Origin: Planctomycetota bacterium
GTDB lineage: Bacteria > Planctomycetota > J058
DNA: 64,000 bases
Direction: 5' to 3'
Assembly: GCA_019636275.1 (NCBI GenBank)
Contig: JAHBXY010000028.1
Span: 1-64,000, forward strand
Shown: positions 1 to 64,000 of the stretch, piece after piece
How positions within the stretch are numbered: the first letter of the stretch is position 1
Layout: each line of letters starts with the position of its first letter
Translations under genes and position numbers: made by a program
Notes under the pieces: model-generated
What the model was told of the DNA's origin: nothing
What the model saw: only the letters and a program-made list of their open reading frames with translations
Database searches by the model: none

Positions 1-377
1 GCGGGCTCGCCCTCGCGCGTCGCCTCGAGCGCCGCCCGCTCGATCGTCCCGCCGAGCCGATCGGCGTCGGCGGCGTCGCCGCGGGCGACGTCGTCCGGCT
101 CGTCGTCGACCTCGCCGCGCCCGCCGGCGGAGACCTGCGCCTCGACGACCTGCTGCTCGAGGTCCCGCTCCCGGGCGGCTGCGTGGTCCTCGCCGCGCCC
201 GCGGGCGCCCGCCTCGAGGCCGGGACGCTCGTCGTGGTCCCGCTCACGGCGCGCGTGGAGGTGGAGCTCCTGGCCGTGACCCCGGGCGAGCACCGCCTCC
301 TGCGCGCGCGCGCCCGCGCCCTCGCCGGCCCCGACCGCGCCGCGACCTCGGACGAGCTGCTGCTGCGCGTCAGGTGA
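1..377 (+). CDS. C-terminal end of a large secreted protein, possibly alpha-2-macroglobulin-like (partial)
   Basis: An open frame enters from the left edge (first full codon at base 3) and ends at TGA 375-377, giving about 124 residues. It is beta-strand rich: a GDVVRLVVDL strand, then a segment containing LLLEVPLP, then AVTPGEH and a terminal LLLRV strand. This resembles the last domains of bacterial alpha-2-macroglobulins, which read roughly as GD.v.v.l..., D.lPaG..., avtPG..., then a final beta strand. The thioester and bait regions would lie outside the window, so the family is an inference from about 120 residues. The reading frame itself is well supported by codon use. Confidence 0.5.
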   Translation, partial: GLALARRLERRPLDRPAEPIGVGGVAAGDVVRLVVDLAAPAGGDLRLDDLLLEVPLPGGCVVLAAPAGARLEAGTLVVVPLTARVEVELLAVTPGEHRLLRARARALAGPDRAATSDELLLRVR

Positions 378-383
378 CGTGCC

Positions 384-411
384 TTGAAGGGGGGCACCCC
401 TCCCGTACGAT
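384..411 (+). promoter_or_regulatory. sigma70-type promoter for the His-rich gene
   Basis: TTGAAG (384-389) and TACGAT (406-411) are separated by 16 bp. The predicted start site is near 418, leaving a leader of about 55 nt before ATG 474. The promoter begins 7 bp after the upstream stop codon. The same hexamers recur at other promoters in the window. Confidence 0.55.
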
Positions 412-473
412 CGTGTGTGGTGGTCGGCCCCGCTGCGCCGGCCCGAGGCCCGGGGGGTGCGAGGTCCGCTGAC

Positions 474-875
474 ATGGACGCCGCTCGACGCGCCGGCACT
501 TGCGAGCAGACGCACGAGAAGCACGCGCACGTGCACGGGGAGGGGTGCGGTCATCCGGCGCTCCGTCACCGCGATCACGTCGACTACCTGCACGACGGTC
601 ATCTACATCACCCGCACGCGGGGCACCTCGACGAGCACGCGCTCGACCTCGACGAGAAGAACCCGTCGAAGTGCACGCCCGAGCACGCCTGCGGCGGGCA
701 CGACGAGGACCACCGCCACGGCAAGGGCTGCGGTCACGAGCTGGTCCCGCACGGCGACCACCACGACTACCTCGTGGGCGAGCACCTGCACCACCCGCAC
801 GACACCGAGCACTGCGACGACCACGGCCCGATCGAGCTCGAGCGCGTCGCCTGGCTCTCGCCCGGCGGCCCATAG
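474..875 (+). CDS. Histidine-rich protein with two tandem GCGH...HVDYLHDGH metal-binding repeats
   Basis: A 133-residue protein that is extremely rich in His, Asp and Cys. It has two similar halves, one carrying GCGHPALRHRDHVDYL and the other GCGHELVPHGDHHDYL, each followed by an HLHHPH block. This pattern is known from small uncharacterised bacterial proteins, sometimes mislabelled threonine dehydratase, and is typical of Zn/Ni/Co buffering. No signal peptide or membrane segment is visible, so it is probably cytosolic. ATG 474 was chosen because the repeat pattern begins soon after it; the in-frame extension back to 384 would overlap the promoter. There is no clear Shine-Dalgarno site. It stands alone and is followed at once by a family A repeat. 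The metal-binding role is inferred from composition. Confidence 0.75.
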   Translation: MDAARRAGTCEQTHEKHAHVHGEGCGHPALRHRDHVDYLHDGHLHHPHAGHLDEHALDLDEKNPSKCTPEHACGGHDEDHRHGKGCGHELVPHGDHHDYLVGEHLHHPHDTEHCDDHGPIELERVAWLSPGGP

Positions 876-880
876 TAGTA

Positions 881-1160
881 GTGTGATCGACGGCTGCGGC
901 CGCGGATGCCGGGCGCTGCGGCGCGCGCGCGGGCCGTCGGTGTGGCCCGCCTCCGCGAGCTCCGTCCCACGGCTGCGGTGCTGCAGCCCAGACGGACTCT
1001 ACCGCTCGCGGCCGCCCGCAGCGCGGGACTCTCGCTCGCTCCGGCGGCCCACCGGGGATCCGGCGATCGATATCGGCCGCGCGCGCGCCGCATCGCCTCG
1101 GCCTCCGCGGCCTCGCCTCGCTTGCGGTTGCATTCCACCCGGGTTCGAGCGTGTCGACCC
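881..1160 (+). repeat. Family A hairpin repeat, copy A1
   Basis: About 280 bp. It opens with GTGTGATCGACGGCTGCGG, shared exactly by copies A2, A3 and A4, and carries the 120 bp internal module found in A2 and A3. Inverted arms at about 913-936 (ctgcggcgcgcgcgcggg) and 1074-1096 (ccgcgcgcgcgccgcat) can pair across the module. It closes with a GGTTCGAGCGTGTCGA-type tail also seen in A4 and, inverted, in A3. It starts 5 bp after the TAG of the His-rich gene. Stop codons fall in every frame, so the frames inside it are not genes. Confidence 0.9.
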
Positions 1161-1582
1161 GAGTCCGGGTTGGGGTCGCAGCGAATCCGCTGAGATCCCT
1201 TCTCTGCTCTGCGGTCGCACCGACGGGTCCCCACCGAGCTCACGACGACCCTCGACCTCGCCCCCAGGACGCGGACAGGTCGAGACGCGGTGTCGCCGAG
1301 GACCCTGAGCCCGGCGGTCGAGATCACGCAGGTCCACGAGGAGTGAGCGGAGCCACGGGCGAGGTCGAGCGCGTCCACTCCGTCCACGACCTGGGACGGC
1401 GCCAGGCGAGGCTTCGCCGACTTCGAGTGAGTGGCTCCGGAGCCGGGACGGGTCCTGATTGGACGGGGGCTGTGGTAGTGCGGCAGGTCCTCTCGCTCTC
1501 GACGCCGTTCCCGGCAGCCGCCTGGGCGCCCTTGCGCCCGCCCCTCGCGTGGGGTCAGCTACCCCCGCCCGGAGGCGAACCG
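1161..1582 (+). other. Intergenic DNA between copy A1 and the lipoprotein gene
   Basis: No gene with credible codon use or homology was recognised on either strand. The stretch just before 1583 should hold the lipoprotein promoter, but no convincing -35/-10 pair was found. Confidence 0.4.
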
Positions 1583-2101
1583 ATGCTCGAGCGAGCCGTG
1601 ACCCTGAGCTTGCTCCTCGCGCTGAGCGTGAGCGGCTGCGCGTCGACCGATGCGACCGGCGGCGAGCCGGCCGCGGACGAGGCGCGAGCGGCCACCGGCG
1701 ACGACGACCGCGCCGGCGGCGCGCCGGCGACGGCCGACTCGCCGCCGCCCGCCAACGGCGCCGGGCCGGCGCGCGGTCGCCCTCCGGTCGCCAGCGACCT
1801 GCCGGACATGGGCGAGACGAGCCGGTATTTCCGCGCCCACGGCGCGCGGACCTCCGTCGACCGCGGCCACTTCCGCGGCGACCTCGTGCTCGCGGGGACC
1901 GGCGTGACGAAGGAGGGTGAGGGCCGCGGCGAGACGGTGATCGACGGCAACGTCGAGGTCCGCGGCGAGGGCTGGGTCCTCCGCGGCATGACGATCACCG
2001 GCGACGTGACGGTCCGCGGCGACCGCAACGACCTCTCCGGCTGCGAGGTCCTCGGGCGGGTCGACGCGCGTGGCGCCGGCAACGTGCTCCCGGCGCGCTG
2101 A
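1583..2101 (+). CDS. Small lipoprotein with parallel beta-helix repeats
   Basis: 172 residues. The N-terminus MLERAVTLSLLLALSVSGCA is a lipoprotein signal peptide with a SGC lipobox, followed by a disordered Ala/Gly/Pro-rich linker to about residue 75. The C-terminal third is a run of short beta strands (GDLVLAG..., TVIDGNVEVRG, GWVLRGMTITGDVTVRG) of the kind that builds right-handed beta helices such as pectate-lyase-like or NosD folds. The start is fixed by GGAGG at 1571-1575, 7 nt before ATG. The helix is short, about five coils, so an enzymatic role is unlikely. Probably an outer-membrane lipoprotein of unknown function, monocistronic. Confidence 0.7.
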   Translation: MLERAVTLSLLLALSVSGCASTDATGGEPAADEARAATGDDDRAGGAPATADSPPPANGAGPARGRPPVASDLPDMGETSRYFRAHGARTSVDRGHFRGDLVLAGTGVTKEGEGRGETVIDGNVEVRGEGWVLRGMTITGDVTVRGDRNDLSGCEVLGRVDARGAGNVLPAR

Positions 2102-2250
2102 CGGCTCCGCGGAGCCGCCCGAGACGTGGTCCTGCAACGGCTTGCGAAGCCGCGGACCCCGCCGTGGTTCCGACGCGACGGCCTCGCCGCAGGCGACCGG
2201 CGGCTACGCGGAGCCACCCGGCTCATGCTCCCGCAACGGCCGCGCGGGCT
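2102..2250 (+). repeat. Palindrome and imperfect direct repeat after the lipoprotein gene
   Basis: CGGCTCCGCGGAGCCG (2102-2117) is a perfect 16 bp palindrome directly after the stop. About 45 bp beginning there recur imperfectly from about 2204 (cggagccgcccg / cggagccacccg; ctgcaacggc / cccgcaacggc). No gene is visible here. Confidence 0.5.
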
Positions 2251-2317
2251 TTCATGGTGCGCAAGGGTTTGCCGGCGCGCGGCGAGTTGGCCTCGTGGCG
2301 ACGGTCTCCGGAAGGGG

Positions 2318-2351
2318 GAGAGGCCGCCGACCTCGCGGTCAGCGGCCTCTC
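2318..2351 (+). terminator. Hairpin, probable terminator
   Basis: Perfect 10 bp stem GAGAGGCCGC / GCGGCCTCTC (2318-2327 and 2342-2351) with a 14 nt loop. No U-tract follows, as for most hairpins in this GC-rich window. It lies between a rightward gene ending at 2101 and a leftward gene ending at 2415, so it could serve both. Confidence 0.45.
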
Positions 2352-2414
2352 CTTGACGCTCTCGTTCGAGCGAAGGGGGACCTGCCCAGGGGGGCGCAGG
2401 GCCCGGCCTCCGCG

Positions 2415-2621
2415 TCACACCGACGTCACGCGGGGCGACAGGAGGAGACGATCGGTCGGCTGTAGCCTGCGCTCCACGACGAGCCGCTCCACTTGCTCAG
2501 TCGTCGCGCGCGGGACCTTGACCAGCCGACCCCGGTCGCAGAGGACCACGCTCCACACGCGGCCATCCACACTCCGGATCTCCATGCTCCTCCGATCGCC
2601 GACGAACCGCCGGACCAGCAT
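2415..2621 (-). CDS. Small hypothetical protein, 68 residues
   Basis: The protein begins MLVRRFVGDRRSMEIRSVDG and is basic, with a beta-strand pair (MEIRSVDGRVWSVVLCD) followed by a helix (TTEQVERLVVERR). No family was recognised. ATG 2621 was chosen because AAGGGAG lies about 6 nt upstream on this strand; the longer frame to 2756 has no such site. The composition suggests a soluble DNA- or RNA-associated small protein, but this is speculation. It is divergent from iscS, with about 270 bp between them. Confidence 0.5.
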   Translation of the reverse strand: MLVRRFVGDRRSMEIRSVDGRVWSVVLCDRGRLVKVPRATTEQVERLVVERRLQPTDRLLLSPRVTSV

Positions 2622-2835
2622 GAGTGCTCCCTTCTCCAGTGCAGGTCTCGGATCTCGGCCCCCTGGCATGATGCTAACCGAACCTAGGACGGACAGGGAC
2701 GGTCGGTCACTCGGGCGTCCGTGCCCGCGGAGACGTCCGCGCGCTGGCGGACGCAAACCGTGGCCGCGACGCCAGGGGCGGCGCTGGCGCTCGCCCTCCG
2801 CGCGCGGGTCCGCGCTGCGTTGCGACCGCGCCGTG

Positions 2836-2841
2836 TATATT
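2836..2841 (+). promoter_or_regulatory. Candidate -10 box for iscS-iscA
   Basis: TATATT at 2836-2841 is the most AT-rich hexamer in the 270 bp upstream of iscS. The start site would be near 2849, about 40 nt before the TTG start. No convincing -35 is visible (only CTGCGT at about 15 bp), and no IscR-like palindrome was recognised. Confidence 0.35.
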
Positions 2842-2887
2842 CAACGCTCTGGGCGCGCGCGACTTCGTGCCTGCCGCCGGGAGCGCC

Positions 2888-4075
2888 TTGAAGTCACCCG
2901 TCTACCTCGACGACCACGCCACGACCCGCGTCGACCCGCGGGTGCTCGAGGCCATGCTGCCTTACTTCACCGAGAAGTTCGGCAACGCGGCCAGCCGCGG
3001 GCACGCCTTCGGCTGGGTCGCCGACAAGGCGGTGGAGCGCGCGCGCGAGCAGGTGGCGGCGGCGATCGGGGCGCAGGCGGCCGAGGTCGTGTTCACGAGC
3101 GGCGCCACCGAGAGCGACAACCTGGCCATCAAGGGCGCGCTCGAGGCCTACACGCAGCGGGGCGACCACGTCGTCACGGTCACGACCGAGCACAAGGCCG
3201 TCCTCGACACCTGCCAGCATCTCGAGCGGACGGGCCGGGCGCGCGTCACCTACGTGGCGCCGCGGCCCGACGGGCTCGTCGACCTCGACGCCGTCGCCGC
3301 GGCGATCGAGCCGCGCACGGTGCTGGTCGCCGTCATGGCGGCCAACAACGAGGTCGGCGTCCTGCAGCCGCTCGAGGACCTCGGCGCCCTGTGCCGGTCG
3401 CGCGAGGTGCTGTTCTTCACCGACGCGGCGCAGGCGGCCGGCAAGGTGCCGATCGACGTCGAGGCGCAGCGCATCGACCTGCTCGCGCTCTCGGGGCACA
3501 AGGTCTACGGTCCCAAGGGGGTGGGCGCGCTGTTCGTCCGGCGGCGCGCGCCGCGCGTGCGCCTGGGCGCGCAGCAGCACGGCGGCGGGCACGAGCGCGG
3601 CATGCGGTCGGGCACGCTCGACGTGCCGGGGATCGTCGGCCTCGGGGTGGCGCTCGACCTCGCCCGCCGCGAGCAGGCCGAGGAGGCGCTCCGCGTGGCG
3701 CGCCTGCGCGACCGGCTGTGGGCGGGGCTGAAGGCGCGCGTCCCCGGCGTCCGCCTCAACGGCCACGCCGAGCGGCGCCTCCCGGGCAACCTCAACGTGA
3801 CCTTCCGCGGCGTCCAGGGCGAGGCGCTCATGAACGCCGCCCGCGACGTGGCGGTGTCCTCGGGGGCGGCCTGCTCCTCGGCCGACAACGAGCCCAGCCA
3901 CGTCCTGCGCGCGCTGGGCCTCCCCGACGAGGAGGTCGTCGGCTCGATCCGCTTCGGCCTGGGCCGCTTCACCACCGAGGAGGAGGTCGACTTCGCCGTC
4001 GACCACGTCGCCCGCGGGGTCGAGCGCCTGCGCGAGGTCAGCGGCGCCGCGGCCGATTATCATGAGGGACGCTGA
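2888..4075 (+). CDS. iscS: Cysteine desulfurase, IscS/NifS type
   Basis: A PLP enzyme that removes sulfur from cysteine and supplies persulfide for Fe-S cluster assembly. Family motifs are present: PVYLDDHATT at the N-terminus, TSGATESDN (PLP contact), ANNEVGVLQP, TDAAQAAGK (PLP-ring Asp), LSGHKVYGPKG (Schiff-base Lys) and the SSGAACSS loop carrying the catalytic Cys near residue 330. About 395 residues, the normal length. TTG 2888 is preferred because GGGAG (2879-2883) precedes it and family members begin just before PVYLD; GTG 2867 would add 7 residues. The A-type carrier gene follows after 15 nt in the same operon. No isc scaffold, chaperone or regulator is nearby. Confidence 0.95.
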   Translation: MKSPVYLDDHATTRVDPRVLEAMLPYFTEKFGNAASRGHAFGWVADKAVERAREQVAAAIGAQAAEVVFTSGATESDNLAIKGALEAYTQRGDHVVTVTTEHKAVLDTCQHLERTGRARVTYVAPRPDGLVDLDAVAAAIEPRTVLVAVMAANNEVGVLQPLEDLGALCRSREVLFFTDAAQAAGKVPIDVEAQRIDLLALSGHKVYGPKGVGALFVRRRAPRVRLGAQQHGGGHERGMRSGTLDVPGIVGLGVALDLARREQAEEALRVARLRDRLWAGLKARVPGVRLNGHAERRLPGNLNVTFRGVQGEALMNAARDVAVSSGAACSSADNEPSHVLRALGLPDEEVVGSIRFGLGRFTTEEEVDFAVDHVARGVERLREVSGAAADYHEGR

Positions 4076-4090
4076 GGCGGAGGACGCACC

Positions 4091-4438
4091 ATGGCGATCG
4101 AGCTCACCGACCGCGCCGCGGAGAAGATCAAGGACATCCTGACGAAGAAGGGGCTGCCGCCCACGGCGGGGCTGCGCTTCGGCGTGAAGGGCGGCGGCTG
4201 CTCGGGGTTCGAGTACGTCGTCGACGTCGAGGCGAACCCGCGCAAGTTCGACATGCCCGGCAAGAACGACCAGGTGTTCGTGTCGAAGGGCGCGCGCATC
4301 CTCGTCGACAAGAAGTCGTACCTGTTCCTCAACGGCCTGGAGATCGACTGGGAGGAGCAGCAGTTCGGCCACGCCTTCGTGTACAGGAACCCCAACGCCA
4401 AGGGCGTCTGCGGGTGCGGCACCAGCTTCTCGGTGTGA
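4091..4438 (+). CDS. iscA: A-type iron-sulfur cluster carrier (IscA/ErpA/HesB family)
   Basis: 115 residues, normal for the family. The three ligand cysteines are in place: GGGCSGFEY at about residue 37 and the C-terminal CGCGTSF (residues about 107 and 109). It carries Fe-S clusters from the assembly machinery to client proteins. GGCGGAGG lies 8 nt before ATG. It is cotranscribed with the cysteine desulfurase 15 nt upstream, which supports an Fe-S role. Whether it is functionally IscA or ErpA cannot be told from sequence alone. A degenerate family A repeat begins at its stop codon. Confidence 0.93.
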   Translation: MAIELTDRAAEKIKDILTKKGLPPTAGLRFGVKGGGCSGFEYVVDVEANPRKFDMPGKNDQVFVSKGARILVDKKSYLFLNGLEIDWEEQQFGHAFVYRNPNAKGVCGCGTSFSV

Positions 4439-4620
4439 GCGCGGCTGCGGCGGAGGATGGCGGGCGCTGCCGTTCGTCGGGACCGACTTCGTCGGCCCCG
4501 ACCGCGAAGGCTCGCTCGGCGGCCCACGGCCGCCCTCCCTCGCCTTCGGCCGACACGCCCTGCCCTCCTCCGCCTCGCCTGAGCGGGTGGCTGCGAACGC
4601 GCGTGGTGGTGTGATCGGGA
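4438..4620 (+). repeat. Degenerate family A repeat, copy A6
   Basis: It starts at the iscA stop. GCGGCTGCGGC...GGATGGCGGGCGCTGC matches the A1 opening with substitutions, and GCTCGCTCGGCGGCCCAC matches the end of the 120 bp module. The rest is too diverged to align by eye. The copy lies between convergent genes and may also act as their terminator. Confidence 0.5.
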
Positions 4621-4626
4621 GGCGGT

Positions 4627-5790
4627 CTAGGGCATCGCCAGCTCGGCCACGTCGCGCACGGCATCCGGCACGTCGTCGCCGAGCGGCCCCGGCCCGCAGT
4701 AGCGCAGCGCGATGAGCGCCGAGCCGCGGGCGCGGGCGACGTCGCCGCCGCGCAGGGCGTCGCGGGCCGCGGCGGCGTGCCGCTCGGCCTGCTCGAGGGC
4801 CTCGTCGCGCACGTGGCGCGGCGGGTCCTTCTTGCCGCGCGACTCGGCGCGCAGGAGCGCGAGGTGCACGCCGGCGATGTCGAACCCGGGCGGCGCGCCC
4901 TCGCGCAGGGCGTCGGGGAACTCCTCGCGCCGGACGAGCTCGCGGTGCGGGCGGCGGTCCTCGAGCTTGGTCAGCTCGCCGATCGGCAGGAGCAGCGCCC
5001 GCACGGTCCCGGGCGACCCGCGCCAGGCGCGCTGCCGCTCGCCGGCGAAGAGCAGGCTCGTGAGCGCGTCGCGGCGTCCGAGCCGCACGTCGATCGCGTC
5101 GCGGTGGCTGTCGACGAACGCGCAGGCGGTGGCCTCGACGGCGCCGTCGCCGGCGATCCCCTGCCAGCAGTCGACGAAGGCCGACTCCCGCACGGCCAGC
5201 CGCGCCTCCTGGCGCAGGCTCACGCCGCGCTCGCAGCCGACGAACACGCTCGTGCCCACCTCCGCCGTCGAGCCGACGAGCTCGAGGCCGAAGCGCGCCC
5301 CGGCGAAGTGGACGTCGTCGACGCGTACGTCGGGGCAGTCCTTGAGCGTGATCCCGCCGCCCGACAGCCCCACGACCGTCAGGCCGCGCAGCTCGACGCG
5401 CCGCGCCCCCTCGACCATGAGCGCGCCGACCGTCTTCGTGTCCAGCTCGAGGCGCGTGCGGTGCGGCCCCTCGCCCTCGACCACGACCGACGTCGCGCCG
5501 CGCAGGAGCACCCGCTCCTCGAGCAGCCAGCGCCCGCGGCCCAGGCGCACGACGACGTCGCCCAGCCCGGTCTCCTCGTCGAGGTCCGCGAGCTCGTCCT
5601 CCTCGCGGTCGCCGCCCGGGCCCCACTCGGCCACCGGCGGGCGCGGCTTCTCGGCGCCGAGCGCGTCGCTCTGCACCGTGCGGGCGCGCTGCGCCCAGGC
5701 CGTGTTCAGGCGCGGCGGCGGGGCGCTGCAGCCGTGGGCGATGAGCCCGAGCGCCGCGAGGGACAGGCACGAGGCGGTGAAGCGCGTCAT
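4627..5790 (-). CDS. Lipoprotein with right-handed parallel beta-helix domain
   Basis: 387 residues. The signal peptide ends LIAHGCSA (lipobox Cys about residue 21). Residues about 80-250 are beta-helix coils with repeated pattern (VVVEGEGPHRTRLEL, RVELRGLTVVGLSGGGITL, VRVDDVHFAGARFGLEL), as in pectate-lyase-like and NosD proteins. The C-terminal 130 residues are helical and charged. The catalytic residues of pectate lyases are not evident, so an adhesive or scaffold role is as likely as carbohydrate cleavage. ATG 5790 overlaps the stop of the upstream VOC gene in an ATGA arrangement, indicating translational coupling. Confidence 0.75.
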   Translation of the reverse strand: MTRFTASCLSLAALGLIAHGCSAPPPRLNTAWAQRARTVQSDALGAEKPRPPVAEWGPGGDREEDELADLDEETGLGDVVVRLGRGRWLLEERVLLRGATSVVVEGEGPHRTRLELDTKTVGALMVEGARRVELRGLTVVGLSGGGITLKDCPDVRVDDVHFAGARFGLELVGSTAEVGTSVFVGCERGVSLRQEARLAVRESAFVDCWQGIAGDGAVEATACAFVDSHRDAIDVRLGRRDALTSLLFAGERQRAWRGSPGTVRALLLPIGELTKLEDRRPHRELVRREEFPDALREGAPPGFDIAGVHLALLRAESRGKKDPPRHVRDEALEQAERHAAAARDALRGGDVARARGSALIALRYCGPGPLGDDVPDAVRDVAELAMP

Positions 5791-6200
5791 GGCACGACCT
5801 GCCGGGCCAGCCCGGCGAGCGGGGGGTGGTGGATGAACTGCACGAGGTTCCCCTGCGGGTCCCGCACGTAGAAGGAGCGCGCGCCGTCGCGGTGCGTCTT
5901 CGGCGCCTGCGCCAGGGCGTGGCCGCGCGCCTCGAGCCACGCCGCCCAGGCGTCGACCAGCTCGGGCGCCGGCAGGACGAAGCCCACGTGGTCGAGGCGC
6001 CCGCGCGCGGCCTCGTCGGCGATCGCCGGCACGCGGTGGAGCGCCAGGTTGTCGCGGCCGGACGTCAGGTAGACGTTGTCGGGGTCCGGACGCCACTCGA
6101 CGGTCATCCCGAGGTCGCCCTCGTAGAAGGCCAGCGCCCGCTCGAGGTCGGTGACGTTCAGGGCGACGTGCCAGAGGCCGGCGAGGGGCGGACGGTCCAC
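5787..6200 (-). CDS. VOC-family protein (glyoxalase/dioxygenase superfamily)
   Basis: 137 residues with the paired beta-alpha-beta-beta-beta units of the vicinal oxygen chelate fold: WHVALNVTDLERALAFYE at the start and GARSFYVRDPQGNLVQFIHH at the end. His in WHVALN, His in LDHVGF and a late acidic/polar residue are the usual metal-ligand positions. The closest usual annotation is lactoylglutathione lyase-like or fosfomycin-resistance-like; the substrate is unknown. GTG 6200 was chosen for GGAGGAG 3 nt upstream. It is coupled (4 bp overlap) to the beta-helix lipoprotein downstream. Copy A2 fills the region upstream. Confidence 0.85.
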   Translation of the reverse strand: MDRPPLAGLWHVALNVTDLERALAFYEGDLGMTVEWRPDPDNVYLTSGRDNLALHRVPAIADEAARGRLDHVGFVLPAPELVDAWAAWLEARGHALAQAPKTHRDGARSFYVRDPQGNLVQFIHHPPLAGLARQVVP

Positions 6201-6264
6201 GGTCTCCTCCGAGGCGCGCGCATTCTGCCCGTCGCCCGGCGGCGCGGGAAGGGACGCGCCGACG

Positions 6265-6652
6265 TCGGGACGGGCGGGACGCAGCGACGAGCGAGGCGAG
6301 GCCGCGGAGGACGAGGCGAGGCGGCGCGCGCGCGGCCGGTATCGATCGCCGGAACCCCGGTGGGCCGCCGGAGCGAGCGGGAGGCCCGCGGCTGCGGACG
6401 GCCGCGAGCGGTAGGGTCCGCCTGGGCTGCAGCACCGCAGCCGCGGGACGGAGCTCGCGGAGGCGGGCCACACCGACCGGTGGGCCGCCGGAGCGAGCGG
6501 GAGGCCCGCGGCTGCGGACGGCCGCGAGCGGTAGGGTCCGCCTGGGCTGCAGCGCCGCAGCCGCGGGACGGAGCTCGCGGAGGCGGGCCACACCGACGAC
6601 CCGCGGGCGCGCCGCCTCGCCCGGCATCCGCGGCCGCAGCCGTCGATCACAC
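6265..6652 (-). repeat. Family A hairpin repeat, copy A2, with duplicated inner module
   Basis: Reads leftward from TCGATCACAC (6643-6652 on the plus strand). The outer arms lie at about 6598-6620 and 6315-6340 on the plus strand (cgcgccgcctcgc against gcgaggcggcgcg). They enclose two head-to-tail copies of the 120 bp module. The left tail resembles the A1 tail only weakly. The copy separates divergent genes starting at 6200 and 6675. Confidence 0.9.
6361..6600 (+). repeat. 120 bp tandem duplication inside copy A2
   Basis: Units 6361-6480 and 6481-6600 differ by one internal base (A 6434 versus G 6554) and by the last three bases. The near identity shows that the duplication is recent or recently homogenised. 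Single copies of the module sit in A1 and A3; A4 lacks it. Confidence 0.95.
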
Positions 6653-6674
6653 CCGTGGTAGAGTCTCCCGCCTC

Positions 6675-6851
6675 ATGCGGGTCGAGTGCGGCTGGTGCGG
6701 CGAGCTCCTGGAGCCCGGTGCGGGCGCGGGCGACGTCTCGCACGGGATCTGCGACGCGTGCGCCAGCCGCTGGCTCGAGCAGGACGACGAGCCGGGGCGC
6801 GCGGGCTCGTCGTCGTCGCGGCGCGCGCGCGCGCAGGAGCCGAAGGCGTGA
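6675..6851 (+). CDS. Small zinc-ribbon-like protein, 58 residues
   Basis: It has two CxxC knuckles (CGWCGELLE and GICDACASRW) about 18 residues apart, then an acidic/basic low-complexity tail, so it is likely a structural zinc site. TAGAGT at 6659-6664 is a possible -10 box ending 10 nt before ATG. Its TGA overlaps the GTG start of the ABC ATPase gene (GTGA), so it is the first gene of the exporter operon. It might regulate or chaperone the exporter, but only the coupling supports this. Confidence 0.65.
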   Translation: MRVECGWCGELLEPGAGAGDVSHGICDACASRWLEQDDEPGRAGSSSSRRARAQEPKA

Positions 6852-7618
6852 ACGCGACGGCGGCGAAGGGCGAGACGCTCATCGAGCTCGTGGGGGTGCG
6901 CAAGCGCTACCGCTTCGGCGAGGCCGCCGTGAACGCGCTCGACGGCGTCGACCTGCGCGTGGCGAAGGGCTCGTTCGTGGGCGTGATCGGCCGCTCCGGC
7001 AGCGGCAAGTCGACCTTCCTCAACGTCGTCGGCGGCCTCGACCGCCCGAGCGAGGGGTCGGTGCTCGTCCAGGGGCGCGCCCTCATGGGCCGCACCTCCG
7101 ACGAGCTGGCCGCCTACCGCCGGCAGGTGATCGGGTTCATCTTCCAGTCGTTCAACCTCGTCCCGCACCTGACCGCGCTGGAGAACGTGGCCCTCCCGCT
7201 GGCGCTGGCCGGCCAGGGCTACTTCGAGCGCCGCCGCCGGGCGCAGGAGCTGCTCGACAAGGTCGGGCTCGGCGCGCGCACGGGCCACCGGCCGACCGAG
7301 CTCTCGGGCGGCGAGCGCCAGCGCGTGGCGATCGCCCGCGCCCTCTCCAACGACCCGCAGCTCCTCCTCGCCGACGAGCCGACCGGCAACCTCGACTCGC
7401 GCACGGCCGAGGAGATCATGGGCATGCTCCGCGCGCTCCACGCCGAGGGCTGCACGATCGTCCTCGTCACCCACGACCGCGAGCGCGCCGAGCGCTACTG
7501 CGAGCGGATCGTGGTCCTCGAGGACGGCCGCGTGAAGGAGGACCGCACCACGTCGGCCGCGCTCGTCGACCTGTCGGCGGCGAGCGTCGAGGCCGCGCCG
7601 CCCGCGGAGGGCGCGTGA
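6848..7618 (+). CDS. ABC transporter ATP-binding protein, MacB/LolD type
   Basis: 256 residues. Walker A GRSGSGKST, Q-loop FIFQSFNLVP, signature LSGGERQRVAIARAL, Walker B LLLADEPTGNLDS and switch His in LVTHDRERA are all intact. This is the MacB/LolD/FtsE subfamily, which drives extraction or mechanotransmission rather than classical transport. GTG 6848 overlaps the upstream stop by 4 bp, with AGGAG (6834-6838) upstream. The matching permease overlaps its 3' end by 4 bp. The pair probably exports a peptide, a lipoprotein or a small toxic compound. No MacA-type adaptor is adjacent. Confidence 0.95.
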   Translation: MNATAAKGETLIELVGVRKRYRFGEAAVNALDGVDLRVAKGSFVGVIGRSGSGKSTFLNVVGGLDRPSEGSVLVQGRALMGRTSDELAAYRRQVIGFIFQSFNLVPHLTALENVALPLALAGQGYFERRRRAQELLDKVGLGARTGHRPTELSGGERQRVAIARALSNDPQLLLADEPTGNLDSRTAEEIMGMLRALHAEGCTIVLVTHDRERAERYCERIVVLEDGRVKEDRTTSAALVDLSAASVEAAPPAEGA

Positions 7619-9006
7619 GGCTGAGCGACGTCGGGGCGCACGCCTTCGCCAACCTGGCCCGCCACAAGCTGCGCACGGCGCTGACCCTCTGCGGCGTGGG
7701 CATCGGCGTGGCGACGCTCACGGTCATGGTGTCGCTCGGCGAGGGGATCAAGCGCCTCATCGAGGACCAGGTCGACAAGGCCGAGCTCGTCACGCGCATC
7801 ACCGTGCTGCCCAAGGGGGCGGCCGGCCAGCTGCCGATCTTCCGCCGCGGCGGCCGCGGCGGGCAGCAGGACGACGACGAGGCCGGCCCCAAGCTCGACG
7901 ACGACGTCGTCGAGCAGCTCGGCAAGCTGCCGGGCGTCGTCGTCGTCTACCCCGACACACACACGCCGTGGCTCGGGGCCGAGCTCGACGGCAGGGTCCT
8001 GCAGGCCGAGAGCGAGGGCCTCCCCGCCAAGGCGATCACGGCCAACTACCAGCGCGCGCTCCTGGCCGGGCGCTACTGGACGGAGGCCGAGTCGCAGGCC
8101 GAGGTCGCCGTGGCCCCGTCGCGCGTGCTCGAGGACCTGGGGATCAAGCCCGAGGCGGCCATCGGCACGCGCGTCTACTTCATGCGCATCGACCAGCTCG
8201 GCCGCTACGAGATGGAGCCGGAGGAGCTCCCGGCCGCGCCCGACGCGCCCGGGGCCGAGCCGAGGCCGCTGCGCGTGCGCTACGTGCGCCCGCCGGACGC
8301 CCGGCTGATCGAGGTGGAGATCATCGGCGTCTACGAGTCGGAGGAGTTCGGCCTGGCCGGCCGGCGCTTCCAGGTGCCCCTGACGTTCGGGCGCCGGCTC
8401 CTCGCCGAGTCCGGCCTCGAGCGCGCGCTCGGCGGGCAGGCGTCGGCCGGCCGCTACCGCGCGCTCACGGTCAAGGTCGAGGGGCGCACCGACGTGGCGC
8501 CCGTGCGCGAGCGGATCGAGCAGAAGGGCTTCGACACGTTCGCCATCGCCGACGCGCTCAAGTTCGTGGCGATCGTCTTCGCCGTGATCGAGGTGCTCCT
8601 GGCCTTCTTCGGCGGGATCGGCCTCGTCGTGAGCTTCTTCGGGATCGCCAACACCATGGTCATGGCGGTCCTCGAGCGCACGCGCGAGATCGGCGTGTTC
8701 AAGGCGCTCGGCGCCCGCGACCGCGACGTGCGCCGGATCTTCCTCGCCGAGGCGGCGGCGATCGGGGTCACCGGCGGCGCGCTCGGCGTGCTCTTCGGCT
8801 GGGGCGTCGGGCAGGGCCTCAACCGCGTCGGGAGCTGGGTCATGCGCGAGGCGCTCAACGAGCGGCTGGTCGAGCTCTTCTACGTGCCCGGCTGGCTGGC
8901 CGTGGCCTGCATCGGGGTCTCGACCGTCGTCGCCGCCGTCGCCGGGCTCTACCCCGCCTGGCGCGCCGCCCGGCTGGACCCGGTCGTGGCCCTGCGCATG
9001 GAGTAG
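7615..9006 (+). CDS. MacB-type ABC transporter permease
   Basis: 463 residues. TM1 lies near the N-terminus (ALTLCGVGIGVATLTVMVSL), followed by a large periplasmic domain (about residues 50-310), then three TM helices in the FtsX-like C-terminal core, with IANTMVMAVLERTREIGVFKALGA as the coupling-helix signature and GLYPAWRAARLDPVVALR at the end. This architecture is that of MacB/LolC/FtsX permeases. The Gly/Asp-rich insert in the periplasmic domain (about residues 75-100) is unusual. The GTG start overlaps the ATPase stop, so stoichiometric synthesis is expected. Confidence 0.93.
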   Translation: MRLSDVGAHAFANLARHKLRTALTLCGVGIGVATLTVMVSLGEGIKRLIEDQVDKAELVTRITVLPKGAAGQLPIFRRGGRGGQQDDDEAGPKLDDDVVEQLGKLPGVVVVYPDTHTPWLGAELDGRVLQAESEGLPAKAITANYQRALLAGRYWTEAESQAEVAVAPSRVLEDLGIKPEAAIGTRVYFMRIDQLGRYEMEPEELPAAPDAPGAEPRPLRVRYVRPPDARLIEVEIIGVYESEEFGLAGRRFQVPLTFGRRLLAESGLERALGGQASAGRYRALTVKVEGRTDVAPVRERIEQKGFDTFAIADALKFVAIVFAVIEVLLAFFGGIGLVVSFFGIANTMVMAVLERTREIGVFKALGARDRDVRRIFLAEAAAIGVTGGALGVLFGWGVGQGLNRVGSWVMREALNERLVELFYVPGWLAVACIGVSTVVAAVAGLYPAWRAARLDPVVALRME

Positions 9007-9082
9007 GTGGCGCCCGGGTAACCCGAGCGCTTCCGTCGCCCGGCGGCTCCCGCCGTTCGAGGTTGTCTCGACCCGGCGCCAC
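9007..9082 (+). terminator. Possible terminator after the ABC operon
   Basis: GTGGCGCCCGGG (about 9008-9018) and CCCGGCGCCAC (9072-9082) are inverted repeats with one unpaired C and a loop of about 53 nt. It fills the 91 bp gap before the kinase gene. The long loop makes this tentative. Confidence 0.3.
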
Positions 9083-9097
9083 GGGCAAGATGCGCCC

Positions 9098-10561
9098 GTG
9101 GCGCGGCGCGAGGTGCGGATCGAACCCGGGACGAAGCTGGAGCTGACCAGCCTGCGCACCCGCCGCAACGTCGAGTGCCAGATCGACGCCGTGCTGGGCG
9201 TCGGCGGGACCGCCTTCGTGTGCGCCGGGACGCTCGCCGACGGGACGCACGTCGTGCTCAAGGTCCCGCGCTTCGAGGGCGAGCACGACCCCGGCTTCGA
9301 GGTCGAGGGCGAGCTGTTCAAGCACTTCGCCCACCGCAACATCGTCCACTGCGTGGGCGTGGGCGTGCTCCAGGGGAGCCTGGCGATCGGCTTCCGCCGC
9401 GCCTACGAGAACCCGCTCCTGCTCATGACCCGCGCGAGCGTCGACGAGGCCATGCGCCGCGACAAGAAGGCGCGCTACCCCTCGCTGCCGCTCGACACGG
9501 CGATCGACCTGGGCTACGAGCTGCTCAACGGGCTCGAGTACCTGGAGCGGCTGGGCTACGTCCACCACGACGTCAAGCTGGCCAACCTGCTGATCGACGT
9601 GGCCGGCCGCGACCGGCCGCTCGAGCCCAACGAGGTCTTCGGCAAGGTGGTGCGGCGCGAGTACCGCGGCGTGCTGATCGACTTCGGCGCCACGCGCAGC
9701 CGCGAGTACCTCGAGGCCTACAACCAGGGGCGCGCGCCGCCGGGGCTGGCCCCGCAGATCACGCCCTTCTACGCGCCGCCCGAGGCGATCGTCGAGGCGC
9801 GGCGGCCCGACGGGTCGCTGGGCCTGACCTTCGACCCGAGCCTCGACGTCTACGCCGTGGCGCTGATCCTCTACGCGATGGTCACCGGCCACCCGCCCTA
9901 CAGCCACCTGCGAACGGCGGTGGCCCCGGCGGACCTCGAGAGCGTGATCGCCGTCAAGTCGGCCGAGCGGCGGGGCGAGATCGAGCCGGCGTCGCTCGAG
10001 GTGATCCAGCGCGTCGTGTTCGAGGACACGCGCTTCCTCACCGGCGATCGGGCCGCCTGGGACCTGGCCTTCCACCGCTTCCTCCTCCCGCGCCTGGCGC
10101 CCGACCCGCAGCGGCGCGGGGGCGTGGCGCAGATGAAGCGCGACTTCGAGCAGCTGATGTGCGTGAAGACCGCCCGCGGCGACGCCCACGACGTCGGCGA
10201 CCGCGCCGCGCGCGTGTTCCTGCCCTTCACGCAGGAGCTGGTCAAGGTCGGGTCCGGCGGCGAGCACCCGCTCCTGCGCGCGGCGCGTGCCTGCGGCGTG
10301 TCCGTCGACGTGGCCGCCTCGTCGAGCGGGGTGTTCCAGGCCCTCCCGCGCGGCGGCTCGGCCGCCGCCGGCGCCCGCACCCCGCCGCCCGCGCCGGCGC
10401 TGCGTGGCCGACGGAGCGCCCCTGACTGGCTTCGGACGAGGGCGCCCGCCTCCTACCCGGCGCCCGCCCCCTCGCGCCTCGGCTGCTCCGGCGCGGCATG
10501 GCCGCGGCGCCACGAGCGCGACGCGCTGCTGGCGGGCGCGGCGCGCCGGCGCCGCCGCTGA
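9098..10561 (+). CDS. Serine/threonine protein kinase
   Basis: 487 residues. Kinase core: glycine loop LGVGGTAF, ATP-anchoring Lys in VVLKVP (about K55), catalytic loop HHDVKLANLL (H157, D158, N163), DFG at 195-197 and activation-segment PFYAPPEA. All essential residues are present, so it should be active. A HH replaces the usual HR before the catalytic Asp, which suggests activation-loop-independent regulation. There is no membrane segment. The last 100 residues are Pro/Ala/Arg-rich with poor codon pattern, and the frame runs 64 bp into a longer version of the next gene, so a frameshift near 10390 or disordered tail is possible. It is followed by an FHA protein, the usual kinase partner. Confidence 0.88.
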   Translation: MARREVRIEPGTKLELTSLRTRRNVECQIDAVLGVGGTAFVCAGTLADGTHVVLKVPRFEGEHDPGFEVEGELFKHFAHRNIVHCVGVGVLQGSLAIGFRRAYENPLLLMTRASVDEAMRRDKKARYPSLPLDTAIDLGYELLNGLEYLERLGYVHHDVKLANLLIDVAGRDRPLEPNEVFGKVVRREYRGVLIDFGATRSREYLEAYNQGRAPPGLAPQITPFYAPPEAIVEARRPDGSLGLTFDPSLDVYAVALILYAMVTGHPPYSHLRTAVAPADLESVIAVKSAERRGEIEPASLEVIQRVVFEDTRFLTGDRAAWDLAFHRFLLPRLAPDPQRRGGVAQMKRDFEQLMCVKTARGDAHDVGDRAARVFLPFTQELVKVGSGGEHPLLRAARACGVSVDVAASSSGVFQALPRGGSAAAGARTPPPAPALRGRRSAPDWLRTRAPASYPAPAPSRLGCSGAAWPRRHERDALLAGAARRRRR

Positions 10562-10593
10562 GAAGACGCTGCCGCGCCGGGCTGTCCCCGTCG

Positions 10594-11469
10594 ATGACTG
10601 CCCGCGCGCCGGCGCCCCCCCGCCCCGAGGCGCGCCCGCGCCAGTCGACGCCCCCGCCCGGGGGCGCGCCGCGGCCCCGGCGGTCCGAGTTCGACGAGAC
10701 CCAGTGGGGCCACACGACCGAGAAGCGGCAGGTCCACTCGCCGGCCGACGGGCAGGCCGACCCCTGCCGGCGCCCGCTCCCGACGCGCGCCGAGGCCACC
10801 GCCCCGCACGTGCTCGTCTCGGCGCTCCTCGACGAGCCGCTGCTCCTGTCGCGCGAGAAGAAGGTCCTCCTCGGCCGCGACGTCGGGGCCGACGTGCGCA
10901 TCAAGAGCGACCTCGTCTCGCGCCGCCACGCCGAGATCGGCTGGACCGGCCAGGGCTTCGCGATCGTGGACCTGGGCTCCGTCAACGGCACGCTGGTCAA
11001 CGGCGTGAAGATCGGCGGCGCCTGCCACCTGCACGGGGACGACCGCGTGAGCCTCTCGGGGTTCGAGCTCGTCGTCAAGCTGCTCACCGGCGGCGACGTC
11101 GAGGACGTCGGCCAGGGCGGCACGACGCGGATCATGCGGCCGGAGCTCGCCCGGCAGCTGCGCAAGGAGTCGCTCACGGGCGAGCTGGGCCAGCTCTCGC
11201 TCAAGGACGTGCTCGAGCTCCTGGAGTGGAAGAAGCACACGGGCGTGCTCACCGTCACGCCGCCGGGCGCCCCGCCGGGCAAGCTGTTCCTGATCAAGGG
11301 CCAGCTCCACCACGCCGAGACCCCCCGCGGGCACAAGGGCGTCGAGGCGGCCGTCGTGCTCCTGCGCGTCACCGCCGGCCGCTTCGTCTTCGAGCCCGGG
11401 CCCGTGCGCGCGCCCCGGACGGTGACGGTCGACAACGAGGCGGTGTGGGAGAGGGTCCGCGGCGAGTGA
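10594..11469 (+). CDS. FHA domain and DUF4388-like (PatA N-terminal) protein
   Basis: 291 residues from ATG 10594. A disordered Pro/Arg-rich N-terminus precedes an FHA domain at about residues 65-155 with the classic LLGRDVGADVRI, SRRHAEI and DLGSVNGTLVNG motifs, which bind phosphothreonine. The C-terminal 110 residues (GELGQLSLKDVLELLEWKKH...GKLFLIKGQLHHAE) match the DUF4388/PatA-N domain found in Myxococcota, Planctomycetota and cyanobacteria signalling proteins. ATG 10498 is an alternative start that would overlap the kinase gene by 64 bp; neither start has a good Shine-Dalgarno site. It probably reads the output of the adjacent kinase. Confidence 0.87.
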   Translation: MTARAPAPPRPEARPRQSTPPPGGAPRPRRSEFDETQWGHTTEKRQVHSPADGQADPCRRPLPTRAEATAPHVLVSALLDEPLLLSREKKVLLGRDVGADVRIKSDLVSRRHAEIGWTGQGFAIVDLGSVNGTLVNGVKIGGACHLHGDDRVSLSGFELVVKLLTGGDVEDVGQGGTTRIMRPELARQLRKESLTGELGQLSLKDVLELLEWKKHTGVLTVTPPGAPPGKLFLIKGQLHHAETPRGHKGVEAAVVLLRVTAGRFVFEPGPVRAPRTVTVDNEAVWERVRGE

Positions 11470-11471
11470 GG

Positions 11472-11570
11472 TGTACTCGACGGCTGCGGCCGACGGGGCC
11501 GGCCGCGGCGGCGCGCGCGCGGGCTCGAAGTAAGTCGCTACGTCGTCGCCCGCGCGCCTCGCTCGCTGCT
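11472..11570 (+). repeat. Degenerate family A repeat, copy A5
   Basis: It begins about 3 bp after a stop codon. CTCGACGGCTGCGGCC and GCGGCGCGCGCGCGGG match the opening and the left arm of A1; CGCCCGCGCGCCTCGC about 20 bp later can pair with that arm. It is a short copy without the 120 bp module. Confidence 0.55.
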
Positions 11571-11605
11571 TCGGTCGAACGGCTGGTCCCTGCGCCCGGG
11601 AGCGG

Positions 11606-13006
11606 CTACCGCGCCGGGAACAGGAACCCGAGCGCCGCGCCCAGCCGCCCCGCCCAGGCCCGCTCGTCGTGCCCGGCGCCGATGTCGACCACGTGCTGCA
11701 GGTCGCGGCCGAGCACGAGGCCCTTGCCGAGGAGCAGGTCGCGCGCGGCCACCGTGTGCTCGTAGGAGTCGCCGCTCGCGCCGGCCGTGCCGCTGTCGAG
11801 CCACACGCGCAGGGCCCGCGGCGCGTCCTGCTCGAGCGCGGCCAGGTGGTCGCGCAGCCAGAAGGAGCCCGAGAGGCTGCCCACGCGCCCGAACACGTCG
11901 GGCCGCTCCCACCCCGCGTAGAAGCTCACGAGCCCGCCCAGCGACGAGCCGAGGACGCCCGTGTCCTCGCGCCCGGGGCGCGTGCGCAGGTGGGCGTCGG
12001 CCCAGGGCTTCAGCTCGTCGGTGAGGAAGCGCACGTAGCGGTCGGCCGCGCCGCCCGACTCGGGCGGCAGGTACTCCTGCATGCGCGCGGGCGTGTTCGC
12101 CGCGCCGACGACGATCACGTCGTCGAGGCGCCCGGCGGCGACCTCGCGGTCGAGCGTCTCCTTCGCCCGCCAGCCGCCCATGATCGCGCGCGGGTCGAAC
12201 AGGTTCTGCCCGTCGTGCATGTAGACCACCGGGTAGCGGCGGTCGGTCGTGTCGTAGTCGCGCGGCAGGTAGATGAACACGTCGCGCGCGTTGCCCAGCG
12301 TGCGCGAGTACCAGGCGGGCACCGTCACCACGCGCGAGGGCGAGCGGCGCGCCGGCGGCAGGTCGGGGTGCACCTCGCCCGAGGCGACCACGAGGTCGGC
12401 GCGCGTCGTGCGGTAGGGCCCGCCGCCCGGGGCCAGGTCCTTCCTGCCCGCGCCGTCATGGAAGAAGAGGCCAGGGGCCGCCAGCGCCGTCGGCGCCTCG
12501 ACCTCCCACAGCGCCTCGCCCGGGCCACGCCCCGGCCCGACGCGCCGCAGGGGCGCGTCCTCCCAGCGGCCCTGCGCCCGCTCCCAGGCCAGGCGCGGCG
12601 CGGCGAACCCGCTGAGGTAACGCACGCGCACGCGGCGCTCGACCGCGGGCCCGGGGACGACCTCCTGGCGCACCGGCGTGACCTGCCGGGCGTTGCTGCG
12701 CTCGCCCTGCGCGTGCGGGGCGTTGCTGCGCACGAGCGCCGTCCAGCGGTAGGTCGCGCCGGCGGGCAGGGCCAGGTCGAGGCGCCAGCGGTGCGGGCCG
12801 ACGGGGCGCATGCGCACGGCGCGCGTCGGGTCGCCCTGGCCCAGGGCCGGCAGGTCGCCGAGCGCGTAGACGCTCTCGCCCCAGACGGTCGGCTGCGTGA
12901 CCTCGAGGCGCACCGGGACGAGGGCCTCCTGGCCGGCCCGGGTCGGGCCAGCGAAGACCGCCGGGAGGAGCAGGGCCAGGAGGACGCAGGTCAGGCGCAG
13001 GCTCAT
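11606..13006 (-). CDS. Secreted esterase (enterochelin esterase/esterase D family) with N-terminal CBM-like domain
   Basis: 466 residues. The signal peptide runs MSLRLTCVLLALLLPAVFAG. Residues about 28-130 resemble a starch-binding CBM20-type domain (VWGESVYALGDLPALGQGD). Residues about 230-460 are the alpha/beta-hydrolase esterase: YPVVYMHDGQNLFD, nucleophile elbow LGSSLGGLVSF, and catalytic-His region GAGHDERAW. This is the PF00756-type fold used by siderophore esterases, feruloyl esterases and mycolyltransferases. The substrate is unknown; the extra domain points to a polysaccharide-linked ester. Predicted periplasmic or secreted. It is divergent from lgt with about 110 bp between starts. 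Confidence 0.88.
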   Translation of the reverse strand: MSLRLTCVLLALLLPAVFAGPTRAGQEALVPVRLEVTQPTVWGESVYALGDLPALGQGDPTRAVRMRPVGPHRWRLDLALPAGATYRWTALVRSNAPHAQGERSNARQVTPVRQEVVPGPAVERRVRVRYLSGFAAPRLAWERAQGRWEDAPLRRVGPGRGPGEALWEVEAPTALAAPGLFFHDGAGRKDLAPGGGPYRTTRADLVVASGEVHPDLPPARRSPSRVVTVPAWYSRTLGNARDVFIYLPRDYDTTDRRYPVVYMHDGQNLFDPRAIMGGWRAKETLDREVAAGRLDDVIVVGAANTPARMQEYLPPESGGAADRYVRFLTDELKPWADAHLRTRPGREDTGVLGSSLGGLVSFYAGWERPDVFGRVGSLSGSFWLRDHLAALEQDAPRALRVWLDSGTAGASGDSYEHTVAARDLLLGKGLVLGRDLQHVVDIGAGHDERAWAGRLGAALGFLFPAR

Positions 13007-13080
13007 GCCCGAGGAGAGCCCGCCGCCGTCCGACCCGGACGCCGCGATGCGTCGTGGCGCGACGGACCTGACGCTTCCCT

Positions 13081-13086
13081 TACAAT
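13081..13086 (+). promoter_or_regulatory. -10 box of lgt
   Basis: TACAAT at 13081-13086, 29 nt before the lgt ATG. No clear -35 hexamer is present at 16-18 bp. Confidence 0.45.
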
Positions 13087-13115
13087 CGGGCGCCCGCCCG
13101 CCGCGAAGAGTGCGC

Positions 13116-14096
13116 ATGCCGCTCGCCGAGTCCCCCTACTTCGTCCTCCTGGCCGTGGGCTTCGGCCTGGCCTTCGCCTGGGCGGCGCGGCAGGGCGACC
13201 GCCTGGGGATCCCGCGCCTCGTCCGCCTCGACGCCTGCATCGCCGCCCTCGTGGGCGGGATCCTGGGCGCGCGGGCCCTGCACGTCGTGGCCGAGCCCCT
13301 GCCCGGGCATCCGCTCGGCCCGGGCGAGGTGGCGCAGGTCCAGGCCGACGCCCAGGACCTCGACCCGGCCGGGCGCGCGGCCGTCCTGGCGGCGCTCGAG
13401 GCGCCGGTCGTGCCGGCGCCCTGGGCGTTCATCGCCCGCATGCCCGAGGGGGCCGCGCGGGCGGCCGCGATCGACGCCGTCCGCGCCGACCCCGACGCGG
13501 TGCCGGCCCGGCTGTGGTACCGCGCCCGCCCGCTCGAGGTCGCCGCCTTCTGGAAGGGGGGCCTGGCCTATCTGGGCGGCCTCGTGGCCGCGACCGGCCT
13601 GGCCGCGTGGGCCATCCGCCGCCACGGCGCGCCCGTCGGCCCCATGGCCGACCTCGCCGCCCCGGCGATCGCCCTGGGGCTCGTGTTCGGCCGCCTGGGC
13701 TGCTTCCTCGGCGGCTGCTGCTACGGCGCGGTGTGCGAGCCCGCCTGGTGGGCCGAGCAGCCCGCCTGGTACGCCGCCCCCGTCGGCGGCGTGCCCCGCT
13801 ACCCGACGGCGCTCCTCCTGGCCGCTTACGACCTCGGCCTGTTCGTGGCCCTGCGCCGGCTGCTCCTGCGCCCGCACGCGCCGTGGGAGGTGTTCCTGGC
13901 CCTGTGGGTGCTCTACGCCCCGGGGCGGGTGGTGGTCGAGCACCTGCGCGCCGACCCGCGCGGCGGGGCGTTCGGGCTGTCGACGAGCCAGCTCCTGGCC
14001 CTCGCCGCGGCCGTGCCGGCGGCCGCGGGCTGGGCCTGGCTCAGGTCACGACGAGCCCGTCCGACGTCCCCGAGTGACGCCCCCAGCGCACCGTGA
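13116..14096 (+). CDS. lgt: Prolipoprotein diacylglyceryl transferase
   Basis: 326 residues, multipass inner-membrane protein. It transfers diacylglycerol from phosphatidylglycerol to the lipobox Cys of prolipoproteins. The core FGRLGCFLGGCCYG matches the signature loop of this Lgt subfamily, and the neighbouring KGGLAYLGG and late GRVVVEHLR segments occupy the expected positions. An insertion of about 60 residues (about 60-120), rich in Ala/Pro, is longer than in E. coli Lgt. The several predicted lipoproteins in the window are its likely substrates. Its last 56 bp overlap the convergent gene. Confidence 0.88.
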   Translation: MPLAESPYFVLLAVGFGLAFAWAARQGDRLGIPRLVRLDACIAALVGGILGARALHVVAEPLPGHPLGPGEVAQVQADAQDLDPAGRAAVLAALEAPVVPAPWAFIARMPEGAARAAAIDAVRADPDAVPARLWYRARPLEVAAFWKGGLAYLGGLVAATGLAAWAIRRHGAPVGPMADLAAPAIALGLVFGRLGCFLGGCCYGAVCEPAWWAEQPAWYAAPVGGVPRYPTALLLAAYDLGLFVALRRLLLRPHAPWEVFLALWVLYAPGRVVVEHLRADPRGGAFGLSTSQLLALAAAVPAAAGWAWLRSRRARPTSPSDAPSAP

Positions 14097-14973
14097 GGCG
14101 CCGCGCCTCGCAGCCGGCCAGGAGGTCCCACAGGGCGGCCGGCGGGAGGGTCTGCTGGGCCGTGTCGAGGCCGTGGAGCGGCAGGGCGCCGGCGTCGCGC
14201 AGGGCGCGCGCGGGGTCGCTCCGGAACATGACGAGGAGCGGCGCCGAGGGCGGCGCGTCGTCGAGGCGCCGCCACACGGCGGGGTCGACGAGGCCAGGCG
14301 GGCAACGGACGGCGCGCGCGCCGTCCGTGAGCGTGACCGCCCCGTCGGCCCCTTCGACGACCCACGCGCCGCCGAGGCGCCGCGGCCGCTCGATGAGCGC
14401 CGCGCCGGGCCCGCCCCGCTCGAGCGCGTCCTCGGCCGACGGGTCGGCCTCGACGACGAGGTCGACCTCGGCCACCGCCTCGAAGGTCGGCACGCGGCCG
14501 CAGCGCGCGATCACCACGCCGCCCACCTGCGACGGGTCGCCGCTGACCGGGCGGTAGACGGTGCTCGGCCCGTGCATTCGCTCGGGCGACTCGTAGAGGT
14601 GGAGGCCGACGTCGTCGAGCGGCACGAGGTGGCCCGTGACCCGCACGCGCGCGCGGCGCGGCCCCACGGCCAGCGAGCGCGCCGAGTAGAAGGTCCGCCC
14701 GGTGCCGCCCGGCGCGATCACGAGGTGGCAGAGCGGGATCGACGCCCGGGCGGCGACGACGCTGTGGTGCCGGTACACGTCGTCGCCGGCGTCGTAGACG
14801 ATCATGCCGTCGGGGTGGCGCCGCCAGCGCAGCCGCTCGTCGAGCGGGTCGTCGCCCGCGGCCTCGTCGAGCACGAGCAGGTGCGGGCCGTCGTTGGTGA
14901 TCGACAGCGACAGCGCCATGCGCAGGCCCTGCCGGGCAGGCGACTCCTCGGGCTCGATCGCGGCGCGGACCAT
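14041..14973 (-). CDS. Hypothetical protein, 310 residues
   Basis: GAGGAGG 5-6 nt upstream fixes ATG 14973. Codon use is typical of the window. No signal peptide or TM helix is seen. The protein is beta-rich, with segments such as MALSLSITNDGPHLLVLDEA and RTFYSARSLAVGPRRARV; no known family was recognised. The 3' end overlaps the convergent lgt by 56 bp, which is unusual but both frames look genuine there. It could be an enzyme with a double-stranded beta-helix fold, but this is a guess. Confidence 0.6.
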   Translation of the reverse strand: MVRAAIEPEESPARQGLRMALSLSITNDGPHLLVLDEAAGDDPLDERLRWRRHPDGMIVYDAGDDVYRHHSVVAARASIPLCHLVIAPGGTGRTFYSARSLAVGPRRARVRVTGHLVPLDDVGLHLYESPERMHGPSTVYRPVSGDPSQVGGVVIARCGRVPTFEAVAEVDLVVEADPSAEDALERGGPGAALIERPRRLGGAWVVEGADGAVTLTDGARAVRCPPGLVDPAVWRRLDDAPPSAPLLVMFRSDPARALRDAGALPLHGLDTAQQTLPPAALWDLLAGCEARRLTVRWGRHSGTSDGLVVT

Positions 14974-15015
14974 GGTGCCTCCTCGGGGCCTCGGGGGGAG
15001 CGGGTCATCGTCGCA

Positions 15016-15039
15016 CACGCCCCGTGACCCCGGGGCGTG
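15016..15039. promoter_or_regulatory. Inverted repeat in divergent promoter region
   Basis: CACGCCCC (15016-15023) and GGGGCGTG (15032-15039), an 8 bp perfect inverted repeat with an 8 nt spacer, between the divergent genes that start at 14973 and 15213. It could be an operator or a 5' UTR hairpin. Confidence 0.3.
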
Positions 15040-15082
15040 GTCGGGTTCTGAACGGGAGCCGGCGGCCGCAGGGTTGCCGGAT

Positions 15083-15100
15083 GCGACCCGGCCGGGTCGC
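15083..15100. promoter_or_regulatory. 18 bp perfect palindrome, candidate operator
   Basis: GCGACCCGGCCGGGTCGC reads identically on both strands and sits midway in the 239 bp divergent region. No -10/-35 pair was assigned. Confidence 0.4.
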
Positions 15101-15212
15101 GTCCTGGAACCTCCGGCCGGTGCCGGGTCTCCGGCGGCCCTGGCCGCGCAGGACCTGCGCGCTGGCGCGGGGCGTGCTCCAGGGGGCGGGTCGAGGGGAT
15201 GGGAGGACCGCC

Positions 15213-15503
15213 ATGGTGATGGGTCGCAGCGCGCTGGTCGTGGAGCAGGACCCCGGGGTCCGGGCGGCAGTGCGCGAGGTGCTTCTCGGCCGCGGCTACG
15301 CCGTCCACGCCGTGTCGAGCCGGGCCGAGGGCTACGACCTCATGGACCGGGTGGCCCCGGCGCTCCTGTTCCTCGACGACCCCGCGCGCGAGCGCGCGCG
15401 GCGCCTCGTCCGCCTGGACCCGCCCGGGGCCCCCGACGTGGTGCTGGCCGACGACGTGCGCCCCGACCGGGTGCGCGCCTGGCTGGAGGAAGCCCTCGGC
15501 TAG
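15213..15503 (+). CDS. Degenerate response-regulator receiver domain protein, 96 residues
   Basis: The start follows receiver topology: beta1 ALVVEQD carries the acidic pair, a helix VRAAVREVLLGRGY follows, and beta3 LLFLDD carries the phosphoacceptor-like Asp. Beta4 (VVLADD) lacks the conserved Thr/Ser, the conserved Lys is not found, and the protein stops about 25 residues short of a full receiver. It therefore probably does not act as a normal phosphorelay switch. The start is set by GGGAGG 8 nt before ATG 15213. Its TAG overlaps the convergent VOC gene stop (shared CTAG). Confidence 0.65.
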   Translation: MVMGRSALVVEQDPGVRAAVREVLLGRGYAVHAVSSRAEGYDLMDRVAPALLFLDDPARERARRLVRLDPPGAPDVVLADDVRPDRVRAWLEEALG

Positions 15504-15889
15504 CCCGTGGGCTGGTAGAGCTGGATCAGGTTCCCGCAGGTGTCGGAGAAGATGGCGATCGACACCGGTCCCATGGCCGTCGGCGGCCTCGTGAAGGCCA
15601 CGCCCAGGCCCGTGAGCCGGGCGTGCTCGGCGGCGAGGTCGCTCACCTCGAACGCGGCGAGCGGGATCCCCTGCTCGAGCATGGCCGCCTGGAAGGTCTT
15701 CGCGGCCGGGTTGGCGCTGGGCTCGAGGACGAGCTCGACGTCGTCGGGGCCCTCGGGCGAGACGACGGTGATCCAGCGGAACTCGCCGAGCGGGATGTCG
15801 TGCTTCTTCTTGAAGCCGAGCACCTCCGTGTAGAAGGCGAGGCCCTCCGCCTGGTCCTCGACGAAGATGCTCGTGAGCTTGATGCGCAT
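15500..15889 (-). CDS. VOC-family protein (glyoxalase-like)
   Basis: 129 residues: MRIKLTSIFVEDQAEGLAFY opens the first VOC repeat, and SIAIFSDTCGNLIQLYQP closes the second. This group is usually annotated as glyoxalase or extradiol-dioxygenase-like and often pairs with an AraC regulator. AGGAGG lies 5 nt before ATG 15889. Exactly such a regulator remains as a broken fragment directly upstream (15990-16165). The function is unknown, perhaps detoxification. Its stop codon shares bases with that of the convergent receiver gene. Confidence 0.88.
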   Translation of the reverse strand: MRIKLTSIFVEDQAEGLAFYTEVLGFKKKHDIPLGEFRWITVVSPEGPDDVELVLEPSANPAAKTFQAAMLEQGIPLAAFEVSDLAAEHARLTGLGVAFTRPPTAMGPVSIAIFSDTCGNLIQLYQPTG

Positions 15890-15989
15890 GCTGGCCTCCT
15901 GGGTGCGCGGCCAGTCTGCCAGGTCGCCCGGGCTCAGGCTTCTCGAGAAGTGCGGCGGAGGGCGCCGCGCGGCAGGTGGCCGAGCAGCG

Positions 15990-16165
15990 TCAGGCAGCCC
16001 GGCGTGAGCGCCGGAGGCAGCGCCCGGGCGCCCGCACGAGCACGCGCGTCCGCCGCCGGTAGGCGGAGGGCGGCTCGCGCACGTGGCGCGCGAAGAGACG
16101 CTGAAGCTGCCGAGGCTGCTGAAGCCCACGATCGCTGGAGGTCGAGGCGCCGGCTCACGCGACGT
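15990..16165 (-). pseudogene. Remnant of an AraC-family regulator, frameshifted and truncated
   Basis: On the minus strand one frame reads VGFSSLGSFS (about 16128-16100), the hallmark of the second helix-turn-helix of AraC regulators. The continuation expected from the family, RLFARHVREPPSAYRRRT, is found next but in another frame, so one base (probably a C at about 16101) has been lost. This second frame stops at 15990. The first helix-turn-helix and the whole N-terminal domain are missing; copy A3 begins about 50 bp further upstream. It was probably once the regulator of the VOC gene at 15500-15889. Confidence 0.7.
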
Positions 16166-16215
16166 CCACGTCGGCGCAGCAGGCTGCGCCGCTACGAGGT
16201 CGGGACGCGCCTGGG

Positions 16216-16499
16216 CTCCGACGCGCTCGAACCCACGGGTGGAATGCAACCACACGTGAGGCGAGGGCGCGGAGGCCGAGGCGAGGGGGGTGCGCGCGCG
16301 GGTCGTATCAGACGCCCTGATCCCCGGTGGGCCGCCGGAGCGAGCGGGAGGCCCGCGGCTGCGGACGGGCGCGAGCGGTAGGGTCCGCCTGGGTTGCAGC
16401 ACCGCAGCCGTGGGACGGAGCTCGCGGAGGCGGGCCACACCGACGACCCGCGCGCGCCCCCCCTCGCCCGGCATCCGCGGCCGCAGCCGTCGATCACAC
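16216..16499 (-). repeat. Family A hairpin repeat, copy A3
   Basis: Reads leftward from TCGATCACAC (16490-16499). The arms at 16443-16467 and 16281-16306 pair almost perfectly (acgacccgcgcgcg...cccctcgc with gcgagggg...cgcgcgcgggtcgt) around one copy of the 120 bp module. The left end GCTCGAACCC is the inverse of the GGTTCGAGC tail of A1 and A4. It adjoins the truncated araC fragment. Confidence 0.9.
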
Positions 16500-16695
16500 G
16501 TCGGGGTGAGGAGCACGGAGCCAGTCCACGGGCAGCTTCCGCCCGTGACCGTGCGGCAACGCCGCGCACGACCCCGGCGAGCCCGTCGTAAGCCCCAGGA
16601 CGGCCGTGAGGCGGGCGGGCCCGCGGCGTGCGTGAGGTGCGGCGCGGCCGCCGGAGGCCGCGACGCCGCGTGGGACACGCGGGGTTCTTCACGCA

Positions 16696-16718
16696 GGGTG
16701 GGTCGTGGCGACCCACCC
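16696..16718 (+). promoter_or_regulatory. Perfect 10 bp hairpin just upstream of a start codon
   Basis: GGGTGGGTCG (16696-16705) and CGACCCACCC (16709-16718) are separated by TGG. The hairpin ends 22 nt before ATG 16741 and just ahead of its GGCGGAGG site, so it could be an operator, a leader hairpin or a terminator of transcription from copy A3. Confidence 0.4.
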
Positions 16719-16740
16719 ACGACAGGGCGGCGGAGGCGGC

Positions 16741-17031
16741 ATGAGGCTCTGGAGGCTGGTGCTCGACGCGGGGCGCGACACGTGGACGTTCATCGTCGCC
16801 TCGTCGGACCCGTTCGTGGCCCTCGAACTGGCGAAGGACGCGATCCCGAAGGGCGCGGGCGCCGACGCGTCGCTCGAGGAGCTCGAGGCGCTCTACGACC
16901 CGCCGCCGGCGCGCGCCGGCGTCGTGCAGGCCTGGCGCGGCGGCGTCGAGGTGCGCCGGGCGGCGGCCCCCAAGGCGGCCCCGCGGCGGGCCCGGGCGAA
17001 GGCCGTCGCGGGCAAGCGGCGCACAGGCTAG
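16741..17031 (+). CDS. Small hypothetical protein with basic tail, 96 residues
   Basis: A folded N-terminal part (MRLWRLVLDAGRDTWTFIVA then helix VALELAKDAIPK) is followed by a Lys/Arg/Ala/Pro tail (AAPKAAPRRARAKAVAGKRR) reminiscent of histone-H1-like or nucleoid-associated proteins. No family was recognised. GGAGG lies 5-6 nt before ATG. The gene is convergent with the FadL-like porin, with only 10 bp between stops. Confidence 0.6.
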   Translation: MRLWRLVLDAGRDTWTFIVASSDPFVALELAKDAIPKGAGADASLEELEALYDPPPARAGVVQAWRGGVEVRRAAAPKAAPRRARAKAVAGKRRTG

Positions 17032-17041
17032 CGAGCCCGGG

Positions 17042-18505
17042 TCAGAACCAGATCGACACGCCCAGGTGCAGGTTCACCTGGCCGCTCGTGTAGCGCGTGT
17101 TGTCGGTCGTCACCGCGCCGGTGTTGCTCCCGGAGCGCGCGCTGGCGCGGAAGACCCACTCGAGGAGGCCGTTGAGCTGCACGTCGTCGGTGAGCTGGAT
17201 CCCGGCGCCGCCCATGACCGACGTGCAGGCGAACGCCGGGGTGCCGATGCTCCCCACGGGGTCGGGGTTGAGCGGGGAGACGCCCCAGTGGGCCCCCGCG
17301 CGCAGCGTGAGGTCGGGCGTCACGCGGAAGGCCACCTGCGTCGAGGCCGTCCAGCGGTTCTTCCAGCGCGTCTGCGCCTTGACGACGACGCGGTCGCCGC
17401 CGACGACGAAGTTGAAGTCCTCGTTCGAGCCGTCGGTGAGGGTGACCTTCGCCGACTTGAAGGCGCGGCTCCACTCCGTCCAGGCCACCTCGCCCGCGAG
17501 CAGCAGCCGCTCGGTGGGCCACCAGGCGAGGCTCAGGCGCACCGACTGCGGCACGTAGGGCCCCTCCTGCTTCAGGTCGTAGTCCGCCTCGAAGCCCCGC
17601 GTCCCGCCGTTGGGCAGCGTGGAGAGGAACAGCGCCTGGAGCGAGGGGTCGAGCGAGGCGAGCGCGGACGACAGCGTGCGGCCGGCGTCGATCCGCGCCT
17701 CGCCGGTCAGCGGCACGGCCTCGAGCGAGCGCGGGCGGTAGGCCAGGCCGATCGCCAGGTCCGGCAGCGGCGCCAGGGTGACCGACACGAGCCCCGACAC
17801 GTGCAGGCCGTAGGCGCGCGAGTCGTAGAACAGCGTCGGGTCGGTGGCGTCGTTGGGGACGAGGTCGAGGAAGTCGGCGTAGGTCGGGTTGCCGGGCAGG
17901 GGCACGCCGTTGATCTGCGGGCTGCCGGCGAGCTCGAGCCGCTGGCCGCCGCCGCCCAGGACGAGGAGCTGCCGCGAGTAGGTGGGGATCACGTGCAGCG
18001 ACGCCCCGATCGACAGCCAGGGCGTGGGCGCGAACACGAGCGACGTGGCCACGGAGAAGAAGACGGAGTCGACCTTGAGGCCGACCTTGTCGGGGAACGT
18101 GGTGTAGCGCACGCGCGTGCGCGACGGCGCGAGCGCGCCCTGGTCGGGGTAGAGGCCGACGTGCAGGCGCACCGGCACGTCGACGTCGGGGACGATGATC
18201 GCGCCGAACGACATCGCGGCGCCGACGCCGTCCTTGTCGACGTCGTTGAGCGCGTTCTTCGCCGTCGCCGTGAAGTAGACGAAGAACACGTCGAGGTCGA
18301 TCTGGTGCTCGAGCGACCAGCCGATCCCCGAGGGCATGCGGTAGGCGGTCTGCGGGTCGCCGCCGGCCGGCAGGGCGACCGGGCCGCGCGCGCCGAAGAA
18401 CGCGGGCGCCGGGCCGTCCGACGCGCGGCCGACCCCCGCGCCGAGCAGGAGCGCCGCGAGGGCGAACGGGGCGGCCAGGCGGAGCCGGTCTACCTGCAAC
18501 AGCAC
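17042..18505 (-). CDS. FadL/OmpP1/TodX-family outer membrane transport protein
   Basis: 487 residues, ending in an aromatic residue (LHLGVSIWF) as outer-membrane barrels do. The mature start ASDGPAPAFFGARGPVALPAGGDP is followed by alternating amphipathic strands. SFGAIIVPD, LSIGASLHVIPTYSRQ and LAIGLAYRPRSLEAVPLTGEA are typical of the FadL family, which takes up long-chain fatty acids or aromatic hydrocarbons. GTG 18505 is chosen because it gives a normal signal peptide (MLLQVDRLRLAAPFALAALL); ATG 18571 would add 22 charged residues. Neither has a Shine-Dalgarno site. It is divergent from a secreted lipoprotein of possible lipid-binding fold, which suggests joint lipid handling. Confidence 0.88.
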   Translation of the reverse strand: MLLQVDRLRLAAPFALAALLLGAGVGRASDGPAPAFFGARGPVALPAGGDPQTAYRMPSGIGWSLEHQIDLDVFFVYFTATAKNALNDVDKDGVGAAMSFGAIIVPDVDVPVRLHVGLYPDQGALAPSRTRVRYTTFPDKVGLKVDSVFFSVATSLVFAPTPWLSIGASLHVIPTYSRQLLVLGGGGQRLELAGSPQINGVPLPGNPTYADFLDLVPNDATDPTLFYDSRAYGLHVSGLVSVTLAPLPDLAIGLAYRPRSLEAVPLTGEARIDAGRTLSSALASLDPSLQALFLSTLPNGGTRGFEADYDLKQEGPYVPQSVRLSLAWWPTERLLLAGEVAWTEWSRAFKSAKVTLTDGSNEDFNFVVGGDRVVVKAQTRWKNRWTASTQVAFRVTPDLTLRAGAHWGVSPLNPDPVGSIGTPAFACTSVMGGAGIQLTDDVQLNGLLEWVFRASARSGSNTGAVTTDNTRYTSGQVNLHLGVSIWF

Positions 18506-18587
18506 GCGCAGGAATGTGCCGCAGCCGGACCGGCCGACGCAAGCTTTTCTCCGGTCTGACACTGCGCGCATGACACGTCGCGCCAAA

Positions 18588-18617
18588 CGGAAAATGGATC
18601 GCCCGACGGCGGAAAAT
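18588..18617. promoter_or_regulatory. Two CGGAAAAT direct repeats in a divergent regulatory region
   Basis: CGGAAAAT occurs at 18588-18595 and 18610-18617, 22 bp apart (two helical turns), in the most AT-rich part of the 238 bp between the porin (start 18505) and lipoprotein (start 18744) genes. The phasing suits a dimeric activator or repressor. Confidence 0.4.
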
Positions 18618-18743
18618 CGGGGAGCAACATTTCGTCCCCCTGGGGCGAGCCTCGGTGGCGTCGGGTGTTCGGCGTGCGCACCCGGGTCGGACTCGGGGTG
18701 GAACGGTGTCCGAGTTCGGACCCGCGTCTGCTCGGCGCCGGGC

Positions 18744-20588
18744 ATGCAGCAGCACCTCCTCGGCGGGATCCTCCTCACGGCCCTGGTCGCCTGGCTGGCC
18801 TGCGGTTGCGCCAGGCAGTCGAACGGCCTCCCCGCCGCGGGGTCGGTCGCCGCCGGCAGCACCGTCGCGCTGTGGGCGCCGCAGGGGCCCTTCCCGCGCG
18901 GCCAGGCGTCGGCCTCGAGCGCGCCGGCCCGGCAGGGGCCCGAGGTGACGGTGCTCCAGCCGGCGCGCGGCGCGCAGGTCACCGGCACGACCGTCCAGGT
19001 GGAGGTCGAGGCGACCGACCCCGACGGCGTGCAGTCGGTCTCGATCCAGGGGACGCCGGCCGCCGACCTCGGGGGCGGCCGCTGGGGCGCGCAGGTGGCG
19101 CTGTCCGCCGGGCTGAACCTGATCGAGGTCGTGGCGGTCGACGGCCTGGGCGACCGCAGCAGCGGCCGTTTCTCCGTCGCGCAGGGGCAGTTCGCGGCGG
19201 CCGGCGCCTTCGTGCCGGGCGCCGTGCACGCGCGCCTGGACCAGCCGGCGCTCGACGTCGTCGGGCGCGAGGTCGAGGCGCGCTCGGCGAACCTCGACCT
19301 CCTGCCGCTCCTGCCGCACCCGGTCTACACGTCGACGCTCGTCACGCTGGACGTGACCGACCTGACGCACGCGCCGCTGCGCGTGGCGGGGGTCACGACG
19401 AGCGCCGGCGGCGTGTCGATCGCGATCGAGCTCGACCAGCTCGTGGCCGACCTCGACATCAGCCTGCTGGGCCGCGGCGAGGCGCTGGCGCGCGCCGACC
19501 GGGCGCGGGCCGTGGTCCAGGCCCGCTTCGCCGCGCCGACCGGCCCGGCGACCGGCGCGCGGCTGCTCGGGCTCCAGGTCGACCGGCTGGACGTGTCGTT
19601 CGTGAACCTGCGCCTCCAGCCGCAGAGCGGCTTCGCCGTCACGGTGCTCTCGCCGATCGCCAACCTCCTCGTGGGCGCCCTGCGCGGCGCGATCTCGAAC
19701 GCGATCGAGCGCGCCGTGCTCCGGGCGCTCGAGCGGCCGCTGGTCGGCGCCGACCACCCGCTGCGGCTCGACCTGCCGCTCCTCGGCGGCGGCACGGCCC
19801 CGCTCGAGCTGCTGGTGCGCATCGACGGCGGCCGCGGCTGGGCCGGCTCGGGCCTCGACCTCGCGACCTCGTTCAGCGCCGCGGCCCCGGTCCCGTTCCC
19901 GCACGCGCTGCCGGCGGGGGTGCTCGTCACGCGGCCCGCGGCGCCCGTGGTCGTGCCGGCGCCGGGCGAGAGCGTGGCGCTGGCGCTCTCGGGCGACGCG
20001 GCCAACGCCTTCGCGCACGCCTACTGGCTGGCGGGCGCGGCCCGCTACCAGATCGACGGCACGGCGCCGACGAACAAGCCGCACCCACCCTCGGCGCGCC
20101 TGCTCTACCCCTTCTTCCCGCTCGTGCGCGACATCGCGCCCGACCCGGCCACGCCGCTCGTGATCGACGTGTCGCTCGAGGCGCCGCCGACCGTCCGGCT
20201 CGAGCAGGGCGCCGTGGCCCTGCGCGTCTCCGAGGCGCAGGTGTCGGTGTGGCTCGACTACCTCGACGGCGGGCCGCGGGCCGAGGTCCTGCGGGCGCGG
20301 GTCTCCCTCGACATCTCCGTGCGCGTCGCGGTGCAGGGCCAGGAGCTCGTCCTCTCCGACCTGCGCGCGGCCGGGCTGGCGGTCGACGTCATCGCCGAGC
20401 CCAGCGGCGACCTCGACGACCAGGGCGTCGAGGACTTCCTCGATCAGGCCGTGCCCACGCTCCTCGACAGCGTCGCGCAGCGCCTCCCCCGCCTGCCGAT
20501 CCCGGGCCTCCCCGCCGGCGTGACGCTCGTCGCGCCGTCGTGCGAGGTGCGCGACGGGCACCTGATCGTGCGGGCGGGCGTTCAGTAG
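18744..20588 (+). CDS. Secreted lipoprotein-like protein with Ig-like domain and possible TULIP/BPI-like domain
   Basis: 614 residues. The N-terminus MQQHLLGGILLTALVAWLAC has a Cys after the hydrophobic core (weak lipobox, LACGC). Residues about 70-145 form a bacterial Ig-like domain (EVTVLQPARGAQVTGT...VEATDPDGVQSVSIQG). The remainder is long, beta-rich, with amphipathic stretches (VTLDVTDLTHAPLRVAGV, LSPIANLLVGALRGAISNAI) that recall lipid-tunnelling TULIP/BPI-type barrels; this assignment is weak. It faces a FadL porin gene across a shared regulatory region, consistent with lipid transport. ATG 18744 has no Shine-Dalgarno site. Confidence 0.65.
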   Translation: MQQHLLGGILLTALVAWLACGCARQSNGLPAAGSVAAGSTVALWAPQGPFPRGQASASSAPARQGPEVTVLQPARGAQVTGTTVQVEVEATDPDGVQSVSIQGTPAADLGGGRWGAQVALSAGLNLIEVVAVDGLGDRSSGRFSVAQGQFAAAGAFVPGAVHARLDQPALDVVGREVEARSANLDLLPLLPHPVYTSTLVTLDVTDLTHAPLRVAGVTTSAGGVSIAIELDQLVADLDISLLGRGEALARADRARAVVQARFAAPTGPATGARLLGLQVDRLDVSFVNLRLQPQSGFAVTVLSPIANLLVGALRGAISNAIERAVLRALERPLVGADHPLRLDLPLLGGGTAPLELLVRIDGGRGWAGSGLDLATSFSAAAPVPFPHALPAGVLVTRPAAPVVVPAPGESVALALSGDAANAFAHAYWLAGAARYQIDGTAPTNKPHPPSARLLYPFFPLVRDIAPDPATPLVIDVSLEAPPTVRLEQGAVALRVSEAQVSVWLDYLDGGPRAEVLRARVSLDISVRVAVQGQELVLSDLRAAGLAVDVIAEPSGDLDDQGVEDFLDQAVPTLLDSVAQRLPRLPIPGLPAGVTLVAPSCEVRDGHLIVRAGVQ

Positions 20589-20590
20589 CT

Positions 20591-20614
20591 CCGAGGCGTC
20601 CTCGTACGCCTCGG
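20591..20614 (+). terminator. Hairpin terminator after the lipoprotein gene
   Basis: Perfect 8 bp stem CCGAGGCG / CGCCTCGG with an 8 nt loop, starting 3 bp after the stop codon; no U-tract. Confidence 0.5.
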
Positions 20615-20624
20615 TAGGTGAGCC

Positions 20625-20681
20625 CGAGTCGCCGCCGATCACGCGAGTCGCCGCCGATCACGCGAGTCGGCGCCGCTCACG
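20625..20681 (+). repeat. Three tandem 19 bp repeats
   Basis: Unit CGAGTCGCCGCCGATCACG at 20625-20643 and 20644-20662 (identical) and 20663-20681 with two substitutions. It begins 10 bp after the terminator hairpin. Confidence 0.9.
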
Positions 20682-21002
20682 CGACCGGACCCCCCGCGCG
20701 TGCGTCCGCGCCTTGCCCAGGGCGAGCTTCTCGCTCGCCTGACCCGCGCTGCCCGCGACACCTCGGGGAGGCCGGACGGGGCCGAGCAGCGTGCCGCGCC
20801 TCGCTCGTAGGTCATCGGGCGCCTCCGGAGGGCGCCTTCGGAGTGCGCAGCCGCGCACGGACATCTCTCGCTGGGCCGGGTCGGCTCGCCTTCGTTCGGC
20901 AGGCGGGGGCGCGGTCTGCTGCGCCGACGCTGGCCGAGGTCAGCAGCACCCGGGAGCCTGAGCGGCGCCAACTGCTGCGCCGCCAGCTCCGAGCGCCGAC
21001 GG
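20682..21002. other. Intergenic DNA without recognised genes
   Basis: GC-rich sequence between convergent genes. Several short inverted repeats are visible (for example GGCGCCTCCGGAGGGCGCC near 20820), but no frame has credible codon use. Confidence 0.4.
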
Positions 21003-21038
21003 GCGGACCCGGCGCCCACCGTGGAGCGCCGGGTCCGC
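21003..21038 (-). terminator. Strong 13 bp hairpin after the decarboxylase gene
   Basis: GCGGACCCGGCGC (21003-21015) and GCGCCGGGTCCGC (21026-21038) pair perfectly around a 10 nt loop, 15 bp past the stop of the leftward gene. Confidence 0.6.
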
Positions 21039-21053
21039 GTCGAACTGCTACTG

Positions 21054-22499
21054 CTACGCCGTCACCGCCGCGCGCGGCGTGAACAGCCCGCCCACGAAGT
21101 CGGTCAGGAGCTCCTTGCGCAGCGCCGCCGGGAGCGCGTCGAGGAGCTCGTTGACCGGCGCCAGCCGCTTCGGCAGCTCGCCCGAGCCCAGGCCCGCGGC
21201 CTCGAGCACCTGCGGCAGGGCGGCGGCCAGCCCGCCGGGGGCCTGGGCGAAGGCGGCGACCGCCTGCGCGATGTGGCCCGAAGGCAGGGCGCGGGCGGCC
21301 TCGACCGCCTCGCGCAGGGCCACGAGCAGGCGCTCGACGTGGCCCGAGTTCTTGGGCCCGAGGCACAGGTGGATGCTCGCCGGCGTCGAGGGGTGGCTGA
21401 GCTGCGGCTGCACGTACCAGCCGCGCTCGTTCAACTCGTCGGCCACGTGGAACACGCTGACCTCGCGCGAGGCCACGGCCACGAGGCAGAAGTCGGGCTG
21501 GCCCAGGACCTCGAGGCCGGGGATCGCCTTGACGCCCTCGACGAAGGCGCGCGTGCCCTCGAGCGTGCGCCGGGCCAGGTCCTCGAAGCCCTGGTCGCCG
21601 ACGCCGTGGAGCACGGCCCAGGCGGCCGCGACCGGGCCGGCCGACTTGGAGCTCTGCACGGCCGGGTTGACCACGGCGTAGCCGGCCCAGTCGGTGCAGG
21701 TGAAGTAGGCGGCGCGGCGCAGGCCGGCGTCGCGGAAGAGGACGATCGACGCGCCCTTGGGGGCGAAGGCGTACTTGTGCAGGTCGACCGAGAGCGAGGT
21801 CACGCCCGGCACGGAGAGGTCGAAGTCGGGGACGCTCGCGCCGAGGCGCCGGTAGTAGGGCAGGAGCCAGCCGCCGACGCAGGCGTCGACGTGCAGGAGG
21901 AGGCCCTTCGCCGCGGCCAGGGCGCCCAGGTCGGCGATCGGGTCGATCACCCCGTGCGGATAGGAGGGCGCCGAGCCGACGATGAGGATCGTCTGCTCCG
22001 TGATCGCCGCGGCCACGGCGGCGACGTCGGCCTTGAACGTGCGCGCGTCGACCGGCGTGAGGACGACCTTCACGCCCAGGTACTCGGCCGCCTTGTGGAA
22101 GGCGGCGTGCGCCGTCACGGGCAGGATCATCTCGGGCGCGGTCACGCCGGGGCGGTGGGCGCGGGCGTGGTCACGGGCCGCCTTGACGGCCAGCATGATG
22201 CTCTCGGTCCCGCCGCTCGTGAACGTGCCGACGGTCTCGTCGCCGCCGCCGAGGTGCTCGGCCGCGATCGCCACGAGGTCGTTCTCGAGGTGCATGGCGC
22301 TGGGGAAGGCCGTCGGGTCGAGCGCGTTCTGGAAGAGGAACCGCGCGTAGGCGTCGCGGCCCAGCGCCTCGACGTCGCTGCCGGCGTCGTAGACGTAGGC
22401 GTAGGTGCGGCCGGTGCGCCAGTCGAGGTCCAGCGCGTGGACCTCCTCGAGGCGGCGGCGGACCTCGTCGGGCTCGAGGCCGATCGTGGGGAGCTTCAT
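21054..22499 (-). CDS. PLP-dependent group II decarboxylase / sphingosine-1-phosphate lyase family
   Basis: 481 residues. PLP motifs: GTFTSGGTESIMLAVKAAR (phosphate cup), VTAHAAFHKAAEYLG (ring-stacking His), HVDACVGGWLLP (Asp to ring N) and SLSVDLHKYAFAPKGAS with the Schiff-base Lys. The DLHKYAFAPKGAS form is typical of the sphingosine-phosphate lyase / glutamate decarboxylase-like branch. The C-terminal 90 residues are extra helices. It may cleave a phosphorylated long-chain base or decarboxylate an amino acid; sequence alone does not decide. It is transcribed divergently from a TetR gene across paired operator-like repeats, so it is likely repressed by that regulator. Confidence 0.88.
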   Translation of the reverse strand: MKLPTIGLEPDEVRRRLEEVHALDLDWRTGRTYAYVYDAGSDVEALGRDAYARFLFQNALDPTAFPSAMHLENDLVAIAAEHLGGGDETVGTFTSGGTESIMLAVKAARDHARAHRPGVTAPEMILPVTAHAAFHKAAEYLGVKVVLTPVDARTFKADVAAVAAAITEQTILIVGSAPSYPHGVIDPIADLGALAAAKGLLLHVDACVGGWLLPYYRRLGASVPDFDLSVPGVTSLSVDLHKYAFAPKGASIVLFRDAGLRRAAYFTCTDWAGYAVVNPAVQSSKSAGPVAAAWAVLHGVGDQGFEDLARRTLEGTRAFVEGVKAIPGLEVLGQPDFCLVAVASREVSVFHVADELNERGWYVQPQLSHPSTPASIHLCLGPKNSGHVERLLVALREAVEAARALPSGHIAQAVAAFAQAPGGLAAALPQVLEAAGLGSGELPKRLAPVNELLDALPAALRKELLTDFVGGLFTPRAAVTA

Positions 22500-22546
22500 G
22501 GGGTCGTCTCCGGGGTTCCTGGTGGTGGGGGGACGGTAGCCCGAAA

Positions 22547-22634
22547 TGGCACTCGGTGTCAATTGCATTCTTCCCCGCATGCTCGGCTCCTGTGGCCAGA
22601 ATTCGGCAATGTAGCGACTTGACACCGGATGCCA
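22547..22634. promoter_or_regulatory. Paired 16 bp inverted operator-like sites over both divergent -35 boxes
   Basis: Site 1, TGGCACTCGGTGTCAA (22547-22562), and site 2, TTGACACCGGATGCCA (22619-22634), are inverted copies (14 of 16 match). Each contains a TTGACA facing outward: site 2 toward the TetR gene, site 1 (as its complement) toward the decarboxylase. A regulator bound to both would block both promoters. The -10 boxes are weak (TACCGT 18 bp from the leftward -35). Confidence 0.65.
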
Positions 22635-22653
22635 CATCTGGGACGCTCCCGGC

Positions 22654-23253
22654 ATGACGACGGCGACGGTCACGAGGCGAGAGCGGAAGCGCGACGCGCT
22701 GGTGAGCGCGGCCCACGCGCTGTTCCGCGCCCAGGGGTTCGAGGCGACGACGATCGACCAGGTGGCGGCCGCCGCCGGCGTGTCGCGTCGGACGTTCTTC
22801 CGCTACTTCGCGACCAAGGACGCGGTCGTGTTCCCGCACGCCGACGCGCGCATCGCGGCCTTCCGCGCGGCCCTGCGCCCGCGCGCGGGCGAGACGGTCG
22901 AGGCGGCCGTGCGCCGGGCGGTGCTCGAGGTCGCGCGCGAGTTCGCCGCGCACAGAGACGAGCTGCTCCTGCAGCACGCGCTGATCGCGTCGTCGCCGCA
23001 CCTGCTGGCGCGCGAGCACGAGATCGACCTGGCCTGGGAGGACGCGATCGTCGGCGCCCTCGAGGCGCGGGGCGAGCCGGGCCTGCGCGCGCGGGTCCTC
23101 GGCGGCGCGGTGGCGGGCGCCCTGCGCGCCGCGCTGCGGGTGTGGCTGGCAGGCAAGGGCAAGGGCGACCTGGCCGCGCTGGGGCAGGAGGCGCTCGACC
23201 TCCTGGCCGAGACGTGCGGGGCCTGGGGGACGACGAGGAGGGACGCGCGATGA
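22654..23253 (+). CDS. TetR-family transcriptional regulator
   Basis: 199 residues. The N-terminal helix-turn-helix is clear: ALVSAAHALFRAQGFEATTIDQVAAAAGVSRRTFFRYFATKDAVV. The C-terminal ligand-binding half has no identifiable family. It probably binds the paired TGGCAYYCGGTGTCAA sites just upstream, controlling itself, the downstream MlrC-type hydrolase (coupled, 4 bp ATGA overlap) and the divergent PLP decarboxylase. The ligand is unknown and is perhaps the substrate of one of those enzymes. Confidence 0.92.
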   Translation: MTTATVTRRERKRDALVSAAHALFRAQGFEATTIDQVAAAAGVSRRTFFRYFATKDAVVFPHADARIAAFRAALRPRAGETVEAAVRRAVLEVAREFAAHRDELLLQHALIASSPHLLAREHEIDLAWEDAIVGALEARGEPGLRARVLGGAVAGALRAALRVWLAGKGKGDLAALGQEALDLLAETCGAWGTTRRDAR

Positions 23254-24782
23254 CGCTGAGGATCGCCTACGGGCGGCTGTGCCAGGAGACCAACGCCTTC
23301 TCGCCCGTGCCCTCGACGCTCGACGACTTCCAGCGCCTGCACCTGCTCGAGGGCGAGGCGCTGGCGGCCGCCTGCGCGCGCTCGGGCCACGAGGTCCCCG
23401 GGCTCATCAAGGACGCCGAGCTCTCCGGCCTGATCGCCGCCGCCCGCGCCGCCGGCCGGCCGGTCGAGACGATCCCGCTCGTCAGCGCCTGGGCCATGCC
23501 CAGCGGCCCGCTCGAGGCGGCGGCCTTCGTCGAGCTCCGCGACCGGCTGCTGGCGCGCCTGCGCGCGGCCGGGCCGGTCGACGGCGTGTTCCTCGTCCTG
23601 CACGGGGCCCTGCGCGGCACGGCCGAGCTGCCCGAGCCCGAGGAAGCCTTGCTCGAGGCCGTGCGCGAGGTGGTCGGGCCCGAGGTGCCGATCGCCGTGA
23701 CCATGGACCTCCACGGCGTCCTCACGCCGCGCAAGGTCGACCCGACCACGGTCCTCTGCGCCTACCGGACCAACCCGCATCGCGACCTGTTCCAGACCGG
23801 CCGGAAGGCCGGCCACCTGCTCCTGCGGGCGCTCGCCGGCGAGGTGCGCCCGGTCACGCGCTGGCGCAGCCTGCCGCTCCTGCTGGCCGGGGGCATGACG
23901 ATCGACCTGTTCGCCCCCATGCGGGCGATCTTCCGCCGCATGAAGCAGATGGAGCGCGACCCGCGCGTCCTCTCGGTCAGCCTGTTCATGTGCCACCCCT
24001 TCAACGACTCGCCCGACCTGGGCTGGAGCGCGCACGTCACGACCGACGGCGACGCGGCGCTGGCCGACCGCCTCGCCGACGAGCTGGCCGACCTGGCCTG
24101 GTCGGTGCGCGACGTGAAGCCGCCGCCGTTCCTCTCGCCGCAGGACGGGATCGCGACGATCCGGCGCGCCTGGCTGGCCCGGAAGACCGGCACCGTGTGC
24201 GTCGTCGACGTGTCGGACGTCGTCGGCGCGGGCACGCCGGGCGAGAACACGAACCTGCTCGCGGCGCTGCTCGCCGACGCCAAGGACCTCGTCTCCTACG
24301 TCCCCGTGCGCGACGCCCTGGCCGTCGACGCGCTCTGGGCGAAGGCCGAGGGCGACGCGGTCGACCTCGAGGTCGGCGGCCGCTTCGACCCGGCGACCAA
24401 CCCGCCCGTGCGCGTCGCCGGCCGGCTGCGCAGCAAGCACGCCACGGCGCACTTCGGCCGCGCGGTCGTCCTCGACCTCGGCCACGTGCAGCTCATCTTG
24501 ACCGAGCTGCCGCCGTTGCCGATCAAGCCCTCGTTCTACTCGAACCTCGGGCTGAGCCCCTGGCGGGCCGACCTGGTCGTGGTGAAGAACTTCTTCCACT
24601 ACCGGGTCTACTTCGCGCTCGTGCACCGGAAGTCGGTGCCGATCCGCACGAAGGGCGCGAGCGACCTCGACCTGCCGCTCACGAAGGGCGTGTTCAACGA
24701 CCCGGTCTACCCGCGCGACCCGGTGACCGACTGGCGGCCTGCGGATCGACGCAGGAGAGGCCTGGTCGCGGCCGGCACCTGA
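23250..24782 (+). CDS. M81-family metallopeptidase, microcystinase C (MlrC)-like
   Basis: 510 residues, the family length. Metal-site motifs are visible: VTMDLHGVLTPR, LFMCHPFNDSPDLGWS, and DVSDVVGAGTPGENTNLL in the C-terminal half; LVLHGALRG lies earlier. MlrC in Sphingomonas finishes microcystin degradation, but most homologues act on unknown peptides or amide-linked small molecules. GAGGAGG precedes ATG, which overlaps the TetR stop (ATGA). Presence in a TetR-controlled unit beside a PLP decarboxylase suggests inducible catabolism of one compound class. Confidence 0.88.
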   Translation: MTLRIAYGRLCQETNAFSPVPSTLDDFQRLHLLEGEALAAACARSGHEVPGLIKDAELSGLIAAARAAGRPVETIPLVSAWAMPSGPLEAAAFVELRDRLLARLRAAGPVDGVFLVLHGALRGTAELPEPEEALLEAVREVVGPEVPIAVTMDLHGVLTPRKVDPTTVLCAYRTNPHRDLFQTGRKAGHLLLRALAGEVRPVTRWRSLPLLLAGGMTIDLFAPMRAIFRRMKQMERDPRVLSVSLFMCHPFNDSPDLGWSAHVTTDGDAALADRLADELADLAWSVRDVKPPPFLSPQDGIATIRRAWLARKTGTVCVVDVSDVVGAGTPGENTNLLAALLADAKDLVSYVPVRDALAVDALWAKAEGDAVDLEVGGRFDPATNPPVRVAGRLRSKHATAHFGRAVVLDLGHVQLILTELPPLPIKPSFYSNLGLSPWRADLVVVKNFFHYRVYFALVHRKSVPIRTKGASDLDLPLTKGVFNDPVYPRDPVTDWRPADRRRRGLVAAGT

Positions 24783-24789
24783 GCCGGAG

Positions 24790-24795
24790 TACAAT
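24790..24795 (+). promoter_or_regulatory. -10 box abutting the AAA ATPase start (leaderless)
   Basis: TACAAT at 24790-24795 ends 6 nt before GTG 24802, so transcription should begin at or next to the start codon. No -35 hexamer is recognisable. Confidence 0.5.
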
Positions 24796-24801
24796 CGAGG
24801 G

Positions 24802-26058
24802 GTGGAGTTCCCCAAGCTGAAGCTGCGCCGGCTCAAGGTCGTGCGCTTCCGCAACGTCGCGCCGGGTTGCGAGCTCCGGTTCGACGACGGGGTGAACGTC
24901 CTCCTCGGCAAGAACGGCACGGGCAAGACCACGCTCCTGGCGTTGATCTCGTGCGTCATCCGGTCCGACTTCTCGACCTTCGCCAACGAGCCGTTCGAGC
25001 TGGAGTACGACCTCGGGCCCGAGCCGTCCATGAAGGTAAGGGTCGCGAACGAGGAGGCCTCCAGCGTTGTACCTGCGCCGGAGGTGCTGCCGTCGGAGGC
25101 CCGCTTTCGGTTGGCGTTGTGGGTAACCTTGACTGTCCCGGCGGGTGAGCTCCACGTCGAGTCTGATGGGGTCACTGTTCGATCGCGCATTGGAACTCGT
25201 GAGAAACAGGTTTCCTTGCCAGGGCATAGATTGCAGCACGCGGTTGCCTACTCGATGATCGAGCACAAGTTGGGGGATGATCCTGCTCAGCCTCACCTGC
25301 ACGGCATGATCCACACGCGCGAAGCGTATCGATTCGACGAGTCACTCGACGCCTTTCGTGCCATGACGGAAGTGCCCGCACACCTCTCGTATCGAGGTCC
25401 AGCTGCGGCATGGCCCACCACTCTCGTCGAGTTGAAGGGGGGCTGGCTGTCGGCGTTCCTCCCTTACCTTCCCAATCTGCCTGCGGGGGTGGACGATCGA
25501 ATCGAGCTGGACCTGGCGGGCCCGTTCTCGGACCCCAGGGCCGAGGTGCATGACTGGGCACCCATACTCGGCTTCGCGCGGATCGTCTGGATCGCGGACC
25601 TCGCCGAGGGCCAGCCCGGTAATCGCCGCTTCACCCGCTTCGCCTTCCGCCTGGTGCGTCACGACGGCTCCGCGCTGTCCCACGAGCACCTGAGCTACGG
25701 CCAGAAGCGCATGCTCGCCCTGCTCTACTACATGGCCTGCAACCCGCAGGTGCTCATCGCCGACGAGGTGGTCAACGGGCTGCACCACGAGTGGATCGCG
25801 GCGGTCATGGAGCGGATCCGCGACCGGCAGGCGTTCCTCACCAGCCAGAACCCGCTCCTGTTCGACTACCTCTCCGTCGACTCGGCCGAGCGCGCGGGGC
25901 GCATGTTCGTCCTCTGCAGCGCCGAGCAGGACGAGCGCGGCAAGACGACGGTCACCTGGCGCAACATGGACCCGGAGGAGGCCGCCCGGTTCCACGAGGA
26001 CCTGGCCGCGGGCGTCGAGTACCCGAGCGAGGTCCTGCTGCGGCGAGGCCTGTGGTAG
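24802..26058 (+). CDS. RecF/OLD-like AAA ATPase (ABC-type), first gene of a candidate defence module
   Basis: 418 residues. Walker A GKNGTGKTT at 36-44 follows an N-terminal strand-loop typical of SMC/RecF/OLD ATPases (LKVVRFRNVAPGCELRFDDG). The C-terminal half has an ABC signature (LSYGQKRMLALL, about 297-308), Walker B VLIADEVVNGLHHEW and a SQNPLLFDYL segment in place of the usual switch region. Such ATPases pair with nuclease effectors in OLD, Gabija, PARIS and retron-associated systems. The middle (about 25030-25570, residues about 77-255) uses many A/T-ending codons, unlike both ends, so the gene is mosaic. The next gene overlaps by 7 bp. Confidence 0.85.
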   Translation: MEFPKLKLRRLKVVRFRNVAPGCELRFDDGVNVLLGKNGTGKTTLLALISCVIRSDFSTFANEPFELEYDLGPEPSMKVRVANEEASSVVPAPEVLPSEARFRLALWVTLTVPAGELHVESDGVTVRSRIGTREKQVSLPGHRLQHAVAYSMIEHKLGDDPAQPHLHGMIHTREAYRFDESLDAFRAMTEVPAHLSYRGPAAAWPTTLVELKGGWLSAFLPYLPNLPAGVDDRIELDLAGPFSDPRAEVHDWAPILGFARIVWIADLAEGQPGNRRFTRFAFRLVRHDGSALSHEHLSYGQKRMLALLYYMACNPQVLIADEVVNGLHHEWIAAVMERIRDRQAFLTSQNPLLFDYLSVDSAERAGRMFVLCSAEQDERGKTTVTWRNMDPEEAARFHEDLAAGVEYPSEVLLRRGLW

Positions 26059-26882
26059 GGACGCCGCTCACGATCGTCCCCGTCTCGGAGGACGGCTCGA
26101 AGCGCACCCACGACACCTGGGCCCACCTGGTCCGCCGCCTGGCGCGGGCCGTCGAGCCCGCCTGCAGCACGGCGCCGTCGCTCCTGCGCGTCGAGGCGCC
26201 CACGACCTCGCTGAAGACGTCGGCGCGGGGCAGCGGTCTGCGGCGGCGGGAGCCGAGCGAGGTGGTCGTGGGCGAGCTCGCGACGCTGCTCCGGCAGGGC
26301 AAGTTCGTCCTCGTGCACATCGACGGCGACACCGTGTGGAGCCAGCGGACGACGAGCACCGCCGTCGAGCACTTCGACCAGCGCGTCGCCGAGCCGGTCC
26401 GCAAGCGGCTCGTCGCGGCGATCCAGCTCCAGGCCCGCCAGGGCGGCCCCCACCGCCGCCGTCAACGACCGACCGCCTCACCCGCGCCCGAGGCGCCTGC
26501 GCCCGACGCCGCCGCCCAGGCGGCCGCTGCCCTGGAGCGGCTGCGGCTCGCCTCGCCCCACTACTCGGTCGAGGCCTGGCTGTACCAGGCGACCGAGCGC
26601 GCGACAGCCCTCGCGAGGGCGCATCACGACGGGCGCGACGTGGAGACCTTCGAGACCTGGGCGCGCGACCGGGGCGCCGTGGACGAGGTGCACGGGCTGC
26701 CGGACACGGTCTGCCTCGGGCGCCACCACAACGCGGAGCTCGCGGCGGCGTTGACGGCCGCCGTGGTCGACGAGGTGGTCGGGACCGGCAAGTCGCTCGC
26801 GGCGTGCGTCGACCACCTGCGCCGGTGCGCGCCGCTCGTCGCCGCGCTCCGGGCGACGTCGGCGGCCGTCAGCGAGGAGTGA
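26052..26882 (+). CDS. TOPRIM-like (DUF4276/DUF4435-type) putative effector nuclease
   Basis: 276 residues. Three acidic motifs fit the TOPRIM pattern: PVSEDGSKR (E13), VLVHIDGDTVW (D91, D93) and YSVEAWLYQ (E174; the EAW motif is common in DUF4276-like proteins). A disordered Pro/Ala/Arg linker occupies about 130-160. TOPRIM proteins of this class are the partners of AAA ATPases in PARIS (AriB) and related systems and cut tRNA or DNA when triggered. GTG 26052 overlaps the ATPase stop, so the two are made together. The family call is by motif only; no signal peptide or TM segment is present. Confidence 0.65.
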   Translation: MVGTPLTIVPVSEDGSKRTHDTWAHLVRRLARAVEPACSTAPSLLRVEAPTTSLKTSARGSGLRRREPSEVVVGELATLLRQGKFVLVHIDGDTVWSQRTTSTAVEHFDQRVAEPVRKRLVAAIQLQARQGGPHRRRQRPTASPAPEAPAPDAAAQAAAALERLRLASPHYSVEAWLYQATERATALARAHHDGRDVETFETWARDRGAVDEVHGLPDTVCLGRHHNAELAAALTAAVVDEVVGTGKSLAACVDHLRRCAPLVAALRATSAAVSEE

Positions 26883-26885
26883 CGG

Positions 26886-28385
26886 CTACAGGTTCTTCTG
26901 GAAGAGCTTGAGCAGCGGCTTCGCCGACAGCTCGTAGCCCATTTCCTTGGCCAGCTCCTCGACGCTGAAGCGGTGCCCCGTCCACCAGCTCCGCTGGAGG
27001 AACGGCCCGCAGCGCGGGTTGCCCCACCACGACTCGTCGAAGTAGTGGAGCAGGTGCAGCGTGAGCAGCGGCTCGAACAGCCGCGCGCGGAGCTGCGTGA
27101 TCGAGTGCAGCGGGAAGCGCACGTCGTGCAGGTAGAGCTCCTTCGGGGTGCGCACGCCGATCGCCTGGCGCATGATCCCGTCGAAGACCTCGTCCATGCC
27201 CTCGGCCGAGCCGCGCTCGCGCAGCTGCAGCTCGTAGAGGACGCGCCCGCAGCAGAGGCGCAGGTCGTAGAGGCGCTCCAGGTAGGCCAGGATCAGGTAG
27301 TCGCGCGGGCGGCTGAACTCGAGGCTGCGCTTGAGCCACTCGGGGTCGAGCAGCAGGTGGCGGAACAGCGCCGCGTAGGCGAGGTCGAGCGACGGGTCGC
27401 CCAGCGCCCGCTGCTCGAACGGGGCGTCCGGGTTGATGTGCCCGAGGAACAGCGCGCGGCCGAGCGCGCCGAGGAAGGTCAGCCAGTCGCGCTGCCCCTC
27501 GCCCACCTCGAGCACGAGGCGCACGTCGTTGGGGACGTGGATCGCGCCCACGTAGGCGCGCGGCGGGCTGCCGGGCTCCGGCGTCTCGACCTCGACCGCG
27601 AGGCGCCCGCTCGCCGTGAGGTCGACGCCCATGCGCCCGAGGAAGCCCTTCGTGCGCTTCAGCATGTCGGCCGCGGTGAAGGCGTCGGCGTAGTCGAGGA
27701 ACCGCCCGGCCAGCACGTAGGGCACGTCGCAGCGGCGCGCGTCCTCGAGGTTCACCCCGAGCCGCTTGCGCACCGTCCAGCCCATGACCTCGCGGTAGAG
27801 GTCGCCCGTGCGCTCGAGGATCTGCCTGGCGAGCGCCCCCACCTCGGCCGTGTCGAGCCCGGTCGTCCGCCGCCGCAGCTCGAGCACGTTGGCCGCCCCG
27901 AGCGAGCGCGCGATCCCCTGCTCGACCGCGATCTTCTCGGTCATCAGCGGCACGAGCGTGCGCGCGGCCTCGAGGCGCGCCTCCTCGATCTCCGAGCGCT
28001 GCTCCCACGTCGGCGCCGTGGCCAGGAGCAGCTTCATGTCGCGCAGCGGCCGCCGCGAGCCGTCGGTCAGGTCGACGAGCACCACGCGGCCGTGGCGCGC
28101 GATCGCCGCGTCGATCGGCGCCAGCTCGCGCTGCACGTGCGCGCGGATGAGCCCCTCGCGCAGCAGCTTCAGGCTGGCCGCGTCCTCGGCCAGCCCGCGC
28201 TCCTCGGCGCGGGCCACCGCGCTCTCGACGACGTCGCGCGCCTCGGGGCGGAAGAGCTCCGCGTAGCTCTTGCGGATCGCCCGCGCCTCCGACTCGCGCC
28301 GCAGACCCCGATCCAGCTCGTACTGGTCGAGTTCGTGGCCGTTGCGGTAGGCCTCGAGTCCGCTGCGGATGGTGTCGACGTCCAT
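26886..28385 (-). CDS. Probable inactive M3-like (oligoendopeptidase-like) protein
   Basis: 499 residues, all-helical and without signal peptide or TM segments. Layout and several blocks (EEARLEAARTLVPLMTEKIA, FLDYADAFTAADMLKRTKGF, DLAYAALFRHLLLDPEWL, long C-terminal helices) recall M3/oligoendopeptidase F proteins. The zinc motif expected as HEXXH is absent: the corresponding part reads FLGALGRALFLGHINP. It would therefore be a pseudoenzyme, if the fold is right. Promoter TTGAAG-N18-TACAAT (28526 to 28497) gives a leader of about 105 nt. It ends 3 bp from the stop of the convergent TOPRIM-like gene. Confidence 0.6.
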   Translation of the reverse strand: MDVDTIRSGLEAYRNGHELDQYELDRGLRRESEARAIRKSYAELFRPEARDVVESAVARAEERGLAEDAASLKLLREGLIRAHVQRELAPIDAAIARHGRVVLVDLTDGSRRPLRDMKLLLATAPTWEQRSEIEEARLEAARTLVPLMTEKIAVEQGIARSLGAANVLELRRRTTGLDTAEVGALARQILERTGDLYREVMGWTVRKRLGVNLEDARRCDVPYVLAGRFLDYADAFTAADMLKRTKGFLGRMGVDLTASGRLAVEVETPEPGSPPRAYVGAIHVPNDVRLVLEVGEGQRDWLTFLGALGRALFLGHINPDAPFEQRALGDPSLDLAYAALFRHLLLDPEWLKRSLEFSRPRDYLILAYLERLYDLRLCCGRVLYELQLRERGSAEGMDEVFDGIMRQAIGVRTPKELYLHDVRFPLHSITQLRARLFEPLLTLHLLHYFDESWWGNPRCGPFLQRSWWTGHRFSVEELAKEMGYELSAKPLLKLFQKNL

Positions 28386-28496
28386 GAGGAACCCGCCGGA
28401 GGCCGCCTGCCCGGGCTCGAACGCCGCCCTGCCGCCACGCGGATGCGCTGGCGGCTGGACCTCGCCCCGAGAGAAGGCAGGACCCCCTGGGAGCGG

Positions 28497-28526
28497 ATTG
28501 TACCATTGGCCGGTTCGAGACTTCAA
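28497..28526 (-). promoter_or_regulatory. Promoter of the M3-like gene
   Basis: Minus strand TTGAAG (28526-28521) and TACAAT (28502-28497), spacer 18 bp; start site near 28490. Confidence 0.6.
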
Positions 28527-28616
28527 GGAACAGGCCACGGGCAGTCATGCACAATGTCTTGCGCCGACGAGCCTTGCGTCCGGTTGCCCTCGCCCTCGTC
28601 GGGCACGCGACCCTGG

Positions 28617-28645
28617 TTGACACGGTCAGAGGCGTCTCATACGAT
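28617..28645 (+). promoter_or_regulatory. Near-consensus sigma70 promoter of the small lipoprotein
   Basis: TTGACA (28617-28622), 17 bp, TACGAT (28640-28645). It is the best -35/-10 pair in the window, predicting strong constitutive expression. The leader is about 90 nt and includes the GC-rich hairpin-forming run CGCGCGAGCGCGCGCG. Confidence 0.75.
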
Positions 28646-28742
28646 ACGCAAACCACGTGAGCGCCTGGTCGCGCGAGCGCGCGCGTGGGGGCGGGCGGCC
28701 TCGACTCAACGGGGGCCGCGCGCACAGGGGGAAAGGGACTCC

Positions 28743-28922
28743 ATGAGGAAGCTGGCCACCGTGGCGCTGGTCGGGACGCTGTGCCTGGGTCTCAGCGGGT
28801 GCTTCACCCTGAGCTGGGCCCACAACCGTCGTCACATCCGCAAGATCATTGACGACCTCACGCTCCTGCACCAGGACATCGACAAGATCATCTTCGGCCT
28901 CGACCGCAACCCGGCCGAGTAA
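28743..28922 (+). CDS. Very small lipoprotein, 59 residues
   Basis: MRKLATVALVGTLCLGLSGC is a textbook lipoprotein signal with a GLSGC lipobox. The mature peptide is only 40 residues, rich in Asp, His and Ile (RRHIRKIIDDL, LLHQDIDKIIFGLD), probably one amphipathic helix. A strong promoter and the GGGGGAAAGGG ribosome site suggest an abundant structural lipoprotein, analogous in role (not sequence) to Lpp. Function unknown. It is followed by a long hairpin. Confidence 0.82.
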   Translation: MRKLATVALVGTLCLGLSGCFTLSWAHNRRHIRKIIDDLTLLHQDIDKIIFGLDRNPAE

Positions 28923-28947
28923 CGACGCCCGGCGCACGCCGGTCACT

Positions 28948-28989
28948 CCAGCCGCGAGACCCTGCGCATGGCGCAGGTCACGCGGCTGG
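28948..28989. terminator. Bidirectional terminator hairpin
   Basis: CCAGCCGCG (28948-28956) pairs with CGCGGCTGG (28981-28989), and CCTGCGC (28961-28967) with GCGCAGG (28971-28977), around an ATG loop, with a small internal loop. It lies between convergent genes ending at 28922 and 29016. Confidence 0.65.
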
Positions 28990-29015
28990 TCGTGTTGGTT
29001 CGCCGTGCTCGCGCG

Positions 29016-29969
29016 TTACGACGCGGCCGGCGCGCGCATGGCCGCGACCACGCGCGGGAGCGCGTCGAGGGCGCGCCCGTCCGGCGGCACGGTGAGGACC
29101 TCGACGCCGTCGATGTGGCGCAGCCAGGTGAGCTGCCGGCGCGCGAAGCGGCGCGTGGCCGTCTGCACCCGACGCACGACGTCCTCGGGCGGGGCCCCGA
29201 CGCCGCCGGCCTGGAGCCAGGCGAAGAGCTCGCGGTAGCCCAGCGCCTGGGCGGCCTCGGTCGAGATCCCGCGCGGGTCGGCGAGCAGGCGGCGGCACTC
29301 GTCGGCCCAGCCGAGCTCGAGCATGCGCAGGACGCGGGCGTCGATCCGCCGGTCCATGTCCTCGCGCTCGCGGCGCACGACGAACACGGTGCGCCGCAGG
29401 TCCGGCCGGACCTCGCGCAGGCGCCCACCTGACTCGGCGTGGAGGTCGCTCAGCGCGCGCCCCGTGACGGTGTGCACCTCGAGGGCGCGCACGACACGGC
29501 GCAGGTCGTTCTCGTGGATCCTGCCGGCCGCCGCCGGGTCGACCGCCCTCAGGCGCGCGTGCAGGGCCGGCGCGCCCAGGGCCTCGGCCTCGGCCGTCAG
29601 CGCCTGACGCACGGCGTCGTCGCGCGGCGGGGCGTCGCACAGCCCCTCCGTGGCCGCCTTGAGGTAGAGCATCGTCCCGCCCGAGAGCAGGAGCGGGCGC
29701 CCCTCCGCGCGAGCGCGGGCCAGCGCCCCGTCGAACACGGCCCGGAAGCGGCTGGCGTCGAAGCGCTCCCAGGGGTCGACGAGGTCCAGGCCGAACCACT
29801 CGCCCCGCTCGGCGGGGGCCGGCTTGGCCGTCCCCACGTCCATGCCGCGGTAGACCTTCATCGAGTCGCACGACACGAGGAGGGCGCCCGCCTCGCGCGC
29901 CGCCGCGCGGGCCAGCTCGGCCTTGCCGCTGGCCGTAGCCCCCATGATTGCAAGGACATGAATCGTCAC
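29016..29969 (-). CDS. miaA: tRNA dimethylallyltransferase
   Basis: 317 residues (family about 300-320). It adds dimethylallyl to A37 of tRNAs reading UNN codons. Motifs: P-loop GATASGKAELA, LVSCDSMKVYRGMDVGTAKP, the LLSGGTMLYLKA segment, and RRVVRALEVHTVTGRAL. The P-loop residue after the Lys is Ala where Ser or Thr is usual, so Mg-ATP contact may be altered. GTG 29969 is chosen for length, though the ribosome site is weak; promoter TTGTCG-N16-TATGAT (30080 to 30053) would leave a leader of about 75 nt. No hfq or mutL partner is adjacent. Confidence 0.93.
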   Translation of the reverse strand: MTIHVLAIMGATASGKAELARAAAREAGALLVSCDSMKVYRGMDVGTAKPAPAERGEWFGLDLVDPWERFDASRFRAVFDGALARARAEGRPLLLSGGTMLYLKAATEGLCDAPPRDDAVRQALTAEAEALGAPALHARLRAVDPAAAGRIHENDLRRVVRALEVHTVTGRALSDLHAESGGRLREVRPDLRRTVFVVRREREDMDRRIDARVLRMLELGWADECRRLLADPRGISTEAAQALGYRELFAWLQAGGVGAPPEDVVRRVQTATRRFARRQLTWLRHIDGVEVLTVPPDGRALDALPRVVAAMRAPAAS

Positions 29970-30052
29970 GCCGGCGCCCGTGTCAGGGGGATGACCGGGG
30001 CGTTCCGAGACGTCGTCTCTCCCCAAGTCTTCCCCATCGTGAAGAAAGCCCA

Positions 30053-30080
30053 ATCATAGGAGCCGGAAAGGGTTCGACAA
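30053..30080 (-). promoter_or_regulatory. Promoter of miaA
   Basis: Minus strand TTGTCG (30080-30075) and TATGAT (30058-30053), spacer 16 bp. It lies back to back with the rightward promoter at 30105-30133. Confidence 0.5.
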
Positions 30081-30104
30081 GCGGGCCGACCCCGGGGAAT
30101 TTCG

Positions 30105-30133
30105 TTGACGTGAACAACCAGGAGTGGTAGCGT
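30105..30133 (+). promoter_or_regulatory. Promoter of the FHA/coiled-coil operon
   Basis: TTGACG (30105-30110), 17 bp, TAGCGT (30128-30133). Transcription would start near 30140, so ATG 30138 is unlikely to be the start codon and ATG 30237 (leader about 97 nt) fits better. Confidence 0.55.
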
Positions 30134-30236
30134 AGCCATGCGTAAGTCACTGAAGCCATTTGAGATACAGCGACGCCTCGCCGGCCTTCCTGGCCAGGCG
30201 TCAGGCCCGGAACGGGCTGCGGATCGGCCGGATCGG

Positions 30237-31343
30237 ATGGTGTCACCCTTGGCCCCGCGAACTCCCCTGCGCGCGTCCGCTCGCCTGGCGTCCTGGTCGG
30301 CCTTCATGGCCGCCGTCGTCGCGGGGACGCTCTGCGCGGGGCCCGCGGTGGCCCAGGAGGGTCCGCCCCCCGGGCGCGCCCTGATCATCCAGGAGTCGAA
30401 CGGCTTCCCCGGGGGCGAGCAGACCACCGCCCTGTCGCGGCAGATGGTCACGGTCATCGGCGGCCGCCTGCGCGTCCTCGACCAGGCCCACGGGTGGGCG
30501 CTGTTCGTGTCGCTCCCCGACCGCACCGTGCGCGAGGCGTCGATCGCCCGGCGCGAGTATGTCGAGCGCGGCTTCGACTACTACGACAAGTACCGCCAGG
30601 ACCGCGCCAAGGCCCTGCGCGACCAGGCGGCCGAGTTCACCCGCCAGCGTCAGCGCCTGCAGGGCAAGACGAACGAGCTGCGCGCGCTCGAGCAGGAGTA
30701 CACGCAGATCGGCGGCGACCCGCGCAACCCGGGCAACATCGTCGCGCGCGTCGAGCACTTCCCGCAGGACACGCGCAAGGTGACGATCCTCGTCGACCGC
30801 GACCCGCGCGAGGTCACGCTCGAGCACTACCGGATCCGCGAGAACAACGCGTCGGACCCGGTGTTCGACCTGTGGATCACCCGCGACCTCAAGCTGCCGA
30901 TCGACGTGCTGGCCTTCTGGCGCGCCCTCGGCACCTTCGCCCCCGAGGTCTCGGAGCGGCTCGCGGCGGTGCCGGGTGTCGTGATCGAGTGCACGGCCGT
31001 GCTCGACACGGGGACGTTCAAGCGCCGCTTCCAGTCGCGCGTGCTCGAGCTCCGCACCGACGACCCCATGCTGAACGACACCGCGGTCACCCTGCCGGCG
31101 GCCTTCAAGGAGGTCGACCCCGAGGCGCAGGCGGCGGCCCAGGCCGCGGCGGCGCCGCGGGTGTGGTGCGTCATGACGGGGCGCACGATCGAGCCGGGCG
31201 AGGAGGTCGTGTTCATCGCGCCGAACCGCCGCCGCTACCACGTCGCCGACGCGCAGCAGCGCGCCGCGCTCATCCGCCTGCTCGGCGAGGGGAAGGAGCC
31301 GCCCTTCCTCAACGCGCCGGCCGCCAGCCAGGGGCAGAGGTGA
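30237..31343 (+). CDS. Secreted hypothetical protein with central coiled coil
   Basis: 368 residues from ATG 30237. A long signal peptide ends GTLCAGPAVAQEG. Residues about 90-160 form a coiled coil (YRQDRAKALRDQAAEFTRQR, NELRALEQEY). The C-terminal domain carries a lone CVMTGRTIEPGEEVVFI strand-turn. No family was recognised. ATG 30138 opens a longer frame but puts 50 charged residues before the signal core and lies at the predicted transcription start. The stop overlaps the next gene's GTG by 4 bp, so it is the first gene of a three-gene operon. Confidence 0.72.
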   Translation: MVSPLAPRTPLRASARLASWSAFMAAVVAGTLCAGPAVAQEGPPPGRALIIQESNGFPGGEQTTALSRQMVTVIGGRLRVLDQAHGWALFVSLPDRTVREASIARREYVERGFDYYDKYRQDRAKALRDQAAEFTRQRQRLQGKTNELRALEQEYTQIGGDPRNPGNIVARVEHFPQDTRKVTILVDRDPREVTLEHYRIRENNASDPVFDLWITRDLKLPIDVLAFWRALGTFAPEVSERLAAVPGVVIECTAVLDTGTFKRRFQSRVLELRTDDPMLNDTAVTLPAAFKEVDPEAQAAAQAAAAPRVWCVMTGRTIEPGEEVVFIAPNRRRYHVADAQQRAALIRLLGEGKEPPFLNAPAASQGQR

Positions 31344-32845
31344 GCGTGCCCACCCTGGAGATCGTCACGGGGAAGAGCGCCGGGCAGCGGGTGGACGTCT
31401 CGTCCGCCGAGTCCGAGGTCACGTTCGGCAACCGCCGCACGGCGACCGTCGTGCTCAAGGACCCGTGGATCTCCTTCATGCACGCGGTGATCATGCGCAG
31501 GGACGGCGCCTACGTCGTCGCCGACAAGCGCAGCCGCGCGGGCACGTTCCTCAACGGGCAGAAGGTCGACGAGCGCGGCCGCCCGCTGAAGGACGGCGAC
31601 ACGATCGGCCTGGGCAAGACCGAGATCCGCTTCCGCGACGCGGGGGGCGGCGGCCAGGCGGTCGCCGCCGCGCAGCCCGCGGCCGCGGCCGCGGCGCCCG
31701 GGCCGTTCACGCCGCCGCCGGCGAGCTCGCCCTTCACGCCCTTCGAGCCGGCCGCCCCGGCCGGTGCGGCGGCCTCGCCGCAGGCCGAGGCCGACCTGCG
31801 CCGGGCGCAGGCCGACCTGCAGGCCCTGCGCGCCGCCATGGCCGCGCGCGAGAAGGCGCTGGCCGAGGCGCAGGCGCGCGCGCGGGCGCTCGAGGGGCAG
31901 GGGCAGGCCGGGGCCGAGCTCGAGGAGCGCATCGCGGCGCTCGAGGGCGCCCTGAAGCGGGCCCAGGCCGAGGGCGCGGCGGCGCAGGCCGAGGCGGGCA
32001 CGGCGCTCGAGCGCGCCGTGGCGGCCGAGGGGCACGTGGTCGAGCTGCGCCAGCAGCTCGACGACACGGTGGCCAAGGCCCGGATCCGGGTCGAGGAGCT
32101 GACGCGCCTCAACCAGACCCTCGAGGGGCGCCTGCGGCAGGGCGGCGCCGGCGAGGCGGTCGACCAGGAGCGCGAGCTGGCCCAGCTGCGCGAGGAGCTG
32201 CGCCGCATCCGCGAGGCGGGGCGGGCGCGGCTCGACGCGCTGACGCAGGAGAACGGCGCGCTCAAGGCGCGCGTGGCCGAGCTGGAGCAGGCGACCCCCG
32301 CATCGGCCCCGTCGGCGGGCGGCGCCGATCCGGCGCGCGTGGCCGAGCTCGAGGAGCAGGTCGCCGAGGCCGAGCGCTCGCGGCAGGTGGTCGAGCAGCG
32401 CGCCGAGGCGCTGGAGGGCCGGCTCGAGGCCATGCAGCTCGAGCTCGACGCCGCCCGGATGGCGCGGGCGCCCGTGTCCAACGAGGAGAACGCCGCGCTC
32501 GAGAAGGTCATCGAGGAGCTCAACGCCGAGCTGGCCGAGACGAAGGCCGAGGTCGAGCGGCTGCGCGACCAGGCCGAGACGGCGCCGGCGGCGTCGATCG
32601 CGACCGTCAGCGCGCCGGTGGCGGCCGCGACCGTCGACGTGGCCGTGGCCGCGCCGGCCGACGCCGCGCGCCTGTCCGAGCTCGAGACGGCCTGCGAGGC
32701 GCTGCGCCGCGAGCGCGACGAGGCCCGCGAGGAGGCCGACGTCCTGCGCAAGGACCTCGAGGACATCAACGAAGACATGCTGGCCCAGGAAGAGGAGTAC
32801 CAGCAGCGCATCGCGGAGCTCGAGGAGCGGCTCGGCGGTGCGTAG
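31340..32845 (+). CDS. FHA domain protein with long coiled coil
   Basis: 501 residues. An N-terminal FHA domain (about 1-95) has TFGNRRTATVVLKDPWIS, MHAVIMRRDGAYVVAD and SRAGTFLNGQKV. A flexible Ala/Pro linker follows (about 105-145), then about 330 residues of heptad-patterned coiled coil with charged repeats (AELEERIAALEGALKRAQAE, VAELEEQVAEAERSR). There is no TM segment. It is probably a phosphothreonine-reading scaffold or cytoskeletal-type filament. GTG 31340 overlaps the upstream stop; GTG 31346 with GAGGTGA upstream is an alternative. The kinase that phosphorylates its partners is not in this operon. Confidence 0.88.
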   Translation: MSVPTLEIVTGKSAGQRVDVSSAESEVTFGNRRTATVVLKDPWISFMHAVIMRRDGAYVVADKRSRAGTFLNGQKVDERGRPLKDGDTIGLGKTEIRFRDAGGGGQAVAAAQPAAAAAAPGPFTPPPASSPFTPFEPAAPAGAAASPQAEADLRRAQADLQALRAAMAAREKALAEAQARARALEGQGQAGAELEERIAALEGALKRAQAEGAAAQAEAGTALERAVAAEGHVVELRQQLDDTVAKARIRVEELTRLNQTLEGRLRQGGAGEAVDQERELAQLREELRRIREAGRARLDALTQENGALKARVAELEQATPASAPSAGGADPARVAELEEQVAEAERSRQVVEQRAEALEGRLEAMQLELDAARMARAPVSNEENAALEKVIEELNAELAETKAEVERLRDQAETAPAASIATVSAPVAAATVDVAVAAPADAARLSELETACEALRRERDEAREEADVLRKDLEDINEDMLAQEEEYQQRIAELEERLGGA

Positions 32846-32964
32846 CCAGGAGCACACGACGCGGCGCCTCGCGGCGGCGCGGCAGGAGACCGGGGGGCCG
32901 TCGGCGCGCGGGCGGGCGCGCGGACGGGGCATCGAAGGACCTCAGAGAGTCGGGGAGGCTTGTG

Positions 32965-33666
32965 GTGGCCTATCGCTATAGCGCGTCCGGCACCCTCACC
33001 GTGTCCGAGCGGTGGGTCGACAAGGTCTGCGCGATCCTGCGCAGCAAGGCCATCCGCCACGAGCGGAACGGCAACTCGATCGTGATCAAGCACGACGAGC
33101 GGGCGGCCGCGCCCAGCCGGCACAAGGCGGAGGAGGCCTTCGAGGACCTCGCGCCCTACATCGACCAGCCGCAGGCGCTCATGGTCTACAGCGAGCTGCT
33201 GGGCGAGAGCGAGGTCGGCTTCGTCGACGGCCAGATCCGCACGGACGACGTGCAGAACGTCTGGTCGAACGACGGGCAGGTGCCGACGCCGGAGGAGCTC
33301 GTCGACGAGCTGCGCCGGCGCGGGATCGCCGCCCGCGTGGCCAAGGTGCAGGGGAGCCGCAAGAGCGGGCGCCGCTCGCGCGTGTTCGAGATCCAGCCCG
33401 GCTCGGGCGGCCCCGGCTGCCGCGTGACGATCAAGCGGCGCTTCTGGGACAGCTACGACCTGCTCTCGGTCCCCGAGGTCTACGAGTCGCTCTGCCAGAA
33501 GTACCACATGAGCCCCGACCGCCTGCGCGAGGAGCTGCACGCGGCGAAGTTCGGGATCGAGGTGCGCAAGCCCGCCCTGGGCGGCGCGTCGTCGGACCTG
33601 CTCTTCGACAACCTCCTCGACGTGCTCGAGGAGAAGACCGAGGGGATCCGCACCGAGATCGGCTAG
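32965..33666 (+). CDS. Hypothetical protein, 233 residues
   Basis: Soluble and mixed alpha/beta, beginning MAYRYSASGTLTVSERWVDK; contains QALMVYSELLGESEVGFVDG and a C-terminal helical part (VPEVYESLCQKYHMSPDRLR). No family was recognised. GTG 32965 gives 6 nt spacing from GGGGAGG (32952-32958); GTG 32962 is one codon longer. It is 119 bp downstream of the FHA coiled-coil gene and may share its transcript. The G of its TAG stop is the first base of copy A4. Confidence 0.65.
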   Translation: MAYRYSASGTLTVSERWVDKVCAILRSKAIRHERNGNSIVIKHDERAAAPSRHKAEEAFEDLAPYIDQPQALMVYSELLGESEVGFVDGQIRTDDVQNVWSNDGQVPTPEELVDELRRRGIAARVAKVQGSRKSGRRSRVFEIQPGSGGPGCRVTIKRRFWDSYDLLSVPEVYESLCQKYHMSPDRLREELHAAKFGIEVRKPALGGASSDLLFDNLLDVLEEKTEGIRTEIG

Positions 33667-33825
33667 TGTGATCGACGGCTGCGGCCGCGGATGCCGGGCG
33701 AGGGGGAGGCGCGCGCGGGCCGTAGGATCCGGCGATCGATACGACCCGCGCGCGCTCCCCCTCGCCTCGGCCTCCGCGCCCTCGCCTCGCTTGTGGTTCC
33801 ATTCCACTCGGGTTCGAGCGTGTCG
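33666..33825 (+). repeat. Family A hairpin repeat, copy A4 (minimal form)
   Basis: About 160 bp without the 120 bp module. The arms 33698-33724 and 33740-33765 form an almost uninterrupted stem of about 26 bp (gcgagggggaggcgcgcg with cgcgcgctccccctcgc) around a 15 nt loop ggatccggcgatcga. It ends with the GGTTCGAGCGTGTCGA tail. It begins within the stop codon of the preceding gene. Confidence 0.92.
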
Positions 33826-34080
33826 ATCGCAGCTTGCGCGTTTGGAGCAGGCCCCAGCCCGCGGCTCGCCGGTCCTCTGCGCTGGCCCGCGTCGCCCCGC
33901 GACCCGGGCCAGCTCGCGTTTCCGGAGCCGGTCGTCCGGAATCGCTTTCCAACCGCGCCCCCGGCTGCGAAGGAGGGGGCACATGGGCGGCACGTCCTGG
34001 TCCTGCGAGGCTCCCCCGCCGGCGCGGAGACCGTCGAGGTGGTCCTGATCCAGTCGCGTCGGTGGCCTTGGAGGCGCCGG
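33826..34080. other. Intergenic DNA after copy A4
   Basis: About 255 bp; no gene, tRNA or clear promoter recognised. It lies between a rightward gene plus repeat and a leftward gene end, so no promoter is expected. Confidence 0.4.
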
Positions 34081-34704
34081 TCAGTCGAGGAGGTCCTCGC
34101 GCTCGAGGACCCGGCGCACGGCGGGGCGCGCCTCGATCCCCTGCTGGTAGCGCGCCAGCTCGCGGTAGGCGGCCACGGGCACGTCGAGCCAGCCGGCCAG
34201 GCGCGTGGTGAAGTAGAGGTAGGCGTCGGCCACGGTGAAGCGGTCGCCGACGACGAACTCCCGGCCGGCGACGCCCCGGTCGGCGTGCTCGAGCAGCGGC
34301 CGGACGTGCTCGAGCCCGTAGGCGCGCAGCTCGGCCTGGGCGGCCGCGGACGAGGTCATCGCGTCGGGGCGGACGAGCGGCGCGAAGGCGCGCAGGAGGT
34401 CGGCCGCGCAGAACGCGACCCAGCCGAGGGTCTCTGCCCGCTCGACCGTGCCGGGCGCCTGGAGGAGGCCGGACGCGGGGTGGGTGTCGGCGACGTGCTC
34501 GAGGATCGCCAGGCTCTGGGTGAGCGCGCGGCCGTCGTCGGTGACGAGGACCGGCACGGCGCCGAGCGGGTTGAGCGCCTCGAGCTCGGCGACGTTGACC
34601 CCGCGCTGCCAGCTCACCTCGACCCGCTCGTAGCGAGCGCCGGCCTCCTCGAGCGCGATGTGGACCGGCGTCGAGCTGGTGCAGGTCGAGTACCACAGCT
34701 TCAT
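34081..34704 (-). CDS. Glutathione S-transferase family protein
   Basis: 207 residues with an N-terminal thioredoxin-like domain (MKLWYSTCTSSTPVHIALEEAG; cis-Pro in LGAVPVLV; LTQSLAILEHVAD binding the gamma-glutamyl group) and an all-helical C-terminal domain ending GREFVVGDRFTVADAYLYF. It has Ser/Cys near the active-site position (TCTSST), similar to beta-class GSTs. The reaction is probably glutathione-dependent conjugation or reduction. ATG overlaps the stop of the lipoprotein gene upstream (ATGA), so the two form an operon. Confidence 0.92.
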   Translation of the reverse strand: MKLWYSTCTSSTPVHIALEEAGARYERVEVSWQRGVNVAELEALNPLGAVPVLVTDDGRALTQSLAILEHVADTHPASGLLQAPGTVERAETLGWVAFCAADLLRAFAPLVRPDAMTSSAAAQAELRAYGLEHVRPLLEHADRGVAGREFVVGDRFTVADAYLYFTTRLAGWLDVPVAAYRELARYQQGIEARPAVRRVLEREDLLD

Positions 34705-35210
34705 CGGGGCGCCGCCTCCGCCTCCGGAGCCGGACGGTAGGGCGACTCGACGGGACCGCGCGAGATGGTGATCATGCGGGCGACGTGGCTCGCCACGGAC
34801 TCGCCGGTGGCCTCCTCGACGACGGCGCGCGTCTCCGGGCTCGCGGTGAACTCCGTCCGGGTGAACACGCGGACCACCACGCCCGGCGCCTGCCCCACGG
34901 CCGGCTTCCAGGCGGTGATGTGGCCCTTCTCCGGGTCGTGGGAGACGTCGGTCCAGCCGTGCCGGGGGAGCTCGGCCGTGAAGAACGCGAGCAGCTCCGC
35001 CTCGCTCGGCGGCGTGGCGGCGCTGCTCTTGTAGACGAGGCTCCGCGGCGGCGCAGACTGATCGTCGATCAGGCTCTGGAGCGTGTAGCCGGGCGGCACC
35101 GGGACGTCGGCGAACCGCAGCCCGTCGCCGTCCTCGACGAGGCCGTGCCGGGGACCGGCGGCGCACGCGGCGAGCAGGAGGACCGGAAGCACGAGGGCGC
35201 GAGCGTTCAT
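34701..35210 (-). CDS. Lipoprotein, 169 residues
   Basis: MNARALVLPVLLLAACAAGP is a lipoprotein signal (LLAAC lipobox). The mature part has a two-layer sandwich-like pattern (FADVPVPPGYTLQ, SLVYKSSAATPPSEAELLAFFT, GWTDVSHDPEKGHITAWKP), reminiscent of small DUF4810/YbaY-type periplasmic domains, but no family is certain. TATACT (35233 to 35228) is a likely -10 box. It is coupled to the GST gene. Confidence 0.72.
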   Translation of the reverse strand: MNARALVLPVLLLAACAAGPRHGLVEDGDGLRFADVPVPPGYTLQSLIDDQSAPPRSLVYKSSAATPPSEAELLAFFTAELPRHGWTDVSHDPEKGHITAWKPAVGQAPGVVVRVFTRTEFTASPETRAVVEEATGESVASHVARMITISRGPVESPYRPAPEAEAAPR

Positions 35211-35227
35211 GTTCGACTCCGGCGCGG

Positions 35228-35233
35228 AGTATA
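35228..35233 (-). promoter_or_regulatory. -10 box of the lipoprotein-GST operon
   Basis: Minus strand TATACT, 17 nt before ATG 35210. No clear -35 at the usual spacing. Confidence 0.4.
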
Positions 35234-35306
35234 GGGTCACGCGCGCCCGCCGGCGAGGTGCGCCGGTCGCTTGCCGGCGCCCGGGGCGCGCGCGACGATC
35301 GCCCGC

Positions 35307-36386
35307 GTGGATGCCCGCGGACGCGACGTCGAGCGGCGCGCCGACCAGGGCGGCGTCGAGGGCCGGGCGCGGGCGCTGGCGGAGCGGCTGCGCGCCGGCC
35401 GGCTCGCCTTCGAGGCGGTGCAGCTCGCCGCGCGCCTCGACGACCCCGCCGCGGCGGCGCTCGCGCCGTGCCTCGAGGCCTGGAGCGTCGACCCGTGGTC
35501 GATCGACGCGCGGGCGCGCACGGCCGAGGCGCTCCTCGCGGGCGAGCGGTCGGTCGCGGTCGGCCCCGCGCCGCGGCCGCCGGTCGAGCCGGCGCCGGAC
35601 ACGTGGACCGACCTGCGCGCGCTCTACCACGAGGTCCTCGACGACGTCGACGCGGCCGGCCTGCGCGCGTGGCTCGACGCCCACCCGGGCGCGCGCCTCG
35701 CGCCGCCGTCGTTTCGCTGGCTGTCGACCGCCCGCGCCGCCGACGCCGAGGACCTGTGGAGGCTCTACGCCGCGACGCGGCTGCTGGACCTGCTCGTCGC
35801 CCGCCCCGGCCACGCGGTCGAGGCGCTCCTCGCCCTCGGCGCCGGCCTCGGCGCGGCGGGCCTCCTGTGGCCGCGCTTCCACCCGTTCTTCCACGAGGTG
35901 GTCGAGGTCGTCCCGGACGACGACGACAGGGCGCCGCCCGCGCTCGTCGACGTGCGCTGGCCGGCGCTCGTGTTCGGCGAGCTGCTCGTCTTGCGCTCCG
36001 GCGTCGTCGTGCGCGCCGGCCGTCGCTGGCTCGACCCGCGGGTCGTCGCGGAGAGCACGCTCCACTTCACCTATCGGCGCGACGGGCCGCGCACGGACGA
36101 CCCGTCCATGGGCTCGGGCAGCAGCTCGCAGTGGGGCACGAGCGCACGCCGCGACTACGCGACGCCGGACGCCCTCCACTTCAACGTCGACGGCGACCTG
36201 CCGCTCACCGACGACCTCGGCGACGACCTCCCTGCCGAGGCCGCGCGCGAGCTCCTCGTGCACCGCCGCCTCGTCCGCACCCGCCACGCGGCAGAGGTCT
36301 GGCCCTACCGCTGGACGCTCACCCTCCCGCGCGTCGGCGCGGGCGGCGACCGCCTCGCGCAGGAGCTCGCGCGCGGCGAGGCGTGA
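35307..36386 (+). CDS. Hypothetical protein, 359 residues
   Basis: The N-terminal 80 residues are helical (ALAERLRAGRLAFEAVQLAARLDDPAAAAL), a pattern seen in Myxococcota and Planctomycetota repeat-companion proteins. The C-terminal part is beta-rich with Ser/Gly-rich MGSGSSSQWGTS and a HFNVDGDLPLTDDLGDD stretch. No enzyme motif was recognised. GTG 35307 was chosen over TTG 35271; GACGAT ends 7 nt before it, matching the leaderless pattern elsewhere. There is no signal peptide. Confidence 0.6.
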   Translation: MDARGRDVERRADQGGVEGRARALAERLRAGRLAFEAVQLAARLDDPAAAALAPCLEAWSVDPWSIDARARTAEALLAGERSVAVGPAPRPPVEPAPDTWTDLRALYHEVLDDVDAAGLRAWLDAHPGARLAPPSFRWLSTARAADAEDLWRLYAATRLLDLLVARPGHAVEALLALGAGLGAAGLLWPRFHPFFHEVVEVVPDDDDRAPPALVDVRWPALVFGELLVLRSGVVVRAGRRWLDPRVVAESTLHFTYRRDGPRTDDPSMGSGSSSQWGTSARRDYATPDALHFNVDGDLPLTDDLGDDLPAEAARELLVHRRLVRTRHAAEVWPYRWTLTLPRVGAGGDRLAQELARGEA

Positions 36387-36392
36387 GCTGCC

Positions 36393-36408
36393 GGTCCGGA
36401 CGCGGACC
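36393..36408 (+). terminator. Small hairpin after the 359-residue gene
   Basis: GGTCCG / CGGACC, 6 bp stem with a GACG tetraloop, 7 bp after the stop. Confidence 0.35.
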
Positions 36409-36508
36409 GCTCGGTCCAGCTCCGGCCCCGCGGGGCGCTTCCGGGCCGCATCCCGCCACCGGCAGGCGGCGCGTGCTTCGCAGGCCCGACCGGCGGGAAG
36501 GAGGAACC

Positions 36509-37198
36509 ATGCGTTCCAGCAAGAGAAGGTCGTCCGTCAGAGTCGTCAGCATCGTCGGTCTCGCCGCCCTGGCGGCCACTGGGCCCGCCGCCACCCAGGA
36601 CGCCCCGGCGCCGACGCCCCCGCCGGCCGCGGAGCGGCACGAGGGCGACGCGGCGGTAGAGAAGGAGCTCGACGGCAAGCGGGTGCGGCTGAACTTCCCC
36701 GACACCCCGCTCTGGGAGGTCGTGGAGCTCCTGCGCGACATGCTCCCCGTCCCTGTCGTCGTCCAGGGCAGCGTCGACCGGGACGCGTCGGTCGTGGCGA
36801 GGATCGACAAGGAGCAGCCGCTGCGCGCGGCCCTGAAGGCGGTCGCGGGCGCGGTGGGCCTCGAGGCGCGCGTGTGGCGCGGATACCTCGTCCTGTGCCC
36901 CCCGGGGAAGAAGCTGCCGCAGCCGCCGGAGGTCCGCGGCGACGACGAGACCGCGCGCAAGCTCCGCGACGCCGAGGTGAGCATGGGCATGGAGGACCTG
37001 CCGCTCGGGGAGGCGCTCGAGTTCCTCGTCGACGTCACGGAGCTCCGCCTTCGAGCGACCCCGGAGGTCGCCGGCCGCGTCCTCGACCTGCGCGTGGAGC
37101 GGCTGCCGCTGGCTTCGGTCCTCGACGGGGTGGCGGTCGCCACCGACACCGTCTGGCGGGTGCGCGGCGGGGAGATCGTGTTCGAGCCGGCGCCGTAG
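36509..37198 (+). CDS. Periplasmic protein with two STN/secretin N0-like domains
   Basis: 229 residues. Signal peptide (SIVGLAALAATGPAATQD), Pro-rich linker, then two similar domains: VRLNFPDTPLWEVVELLRDM...AALKAVAGAVGLEARVWRGYLVL and VSMGMEDLPLGEALEFLVDV...LASVLDGVAVATDTVWRVRG. These match the secretin/TonB short N-terminal (STN/N0) fold used in PilQ, GspD and TonB-dependent receptors. No secretin barrel follows, so it may be an accessory or a decoy for such machines. GGGAAGGAGG lies 5 nt before ATG. Monocistronic. Confidence 0.75.
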   Translation: MRSSKRRSSVRVVSIVGLAALAATGPAATQDAPAPTPPPAAERHEGDAAVEKELDGKRVRLNFPDTPLWEVVELLRDMLPVPVVVQGSVDRDASVVARIDKEQPLRAALKAVAGAVGLEARVWRGYLVLCPPGKKLPQPPEVRGDDETARKLRDAEVSMGMEDLPLGEALEFLVDVTELRLRATPEVAGRVLDLRVERLPLASVLDGVAVATDTVWRVRGGEIVFEPAP

Positions 37199-37257
37199 CG
37201 AGGCGTGACGCGTCAGGCGTCGCGACGGTCGAGGCACACTCATCCGGCCTCTCGGGT

Positions 37258-37290
37258 GGCCGCGCTCGCCCGACCCGGGCGAGCGCGGCC
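37258..37290. terminator. Bidirectional terminator with a perfect 15 bp stem
   Basis: GGCCGCGCTCGCCCG (37258-37272) and CGGGCGAGCGCGGCC (37276-37290) pair around a 3 nt loop between convergent genes ending at 37198 and 37340. Confidence 0.7.
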
Positions 37291-37339
37291 TGCCGGCATC
37301 ACCGTCGGTGGCGAGTGCCTTGCGACCAGGCGCCGCCCG

Positions 37340-40300
37340 TCAGCGGCGGAAGATCGTCACTTCGCCGGCGGTCCGGCAGGTGACGGCGACCTCGAGCAGC
37401 CCGTTCCCCGTCAGGTCGGCGACGACGGCCTGCACCGGGCCGGCGCCCGTGACGAGCTGCTCGGGGACCGGGTTGAACGCCCGGGGCCCGGTGCCCTGGT
37501 AGACGAACAGCCGGTCCGCGCCGAACACGGGGACCACGAGGTCCACGAAGCCGTTGCCGGTCACGTCGCCGGCCGCCGGGCGCAGCAGCGGCAGGTCCGA
37601 GAGGACCGGCGCCGACAGGCCCGTGGCGACGATCCCCGGCGTGCCGGCGCCGAAGTCGCTCGTGAAGTCGAACCCGTTGGCGCCGTCGTTGAAGCCGAGG
37701 GCGAGCGACAGGTCGCCGTCGCTGCCCAGGACGACCATGGCGTCGAGGTCGCCGTCACCGTCGAGGTCGGCGAGCTCGACCCACACCAGCGCCTCCGTCC
37801 CGGCCCCGGGCAGGGTGAAGGTGGTCTCCGCGCCGATCACCCCCGGCGAGGTCTGAGGGCGGACGCCGAGCCGGTTCGGGCCAGACCGGAGCACCACGGC
37901 GTCGTCGCGCCCGGCGGCCAGGTCGAACACGTTCCCGAGCGCCAGCCCGCGGATCGTGCCCAGGCTGTGGGACGCGAACGGGCTCGCCGGGTTGCCAGAG
38001 AGGAAGGACAGGCCAGGCGGCGCGACCGCGAAGCCGTAGTCGGGCCCGGCGCCGCCGAAGATCCTCCCCACGCGAACGGTGGTGACCGGCTGAGCGGGGA
38101 TGACCTCCGGCGCGATGACGGTCCCGTCGGCCGCCAGGAGGCGCACCCGGTTCGTCTGGAAGCCCACGACGATCCTCAGGGTCCCTGGCGCGTCCGGGGC
38201 GGTGAGCGCGACGCTGGTCGCGCGGCCGTTCGGGAGCGGGATGCTGGCGGCGGTGAACGACCCCGCCCCGTCGTTCTTGAAGTCGGTCAGGGTGCTGTTG
38301 GCCCCGGTGCCGTCGTTCGTCGTCACCAGGTCCAGCGACCCGTCGCCGTCACGGTCGCCCACCGCCAGCCCCGTCGGCTGCGCGTGCGTCGTCGCCAGGG
38401 CGACCGACGAGAAGGCGCTCTGCACGTTGAAGGGCGCCGTCGTCGCCGACAGGTAGCCGCCGCTCAGGGCGGTCAGCGTGTAGCCGCCGCCCTTCTCGAA
38501 GATCCGCACGGCGTCGAAGGTCGCCACCCCGCCGACGGCGTTGACGGTCAGCGTCCCGCGCAGGACGCCGCCGCCGGGGTTCTTGCCGAACACCAGCGTG
38601 ACCGGGTGCGTCGCGGCGGTCTGGAGGCCGCCGTCGAGGTCGCGCAGCTCGACCGTGATCGGCGCGAGCAGCGCCCCGGCGGCCAGCGGGGGCTGCGCCG
38701 CGCTGGTGACGACGAGCCGGCCCGAGGCCGGGGCGCCGGTGATCGTGAAGCTCGCGCTCTCGACCGGCGGCAGGCCGCCGACCAGCGCCCACAGCGTGTA
38801 GGTCCCCGGGGCGCTCAGGCTGAGGCCGTCGAACGTCGCGCGCGCCGGGGCGCCGGCCGTCGTCCGCACCGGGGTCCCCGCGAGGACGCCGCCGACCGGG
38901 CCCTGGCCGCGGACGACCTGCACCGGGACGCCCGCCACGGGGCGGCCCAGCCCGTCGCGCACCTCGACCACCAGCGCGTCGACGAGGGTGGCCCCGGCCG
39001 CCGTGTCCGCCGTCGTGGCCACGGTCCACACGATCGCGCTCGGCGTCGCGCTCTGGACGGTGAAGGCGCTCGTCGTCACGCCGGGCACCCCGTGCGCGGT
39101 GGCGTGCAGGACGTAGCCCGCGCCCGCCTTGTCGAGGGTGAGGTTGTTGAACACCGCGAGCCCGCCGTTGGCGCTGGTCTGCGTCCTCGCGCCCCGCAGC
39201 ACGCCGCCGCCCGGGTTCTGGTCGAGGGCCAGCGTCACCGGCACGCCGTCGACGCCGGCGCCGCCCTGGTCGGCGACCCGGATCGTGAGGCCGAAGGCGG
39301 CGTTCTCGTCGACCGGACTCGGCGCCGGGGCCGCGTGCTCGCTCAGCGCGAACGCCGTGGGCGCGATCGAGAACGGCCGCGACACCCCGTCCTCCAGCGC
39401 CCCAGACGCGGCGACGAGCGTGTAGTCCGGCGAGCCCCGGTCGAGGACCAGGTCGTGGAAGGTCGCCACGCCGGCGACGGCGTTCACGGTCAGCGTGCCG
39501 CCCAGCGTCCCGCGGGCCAGGTTGACGCCGAGCCGGACCGAGATCGGGCCGGTGTAGGCCGGGTCGACCGCGCCGCTCGCCGTGAGCGCGGCGATCCGCG
39601 CCGACAGGGCCACCCCGGCGCCGACGGCGGGGCCCGCGACCTGGAAGTCGAGGCTCACGGGGGTCGCGTCGTCGAGGACGGCCGTGACGCCGGTCAGGGC
39701 GCCGGTCGTGTAGTCGACCGTCCCGCCGCCTGGCAAAGCGTCCGGCTCGACGAGGTTGCCCTGGCCGTCGTCGCGGATCGTCCGCGGACCCGCGCCCGTG
39801 ACGGTCACGGCGACGGTCACGGTCCCCGGCAGGAGAGCGCCGACGAGGCCCAGGCCGGCGAGGTCGAAGGCGGCGCCGGTCGCCTGCTGCTGCACCTGCG
39901 CGCCGGCCGCGGCCCCCGGGTGCGCCGTGAACTGGAGGCGCGCCGCGGGCGCCCCGGTGACGGCGAAGGCGCTCGACTGGGCCGGGCTCAGGGCGCCCGT
40001 GAAGGCGAGCAGGCGGTAGCCGGCGGCCGCGCGGTCGAGGCGCAGGTCGTCGAAGGTCGCGACCCCGCCGACGGCGGCCCGGGTGAGGGTCCCGCCGAGG
40101 GTCGCGCCGCCCGGGTTGGCGCCGAGCATGACGCTGATCGCGTGGGTCGCGGTCGCTTCGAGGTTCCCCGCCCCGTCGCGCACCTCGACCGTGATCGGCG
40201 CGAGCGTCGCCCCCCGGGCCGCGTCGCTCGGCTGCGCGACGAAGGCCAGGGCCCCCGCGGCGCCGGGGGCGGCGATCGTGAACGACCCGCTCGTCGCCCC

Positions 40301-40990
40301 GGTCAGCACGCCCGCGCTGGCGGTGAGCTGATACGTCCCGCTCCGGTCGACGGTCAGGTCGCTGAACGTCGCCACCCCGCCCACGGCGGACCGCGTGGTC
40401 GTGCCGCCGAGGACCGCGCCGTTGCCCGCGACGAGGGTGAGGCTCACCTGCTGCGCGGAGCCCGTCACCCGGTTGCCGCCGGCGTCGAGGACCTCGACCT
40501 GGACCGGCGGCAGCGGCACGAGCGGCGCGCCGCCGCTGGCCGGCTGCACGAACCGCAGCGCCTGGACCGCCCCGGCGCCGACGGCGAACGACGCGCTCGA
40601 GCCCGGGAGCGCCGCCGGCGACGTGGCCACGAGGACGAAGCCGTCGCCGGCGCGGTCGATGCGGAGGTCGGTGAACGTGGCCACGCCGGCCGAGGCGCTC
40701 ACGCTGAGCGTGCCCGTGAGCGCCGCCCCGTTCGTCGCCTGCAGCGCGATCGTCACCGCGTCGGTCGCGCTCGCGAGCGTCTGCCCCGCCTCGTCGACGA
40801 CCCTCACGCGGACGCCCGGCGCGAGCGGCTCGCCGGCCACCGCCGCGCCTGGCAGGGCGTCGAAGACCAGGCGTCTCTGCGTCGAGCCGACGAACACCTT
40901 CGTCTCGTCCGAGCACCCCGCCGCCGTCGCTCCCATGGCCGCCAGCGCCAGCGCCGTCGCCGCCAGAACGTGCCTTCCGTGCTCCCTCAT
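37340..40990 (-). CDS. Giant lipoprotein with tandem invasin/filamin-type Ig-like domains and a C-terminal FG-GAP/VCBS propeller
   Basis: 1216 residues. The signal ends AAMGATAAGCSDE (lipobox Cys). About eight Ig-like repeats follow, each marked by a variant of G(T)LTVNAVGGVATFDDLRLDRAG and a GYxL strand, as in Big_1/invasin and filamin-type domains. From about residue 880 the sequence changes to FG-GAP/VCBS repeats (VGDRDGDGSLDLVTTNDG, LADLDGDGDLDAMVVLGSDG, GDVTGNGFVDLVVPVFG) with DxDGDG calcium sites, forming a beta-propeller. It is probably a surface-exposed outer-membrane protein for adhesion or binding, perhaps Ca-dependent. No protease or anchor other than the lipid is seen. Confidence 0.88.
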   Translation of the reverse strand: MREHGRHVLAATALALAAMGATAAGCSDETKVFVGSTQRRLVFDALPGAAVAGEPLAPGVRVRVVDEAGQTLASATDAVTIALQATNGAALTGTLSVSASAGVATFTDLRIDRAGDGFVLVATSPAALPGSSASFAVGAGAVQALRFVQPASGGAPLVPLPPVQVEVLDAGGNRVTGSAQQVSLTLVAGNGAVLGGTTTRSAVGGVATFSDLTVDRSGTYQLTASAGVLTGATSGSFTIAAPGAAGALAFVAQPSDAARGATLAPITVEVRDGAGNLEATATHAISVMLGANPGGATLGGTLTRAAVGGVATFDDLRLDRAAAGYRLLAFTGALSPAQSSAFAVTGAPAARLQFTAHPGAAAGAQVQQQATGAAFDLAGLGLVGALLPGTVTVAVTVTGAGPRTIRDDGQGNLVEPDALPGGGTVDYTTGALTGVTAVLDDATPVSLDFQVAGPAVGAGVALSARIAALTASGAVDPAYTGPISVRLGVNLARGTLGGTLTVNAVAGVATFHDLVLDRGSPDYTLVAASGALEDGVSRPFSIAPTAFALSEHAAPAPSPVDENAAFGLTIRVADQGGAGVDGVPVTLALDQNPGGGVLRGARTQTSANGGLAVFNNLTLDKAGAGYVLHATAHGVPGVTTSAFTVQSATPSAIVWTVATTADTAAGATLVDALVVEVRDGLGRPVAGVPVQVVRGQGPVGGVLAGTPVRTTAGAPARATFDGLSLSAPGTYTLWALVGGLPPVESASFTITGAPASGRLVVTSAAQPPLAAGALLAPITVELRDLDGGLQTAATHPVTLVFGKNPGGGVLRGTLTVNAVGGVATFDAVRIFEKGGGYTLTALSGGYLSATTAPFNVQSAFSSVALATTHAQPTGLAVGDRDGDGSLDLVTTNDGTGANSTLTDFKNDGAGSFTAASIPLPNGRATSVALTAPDAPGTLRIVVGFQTNRVRLLAADGTVIAPEVIPAQPVTTVRVGRIFGGAGPDYGFAVAPPGLSFLSGNPASPFASHSLGTIRGLALGNVFDLAAGRDDAVVLRSGPNRLGVRPQTSPGVIGAETTFTLPGAGTEALVWVELADLDGDGDLDAMVVLGSDGDLSLALGFNDGANGFDFTSDFGAGTPGIVATGLSAPVLSDLPLLRPAAGDVTGNGFVDLVVPVFGADRLFVYQGTGPRAFNPVPEQLVTGAGPVQAVVADLTGNGLLEVAVTCRTAGEVTIFRR

Positions 40991-41567
40991 GTCCCCCCCG
41001 TTCGGTTGCCCTGAAGAACCCTGGTGTGTCGCTCCTGCTCTCCTCGCGCCGGTGGCGCTGCGCTGCGCGCGTGGCTGCTTCCCGGGTCGCGCCGCGCGCG
41101 GTGTCCGCCGGAGGCTGCCGTTCGGTTGGTGGGGTCTACGAGGTCGTCGCGGCGCCCGTTACACGTGCGCGGAGATCCCCGCGCGGCGAGCGCAACGTCG
41201 GGCAGGCGCTCGATCTTCCGGAATCAGGGCGAGGGCGAGGAACGCTCGCTCGCGAGTGCTACCCTTTCGTCGGCGACCGGACTCGGAGCGCAGGATCGCG
41301 GTGCGCCTCGAGGTCGACCCGAAGCCCACCCTCGGGGCCTGTACGTGGGTCGTCGACCCTGGTGTCATGCGTGGCTCGCCGATGGCAGTGGCGGCACGCG
41401 GGGGCGTCATCCACCGCCTCCGCGCGTCGAACCGGCGCCGGCTCGACCACAACGGGACCGCACTCCGCGTCGGGCGAGCCCGTCGAAGTGGGGGCCCCTC
41501 TCCGGAGGCGGGCAGCTGGGCACTCCCTGTGCGCCAGAGCGTCACCAGGGGAGAGAGAGCAGCGCCC
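40991..41567. other. 577 bp divergent intergenic region
   Basis: Between the giant lipoprotein (leftward) and the HdeD-like gene (rightward). No gene was recognised; frames over it read as Arg/Pro-rich shadows. TACCCT near 41262 and the inverted GGTCGACCC / GTCGACCC at about 41310-41360 are the only regulatory hints. The length suggests complex regulation or an unrecognised small RNA. Confidence 0.35.
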
Positions 41568-42167
41568 ATGACTCCGATCACGACGCCCTTCACGGGCCTC
41601 CTGCGGGAGGTCGGCGACGACGCCTGGCCCTGGCTCGTCGGCGGCGGCGTTGCCCTGATGATCCTGGGCACGCTGGGCATCGGCGCGGCCTACCTCTCGA
41701 CGCTCCTCACGGTGGTCGCCTTCGGCGTGATCCTCGTGGCCGGCGGCCTCGTGCAGGTGCTCCAGGCGCTGCGCCTGCCCAGCTGGGGCAGGGTGTTCCT
41801 GTACCTCATCGCCGGGCTCCTCACGGTGCTGGCCGGCATCGCGATGATCGCGCGCCCGGCCGCGGCGGCCTTCCCGCTGACGTTCGTGCTCGCCGCGTAC
41901 CTGATCGTGATCGGGCTGTTCCGCGTGATCGTCGCGGCGACGCTCGCGCTCCCCGCGCGCGGCTGGATCGCGCTCGGCGGCTTCGCCTCGGTCGCGCTCG
42001 GCGTGCTGCTCGGCGTGGAGTGGCCGGTGTCGGGGACCTGGGCCCTCGGCCTCCTCGTCTCCGTCGACCTGCTCGTCACCGGCCTGTCCCAGCTGCAGCT
42101 CGGCCTGATCGTCCGGCGCCTGGCGGACACCGGCGCGCGACCGACGGCGGGCCCCGCGCCGGCGTAG
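41568..42167 (+). CDS. HdeD/DUF308-family membrane protein
   Basis: 199 residues with six predicted TM helices in two sets of three, the DUF308 pattern (LVGGGVALMILGTLGIGAAY, VAFGVILVAGGLVQVLQAL, VFLYLIAGLLTVLAGIAMI, GFASVALGVLLGVEW). HdeD of E. coli supports acid resistance; other members have unknown roles. GGGGAGAGAG lies about 7 nt before ATG. It is convergent with the kinase-TPR gene, with 32 bp between stops. Confidence 0.85.
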   Translation: MTPITTPFTGLLREVGDDAWPWLVGGGVALMILGTLGIGAAYLSTLLTVVAFGVILVAGGLVQVLQALRLPSWGRVFLYLIAGLLTVLAGIAMIARPAAAAFPLTFVLAAYLIVIGLFRVIVAATLALPARGWIALGGFASVALGVLLGVEWPVSGTWALGLLVSVDLLVTGLSQLQLGLIVRRLADTGARPTAGPAPA

Positions 42168-42199
42168 CCCGCGCGTCGTCGACGCGCGGCGCGCCCTGG

Positions 42200-44341
42200 T
42201 CAGCGCGCCTCGTTCGCCTCCGCGAGCGACTCGAGCTGCGCGCGGGCGCTGGCCGCCCACGGGGCCGACGGCGACAGCCGCAGCGCGCGGTCGAGGTCGG
42301 CCCGAGCGCCGCTCCGGTCGCCGAGCCGCAGCCGCGCGTCGCCCCGCAGCCGGAGGGCGCTCGCGGCGCCTGGATCGAGCGCCAGCGCGCGGTCGAGGTC
42401 GCTGACCGCCCCGCGGGGATCGTCGGCGTGGAGCTTGAAGGTCGCGCGCAGCTCGAGCAGCTCCGCGGGGACGGGGTCCGCGTGCGCGACCGCGCGGTCG
42501 AGGTCCGCGACCGCGCCGGCCAGGTCGCCCAGGTAGGCCTTGCAGATGCCGCGGCTCTTGAAGCCGTCGGCCGCCGGCGCGAGGGCCAACGAGACGTCGA
42601 GGTCCTCGACGGCGCCGCGGTGGTCGCCCCGGGACGAGCGGGCCACGGCGCGGTTCGTCCGGGCGACGGGGTGGTCCGGCTCGAGCTCGAGAGCGCGGTC
42701 GAGGTCCTCCAGGGCGCCGCCCGCGTCGCCGTCGGCCAGCCGTAGGCTGGCGCGCTCGCGGAACGCGGCGGGGTCGTCGGGCAGGAGCGCGATGGCGCGG
42801 CCGAAGTCGTCGAAGGCCTCCGCCCGCTGCCCGACCTGCATCCGCGTCGTGCCGCGCAGCTGGTACGCCTTGCCCATGACGGGGGCGAGGGCGATCACGC
42901 GGTCGAGGTCCTCGAGGGCGCCCCGAAGGTCGCGCACGCGCATGCGGACCCGCGCGCGGTCGAGGCTCACCTGGGGGTCGTCCGGCGCGAGCGACGCCGC
43001 GCGGTCGAGGTCCTCGAGCGCGCCCGTCGGGTCGCCCATCGTGTGGCGGAGGAGGCCGCGCGCGCTGCGCGCGAGCGGGTCGTCGGGGGCGAGCGCGATC
43101 GCTCGATCGAGGTCGGCCAGGCCCTCCTCCCGGCGCCCGGAGTTGGCGCGCACGGTCCCGCGGTTCGTGAGGGCGCGCACCGAGGTCGGCGCGAGCGCGA
43201 CCGCACGGTCCAGGTCGGCCAGGGCGCCGGCGGAGCCTCCCAGGCCCCAGCGGGCCACCCCGCGGTGGGTGAGCGCGTCGGCGTCGTCAGGCGAGCGCGC
43301 CAGCAGCTCGTCGAGGGCCGCGAGCGCGCCCGCGGCGTCGCCGTTCTGCAGGCGCTCCTGCGCCGTGGCGCGGAGCGCCGCGAGCGAGTCGGACGGCGGC
43401 GGCGGGGACGCCTGCTCGGCGGGAGGGGCCGGCGCGTCCTCGGGCGGGCGCTGCCGCGCGGGCGCGAGCGACAGCCCGAGCACGAGCGTGATCAGGATGA
43501 GGGCGGCGACGAGGACGTGCCGCGAGCGCCCCGCGCGACGACGCGCGAGGTGGCGCTCGAGCGCGCGCACGAGCGCGACGGCGGAGGGGAAGCGGGCGGC
43601 CGGGTCCTTCTGCAGGCAGCGCAGGACGAGCGCGTCGAGCGCCCGGCCGACGCCTGGCGCGGCAGGGACGTCGCGCTCCGCCGCGAGCAGCGCCTCGACG
43701 AGCGTCTCGCCGCCCACCGGCGGGCGCCCCGTCAGCGCCGCATAGAGCACACCGCCGAGGCCGTAGACGTCCGTGGCCGGACCCACGTCGGCCGTGCGGC
43801 CCGCGGCCTGCTCGGGCGCCCAGTAGCCGGGCGATCCGACGAACTGACCCGTCGCCGTCAGGCGCGCCTCGGGCGCGGTGAACCCGACGAGCCCGAAGTC
43901 GGTGAGCCGGGGCGCGGTGGGCGCCCCGTCGGGGAGGAGGACGTTGCTCGGCTTCAGGTCGCGGTGGAGGACGCCCTGCGCGTGGGCGTGCGCGACCGCG
44001 CGGGCGAGCGCGAGGCCCACGAGGACCGCCTCGCGCGGGGGCAGCGGCCCCTCGCGCTCGAGCCGCTCCTGGAGCGAGCGCCCGCGCACGAGCTCGAGGG
44101 CGAGCCACGGACGACCGTCCGCCTCGCCGGCGTCGAGGAGCGACACGATCCCCTCGTGGCGCAGGCGGACGAGCGCGCGCGCCTCGCGCTCGAAGCGCTG
44201 CCGCGCGCGTGAGTCGCCCACGGCCGTGAGGCGCTTCAGCGCCACCTCGCGCCCGGTGCGCGCGTCGACGGCGCGGTGGACGCTCCCCATGCCGCCCCGG
44301 CCGAGCACCTCGTGCAGCACGTAGTGGCCGACGCGCTCCAT
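42200..44341 (-). CDS. Transmembrane Ser/Thr protein kinase with C-terminal TPR array
   Basis: 713 residues. Kinase domain about 5-260: glycine loop LGRGGMGSV, Lys in VALKRL (K36), HRDLKPSNVLL (D128), DFG at 148-150 and SPGYWAPEQ in the activation segment, all intact (PknB-like). A TM helix at about 280-300 (HVLVAALILITLVLGLSLA) places the following roughly 390 residues outside the cytoplasm. These contain about ten TPR units with GAL(A/E)DLDRAxALxP signatures. It is typical of Planctomycetota/Myxococcota sensor kinases, with the TPRs probably binding a ligand protein. TACACT ends 7 nt before ATG 44341, suggesting a leaderless mRNA. Confidence 0.93.
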   Translation of the reverse strand: MERVGHYVLHEVLGRGGMGSVHRAVDARTGREVALKRLTAVGDSRARQRFEREARALVRLRHEGIVSLLDAGEADGRPWLALELVRGRSLQERLEREGPLPPREAVLVGLALARAVAHAHAQGVLHRDLKPSNVLLPDGAPTAPRLTDFGLVGFTAPEARLTATGQFVGSPGYWAPEQAAGRTADVGPATDVYGLGGVLYAALTGRPPVGGETLVEALLAAERDVPAAPGVGRALDALVLRCLQKDPAARFPSAVALVRALERHLARRRAGRSRHVLVAALILITLVLGLSLAPARQRPPEDAPAPPAEQASPPPPSDSLAALRATAQERLQNGDAAGALAALDELLARSPDDADALTHRGVARWGLGGSAGALADLDRAVALAPTSVRALTNRGTVRANSGRREEGLADLDRAIALAPDDPLARSARGLLRHTMGDPTGALEDLDRAASLAPDDPQVSLDRARVRMRVRDLRGALEDLDRVIALAPVMGKAYQLRGTTRMQVGQRAEAFDDFGRAIALLPDDPAAFRERASLRLADGDAGGALEDLDRALELEPDHPVARTNRAVARSSRGDHRGAVEDLDVSLALAPAADGFKSRGICKAYLGDLAGAVADLDRAVAHADPVPAELLELRATFKLHADDPRGAVSDLDRALALDPGAASALRLRGDARLRLGDRSGARADLDRALRLSPSAPWAASARAQLESLAEANEAR

Positions 44342-44348
44342 CGGCCGG

Positions 44349-44354
44349 AGTGTA
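44349..44354 (-). promoter_or_regulatory. -10 box abutting the kinase-TPR start (leaderless)
   Basis: Minus strand TACACT (44354-44349) ends 7 nt before ATG 44341; no Shine-Dalgarno site lies in the gap (ccggccg). Confidence 0.5.
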
Positions 44355-44442
44355 CCGGGCAGGGGCGCGGGAGCGCCACGACGCCACCCGGAGCGGCGCC
44401 GCAGCGTGCGCCCGGGAGGAGAGGCGCATGGCGTCGACGCGC

Positions 44443-44830
44443 TCAGGGAGCGTCACCACCCAGGGGGCGGGGCAGCCGGCGCAGGAAGGCCGAGAGTCGC
44501 TCGAAGCGGTCGAGGCCGCGCGCCTCGAGGCGCTCCAGGTCGGGGCGGCCCGTGAGGCCGCCGCTGGCGTGGACGTCCGCCGGCATGACCGCGCGCAGCG
44601 CCGCGCCGAGGCCGGCGACGAGCTCGTTCCAGCCGTTCAGGTCTCGACGAGCGTCGAGACGCTCCGCGTGCGACGGTAGTGGCCGTGCGGAGGCCCAGCT
44701 CGCGCGCGCGGTCGAGCAGCGCGACGAGCCCCAGGTGACACCTGAGGAAGTTGTCCAGGCCGTGGTTCGACGCGAACTGCGTCTCGCAGCTGCAGGACGA
44801 GTCGAGGACAGCGACCTCGACGACGCCCAC
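44443..44830 (-). pseudogene. Frameshifted hypothetical gene of about 130 residues
   Basis: Two minus-strand frames carry complementary coherent halves. From 44828 one reads VEVAVLDSSCSCETQFASNH and GLDNFLRCHLGLVALLDRA. From about 44690 another reads PLPSHAERLDARRDL, NGWNELVAGLGAALRAVMPA and DLERLEARGLDRFERLSAFL, stopping at 44443. Each becomes Arg/Ser/Pro-rich where the other begins, which suggests a single indel near 44680-44700. No family was recognised. It could be a sequencing error rather than real decay. Confidence 0.45.
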
Positions 44831-45021
44831 GTCTCCTGGACCGGCGCCGCCGTCGTGGTCACCGGACTCGACCGCCGGACACCCCTGAGGTTACGGTTCG
44901 ACCTGCCGCGCTGAGCCGGGCGGCGTCGTTCACTCCGGCGTGACCCGCGTTAACGCCGGTCCGAACGAGGCCTACGCGCGCTGGCGCGAGGAGCGCGGAG
45001 GACCCTGCGTCGACTTCTCGT

Positions 45022-45027
45022 TACAAT
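45022..45027 (+). promoter_or_regulatory. -10 box of the exporter-amidinotransferase operon
   Basis: TACAAT at 45022-45027. The leader from about 45034 to GTG 45065 is only some 30 nt, too short for a known guanidine riboswitch. Confidence 0.45.
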
Positions 45028-45064
45028 CGACTCGCAGGAGGGGGGCGCGCGGAGGACGGGCGCG

Positions 45065-45397
45065 GTGGCGTGGCTCCTCGTGATCATCGCCGGGCTGTCC
45101 GAGACCGCCTGGGTGGTGTTCCTCAAGCGCTCCCAGGGGTTCACGCGCCTGCTGCCGAGCCTCGCGACCGTGACCTTCATGGCCGCCAGCTTCCTCCTGC
45201 TCGCGTGGGCCCTGCGCACGATCCCGGTGGGCACCGGCTACGTCGTGTGGACGGGCGTGGGCGCCGTCGGGACGCTCGTCGCGGGCATCTTGCTGTTCGA
45301 CGAGTCGCGCTCGGCCGCGCGGCTCTTCTTCGCCACCCTGGTCATCGCGGGGATCATCGGGCTGCACGCGACCCGTAACGGGTTCGAGGCGCCCTGA
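45065..45397 (+). CDS. SMR-family guanidinium exporter (Gdx/SugE-like)
   Basis: 110 residues with four TM helices. The functional Glu lies in AGLSETAWVVFLK (about E13), and the WALRTIPVGTGYVVWTGVGAVGT block matches the SugE/Gdx subtype, in which Gly-Thr-Gly-Tyr replaces the drug-exporter pattern. Members export guanidinium ions in exchange for protons as antiparallel dimers. GGAGG lies about 9 nt before GTG. Only 13 bp separate it from an amidinotransferase gene, which fits guanidino-compound metabolism. Confidence 0.88.
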   Translation: MAWLLVIIAGLSETAWVVFLKRSQGFTRLLPSLATVTFMAASFLLLAWALRTIPVGTGYVVWTGVGAVGTLVAGILLFDESRSAARLFFATLVIAGIIGLHATRNGFEAP

Positions 45398-45410
45398 CTC
45401 AGGAGAGGTC

Positions 45411-46562
45411 GTGATCCGGTCCACCTCGTCCGACCTGCGGGGCGACCTGCGGGTCGACGCCGAGCCGGCCGCGGCGCCGGAGGCGCCCCGCTGCCCGGTG
45501 AGCTCCCACACCGAGTGGGACCTGCTCGAGGAGGTCCTCGTCGGCCACGTCGACGGGGCGACGATCCCCTCGAGCCACATCGCCGTGACCAGCAACGTGC
45601 CGCGGGCCGCGGGGTTCGTGTTCCCGCTCTTCGGCGGCCTGCGCTACCCGGGCCTGATGACCGCGCCGGCCCGACGCGAGCTCGAGGAGTTCATCCACAT
45701 CCTCGAGGCCGAGGGCGTCACGGTGCGGCGACCGGACCCGCAGCCCTTCAAGGCCAGGTTCGGCACGCCGGCCTGGTCGTCGCGAGGGTTCACGGTCGCC
45801 TGCCCGCGCGACAGCCTGCTCGTGGTCGGCGACGAGATCATCGAGACGCCCATGGCCTGGCGCTCTCGCTACTTCGAGACCTTCGCCTACCGCCGCCTGC
45901 TCAAGGAGTACTTCGCGGCGGGGGCCCGGTGGACCGCCGCGCCCAAGCCCGAGCTCCCCGACGAGCTCTACGACCCGGACTACACCGTGCCGGGCGAGGG
46001 CGAGCCGCTGCGCTACGTGACCACCGAGCACGAGCCGGTCTTCGACGCCGCCGACTTCGTCCGCTGCGGCCGCGACCTGTTCGTGATCCGGAGCAACGTC
46101 ACCAACGCCGCCGGGATCGCCTGGCTCCGCCGCCACCTCGGCGACGCCTACCGCGTCCACGAGATCGAGAGCCGCTGCCGCCAGCCCATGCACATCGACA
46201 CGACGTTCATGCCCCTCGCGCCCGGCAAGCTGCTCGTGAACCCCGACTACCTCGACGTGGCGCGGCTCCCCCGCATGTTCAAGGGCTGGGACATCCTCGT
46301 CGCGCCGGAGCCCGACCCGGTCCGGGGCGCGTTGCTCAAGGTCACGAGCATGTGTGGCAAGTGGCTGAGCATGAACGTCCTGTCCCTGGACGAGCGGCGC
46401 GTGGTCGTCGAGCGCGACCAGCCGAGCATGCGCCGGGCGCTGAAGGACTGGGGCTTCGAGCCCATCCCCTGCGCGTTCCAGCACTACGCCGCCTTCGGCG
46501 GCGCGTTCCACTGCGCCACGCTCGACATCCGCCGGCGAGGCGCGCTCGAGTCTTACTTCTGA
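45411..46562 (+). CDS. Amidinotransferase (glycine/inosamine-phosphate amidinotransferase family)
   Basis: 383 residues. The catalytic Cys is in GGAFHCATLDIRRRG at the C-terminus, as in human AGAT and StrB1. The catalytic His region CRQPMHIDTTFMPLAPGKLL and a substrate-pocket segment TSNVPRAAGFVFP are also present. It transfers the amidino group of arginine to an amine (glycine, an aminocyclitol or similar), releasing ornithine. AGGAG precedes GTG 45411. It is cotranscribed with a guanidinium-type exporter 13 bp upstream. The acceptor cannot be told from sequence; no aminoglycoside genes are nearby. Confidence 0.9.
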   Translation: MIRSTSSDLRGDLRVDAEPAAAPEAPRCPVSSHTEWDLLEEVLVGHVDGATIPSSHIAVTSNVPRAAGFVFPLFGGLRYPGLMTAPARRELEEFIHILEAEGVTVRRPDPQPFKARFGTPAWSSRGFTVACPRDSLLVVGDEIIETPMAWRSRYFETFAYRRLLKEYFAAGARWTAAPKPELPDELYDPDYTVPGEGEPLRYVTTEHEPVFDAADFVRCGRDLFVIRSNVTNAAGIAWLRRHLGDAYRVHEIESRCRQPMHIDTTFMPLAPGKLLVNPDYLDVARLPRMFKGWDILVAPEPDPVRGALLKVTSMCGKWLSMNVLSLDERRVVVERDQPSMRRALKDWGFEPIPCAFQHYAAFGGAFHCATLDIRRRGALESYF

Positions 46563-46615
46563 TCACGCCTCGCAACCTCGAGCGGCATTGAGCGGGTCCG
46601 GTACACTGGACGAGC

Positions 46616-47092
46616 ATGGCCCTCTGGATCCTGAGCGGCGTGTTCGCGTTGGTCGGCCTGCCGATGGTGTGGCTCGCGCGACGAACGTTCGCCCGCGACG
46701 CTGCCGCGCGGGCGTGGCCGCGGGCGTTCGGTGTGATCACGAGCTCCAGCGTGGAGCAGACGACGAGGAAGACCCGGGACAGGCACGGCTTCTACCGCGA
46801 CCACACCATGTGCCGTCCCGTCGTCCGGTTCACCTACACCGCCCAGGGCAGGCAGCTCGAGGGCACGACGCTGTCCCGTCAATCCGAGACGTGGACGTCG
46901 CGAGCGGCCGCGGAGCAGGCCATCGCGCCCTACCCGCCCGGGACCGAGGTCGAGGTGCTCCACGACCCGAACGACCCGACGATCGCCTTCCTCGAGGTCC
47001 ACCGCTCGATCGGCGCGGTGATCCTGCTGGCCTTCGGCGGCCTCTGGCTGGGGCTCGCGGCGCTCCTCCTCGTGCTGGCCTTGTGGGTCTGA
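46616..47092 (+). CDS. DUF3592-type membrane protein
   Basis: 158 residues: a TM helix at each end (LWILSGVFALVGLPMVWLA and AVILLAFGGLWLGLAALLLVL) around a beta-rich domain with YTAQGRQLEGTT and YPPGTEVEVLHDPNDPTIAF. The PG..v.v.ydP..P...L motif defines DUF3592. Function unknown. TACACT (46602-46607) ends 8 nt before ATG with no Shine-Dalgarno site, so it is probably leaderless. It begins an accessory-looking stretch. Confidence 0.85.
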   Translation: MALWILSGVFALVGLPMVWLARRTFARDAAARAWPRAFGVITSSSVEQTTRKTRDRHGFYRDHTMCRPVVRFTYTAQGRQLEGTTLSRQSETWTSRAAAEQAIAPYPPGTEVEVLHDPNDPTIAFLEVHRSIGAVILLAFGGLWLGLAALLLVLALWV

Positions 47093-47137
47093 AGTCGGCG
47101 TGAGGCGGGGTCGAGCGCGCCAGGCTAGGATGTCGAC

Positions 47138-47338
47138 ATGGTCGACGGGAAGGCGCGGATCATCTCCCTGCCTGACGTGTGCCACGGTAAGCCGTGCATC
47201 CGGGGAACCCGCGTGCTGGTGTCCTCGGTCCTGGGGAGCCTCGCCGCGGGGTTCTCGCGCGACGAGGTGCTCGCCAGCTATCCGGGCATCCGCGCCGAGG
47301 ACATCGACGCCGCCCTCGCGTTCACCGTCGAGGGATGA
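47138..47338 (+). CDS. DUF433 antitoxin-like protein
   Basis: 66 residues with the DUF433 signature HGKPCIRGTRVLVSSVLGSL and the helix-turn-helix-like FSRDEVLASYPGIRAEDIDAAL. These proteins are antitoxins normally followed by a DUF5615 PIN-like toxin. Here the next gene is not such a toxin, so this appears to be an orphan antitoxin. TAGGAT ends 6 nt before ATG, indicating a leaderless transcript. It lies 7 bp upstream of another antitoxin-like gene. Confidence 0.88.
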   Translation: MVDGKARIISLPDVCHGKPCIRGTRVLVSSVLGSLAAGFSRDEVLASYPGIRAEDIDAALAFTVEG

Positions 47339-47345
47339 GGTCGCC

Positions 47346-47780
47346 ATGAACCTCACGGCTGCGGCTCGCGAGCTCCTGAACCAGGCGCTCGAGCTCCCCG
47401 CACAGGAGCGGGGCCTCGTGTTCGACGAGCTCTTCGACTCGCTCGCAGGCCATGATGAGCTGGACGCTCTCATGGACGAGCTCGAGCGACGTGGGGACCT
47501 CATCTGGGAGCCCGACCTGGCCGAGATCGAGCGGCGCGTGCGCGCGGCCCACGATCCGGCCGAGAGCCGGACCTGGTCCTCGGCGAGCGAGGTGTTCGAG
47601 CGACTGAGACGAGAGCTCGCCGATCGCCCTCGCGACCGCAGGCCCTCCCCCCGCACACTCCGCGTGGACGGTAGGGCGGGCGACCTGGCAGGCGCCGCCT
47701 TGACGTTGTCTGCGCCGGAGCGGGCAGCGATCGCGCACGGCATCCTCGAGACCATCGAGCGGTGCGACGAGGACGGATGA
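47346..47780 (+). CDS. Addiction-module (Unstab_antitox-like) protein
   Basis: 144 residues. The N-terminal part ALELPAQERGLVFDELFDSL matches the PF09720 addiction-module component pattern (aL.Lp..eR..l...L..SL). A second similar stretch, AALTLSAPERAAIAHGILETI, ends the protein, so two modules may be fused. WSSASEVFERLRRELADR between them is helical. No RelE- or PIN-type toxin gene follows. It lies 7 bp after the DUF433 gene in the same unit. Confidence 0.7.
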   Translation: MNLTAAARELLNQALELPAQERGLVFDELFDSLAGHDELDALMDELERRGDLIWEPDLAEIERRVRAAHDPAESRTWSSASEVFERLRRELADRPRDRRPSPRTLRVDGRAGDLAGAALTLSAPERAAIAHGILETIERCDEDG

Positions 47781-48004
47781 CGACCGGCCTTCAGGGCGGC
47801 TCAAAACGTGGATCGAGCGCTCCCAGCAGGAGTTTCTTTCTGCCTCGCGCCCCCGACCGACGTGCGACCTCGCCGCGCTGGAGGGCCTCGTAGGGTGAGA
47901 AAGTTGGGAGCCGACGCCTCGTGGAGCGCCCGGCGGCGTCACTTGGCAACGCCGCGCCTAATCGCCGTGCGCCAAATGGGTTGCGGGAGGCCGAGGTTCG
48001 CGCC
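47781..48004. other. Intergenic DNA between antitoxin-like and nucleotidyltransferase units
   Basis: 224 bp with lower GC than the flanks. No gene recognised. A run around 47945-47990 (caacgccgcgcctaatcgcc) has uneven composition and may be part of a recombination junction; unproven. Confidence 0.3.
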
Positions 48005-48033
48005 TTGGAAGGCGAAACGCAGTCCAGTAGCAT
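48005..48033 (+). promoter_or_regulatory. Promoter of the nucleotidyltransferase cassette (leaderless)
   Basis: TTGGAA (48005-48010), 17 bp, TAGCAT (48028-48033), ending 7 nt before ATG 48041. Transcription should begin at the start codon. Confidence 0.6.
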
Positions 48034-48040
48034 TGCTGGC

Positions 48041-48223
48041 ATGGTGTTTCGCCCTGCGCAGCCCAAGGACGAACGTCGGAGCAGTTGCTCTGAGGCGTCG
48101 CGGCGCGCCCAGATCGCGCGCGAGCGGGCGATGCACCCCGAAGCCCGCCAGGCTGCGGCGAGTCGCATGGCGGACCTCATCGCGCTCCTGCAGCCAGCGC
48201 GGCCCAGCCGTCCGCAGCGGTGA
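48041..48223 (+). CDS. Small basic protein preceding a nucleotidyltransferase, 60 residues
   Basis: MVFRPAQPKDERRSSCSEAS is followed by helix-forming RRAQIARERAMHPEARQAAA and RMADLIALLQP. No family was recognised. Its TGA overlaps the GTG of the nucleotidyltransferase gene by 4 bp, the usual arrangement of an antitoxin or partner with its enzyme. Promoter TTGGAA-N17-TAGCAT lies directly upstream. Codon use is less GC-biased than the core genes, suggesting acquisition. Confidence 0.6.
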   Translation: MVFRPAQPKDERRSSCSEASRRAQIARERAMHPEARQAAASRMADLIALLQPARPSRPQR

Positions 48224-48780
48224 ACCCGACGCTCGCGCTGGCCGCGCGAGTTCAAGCTCATCTCACCAACGAAGGCGTTCCGTGCGCGATCATCGGCGCT
48301 GTAGCCATGATCGCGCGCGGCTACGTGCGCTCGACGCAGGACCTCGACATCGCCACGTCCGTCCCGTTGAGCATCCTCGAACGTGTTGCCGAACGGCTGC
48401 GCGCTGACAAGCTCGGCGTCGTGTTGCGTCACCCGGATGAGCACGATCCTCTGTTCGGCGTGATCGACATCGACGCAGGCGAGTCCGCGGACCCGATTCA
48501 GATCGTGAACTTCCCGCCGAGCAGGCCTCTCGGCATCGCGACGATCCGCGGTGCGGAGAGGCTGCCGCACCTCACAATTCCCGTCGCAACCCTTCCACAC
48601 CTCATTGCGCTCAAGCTCTACGCCTGGGGCGGCCTGCACCTTAATGACGCGGGAAAGGACGTTCTGGCGCTGCTGCGGGCCAACCCCGGCATCGACATGG
48701 ACGCGCTGCGCGGTGTGTGCGCCGAGACCCGGGTGGACCGCCTGCTGGACGAGTTCCTCGAGCGCTTCTGGAATGGGTAG
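48220..48780 (+). CDS. Nucleotidyltransferase-fold protein (AbiEii/MNT-like)
   Basis: 186 residues. The core CAIIGAVAMIARGYVRSTQDLDIA shows the Gly-x-Ala...G..R.T.D.D pattern of minimal nucleotidyltransferases; the catalytic acidic pair is in QDLDIA. A later ASP-region ADPIQIVNFPPSRP and PVATLPHLIALKLYAWGGL match families annotated as AbiEii or nucleotidyltransferase toxins. It probably modifies tRNA or protein in a toxin-antitoxin setting with its small coupled partner upstream. A third short frame overlaps its 3' end by 8 bp. Confidence 0.78.
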   Translation: MNPTLALAARVQAHLTNEGVPCAIIGAVAMIARGYVRSTQDLDIATSVPLSILERVAERLRADKLGVVLRHPDEHDPLFGVIDIDAGESADPIQIVNFPPSRPLGIATIRGAERLPHLTIPVATLPHLIALKLYAWGGLHLNDAGKDVLALLRANPGIDMDALRGVCAETRVDRLLDEFLERFWNG

Positions 48781-48988
48781 AGGCAAGCCGTGGCCGAGCG
48801 GCGAAGACGTCATCGCCCGGCTCCGTCGCGAGCTGGGCAAGTCGCGGAGTCAGTCTGACGCTGCGCTTGCTGATCTCGAGCGCCCTGGACCGCATCGACT
48901 GGAACCCCGAGCTCGCCTGGCGGGTGACGAGGTCGCCGTGACAAGGACGGTCGCCGTGTCGTCGTGCACTCGTACGGGTGCTGGTTAG
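48773..48988 (+). CDS. Possible small protein, 71 residues
   Basis: It begins MGRGKPWPSGEDVIARLRRE inside the end of the nucleotidyltransferase gene (8 bp overlap). The first 40 residues are plausible helix-rich protein; the rest is Arg/Ala-rich and doubtful. No ribosome site beyond coupling. May be a third member of the cassette. Confidence 0.35.
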   Translation: MGRGKPWPSGEDVIARLRRELGKSRSQSDAALADLERPGPHRLEPRARLAGDEVAVTRTVAVSSCTRTGAG

Positions 48989-49008
48989 CTCAACAAGGAG
49001 GTGGGGCC

Positions 49009-49923
49009 GTGGGCAGAGGTCGTATCGCGTGCGTCATGATCTTGGCCGCCTTTGCGGGCTGCGAGCGACGCGACGAGGTCGGCGCGCCACCGGCGCCAAG
49101 CCCGACGACGAGCGCCGTCGCCTCGGCGTCGAGCACCGCCGCCTCGGCGTCCACTCCGGCGACGACGGTCGTCGTCGCGGCGAGCGGGTCCGCGCCAGAG
49201 GAGTCGGTGAGCCCTTCGCCGGCGCGTGAGACACCACCGGCAACCGACGCCGAGCTCCCCACGTCCGACGACGAGCGCCGGGTTTTCCTGGCGGCGCGCC
49301 GAGCGCGCGGCATCGTCGAACTCGAGGCGTATGCGGCGGCGGGCCTCTTCCCGCACAACCACGACACAGGAGGAGAGCGTATCCCGTACCTCCTCGACCG
49401 GCATGGCCGCCTGTGCGCCGTGGCCTACCTGATGGTCAGCTCGATCGTTGGCAACGGCTTCAGCCATGAGGCGTTCGCGAAGCTCAACGACCGCGCCATC
49501 GTCCACCACAGCGTCGATCCCGAGCCGGAGTCGGATGAAGCGGTGGCAATCGAGGAGCGGTATCGCCCCATGTCGACGCTTCTGCAGGAGCTGGCCCGGC
49601 TCGATAACCACGTCCGCGTGGCCGACGTGAAGGACGGCCCGCTGCTGCGCTGGATTCTCACCTCGGGCTTCACGCAGACGGAGTGCGCTCTCATCCAGCC
49701 GGGCTACACGTACCTACAGTGCGATGACTGCAAGCCTGGCTCGGAGCAGAGACCGGAATCATTGGGAAAGCCAGCCGCGGCGGCCCGCGAGCTCGAGGCT
49801 GCCGACCGCGAGCGTATCCGGGGCCACCTCACCAGGGTGATCTCGGGCCTGCGAGCGCACACTGACGAGAGCTTGGCGCTCTGTCTCGAGCAGCTGCGCG
49901 AGGTCGACCCGGCCCGGTTCTGA
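49009..49923 (+). CDS. Lipoprotein with conserved cytosolic-like domain, 304 residues
   Basis: MGRGRIACVMILAAFAGCE is a lipoprotein signal (AFAGC lipobox), followed by a 60-residue Ser/Thr/Ala/Pro linker. The folded part contains FLAARRARGIVELEAYAAAG, LFPHNHDTGGERIPYLLDRH and GRLCAVAYLMVSSIVGNGFS, a pattern I associate with uncharacterised Myxococcota/Planctomycetota proteins. The pair of late Cys in LQCDDCKPG could bind metal or form a disulfide. AAGGAGGTG at 48995-49003 gives GTG 49009 an ideal ribosome site. Function unknown. Confidence 0.78.
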   Translation: MGRGRIACVMILAAFAGCERRDEVGAPPAPSPTTSAVASASSTAASASTPATTVVVAASGSAPEESVSPSPARETPPATDAELPTSDDERRVFLAARRARGIVELEAYAAAGLFPHNHDTGGERIPYLLDRHGRLCAVAYLMVSSIVGNGFSHEAFAKLNDRAIVHHSVDPEPESDEAVAIEERYRPMSTLLQELARLDNHVRVADVKDGPLLRWILTSGFTQTECALIQPGYTYLQCDDCKPGSEQRPESLGKPAAAARELEAADRERIRGHLTRVISGLRAHTDESLALCLEQLREVDPARF

Positions 49924-50041
49924 GTGAGGCATCTCGGACCGGTTGGCGAACGCGCGGACGCGAGGAGGTCCGAGCGCGCGCGTTCAGTACAACCCGAAGG
50001 GCCCCCCGCGAAGGGCGCCTCTCCACGTCACGATAGTCGTG

Positions 50042-50055
50042 ATCGGGGTAGGGAG
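50042..50055. repeat. 14 bp direct repeat of the tRNA-Pro 3' end (att-like)
   Basis: ATCGGGGTAGGGAG at 50042-50055 is identical to 51470-51483, where it forms the 3' end of tRNA-Pro(GGG). The two copies bracket 1.4 kb that contains the tandem duplication. The preceding TCACGATAGTCGTGA is an inverted repeat. Confidence 0.55.
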
Positions 50056-50070
50056 CCTGGTATCGAAAAG

Positions 50071-50154
50071 TGGCTGGAGCGGTACCGCCGGGAGTTCTGC
50101 CTGGCCGGGGCGACCGACCTGGACTTGGCCGGGCTGGAGGCGCTCGCGGCCTAG
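50071..50154 (+). pseudogene. Gene-end fragment, copy 1 (REFCLAGATDLDLAGLEALAA)
   Basis: An open stretch encodes WLERYRREFCLAG then ATDLDLAGLEALAA and stops at 50154. The same C-terminal peptide recurs in unit B. There is no start codon with a ribosome site and no upstream body of a gene, so it looks like the severed end of a gene carried in with the unit. Confidence 0.45.
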
Positions 50155-50223
50155 ACCGCGCCTGAAGGGTTCCGAGGGGTGGCGCCTGGCACCACGCCTC
50201 CCGGTGCGCCACCCTACCTCCCT

Positions 50224-50616
50224 GTGGAGCCCCCTTCCGAGCGCCCCTCCCCGTCAGGCCGCCTGCCGCGGGGCCTGCGCCGTCCCTGCCCCGAATGCGG
50301 CGAGAGGGTCCCCGCGAGGGTTGGGCGAGTGGTCTGTCCCGAGTGCGGGCTGGACGTGAACGCCGCGTTGAGGGACAAGCGGTATGCCGTTGTCCCCCCA
50401 GACTACAGGAGTGCGCCGCTCCTCCTGAAGCAGGGCTGGTGGGGAGGGCTCGCGTTCATGATCATGGGCGTCATCGCGACGGTCTGGGGACTTTGGGCAG
50501 GTCCAGAACTGGGGGACCCGCGCGGCGTCGTTGTCGGGCCTGTCGCCTTCGCTGTGGGACTGTGGACCATGGTTCGGGACCTATGGCGTCGTTCTCGTCG
50601 TTCACAGGAGGAGTGA
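50224..50616 (+). CDS. Zinc-ribbon membrane protein, paralogue 1
   Basis: 130 residues from GTG 50224. A four-Cys zinc ribbon CPECGERVPARVGRVVCPEC is followed by LDVNAALR, then two TM helices (GGLAFMIMGVIATVWGLWA and VVGPVAFAVGLWTMV) and a basic end. GTG 50224 is preferred to GTG 50179 because unit B keeps the frame only from the equivalent VEPPS start; upstream of it the two units are out of frame with each other. Function unknown; small ribbon-TM proteins often sense or buffer metals or regulate membrane partners. Confidence 0.7.
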   Translation: MEPPSERPSPSGRLPRGLRRPCPECGERVPARVGRVVCPECGLDVNAALRDKRYAVVPPDYRSAPLLLKQGWWGGLAFMIMGVIATVWGLWAGPELGDPRGVVVGPVAFAVGLWTMVRDLWRRSRRSQEE

Positions 50617-50702
50617 CTCCGCCGCTCCGCCACCCTGCCGCATCATCACCTCGCGATGCCTGTCCCCCCTGGCAACCCTCGCCCGTGCTGTTGACAACGT
50701 GG

Positions 50703-50782
50703 CTGGAGCGGAACGCCGGGAGTTCTGCCTGGCGGGGGCGACCGATCTGTACTTGGCCGGGAGGGAGGCGCTCGCGGCGTAG
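50703..50782 (+). pseudogene. Gene-end fragment, copy 2
   Basis: REFCLAGATDLYLAGREALAA ending at 50782, the duplicate of the fragment at 50071-50154. The residues before it are frameshifted relative to copy 1. Confidence 0.4.
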
Positions 50783-50849
50783 ACCGCCCGTGAAGGTTCC
50801 GAGGGGTGGCGCCTGGCACCACACTTCCCGCTGCGCCACCCTACTCCCT

Positions 50850-51224
50850 GTGGAACCCCCTTCCGACCGCCCTTCACCATCAGGCCGCCTGCCGCACCTC
50901 CGTCGTCCCTGTCCCGGATGCGGCGAGAGGGCCCCTGCGAGGGCTGGGCGAGCCGTCTGTCCGGCGTGCGGGCTGGACGTGAACGCCGCGTTGAGGGAAA
51001 GGCGCGCTGCCATGCCCGACCACAGGAGGTGGGCCGAACACCTCCTGAAGGAGGGTTGGTGGGGAGGGCTCGCGTTCATGATCCTCGGCGTCGGCGTGGC
51101 GTTGGGGGCAAGGGATCTGGAGGACCCACGCGGCTACATCGCGGGACTTGGCGCCTTCGCTGTGGGACTTTGGGCCATGGTTCGGGACCTGTGGCGGCGC
51201 CTTCGTCGTTCAAATGAGGAATGA
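50850..51224 (+). CDS. Zinc-ribbon membrane protein, paralogue 2
   Basis: 124 residues. The ribbon is CPGCGERAPARAGRAVCPAC followed by GLDVNAALRER; two TM segments (GGLAFMILGVGVALGA and IAGLGAFAVGLWAMVRDLW) are shortened by small deletions relative to paralogue 1. All four Cys are kept, indicating selection on the zinc site after duplication. Start GTG 50850 aligns with GTG 50224 of paralogue 1; a longer frame to GTG 50790 exists. Confidence 0.68.
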   Translation: MEPPSDRPSPSGRLPHLRRPCPGCGERAPARAGRAVCPACGLDVNAALRERRAAMPDHRRWAEHLLKEGWWGGLAFMILGVGVALGARDLEDPRGYIAGLGAFAVGLWAMVRDLWRRLRRSNEE

Positions 51225-51269
51225 CCCGAGTGCCGTGGGGTTGCTCCCGAGGACTCACGATGCGTCCGG

Positions 51270-51407
51270 GAGGATCAGCGGCAATGGGTGGGGCGAGTGT
51301 TGTTCCCCTACGGCGCGGTCACGTGCATGGTCCCGCTCATCGAATCCTTCGGGTTCCGCATCACGGCCATCGACGACAAGACAAGCACGCGTGCGCACGA
51401 GCCTTGA
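51270..51407 (+). other. Possible C-terminal gene remnant
   Basis: One frame reads WVGRVLFPYGAVTCMVPLIE then SFGFRITAIDDKTSTRAHEP and stops at TGA 51405-51407. The composition is that of a real protein, but no start codon with a ribosome site precedes it and upstream coding is lost. It lies inside the att-flanked segment. Confidence 0.3.
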
Positions 51408-51432
51408 TGGAGCCGGAGGTGCTCCGGAACCG

Positions 51433-51461
51433 CGACGGCCGCGACATCGTCGCGGCCGTCG
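51433..51461 (-). terminator. Perfect 13 bp hairpin terminator of tRNA-Pro
   Basis: CGACGGCCGCGAC (51433-51445) and GTCGCGGCCGTCG (51449-51461), loop ATC, 9 bp beyond the tRNA 3' end on the minus strand. Confidence 0.7.
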
Positions 51462-51470
51462 GATCAGTCA

Positions 51471-51544
51471 TCGGGGTAGGGAGATTTGAACTCCCGATCT
51501 CTTGTCCCCCAGACAAGCGCCTTACCAGGCTAGGCCATACCCCG
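51471..51544 (-). tRNA. tRNA-Pro (anticodon GGG)
   Basis: 74 nt cloverleaf on the minus strand: acceptor CGGGGTA / TACCCCG with discriminator A, D arm GCCTAGCCTGGTAAGGC, anticodon arm CTTGT-CTGGGGG-ACAAG (anticodon GGG), and T arm GGGAG-TTCAAAT-CTCCC. CCA is not encoded. It reads CCC and CCU proline codons. A hairpin follows, and its 3' end is repeated at 50042-50055, as at integration sites. Confidence 0.95.
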
Positions 51545-51611
51545 AGCGCGGGACCTTGGCCCCGTGCGGGTGCCGACTATACCCGATCCGGGTCGGCGCG
51601 CCAGGGTGCCT

Positions 51612-54600
51612 CTACGGCTTGCCGAGGCGCTCCTTCAGGGCGCGGGCCTCCTTGTGGTCGGGGTCGGCCTCGAGGGCGGCGGCGACCTTCTCCAGCGCGG
51701 CGGCCTTGTCGCCCAGGCCCTCGTGGCAGGCGGCCTGGCCGTAGAGGGCCTCCACCCGGTAGGGGACCTTGAGGTCGAGGGCGGCCTGGTACTCGTCGAT
51801 CGCGCGCGCGAGCTTCGCCCGGTCGCGCAGGGCGGTGCGGCGCAGGCCCTGGGCCAGGAGCATGTGCGCCTCGACGATGAACGGGTCGATGAGGTTGATG
51901 TCGTCGAGCACCTCGACGACCTCGGGCCAGCGGTTCTGCTCCTTGGCCCAGGTGGCGTAGTCGACGCGCGCCTTGGCGTCCTGGCTGTCGAGCGCGCAGA
52001 CCCGGCGCAGGGCGGCCATGGCCCTGGCCTTGTCGCCGGCGGCCGTGTAGCAGCCGTGCAGCAGGCGCTGGATGTCCGGCGTCGGCGGCGTGAGGCGGGC
52101 GACCTCCTCGAAGTCGGCGATCGCGCCCTTGATGTCGTTCCTGGCCCGACGGAGCTGCCCCCGCACGTGGTAGGCGAGCACCGGGTCGCGCGTGCCGAGG
52201 TCGAGGGCGTGGCCGATGTGCCGCAAGGCGGCGCCGCGCCGGCCGCGGGAGTTCATGACGAGCGCGAGGGCGAGGTGGGCGTCGGCGGCGCCCGCGCGGA
52301 CGGCCCGGCCGCGGGCGATCGCGAGGGTGGCGGCGCCCGGCTGCTGACCGGTCATGGCCTCGATCCCCGAGACGAGCCCCCAGGGCAGGAGCGCGCGCTC
52401 GGCGTGCTGGAGCGCCAGGCCGGCGTGGAGCTCGGCGTCGGCCGTGCTGCCGCCGAGCGCGTAGGCGCGGGCCAGCGCGCCGCGCGCGGCCACGTCCCAG
52501 GGGTTCCTGCCCACCTGGTCGAGGAGCGCCTGCCGCTGCTCGGGGCCGGGCGGCGGGGCGAAGGCGAAGCGGGCGTAGCGCTGGTGCAGGAAGGCCAGGA
52601 AGCGCCGGTCGAGCTCCTCGCACTCGATCCCCAGCGCGCCCGGGATCGCCGCGCGCGTGTCCTTGCCGGCGGCGTACTGGTCGAGCAGGCGCAGGATCGC
52701 GTCGAAGCCGAAGGCCTGGTCGATGAACTCGCACAGGATCCCGGCCTGGTAGTAGGACATGATCACCTGCGCGCCGTAGCTGGGCTTCGTGAAGCCGCGG
52801 TCGAGCTCGGCCACGGGCAGGAGCAGTTGGCGGTCGATCAGCGCCAGGACGTCGCGGTCGAAGTCGCGCACCCACGTCGGCCGGCCGCGCGGCTCCTCGA
52901 ACACCGACAGCCCCTCGGTCAGCCAGCGCGGCACGCGGTTCTTCGTGCGCGTGAGCGTGGCCACGTGCGTGAGCTCGTGCCAGAGCGTCCGCCCCCAGCT
53001 GTGCGCGCCGACCGCCTCGCGCTCGTTGGCCGAGAGCACGGTGACGACGTTGCCGAAGCACACGCCCAGCGCCGGGATCCCGGGCAGGCCGACGCTCCGC
53101 GCCGAGAAGTCGGCGTGCTTGGGGAACAGCTCGACCAGCACCTTCTCGGGGAAGGCCCCGTAGCGCTTGCCCAGGCGCTCGCGCGCCTCCTGGCACAGGG
53201 CGACCACGTAGCGCGCCGACGCCTCGACCTCGTCGCCGTGCAGCCGGATCGTGAAGCCCTCGACCTCGATCGTCTTGTACTGCCGCTCGAGCCGGTCGAA
53301 GAGCTCGAGCTTGTTGTAGGTGAAGACGTTGTAGGGGTCGTGCTCGAACGCCAGCCGCAGGACCCGCCGCCCCTCCTCCTCGTCGCCCGTGCGCGTGAGG
53401 CTGACGCCCAGGACCGACAGGATCGGGTGGTAGTCGGGGTCGACCTGCAGCCCCTTGCGCGCCAGGTCGCGCGCCTCGGCGTAGCGGAACTTGAGCGTGA
53501 CCACGTCGGCCACCCGCTCGTAGAAGCGCGCGCACTTCGGCCGCGCCGCCAGCAGGGCGCCCTCGACCGCGGCCAGCCCGGCGGCGTCGGCGCGCAGCAG
53601 GAGCACGGCGGCCTTCGAGGCCAGGAGCTCGGGGTCGGCCGGGTGCTCGCGCAGCCCCGCCTCGGCGTGCTCGAGCGCCTTGTCCAGCTCGCCGTCGGTC
53701 GCCGCCACCTGCGCCAGCGTCGCGTGCGCGCCCGGGTGGGCCGGGTTCGCCGCCAGGGCCACCTGCAGGTTGCGCGAGGCGTCGCCGAACTTGCCCTGCC
53801 CGGCGTAGAACTGCGCCACGAGCGCCCGCGCGAGGCCCACGCGCGCGTCGGGGTGGTTCGGGTCGAGCTCCACCGCCCGCTCGAACGAGCGCCGCGCGGC
53901 CGGCACGTCGTGCTTGAGCAGCGACAGCGTCCCCGCCTCGACGTGCGCGGCGACGAACGCCTCGTCCTTCGCGAGCGCCTGGTCGAGCATGCGCCGGGCG
54001 TACTCGACCATGCGCTTCTGGTACTGCTTCTTGATCGCCGGCAGCGTATCGGCCGCCCGGCAGGCCCGGGCCACCCACACGAACTCCTCGGGCTCGAGCT
54101 TCGGCTTCGCGGCGTAGTAGTCGAGGACCTTCTCGAGCGCCGCCACGCCCTTGGGCCGCTCGTCGGTGTCGACGAGCAGCACCCCCTGCCGCACGAGCGC
54201 CTCGAGGTAGGGCGCCCCGCCCTTGGGCCGCCCCAGCGCCGCCGCGACCCCGTAGGCCTGCGCGGCCGCCGTCAGCTCGCCCCGTGCCTCGGCCAGGACG
54301 CCGCGCACGAGGTGCCCCTCGGGCTGGTCGGCCTGCAGCTCGACCAGCCGGTCGGCCGCGTGCGCCGCCTCGCCCGCGCGGCCGGTCTTGAGCATGAGGC
54401 GCCCGAGCGCCGTCAGCGCCACCGCGTCGGCCGGGTCGTTCTCCAGCGCCGCGCGCAGGATGGCCTCCGCCTCGTCGTGGCGCCCGCGCCCGGCCAGCGC
54501 CGCCGCGCGGTCGACCGGCTCCTCCGGCAGGTCGTCGTCGGTGGTCCCGCGACGGTCCTCGCCGAACATGCGGCCGAACGGGTCCCGCTCCTGCGCCCAC

Positions 54601-54656
54601 AGCGGCGCGGCGGAGGTCAGGGCGAGCGAGGCGGCGAGGACGAGGCGCAGGCGCAT
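51612..54656 (-). CDS. Secreted TPR protein with gluzincin (peptidase MA-like) domain
   Basis: 1014 residues. Signal peptide MRLRLVLAASLALTSAAPLWAQ. TPR-like helices fill about 50-460 and 640-1010. Between them is a zinc protease domain: LWHELTHVATLTRTKNRVPR gives HExxH, and WLTEGLSVFEE supplies the third ligand Glu 25 residues later, as in the peptidase MA family. The catalytic Glu is present, so it should be active. It is predicted in the periplasm or at the cell surface. GGGAG 7 nt before ATG fixes the start. It is divergent from the RING-like gene by 60 bp. The substrate is unknown; TPRs on both sides suggest a complex. Confidence 0.9.
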   Translation of the reverse strand: MRLRLVLAASLALTSAAPLWAQERDPFGRMFGEDRRGTTDDDLPEEPVDRAAALAGRGRHDEAEAILRAALENDPADAVALTALGRLMLKTGRAGEAAHAADRLVELQADQPEGHLVRGVLAEARGELTAAAQAYGVAAALGRPKGGAPYLEALVRQGVLLVDTDERPKGVAALEKVLDYYAAKPKLEPEEFVWVARACRAADTLPAIKKQYQKRMVEYARRMLDQALAKDEAFVAAHVEAGTLSLLKHDVPAARRSFERAVELDPNHPDARVGLARALVAQFYAGQGKFGDASRNLQVALAANPAHPGAHATLAQVAATDGELDKALEHAEAGLREHPADPELLASKAAVLLLRADAAGLAAVEGALLAARPKCARFYERVADVVTLKFRYAEARDLARKGLQVDPDYHPILSVLGVSLTRTGDEEEGRRVLRLAFEHDPYNVFTYNKLELFDRLERQYKTIEVEGFTIRLHGDEVEASARYVVALCQEARERLGKRYGAFPEKVLVELFPKHADFSARSVGLPGIPALGVCFGNVVTVLSANEREAVGAHSWGRTLWHELTHVATLTRTKNRVPRWLTEGLSVFEEPRGRPTWVRDFDRDVLALIDRQLLLPVAELDRGFTKPSYGAQVIMSYYQAGILCEFIDQAFGFDAILRLLDQYAAGKDTRAAIPGALGIECEELDRRFLAFLHQRYARFAFAPPPGPEQRQALLDQVGRNPWDVAARGALARAYALGGSTADAELHAGLALQHAERALLPWGLVSGIEAMTGQQPGAATLAIARGRAVRAGAADAHLALALVMNSRGRRGAALRHIGHALDLGTRDPVLAYHVRGQLRRARNDIKGAIADFEEVARLTPPTPDIQRLLHGCYTAAGDKARAMAALRRVCALDSQDAKARVDYATWAKEQNRWPEVVEVLDDINLIDPFIVEAHMLLAQGLRRTALRDRAKLARAIDEYQAALDLKVPYRVEALYGQAACHEGLGDKAAALEKVAAALEADPDHKEARALKERLGKP

Positions 54657-54716
54657 GGCGACTCCCGGGCGCATCTTGCCCACTGGACGCAGGGGATCAA
54701 GCTACGATCGCGGGTC

Positions 54717-55145
54717 ATGGACCGGACGGGGCCCAGGGTCCACGTCGCGCCCACCCGCTGCCCCTTCTGCCACGAGGCCGTGCAGAAGGGCGAGCAGCCG
54801 GCCGTGTGCCCGGAGTGCCACGCCCTGCACCACGTGGCCTGCCTCGACGAGGCCGGCGCCTGCGCGGCCTGCGGGCGGCGCGTCGCCTCGCCCGAGGACT
54901 CGAAGCTCGCCGCCGCCCTGCGGGCACGGGCGCCTGCGCGGGAGAAGCCGCCCGGGCCGGCGACGACCTCCCCGCCCGCCGACGAGGGCTGGTCGGCGCT
55001 CCTGCTCCCGGCCACGATCGTGTTTCCCCCCTGGTTCCTGGTGGCCCTCAGCCTGCGCATCTTCCTCGACCTCGAGGTCGTGCTCGCCTCGCTGATTTCG
55101 CTCGCGCTCATGGCCGTCGCCGTGCTCCTGTGGCGCAGGCGGTAG
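54717..55145 (+). CDS. RING-like zinc finger membrane protein
   Basis: 142 residues. An N-terminal cross-brace zinc finger, CPFCHEAVQKGEQPAVCPEC then HALHHVACL and CAACG, gives CxxC, CxxC-x3-H, a later C and a final CxxC. This is the spacing of prokaryotic RING (Prok-RING) domains. A Pro-rich linker and two TM helices (LLPATIVFPPWFLVALSL and VVLASLISLALMAVAVLLW) anchor it in the membrane. Comparable bacterial proteins occur near ubiquitin-like or stress systems, but no E1/E2-like gene is here. TACGAT (54703-54708) ends 8 nt before ATG with no Shine-Dalgarno site. kdsB follows after 11 bp. Confidence 0.78.
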   Translation: MDRTGPRVHVAPTRCPFCHEAVQKGEQPAVCPECHALHHVACLDEAGACAACGRRVASPEDSKLAAALRARAPAREKPPGPATTSPPADEGWSALLLPATIVFPPWFLVALSLRIFLDLEVVLASLISLALMAVAVLLWRRR

Positions 55146-55156
55146 GATCGCGCCCC

Positions 55157-55894
55157 ATGGCCCAGGTCCTCACCGTCATCCCGGCCCGCCTCGGCTCCAC
55201 GCGCCTCCCGCGCAAGGTCCTGCTCAGGGACACCGGCCGCTACCTGATCGACCACGTCCACGAGCGCGTGCGGGCCGCGAAGCACGCCGGGCGCGTGGTC
55301 GTGGCCACCGACAGCGACGAGGTCCTCGCGGCCTGCCGCACGTTCGGCGCCGAGGCGCTCATGACCCGGGCCGATCACCCGAGCGGCACCGACCGCGTCG
55401 CCGAGGTCGCCCGCGCCCTCGGCGGCGCGTTCGACCTCGTGGTCAACGTCCAGGGCGACGAGCCGGAGCTCGACCCGGGCCACGTCGACCGCCTGATCGA
55501 GCTCATGCGCCACACGCGCGCCGAGATGGGCACCCTCGCCGAGCCGCTCGACGACCCCGACGAGGTCGCGAAGTCCCAGGTCGTCAAGGTCGTGACCGAC
55601 CACCACGGCCGCGCCCTCTACTTCTCGCGCTCGCCCCTGCCGAGCCTCGGGGCGGCCCCGGCCGAGGGCGAGCCGCTGGCGCTGCGGCACGTGGGGATCT
55701 ACGCCTTCACGCCCGCGTTCCTGCAGACCTTCTGCGCCCTGCCGCCCGCGCCGCTCGAGCGCCGCGAGCGCCTCGAGCAGTTGCGCGCGCTCTGGCACGG
55801 CCACGCGATCCACGTCGGCGTCGTCGCGGCCCAGGGCGTCCGCGGGATCGACACCCCCGAGGACTACGCGGCCTTCGTCGCCCGCCGGCGCTAA
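55157..55894 (+). CDS. kdsB: 3-deoxy-manno-octulosonate cytidylyltransferase (CMP-KDO synthetase)
   Basis: 245 residues, normal length. The N-terminal IPARLGSTRLPRK, ATDSDEV and HPSGTDRVAE, then NVQGDEPELDP (metal site) and HVGIYAFTPAFL, are diagnostic for KdsB. It activates KDO with CTP for lipid A-core synthesis in the cytoplasm, so the organism makes LPS. CTP comes from PyrG encoded just downstream, an order common in Gram-negatives. TAGGAT overlaps the preceding stop and ends 8 nt before ATG, so a separate leaderless transcript is likely. Confidence 0.95.
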   Translation: MAQVLTVIPARLGSTRLPRKVLLRDTGRYLIDHVHERVRAAKHAGRVVVATDSDEVLAACRTFGAEALMTRADHPSGTDRVAEVARALGGAFDLVVNVQGDEPELDPGHVDRLIELMRHTRAEMGTLAEPLDDPDEVAKSQVVKVVTDHHGRALYFSRSPLPSLGAAPAEGEPLALRHVGIYAFTPAFLQTFCALPPAPLERRERLEQLRALWHGHAIHVGVVAAQGVRGIDTPEDYAAFVARRR

Positions 55895-55963
55895 CCGCCG
55901 TCACGTCCTCGGTCAGGCCCATCCCCGGAGGCCCGGCCGGACAGGGGCGTGGCGGACGCCCAG

Positions 55964-56071
55964 GACGGGCCGGGCCGGGCCGACTCCGGCCGGGGGTCCC
56001 CGTGCTCGGCCGTCGAGCTTCCATGAGCCTGCGAAGCGCGACGAACCACGGCCGAGCACACGGATCCCCCG
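55964..56071 (+). repeat. Family B hairpin element, copy B1
   Basis: Contains a 49 nt block (55964-56012) repeated inverted at 60698-60746 with one mismatch. Stem GTGCTCGGCCGT (56002-56013) / ACGGCCGAGCAC (56048-56059) with a 34 nt loop can extend through the GGGGGTCC and GGATCCCCC flanks. It lies between kdsB and pyrG. Confidence 0.88.
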
Positions 56072-56160
56072 GCATCATCGACGACGCCAGAGGGCCGGCT
56101 GGAAGGCCGCGAAGCGGCATTCCGGGCGGCCCTCTGGCGGCTGTCGGGGGGGCGGCATAG

Positions 56161-57843
<1,683 letters not shown>

Positions 57844-57890
57844 CCGGCCGCCGGATCAATCCTCCTTCGGCCGCTCGCCGGCCGCCCGCC

Positions 57891-58781
57891 TCAGCCCGTC
57901 GGGAGGAAGCGGTCCGTCAGCTCGTCGTCGAGCTCGTCGACCGGACCCGCGTGAGAGGCGACGATACGCCGGTCCACGAGCACGTAGATGCACACCACCC
58001 TGGCGGCGTTCCCGATGGAGCGGCGCGGCCCTCCGAACAGCAGGGCCTCGGCGACCTCACCCTGGGTGTCGGCGACGTGGCGCCAGGCGGCGCGCTTCTC
58101 CGCCAGATAGCTACGCCAGGCGGGGACGTCCTCTGGCGTCACGCTGCCGACACCGACGACCTCCAGGCGCGGGAAGTTCGCGCGCACCCGCGCGAGCCAG
58201 GCCAGCTCCTTCTCGCAGTCGTCCCAGGTGCCGTAGAACATGATGACGGTCCCGCCCGTCGCGACAGGGAGCTCGAACGCCTTGTTCGCCAGGTCGCGGA
58301 CCTCGATCGGCTCGAGGAGCTCGCCGCTCGCGATCACGGCCGGAGTCCCCTCCTCGAACCCCGTCCCGTTCACCAGCCCCAGGTGGACGGAGTGCTCTCG
58401 CCCTCGCGCGTCGCGCGCGCGCACCCAGAGGAGGTCGACGAACGACCAGTCGCGCTGGAGCTCGTCGGCCAGACCCAGCGACGAGACCAGGGCCGCGTCG
58501 ATCGTGATCCCGTGGCGGCCGTCGTCGAGACGGCGCATGGGGCGGGACAGCTCCTCCTTCCCCTTGCGCAGGACCAGCTCGACCTTCAGGTCTCCTTGTC
58601 CCTCCACGCGCGCGCGCACGGGGATCGTCAGGCGCCGGATGACCGTGCCGGGCGCGGGCTCGACCTGGACCACCCGCGGGTCGTCAGGGGGGGAGGCTTG
58701 CGCCGGGCTCGCGGCAGCCAGCAGGGCGCCCACGAAGGCGACGGTGACGTTGCGCAGGGTGCGGTGTCGGTTCGACTTCAC
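57891..58781 (-). CDS. Secreted protein with thioredoxin-like domain having one cysteine
   Basis: 296 residues. Signal peptide (VTVAFVGALLAAASPAQAS), a beta-rich N-terminal domain (VEPAPGTVIRRLTIPVRARV) and a C-terminal thioredoxin-like fold. TVIMFYGTWDDCEKELAWLA sits where TlpA-type proteins have W-C-x-x-C, but only the second Cys remains. VVCIYVLVDRRIVASHAG supplies the last strands and matches the 'voDrdGriv' region. It therefore cannot be a normal dithiol reductase; it may bind peroxide or a partner thiol. GTG 58781 with GGAGGAG 8 nt upstream. Function unknown. Confidence 0.72.
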   Translation of the reverse strand: MKSNRHRTLRNVTVAFVGALLAAASPAQASPPDDPRVVQVEPAPGTVIRRLTIPVRARVEGQGDLKVELVLRKGKEELSRPMRRLDDGRHGITIDAALVSSLGLADELQRDWSFVDLLWVRARDARGREHSVHLGLVNGTGFEEGTPAVIASGELLEPIEVRDLANKAFELPVATGGTVIMFYGTWDDCEKELAWLARVRANFPRLEVVGVGSVTPEDVPAWRSYLAEKRAAWRHVADTQGEVAEALLFGGPRRSIGNAARVVCIYVLVDRRIVASHAGPVDELDDELTDRFLPTG

Positions 58782-58899
58782 GCGGGGGCTCCTCCGGTGT
58801 GCGAGCAGCCGCCCGCACGAAGCGTGCCGGCGCGCGCCCCCGAACGCGGGCGGGTTTGTGCCCCCGCTTCCGCCACATTCCAGACACGTGGCCATCAGG

Positions 58900-59610
58900 T
58901 CACGGTCGTCGAGCGCTGGCCACCAGCCGCGGGAAGAAGTGCGCCGGCTGGCCGCGGCGGCTCGGGTGCTCGATCCAGTAGATCGCCCGCAGGGCCGCGA
59001 ACCACGCCCGCCGCACGGCGCGGTAGGCGATCGTCGCCGGCCGCGCCTTGAAGCGGAACCGCGGGGCGAAGAACCTCACCTCGCCCAGGCCGGCCCGCTC
59101 GAGCACGTAGCGCAGGCTCTCCTCGGTGTAGGCGGCCTGGTGGGTGAAGTCGGCGTAGCGCACGTACACGCCGCGGAACGACACCGCGTGCGGCACCGAG
59201 ACGACCAGCCGCCCGCCCGGCCGCAAGGCCGCGCCCATGAGCCGGACGACCTCGACCACCTGCTCGCGCGACAGGTGCTCGAGGACGTCCTTGCAGAACA
59301 CGACGTCGAAGCGGCCCGCCTGCCCGCGGAGGAAGGCGACGGGGTCGGGCTCGTCATGGACCACGGCCCCGCGCCGGCGCAGGGCGTCGGCCAGGGCCGG
59401 GTCCGGCTCCCAGGCCTCCGGCAGGAGGCCCAGCGCCGCCAGGTGGTCGAGCGCCTGCCCGCGCCCGGCGCCCACGTCGAGGGCTCGGCCGGCCGCCCCG
59501 GCCAGGGCCTCGTCGAACCAGACCGCCAGCCCCTCGCGGGCGTCGGCCTCGTCCTCCTCCTGCGTCCTGGCGAGGTGATCGGCGTAGGCGTCCCGACCGG
59601 GGTCGCTCAT
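58900..59610 (-). CDS. SAM-dependent methyltransferase (class I)
   Basis: 236 residues. Motif I RALDVGAGRGQALDHLA, acidic loop WEPDPALADAL, motif IV FDVVFCKDVLEHLSREQVVE and post-motif RPGGRLVVSVPHAVSFRG are the type 11/23 methyltransferase pattern. The C-terminal part (ARPATIAYRAVRRAWFAALR) is basic. Such enzymes act on small molecules, quinones or glycan intermediates; the substrate is unknown. ATG 59610 (MSDPGRD) fits TACAAT ending 7 nt upstream, so the transcript is leaderless. It shares a compact divergent promoter with the 59640 operon. Confidence 0.9.
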   Translation of the reverse strand: MSDPGRDAYADHLARTQEEDEADAREGLAVWFDEALAGAAGRALDVGAGRGQALDHLAALGLLPEAWEPDPALADALRRRGAVVHDEPDPVAFLRGQAGRFDVVFCKDVLEHLSREQVVEVVRLMGAALRPGGRLVVSVPHAVSFRGVYVRYADFTHQAAYTEESLRYVLERAGLGEVRFFAPRFRFKARPATIAYRAVRRAWFAALRAIYWIEHPSRRGQPAHFFPRLVASARRP

Positions 59611-59617
59611 GGGGGAC

Positions 59618-59631
59618 ATTGTAGGTACGAT
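59618..59631. promoter_or_regulatory. Back-to-back -10 boxes of a bidirectional leaderless promoter
   Basis: ATTGTA (59618-59623), which is TACAAT on the minus strand, and TACGAT (59626-59631) on the plus strand are 2 bp apart. They direct the start codons at 59610 and 59640, 7 and 8 nt away. The two coding regions are 29 bp apart, so any -35 element would lie inside the opposite gene. Confidence 0.65.
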
Positions 59632-59639
59632 CCCGACCG

Positions 59640-59939
59640 ATGACCTGGAACAAGCTCCTGCAGTTGATCGCGAAGGTCTGCGCCGAGCAGGGCGAGGAGC
59701 GGCGCGTGCTGCTCGTCCTGCGCGACGCCAGCTACCACGTGCGCGAGGTCGTCGACCCCGACCCCCCGGGCAAGGAGGGCGTCCTGGCCCTGGTCGTCTA
59801 CAAGGACGACCCGGCGCTCAGCCGCCGCACCGACGACACGCTCCTCCTCTGCGTGCCGCCCGACCGCGTCGAGCGGCTCGTCGTCACCGGCGCCGACCGG
59901 CCGGGCGTCGAGGGGCCGCTCGGGTTCGTGCCGGGCTAG
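59640..59939 (+). CDS. Hypothetical protein preceding an FHA gene, 99 residues
   Basis: MTWNKLLQLIAKVCAEQGEE is a helix; the rest is beta-rich (RVLLVLRDASYHVREVVD, EGVLALVVYKDDPALS, DTLLLCVPPDRVERLVV). No family was recognised. It is 3 bp upstream of a double-FHA protein, so it probably works with it. Expressed from the bidirectional promoter, leaderless. Confidence 0.65.
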   Translation: MTWNKLLQLIAKVCAEQGEERRVLLVLRDASYHVREVVDPDPPGKEGVLALVVYKDDPALSRRTDDTLLLCVPPDRVERLVVTGADRPGVEGPLGFVPG

Positions 59940-59942
59940 CCG

Positions 59943-60605
59943 ATGACCGGCAAGGGGGAGGGCGCCCTGAGGCTCGTCGTCATCGAGGGCAAGGCCAAGG
60001 GGACGCAGGTGCGCCTCGAGCAGCGGCAGGGGCTGGCGATCGGCCGCGCCGCGCCGGCCGACCTCGTCCTCGACGACCCGGCCGTGGCCGACCTGCAGGT
60101 GCGCCTGTTCCGCGAGGCCGCCGGCTGGCTGGCCTTCGACATGACCCCCGGCGGCTTCGTGCACAACGGCGCCCGCACCCAGCGGGCGCAGCTCGCCCCC
60201 GGCGACACCATCCAGCTCGGGTCCCACGTCCTGTGCCTGCTGACGGACGCAGCCGTCCGCGCCGCCGACGCGCCGGCCGAGACCCGCGCCGTGACGCCCC
60301 CGCCGCAGGCCGGCGCCTACCTGCTGGCGACCAAGGGCAACGACGCCGGCAAGACCTTCCCCCTCGGGGTGCGCCCGGCCGTGATCCTGGGCCGCGGGGT
60401 GTCGACCGACATCACGATCTGGGACATCCGCGCCTCGCGCGCCCACGCGCGGATCGACCGCCAGGGCGAGGGCTACACGGTCACCGACCTGAGCTCGTCC
60501 AACGGCACCTTCGTGAACGACCGCCGCCTCAAGGGCACCGTCCCCCTCGGGCCGGGCGACGTCATCCGCATCGGGTCGACGCTCCTCGAGTTCCACCCCG
60601 GGTAG
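59943..60605 (+). CDS. Protein with two FHA domains
   Basis: 220 residues. The first FHA-like half (about 8-105: AIGRAAPADLVLDDPAVADLQ...GGFVHNGART) has lost the Arg-Ser-His pattern. The second half is canonical: ILGRGVSTDITIWD, SRAHARIDR, DLSSSNGTFVNDRRLKG. So one arm binds phosphothreonine and the other may not. It sits just upstream of a cyclic-nucleotide-controlled Ser/Thr kinase gene and is likely part of the same signalling route. Confidence 0.88.
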   Translation: MTGKGEGALRLVVIEGKAKGTQVRLEQRQGLAIGRAAPADLVLDDPAVADLQVRLFREAAGWLAFDMTPGGFVHNGARTQRAQLAPGDTIQLGSHVLCLLTDAAVRAADAPAETRAVTPPPQAGAYLLATKGNDAGKTFPLGVRPAVILGRGVSTDITIWDIRASRAHARIDRQGEGYTVTDLSSSNGTFVNDRRLKGTVPLGPGDVIRIGSTLLEFHPG

Positions 60606-60638
60606 CCTGGTCCCCGCCCCGCGTCATCAGCTGAGGCC

Positions 60639-60746
60639 GTGGGATCCGTCTGCTCGGCCGCCGTTCCTTGCGCTCCGAGAGCTTACGGGTGGCTCGGCGG
60701 CCGAGCATGGGGACCCCCGGCCGGAGTCGGCCCGGCCCGGCCCGTC
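60639..60746 (-). repeat. Family B hairpin element, copy B2
   Basis: Inverted relative to B1. Stem TGCTCGGCCGCCG (60651-60663) / CGGCGGCCGAGCA (60695-60707), loop 31 nt unlike that of B1. The stem pair T-A of B1 is C-G here. The 49 nt block 60698-60746 matches B1. Confidence 0.88.
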
Positions 60747-60790
60747 GAGGCCGTGCGTGAGGCGCATTCCCGGCCGGGCCTCCTGGCGGC

Positions 60791-60796
60791 TACAAT
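60791..60796 (+). promoter_or_regulatory. -10 box of the kinase operon
   Basis: TACAAT at 60791-60796, flanked by GGCGG and CCGCC that can pair. Start site near 60803; leader about 20 nt with a GGGGGGA ribosome site. Confidence 0.5.
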
Positions 60797-60823
60797 CCGC
60801 CGCCGTCCGTCCGGGGGGACCCC

Positions 60824-62202
<1,379 letters not shown>

Positions 62203-62203
<1 letters not shown>

Positions 62204-62952
62204 TGATCCGCCGCCTGCTCTCCTGCCTGCTCGTCGCCGCCGCCCTCGCCGCGCCCGCCGCCCGGGCCCAGGACGACGGCCTGCCGCCGCCCGGCCCGCG
62301 CCCCGGCACCCCGCCCGCCCCGGACGAGGAGGAGCCCGAGGAGGAGCCCGCCGAGGAGCCGGCGCCCGACGCGCCCGCCACGCCGCCCAAGCCGCTGCCG
62401 ACCCCGCCGCCCAAGGCGGCCGACGGTCTGCACCGGGTGCCGTTCAAGCGCGAGCAGGGCACGGCCGCCGGCCTCAAGGACCACCTCGAGCGCGCCCTGG
62501 CGGCCTTCAAGGCCGGCGAGGCGGCCGCCCTGGGCGAGGCGCTGCGCGCCATGGGCCCCGACGAGGCGGCGCTCAAGGACGCGTTCACGGACGAGGGCTT
62601 CAAGGCGCTCGGCCCGCGGATCCTCGAGCGCGCCCCGCAGCTCTTCGCCGGCGAGCCGGCCGAGATCGCGCGGCGCCTCGGCCTGCGGCCGGAGCTCGAG
62701 ACGGTCGACGTGTTCACGGCCTCGACCGAGGACCTCCAGACCATGGAGTTCGGCACGGACGCCGCGCGCGAGTTCGCCTCGGGCCTGCGCCGCACGGCGC
62801 AGCACCTCAAGCCGCGCTACGTGTGGTACTGCGCCGTCCTCAAGGCCAAGGGCGCGGCCCCCGACGACCACGGGACGCGCCTGCAGCTCTTCTTCTACCG
62901 CGACGGCAAGTTCGTCCTCCTCGGCCGGATCTGGCGCATCGAGGACGAGTGA
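62203..62952 (+). CDS. Secreted hypothetical protein with acidic Pro/Glu linker
   Basis: 249 residues. Signal peptide MIRRLLSCLLVAAALAAPAA then a Pro/Glu-rich linker (about 30-80). The folded C-terminal part is mixed alpha/beta (LKDHLERALAAFKAGEAAAL, TMEFGTDAAREFASGLRRTA, RLQLFFYRDGKFVLLGRIWR). No family was recognised. It is coupled to the cNMP kinase gene (TGATG), so it may be a target or part of its output. Confidence 0.72.
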
Positions 62953-63118
62953 CGGCTGGCGCGGTCGCCTGACCGGGCGGCCGCTCCACCGACAACGGGC
63001 GGTGTGTTGGGTCGCTCCAACGGCCGGCGCGGTCCGCCGTCGTAAGCTCCGCCCTGGCTGACGGCTCGGACTGGCACCACGTTGGCTCCCCGTGCCCGGC
63101 ACGAGAGGAGTCGATCCG

Positions 63119-63808
63119 ATGATGCCCGTGAACCACCCGGAGTCCGTCCCCACGTCCCCCCTGGAGCGCGCCGTCCGCGGCGCCCTCATCAAGCTCGCCG
63201 TCCTGGCCGGTCTGGCCGTCTGCGCCGTGATCGGCCTGGGCGTGCTGGCGCTCGTCGCCCGCAGCGGGCCGCCGCCCGGCCAGGAGGTCACCGCGTTCCG
63301 CGCGGCCGACGAGCGGATCGTCGCCTGGTCCGGGAAGGCCGGGTTCGGCAACACCCCCGAGGCCGAGGCGCTCGCGGAGGAGCTGAGCCTGCGGCTGCAG
63401 ACGCTGCAGAAGGTCGCCTTCACCGGCGGGAAGGACGAGGGGCGCCGCCCCTCGCTCAGCGGGGGCAACTTCATCACCTACTGCCAGCTCACCGACGAGG
63501 GGGCCTGCTTCCTCGTCCACGTGCCGCAGCTGAAGAGCTACAAGCGGGAGGTCCGCGACGCCCTGATCGACCTCGCCTGGCAGTCGGCCCGGAGCGTCAC
63601 CGACGGCCGCCGCAGCGGCGACGCGCTCGCCGTCGGCCTCCGCGGCGCGGTCCTCTACGGCGGCCTCGCCGCCGGGAGGGCCGACGCCGAGCGGCCGGCG
63701 ACCCTCGCGAACGCCGCCTCGGTCGACACGACGCCGCTGCACGCGTTCTTCGCCGCGCCGCCGCGCGGCACGGCCGCGCCGGCGATCACCGAGGTCCACC
63801 GAGACTGA
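63119..63808 (+). CDS. Membrane-anchored hypothetical protein, 229 residues
   Basis: One N-terminal TM helix (LIKLAVLAGLAVCAVIGLGV) and a soluble domain outside the cytoplasm. It contains SLSGGNFITYCQLTDEGACF and VHVPQLKSYKREVRDALIDL, typical of small Planctomycetota proteins of unknown role. GAGAGGAG at 63103-63110 gives ATG 63119. It is 166 bp after the previous gene, probably with its own promoter, not recognised. Confidence 0.75.
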   Translation: MMPVNHPESVPTSPLERAVRGALIKLAVLAGLAVCAVIGLGVLALVARSGPPPGQEVTAFRAADERIVAWSGKAGFGNTPEAEALAEELSLRLQTLQKVAFTGGKDEGRRPSLSGGNFITYCQLTDEGACFLVHVPQLKSYKREVRDALIDLAWQSARSVTDGRRSGDALAVGLRGAVLYGGLAAGRADAERPATLANAASVDTTPLHAFFAAPPRGTAAPAITEVHRD

Positions 63809-63858
63809 ACCGGGGGCTCCGCCCGCCGCGCGCGACGCGGCGGGCGACCGACCCTCGG

Positions 63859-64000
63859 CTACCGCGCCGCCGGCCGCCCCTCGGCGCGCGGGTCGCTCAC
63901 GGCGACGCGGGCCCCGCTCGGGCGGACCCCGATCGCCTGGACGTCGCCCATGCCGCGCCCCTCGAGGACGCGCACGACGTGGCCGCGGGCGCCCAGGGCG
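63859..64000 (-). CDS. C-terminus of a gamma-glutamyltransferase (partial)
   Basis: The minus strand enters at 64000 and reads ALGARGHVVRVLEGRGMGDV, QAIGV, then VSDPRAEGRPAAR and stops at 63859. The G-H-x-V...MG.vqai......SDPR..G.a pattern is the conserved end of gamma-glutamyltransferases (small subunit). These periplasmic N-terminal-nucleophile enzymes hydrolyse glutathione. The catalytic Thr and most of the gene are outside the window. Confidence 0.8.
   Translation of the reverse strand, partial: ALGARGHVVRVLEGRGMGDVQAIGVRPSGARVAVSDPRAEGRPAAR

Follow-up and report, generated by a model that had tools for sequence, protein, structure and literature searches.

Extragenic palindromes are common, and the YPALs of Yersinia favour the place just behind stop codons. 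YPAL/RU-2 elements are 168-bp mobile hairpins with filled and empty sites, targets near dyad symmetry, and internal inverted repeats (PMC2229807). The GTAG REPs lie near the 3' ends of genes, and in many cases the TAG stop codon comes from their termini (PMC3733652). REPs located within 15 nt of a stop codon affect translation (PMC12306157). In the present study, we examined a dispersed hairpin repeat in a planctomycete genome. This repeat is probably a new, genus-specific family of non-coding REP/MITE-like mobile palindromes that acts as a hairpin in the 3' untranslated region (3' UTR).

The host genome is a MAG from an uncultivated member of Planctomycetota (GCA_019636275.1, here G000; 9.33 Mb in 315 contigs, GC content 75.5%). 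The window is the whole stretch of 64,000 nt analysed from its contig JAHBXY010000028.1. One congener was examined, the MAG ACE_NR_PLAN1 (G001). The statistics on positions and copies were drawn from 1.59 Mb of host sequence and 0.77 Mb of congener sequence, and genes were called with a purpose-made codon-usage gene caller.

The initial annotation of the window had placed the same element at six positions, and we found related sequence at all six. The family consists of three related subfamilies, designated 1 (GTGTGATCGACGGCTGCGG...), 2 (typically GTGTGCTCGACGGCTGCGGGCGACGATG...), and 3 (GTGTGATCGCGGCTGCGGCCGAGGATGG...). Each copy is in essence a single long hairpin. The minimal element is a hairpin of about 125 nt with a tail; element length ranges from 125 to 390 nt, and the foot of the stem is GTGTG. 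In many copies, the loop holds a nested module of about 118 nt, which forms its own hairpin and lengthens the stem. The tail of subfamily 1 often ends in GTCGATCACAC, the inverse of the opening; such terminal inverted repeats (GTGTGATCGAC...GTCGATCACAC) are found in many subfamily-1 copies and are absent from subfamilies 2 and 3. Tandem copies occur, as do mosaics with the left half from one subfamily and the right half from another. Some mosaics (L168) form a single palindrome, each end of which abuts the stop codon of one of two convergent genes. The nested module and the mosaics, as well as the stop-codon anchoring and the intron homing treated below, were absent from the initial annotation.

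Subfamily 1 has four copies in the window. The full-length copy at 881-1160 (+) follows the gene at 474-875, with its 5' end 5 nt beyond the TAG stop codon, and carries the nested module (CGGTGTGGCCCGCC...GGCGGCCCACCG) at 938-1054 (+), whose own hairpin extends the main stem. In the copy at 6265-6652, the module is duplicated, with tandem units at 6357-6476 and 6477-6596 (120-nt spacing), and the copy at 16216-16499 is full length with the module and GGGGGG/CCCCCC arms. Both of these lie on the minus strand, which corrects the earlier description. The copy at 33666-33854 (+) is minimal, with a tail and no module, and its first G is also the last base of the TAG that ends the gene at 33001-33666. 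Subfamily 2 is represented by a shortened element at 11471-11570 (+), whose start lies 1 nt beyond the TGA that closes the gene at 10594-11469, and subfamily 3 by the element at 4433-4620 (+; GTGTGANCGCGGCTGCGG...), whose GTGTGA serves as the stop for the gene at 4091-4438. Three of the six copies had been described as degenerate or minimal; the one at 4433-4620 is not a degenerate form of the 881-1160 copy and belongs to a subfamily of its own, which is common in the congener. In all other respects, the earlier description is accurate. A subfamily-3 element is also present at the orthologous site of the congener (L213).

Other repeats were noticed in the same DNA. Tandem 102-base (34-codon) repeats, as in TPR-type proteins, are located at 42260-43344 within the minus-strand gene at 42200-44341. 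A unit of about 625 bases occurs twice in a row at 50086-51225, with 80-94% identity over several stretches, and a 95-nt inverted repeat (85% complementary) is formed by 55924-56018 and 60692-60786, 4.7 kb apart. In both genomes, there is a further intergenic repeat whose arms are rich in purines (GGAGGACACGGAGGACACGG.../CCTCCGTGGCCTCCGTGG, CAGAGGAGCAGAGG...; L191, L166:18594-, and L213:14944-) and which can likewise form hairpins.

The initial annotation had looked to dozens of copies with covarying arms across the genome. The 19-base opening gave 508 matches in the host genome at up to three mismatches, and the reversed pattern gave 0 and 1 by strand. At up to two mismatches, we obtained 429 matches in the host, 104 in G001, and 0-3 in each of 37 other Planctomycetota, which is the chance level (reversed control, 0-1). 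When up to 117 candidates per genome were scored with a covariance model built on the minimal core, at least 117 matches were obtained in the host and at least 57 in G001; among the candidates scored, none from the 28 other genomes matched. Weak matches of 30-60 bases outside the genus were considered as possible relatives and rejected as GC-rich chance matches, since the covariance model finds none. In the unbiased sample of long contigs, there were 49 element intervals per Mb, corresponding to approximately 460 per genome and just under 1% of bases; the genome total is about 460-500 copies, roughly 1% of bases. Rfam gave no family match over the window, where tRNA alone was detected, and no copy was found in the viral contigs or in the plasmids searched. 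The earlier statement that no described family matches thus stands for Rfam, plasmids, and viral contigs, and for known systems compared mostly by description.

The pairing between the arms is kept while their sequences differ, as had been claimed: GCGGC-type arms pair with GCCGC and GGGGGG-type arms with CCCCCC. In 42 minimal copies, 96.5% of the cells of a 46-bp hairpin are paired, and two-sided changes are found in 16 pairs (135 cells). The covariation score of these copies (0.177) is far above both controls, shuffles (0.073 +/- 0.005, with 0 of 500 reaching 0.177) and slid pairings (0.006-0.021). Covarying arm pairs include GGGTCGTA/TACGACCC, GGCCGATA/TATCGGCC, GGCTGATA/TATCAGCC, and GGCTCGTA/TACGAGCC, as well as GGGGG/CCCCC compared with GGCGG/CCGCC and GGTGG/CCACC. 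Copies from G001 with poly-G/poly-C runs in the stem were excluded from this set. Such stems, with long poly-G and then poly-C runs, were seen at L193, L190, L189, L201, and L222 and are probably sequencing or assembly failures in strong hairpins. When folding was compared with shuffled sequences, the minimal copy at 33666 (z = -6.7), the copy at 881-1160 (z = -4.6), and the copy at 6265-6652 (z = -5.6) stood out; the small copy at 11471-11570 alone folded no better than its shuffles (z = -1.0).

Several double changes are private to a single copy, with no half-changed intermediate. They fit selection on pairing and, equally well, one-event copying from arm to arm in a DNA palindrome. Because an arm of a DNA palindrome can serve as template for its partner in one step, covariation alone is no proof of selection at the RNA level, and the tolerance of G-U versus A-C pairs, which bears on RNA versus DNA hairpins, offered too few independent events. 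The homogeneity of the arms may be kept partly through such arm-to-arm copying or through exchange between copies.

The elements are anchored at stop codons. In the host sample, a co-oriented gene lies upstream of 111 of 120 5' ends. When the second and third copies of tandems were left out, the 5' end was located between -6 and +8 nt from the stop codon in 93 of 102 co-oriented first-in-line copies (91%; both species), against 4.2% for uniform placement in the 3' intergenic space. The offsets have peaks at -6, where the element's own GTGTGA is the stop; at -1, where TA and the element's G give TAG; at +1 (TGAG|); and at +3 (TGAGTG| and similar). Approximately one-sixth of the non-tandem copies are away from stop codons. 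Within the window, four of the six copies obey the rule; the exceptions are the two minus-strand elements with 5' ends at 6652 and 16499, neither of which has a co-oriented gene directly ahead. The next gene is convergent at 36 and co-directional at 27 of the element-bearing stops, against a background of 376 convergent and 797 co-directional (p = 4e-5), so that the elements are enriched between convergent genes.

In the reading that we prefer, the element would insert in a single orientation directly after a stop codon or supply the stop itself, and would consequently open the transcribed 3' UTR of the upstream gene. By analogy with REP and YPAL hairpins, the transcript hairpin would then block 3' exonucleases and limit read-through at gene ends. 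Several hundred natural gene pairs with and without a strong 3' hairpin are available in this genus.

The element has also moved recently. Among the sites orthologous between the host and the congener, some are filled in both species and several are filled in just one, in both directions. At these filled and empty sites, the upstream gene is conserved up to about its stop codon. An element of about 190 nt separates the convergent stop codons of L207/L104, which in the other species have a 6-nt spacer between them. Further pairs leave roughly 45-185 nt free at the empty site, yet the element is at the stop. At one site (L177/L210), the two species differ in subfamily, with 1 in one of them and 3 in the other. 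In the sampled stretches, 11 copies do not differ at all across a 126-nt core and have unrelated 5' flanks, so that their spread or homogenisation is recent. The filled and empty sites, together with the identical dispersed cores, establish that the element is mobile. The initial annotation had offered two readings, structural selection and a structured mobile element; copy number and covariation agree with that proposal, to which mobility is now added.

No constant target-site duplication was seen at the filled and empty pairs, the intergenic flanks of which are so diverged that one may have been missed. A Tc1/IS630-like TA duplication was rejected: TA precedes many copies, but either TA or TG can follow at the 3' flank, and the copies off stop codons mostly have no TA. 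No autonomous parent was noticed in the approximately 1.6 Mb read, and 5' ends with an unusual interior held no transposase by eye. The RAYT family (Y1 HUH transposase, PF01797) had 0 matches in G000 and G001, with positive controls and MAGs about 90% complete. As the element showed no coding capacity, it would be moved in trans by an enzyme encoded elsewhere.

The same distribution could be produced by a purely selfish palindrome with no benefit to the host, the surviving copies of which mark harmless sites such as gene ends and the spaces between convergent genes. The element is depleted inside operons, all co-directional gaps with an element being at least 165 nt, and this fits such a palindrome, as do the mosaic and tandem copies and the expansion in a single genus. 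However, if harmlessness alone mattered, copies should be scattered throughout the intergenic space, and the observed placement near the stop is far above its null, even where the empty orthologue has ample room. We regard the purely selfish palindrome as a possibility to be kept in mind, not as the favoured explanation.

Insertion might instead be aimed at translation-stop or transcript-end regions, via the mRNA or via DNA opened behind a terminating ribosome, and would then fix orientation and position from the outset. The strict orientation and the sharp offsets speak for it. A TA or a nearby stop triplet precedes 75 of 93 copies at stops, 8 of 34 copies away from stops, and 6% of random positions; since the copies off stops mostly lack it, a plain DNA target motif fails to explain the anchoring. 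The near-identical group II introns with reverse transcriptases (RTs) in the congener also lend some credit to this mechanism. Against it, no enzyme was linked to the element, off-stop copies exist, and random insertion followed by selection is an alternative source of the same pattern. We consider aimed insertion rather unlikely, and it is similarly doubtful that delivery recognises stop or transcript-end regions in place of a DNA motif, with each insertion keeping or supplying the upstream stop and becoming the 3' UTR. As many sites are empty in the sister species and copies of the family are still identical, insertion preference and selection are directly comparable here.

The GTGTG start, which resembles the GUGYG of group II introns, and the sense orientation would suit a relic or an ORF-less derivative of such an intron. 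We find this highly improbable: neither domain V nor D1-D4 was matched in the window (Rfam, Intron_gpII), and the closing palindrome is not intron-like. In addition, the element itself harbours genuine group II introns, for which it is the target. In the search for mobile partners, RTs were found in both species. All nine RF00029 introns found in G001 (L240-L247 and L222) occupy one common site inside the element; they are near-identical, about 2.05 kb long, carry an RT, and belong to RF02005. Their 3' exon is the element's CG[GC]... in nine of nine, and their 5' exon is GTGTGATCG(A)CGGCTG| in all eight that are readable, giving the site GTGTGATCG(A)CGGCTG^CGG. In the host, an intron of another kind (RF02001) is inserted in antisense into a subfamily-3 element, adjoining the stem (L249/L134; G000 C24:41000-44700). 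The dispersed repeat is thus a group II intron homing site and not an intron relic. No example of group II introns within intergenic repeats turned up in the literature searched. The family offers a case of such introns settled on a dispersed repeat.

An artefact of composition or assembly, for which the GC content of 75.5% and the poly-G/poly-C runs of the congener MAG might speak, is practically negligible given the near-zero reversed-pattern control, the occurrence in two independent MAGs, orthologous sites included, and the excess of covariation.

The reading as a mobile palindrome family in 3' UTRs can be set against the known systems. Like integron attC sites, the element is a hairpin directly behind a stop codon that keeps its structure as its sequence varies; it has, by inspection, no RYYYAAC/GTTRRRY ends, is dispersed singly, and is gained and lost without a moving gene. 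It resembles MITEs (ERIC, Correia/NEMIS, and RUP) in being small, non-coding, dispersed, and hairpin-forming, with likely cotranscription, and the MITE criteria of non-coding sequence, a length under about 600 bp, dispersal, and filled and empty sites all apply to it. It differs from them in having no signature of terminal inverted repeats and target duplication common to all copies, no parental IS in the stretches read, and a strict 3'-end orientation. With YPAL/RU-2, compared by description, it has in common that both are mobile hairpin elements with filled and empty sites, but it belongs to another phylum and shows no clear target duplication. It is similar to the REP/BIME/REPIN group (GTAG and CGTC superfamilies) as a high-copy extragenic palindrome that mostly lies 3' of genes and in the gaps between convergent ones. 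The definition of a REP excludes it, because it has the wrong length (125-390 nt versus 20-40 bp), its stem carries no GTAG or CGTC tag at the foot, and neither congener has a RAYT gene. It also differs from REPs in its nested loop module and its tighter anchoring at stop codons; with 91% of the counted copies starting a few bases from a stop codon, the family is an extreme case of 3'-end bias and bears on how palindromes reach the 3' ends of genes.

Follow-up and report, generated by a model that had tools for sequence, protein, structure and literature searches.

How can two divergent genes whose start codons are separated by 29 bp both be transcribed? The question is raised by a methyltransferase gene and a neighbouring operon in the window analysed here, a stretch of 64,000 nucleotides from a Planctomycetota genome. 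A first-pass annotation had proposed that the two genes are leaderless and share one extremely compact bidirectional promoter. The proposal is examined below in the light of the source genome (G000, of which 1.57 Mb was examined) and one relative of the same genus (G001, 0.70 Mb). Genes in the window, as in both genomes, were called by codon usage, and promoter signals were not used in the calls for G000 and G001.

Genes and sequence of the junction

The minus-strand gene (58900..59610, 711 bp) encodes a class I SAM methyltransferase (Pfam Methyltransf_23), whose start was taken as ATG 59610. On the plus strand a 300-bp open reading frame (59640..59939) encodes 99 amino acids that match no Pfam family, is conserved in part of the family and is the first gene of an operon. 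The second gene, 3 nt past its stop codon (59943..60605), encodes a protein with two FHA stretches (Pfam FHA). The earlier description placed the control element between a methyltransferase and an FHA operon; the gene that adjoins the gap is the 99-aa ORF, and the FHA gene comes second. Further downstream of the FHA gene, the protein encoded at 60824-62203 combines an N-terminal cyclic-nucleotide-binding domain with a Ser/Thr protein kinase domain.

The plus strand from 59604 to 59645 reads CGCTCATGGGGGACATTGTAGGTACGATCCCGACCGATGACC. Within the divergent intergenic gap (59611..59639, 29 bp, assigned to neither strand) the sequence ATTGTA-GG-TACGAT (59618-59631) sets two hexamers back to back, 2 bp apart, forming a 14-bp imperfect inverted repeat. 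The predicted −10 box of the methyltransferase gene, TACAAT (59623 to 59618, minus strand), starts at −13 and is followed by the seven nucleotides GTCCCCC and then by ATG 59610, while that of the plus operon, TACGAT (59626..59631), starts at −14 and is separated from ATG 59640 by the eight nucleotides CCCGACCG. No Shine-Dalgarno-like (SD) word was found for either gene anywhere in the gap, including between the boxes and the start codons. In all these respects the sequence is as first reported: two boxes 2 bp apart, each 7-8 nt before a start codon, with no ribosome-binding site on either side. A scan of 58000-62000 for consensus sigma70 −35/−10 promoters and terminators found no full promoter and no other match, a result that is uninformative because the DNA has a G+C content of about 75%.

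The 99-aa ORF has no other upstream start, since its frame is closed by a TAG at 59622. The methyltransferase gene does have an alternative in-frame ATG (59617..59619, minus strand), which overlaps the gene's own −10 box and is also present in G001, where the gene caller preferred this start, 9 bp further upstream. In the alignment the methyltransferase homologues of two other genomes, G005 and G006, begin MSEEG--AYHRHL and MSEA---YRQHL, and on our reading these N-termini appear to fit a start at 59610 (MSDPGRDAYADHL) better than one at 59619.

A probable leaderless signal across the genome

In the account of Zheng et al. (2011, PMC3160421), the hexamer TANNNT, lying about 12 bp ahead of the start codon, is the mark of leaderless ‘TA-led' genes in high-G+C bacteria. 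Both genes of the 59610/59640 pair have such a hexamer at about this distance and lack an SD word. In G000, TANNNT peaks at −14, −13 and −12 before called starts. Hexamers starting between −15 and −11 precede 46 of 316 divergent genes (49 sites versus 4.4 expected from positions −80 to −41) and 43 of the 430 same-strand genes whose upstream gap is 20 or more (44 versus 4.3); among operon-internal genes (gap below 20) they precede just 6 of 310. The corresponding counts in G001 are 21/132, 11/176 and 1/101. Real starts also differ from decoys, defined as out-of-frame intergenic ATG or GTG codons: the hexamer precedes 64/630 starts versus 17/1514 decoys in G000 (Fisher p = 5e-21) and 28/267 versus 10/666 in G001 (p = 5e-9). 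When genes are aligned on the hexamer, T, T and G are enriched at −23, −22 and −21 from it, at frequencies of 0.38, 0.22 and 0.52 in G000 (92 genes) and 0.50, 0.34 and 0.66 in G001 (32 genes). This −35 trace at 17-bp spacing is seen in both genomes, in genes that had not been selected for a −35 element.

The position peak, the contrast with decoys and the −35 trace indicate that TANNNT is most likely a −10 box in the two genomes, and its placement just before the start codon would therefore yield leaderless mRNA. SD words are frequent too, occurring before 74 of the 316 divergent G000 genes, and both modes of initiation are thus used; none of the counted TANNNT genes carries an SD word, although the two kinds of site partly occupy the same place. 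Both boxes of the 59610/59640 pair, at −13 and −14, fall inside the genome peak. These statistics support the view, put forward from the window alone, that the two genes are leaderless and preceded by real −10 elements.

The two predicted promoters differ in apparent strength. In a leave-one-out matrix of the −10 box and −35 trace, built from the 92 G000 genes, the plus promoter ranks 3/92 and the minus promoter 51/92, near the median. At a spacer of 17, the plus −35 position is TCGCTC (59603..59608, plus strand), which lies inside the methyltransferase coding sequence and retains the T and G of the TTG trace. The expected minus place, AGGTCA (59641..59646, minus strand), lies inside the 99-aa ORF and shows no likeness to TTG. 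The first-pass annotation held that there is no room for separate −35 boxes outside coding DNA. This was too strong as an argument, since coding DNA can itself hold −35 contacts; the plus side has a partial match of this kind, the minus side none.

Conservation and recurrence of the layout

G001 keeps the layout, and its methyltransferase and 99-aa ORF proteins are 95% and 97% identical to those of G000. The sequence CATTGTAGGTACGATCCCG is kept at 19 of 19 bp, which alone is weak evidence because G001 is a single close relative with about 90% identity around the junction; between the two start codons three bases differ, all of them outside the boxes. Among 1056 G000 gene starts examined, 52 could be aligned with G001 sequence across the start, nine of them of the leaderless type. 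TA...T is kept in 9/9 of these (27/27 key bases versus 68/77 in 29 other non-operon genes), and the six bases after the box are kept at 45/54 positions versus 133/165 in other genes, but the nine are not independent sites because they include both genes of the 59610/59640 pair and both of a second pair at C1:145976. The 99-aa ORF is present in 4 of 58 genomes searched, its own included, and stands ahead of the FHA gene in G000 and G001. It has different upstream neighbours in G003 and G005, and in G005 and G006 the methyltransferase homologue lies immediately behind another coding sequence. Among the 58 genomes searched for the ORF and the neighbourhoods seen in G003, G005 and G006, the divergent layout was not found beyond the genus, and it is traceable in only one other genome because the other homologues have different neighbours.

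A scan free of start calls sought pairs of divergent TANNNT boxes that both lie 12-15 nt from a start codon. It gave three matches in G000, and all three lie exactly between two called divergent genes. Besides the site in the window they are C1:103189/103225, with 8 bp between the boxes, and C1:145975/146001, with overlapping boxes (AGTATACT). The same scan of G001 also gave three matches, only the methyltransferase/99-aa ORF site being between two called genes; by called starts alone, both boxes occur in 0 of 66 divergent pairs of that genome. The extreme compactness claimed for the site holds: its 29-bp gap is one of 6 among 158 divergent gaps in G000 that measure 21-40 bp. Three of these six have both boxes at −15 to −11, one has boxes at −14 and −17, and two have none.

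The other compact sites show features of their own. The 25-bp gap at C1:145976-146000, between a glycosyltransferase-like gene and a GDSL-type esterase gene, contains a perfect palindrome that constitutes the overlapping −10 boxes of two leaderless-type genes and is 100% identical in G001. At C1:103190-103224 conservation is confined to the plus side: homology between G000 and G001 breaks off 3 bp ahead of the −10 box belonging to a glycosyltransferase gene, as though that box had travelled with its gene as a unit, without the neighbour and its −35 region. The site at C1:149294 was set aside as a fourth full case, as its plus box lies at −17 and about 135 extra bp separate box and gene in G001; in that counterpart the additional DNA, between the divergent promoter and a glycosyltransferase gene, includes the perfect inverted repeat GGACCCGC GAA GCGGGTCC. 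Pfam assigns four of the five neighbour genes of the other pairs to glycosyltransferases and a GDSL-type esterase and nothing to the fifth. No function common to these genes and the methyltransferase-FHA pair therefore emerges.

Three of 158 divergent pairs in G000 fully, and a fourth nearly, show this arrangement, which extrapolates to about 20 per genome. On these grounds we suggest, tentatively and with slightly less than even confidence, that the genus may possess recurrent minimal divergent elements: start codons 25-36 bp apart, −10 boxes that adjoin or overlap, two leaderless genes, and upstream contacts in the first codons of the other gene, with promoter and coding sequence mutually constraining. 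The pairs are not in excess over independent pairing of leaderless genes (3 seen versus 3.35 expected among the 158 divergent pairs of G000), and the back-to-back site is therefore to be regarded as a recurrent local layout rather than a special device.

Three other explanations of the junction were weighed. The near-median score of the minus promoter and its lack of a −35 match, together with the conserved ATG 59619, would suit an arrangement in which the plus box alone works, with TACAAT incidental to the dyad-like sequence and the methyltransferase start at 59619 or elsewhere. This is unlikely in view of the position of the minus hexamer at −13, within the genome peak, its lack of change in G001, and the family homologues that begin at the 59610 position. 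The imperfect inverted repeat could instead suggest that a dimeric regulator uses ATTGTA-GG-TACGAT as its operator, the promoters being elsewhere. We consider this highly improbable: ATYGTANNTACRAT occurs once in the whole 9.33-Mb G000 assembly, the 17-mer is found only once even when up to two mismatches are allowed, and the other compact pairs display the same geometry with different sequences. A recurring operator in particular is unlikely, and was set aside, because the dyad stands alone in the assembly.

It is just as improbable that the hexamers arose by chance in a short gap and that the transcripts of both genes begin at leadered promoters deeper within the adjacent gene. Chance does produce the motif, as four order-2 Markov sequences of G000 length (1.57 Mb) contained 3, 2, 0 and 3 copies irrespective of genes. 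The evidential weight consequently lies not in the motif itself but in its precise coincidence with two called starts. For TANNNT in any five upstream positions the background rate is 0.0139 per gene, or 1.9e-4 for both sides by chance, which predicts 0.03 pairs with both boxes among the 158 divergent pairs, against the three seen; all three motifs in G000 are so placed. Moreover, neither gene of the 59610/59640 pair has the SD word that a leadered mRNA would use.

Proposed mechanism and relation to known systems

The reading we favour, and consider likely on the sequence evidence, is that the 29-bp gap holds two overlapping divergent sigma70-type promoters, each initiating at or 1-2 nt from a start codon, and that the methyltransferase gene and the 99-aa ORF-FHA operon are both leaderless. 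The minus transcript would be expected to start at A59610, as no other purine lies close to the usual distance, and the plus transcript at G59639 or A59640. The plus side would be aided by the partial −35 element within the first methyltransferase codons, whereas the minus side would essentially be a −10-only promoter. If both boxes work, the 29-bp gap forces the polymerase-covered stretches of the two promoters to overlap, given the footprint size that we assume. From the size of the polymerase we infer that one enzyme at a time would occupy the site, which would matter only if one side were strongly active. Mutual exclusion, as proposed in the first-pass annotation, thus follows from the geometry and is sterically plausible, but a regulatory role is not implied because bidirectional promoters in Escherichia coli show little competition at basal activity. 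As described in PMC12825309, at none of the five promoters tested was basal transcription high enough for the two directions to compete, but a strongly activated side can repress its counterpart.

The original observation is therefore confirmed and its interpretation largely correct: the parts are ordinary, their arrangement is unusually tight and no new mechanism is revealed, making the site a neat conserved example rather than a new kind of system. Should the proposed reading hold, it would show how little DNA a functional divergent control region in bacteria can require, and the sequences would point to leaderless genes being widespread in an uncultured genus of Planctomycetota, where they would make up roughly one promoter-proximal gene in ten. 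Such sites would also provide clean cases for polymerase competition at back-to-back −10 boxes and for −35 contacts that constrain the first codons of a neighbour.

Overlapping divergent promoters with one leaderless gene are familiar from lambda PRM/PR and Tn1721 tetR/tetA. The junction described here differs: leaders seem to be lacking on either side, and neither a regulator nor an operator is evident. It resembles the TA-led genes of PMC3160421, as characterized there, in the TANNNT hexamer about 12 bp upstream, the free middle three bases and the lack of an SD word, but differs in having two such genes head to head in one 29-bp gap. The word Planctomycetes is absent from the main text of that paper, and among titles and abstract openings no papers were found that treat leaderless promoters placed back to back or that map leaderless starts in Planctomycetes. 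In the E. coli class of Warman et al. (2021), as cited in PMC12825309 and PMC10268837, one −10 element is shared and the starts lie mostly 18, but also 10 or 23, bp apart. The site in the window is like these promoters in that a short quasi-symmetric DNA would be expected to load polymerase in either orientation. A shared-box promoter at 59611-59639 was nonetheless rejected, as the boxes do not overlap: there are two separate boxes 2 bp apart, with predicted starts about 30 bp apart and no predicted leaders. The C1:145976 pair, unlike 59610/59640, does share its box (AGTATACT) in the manner described for the Warman-type promoters.
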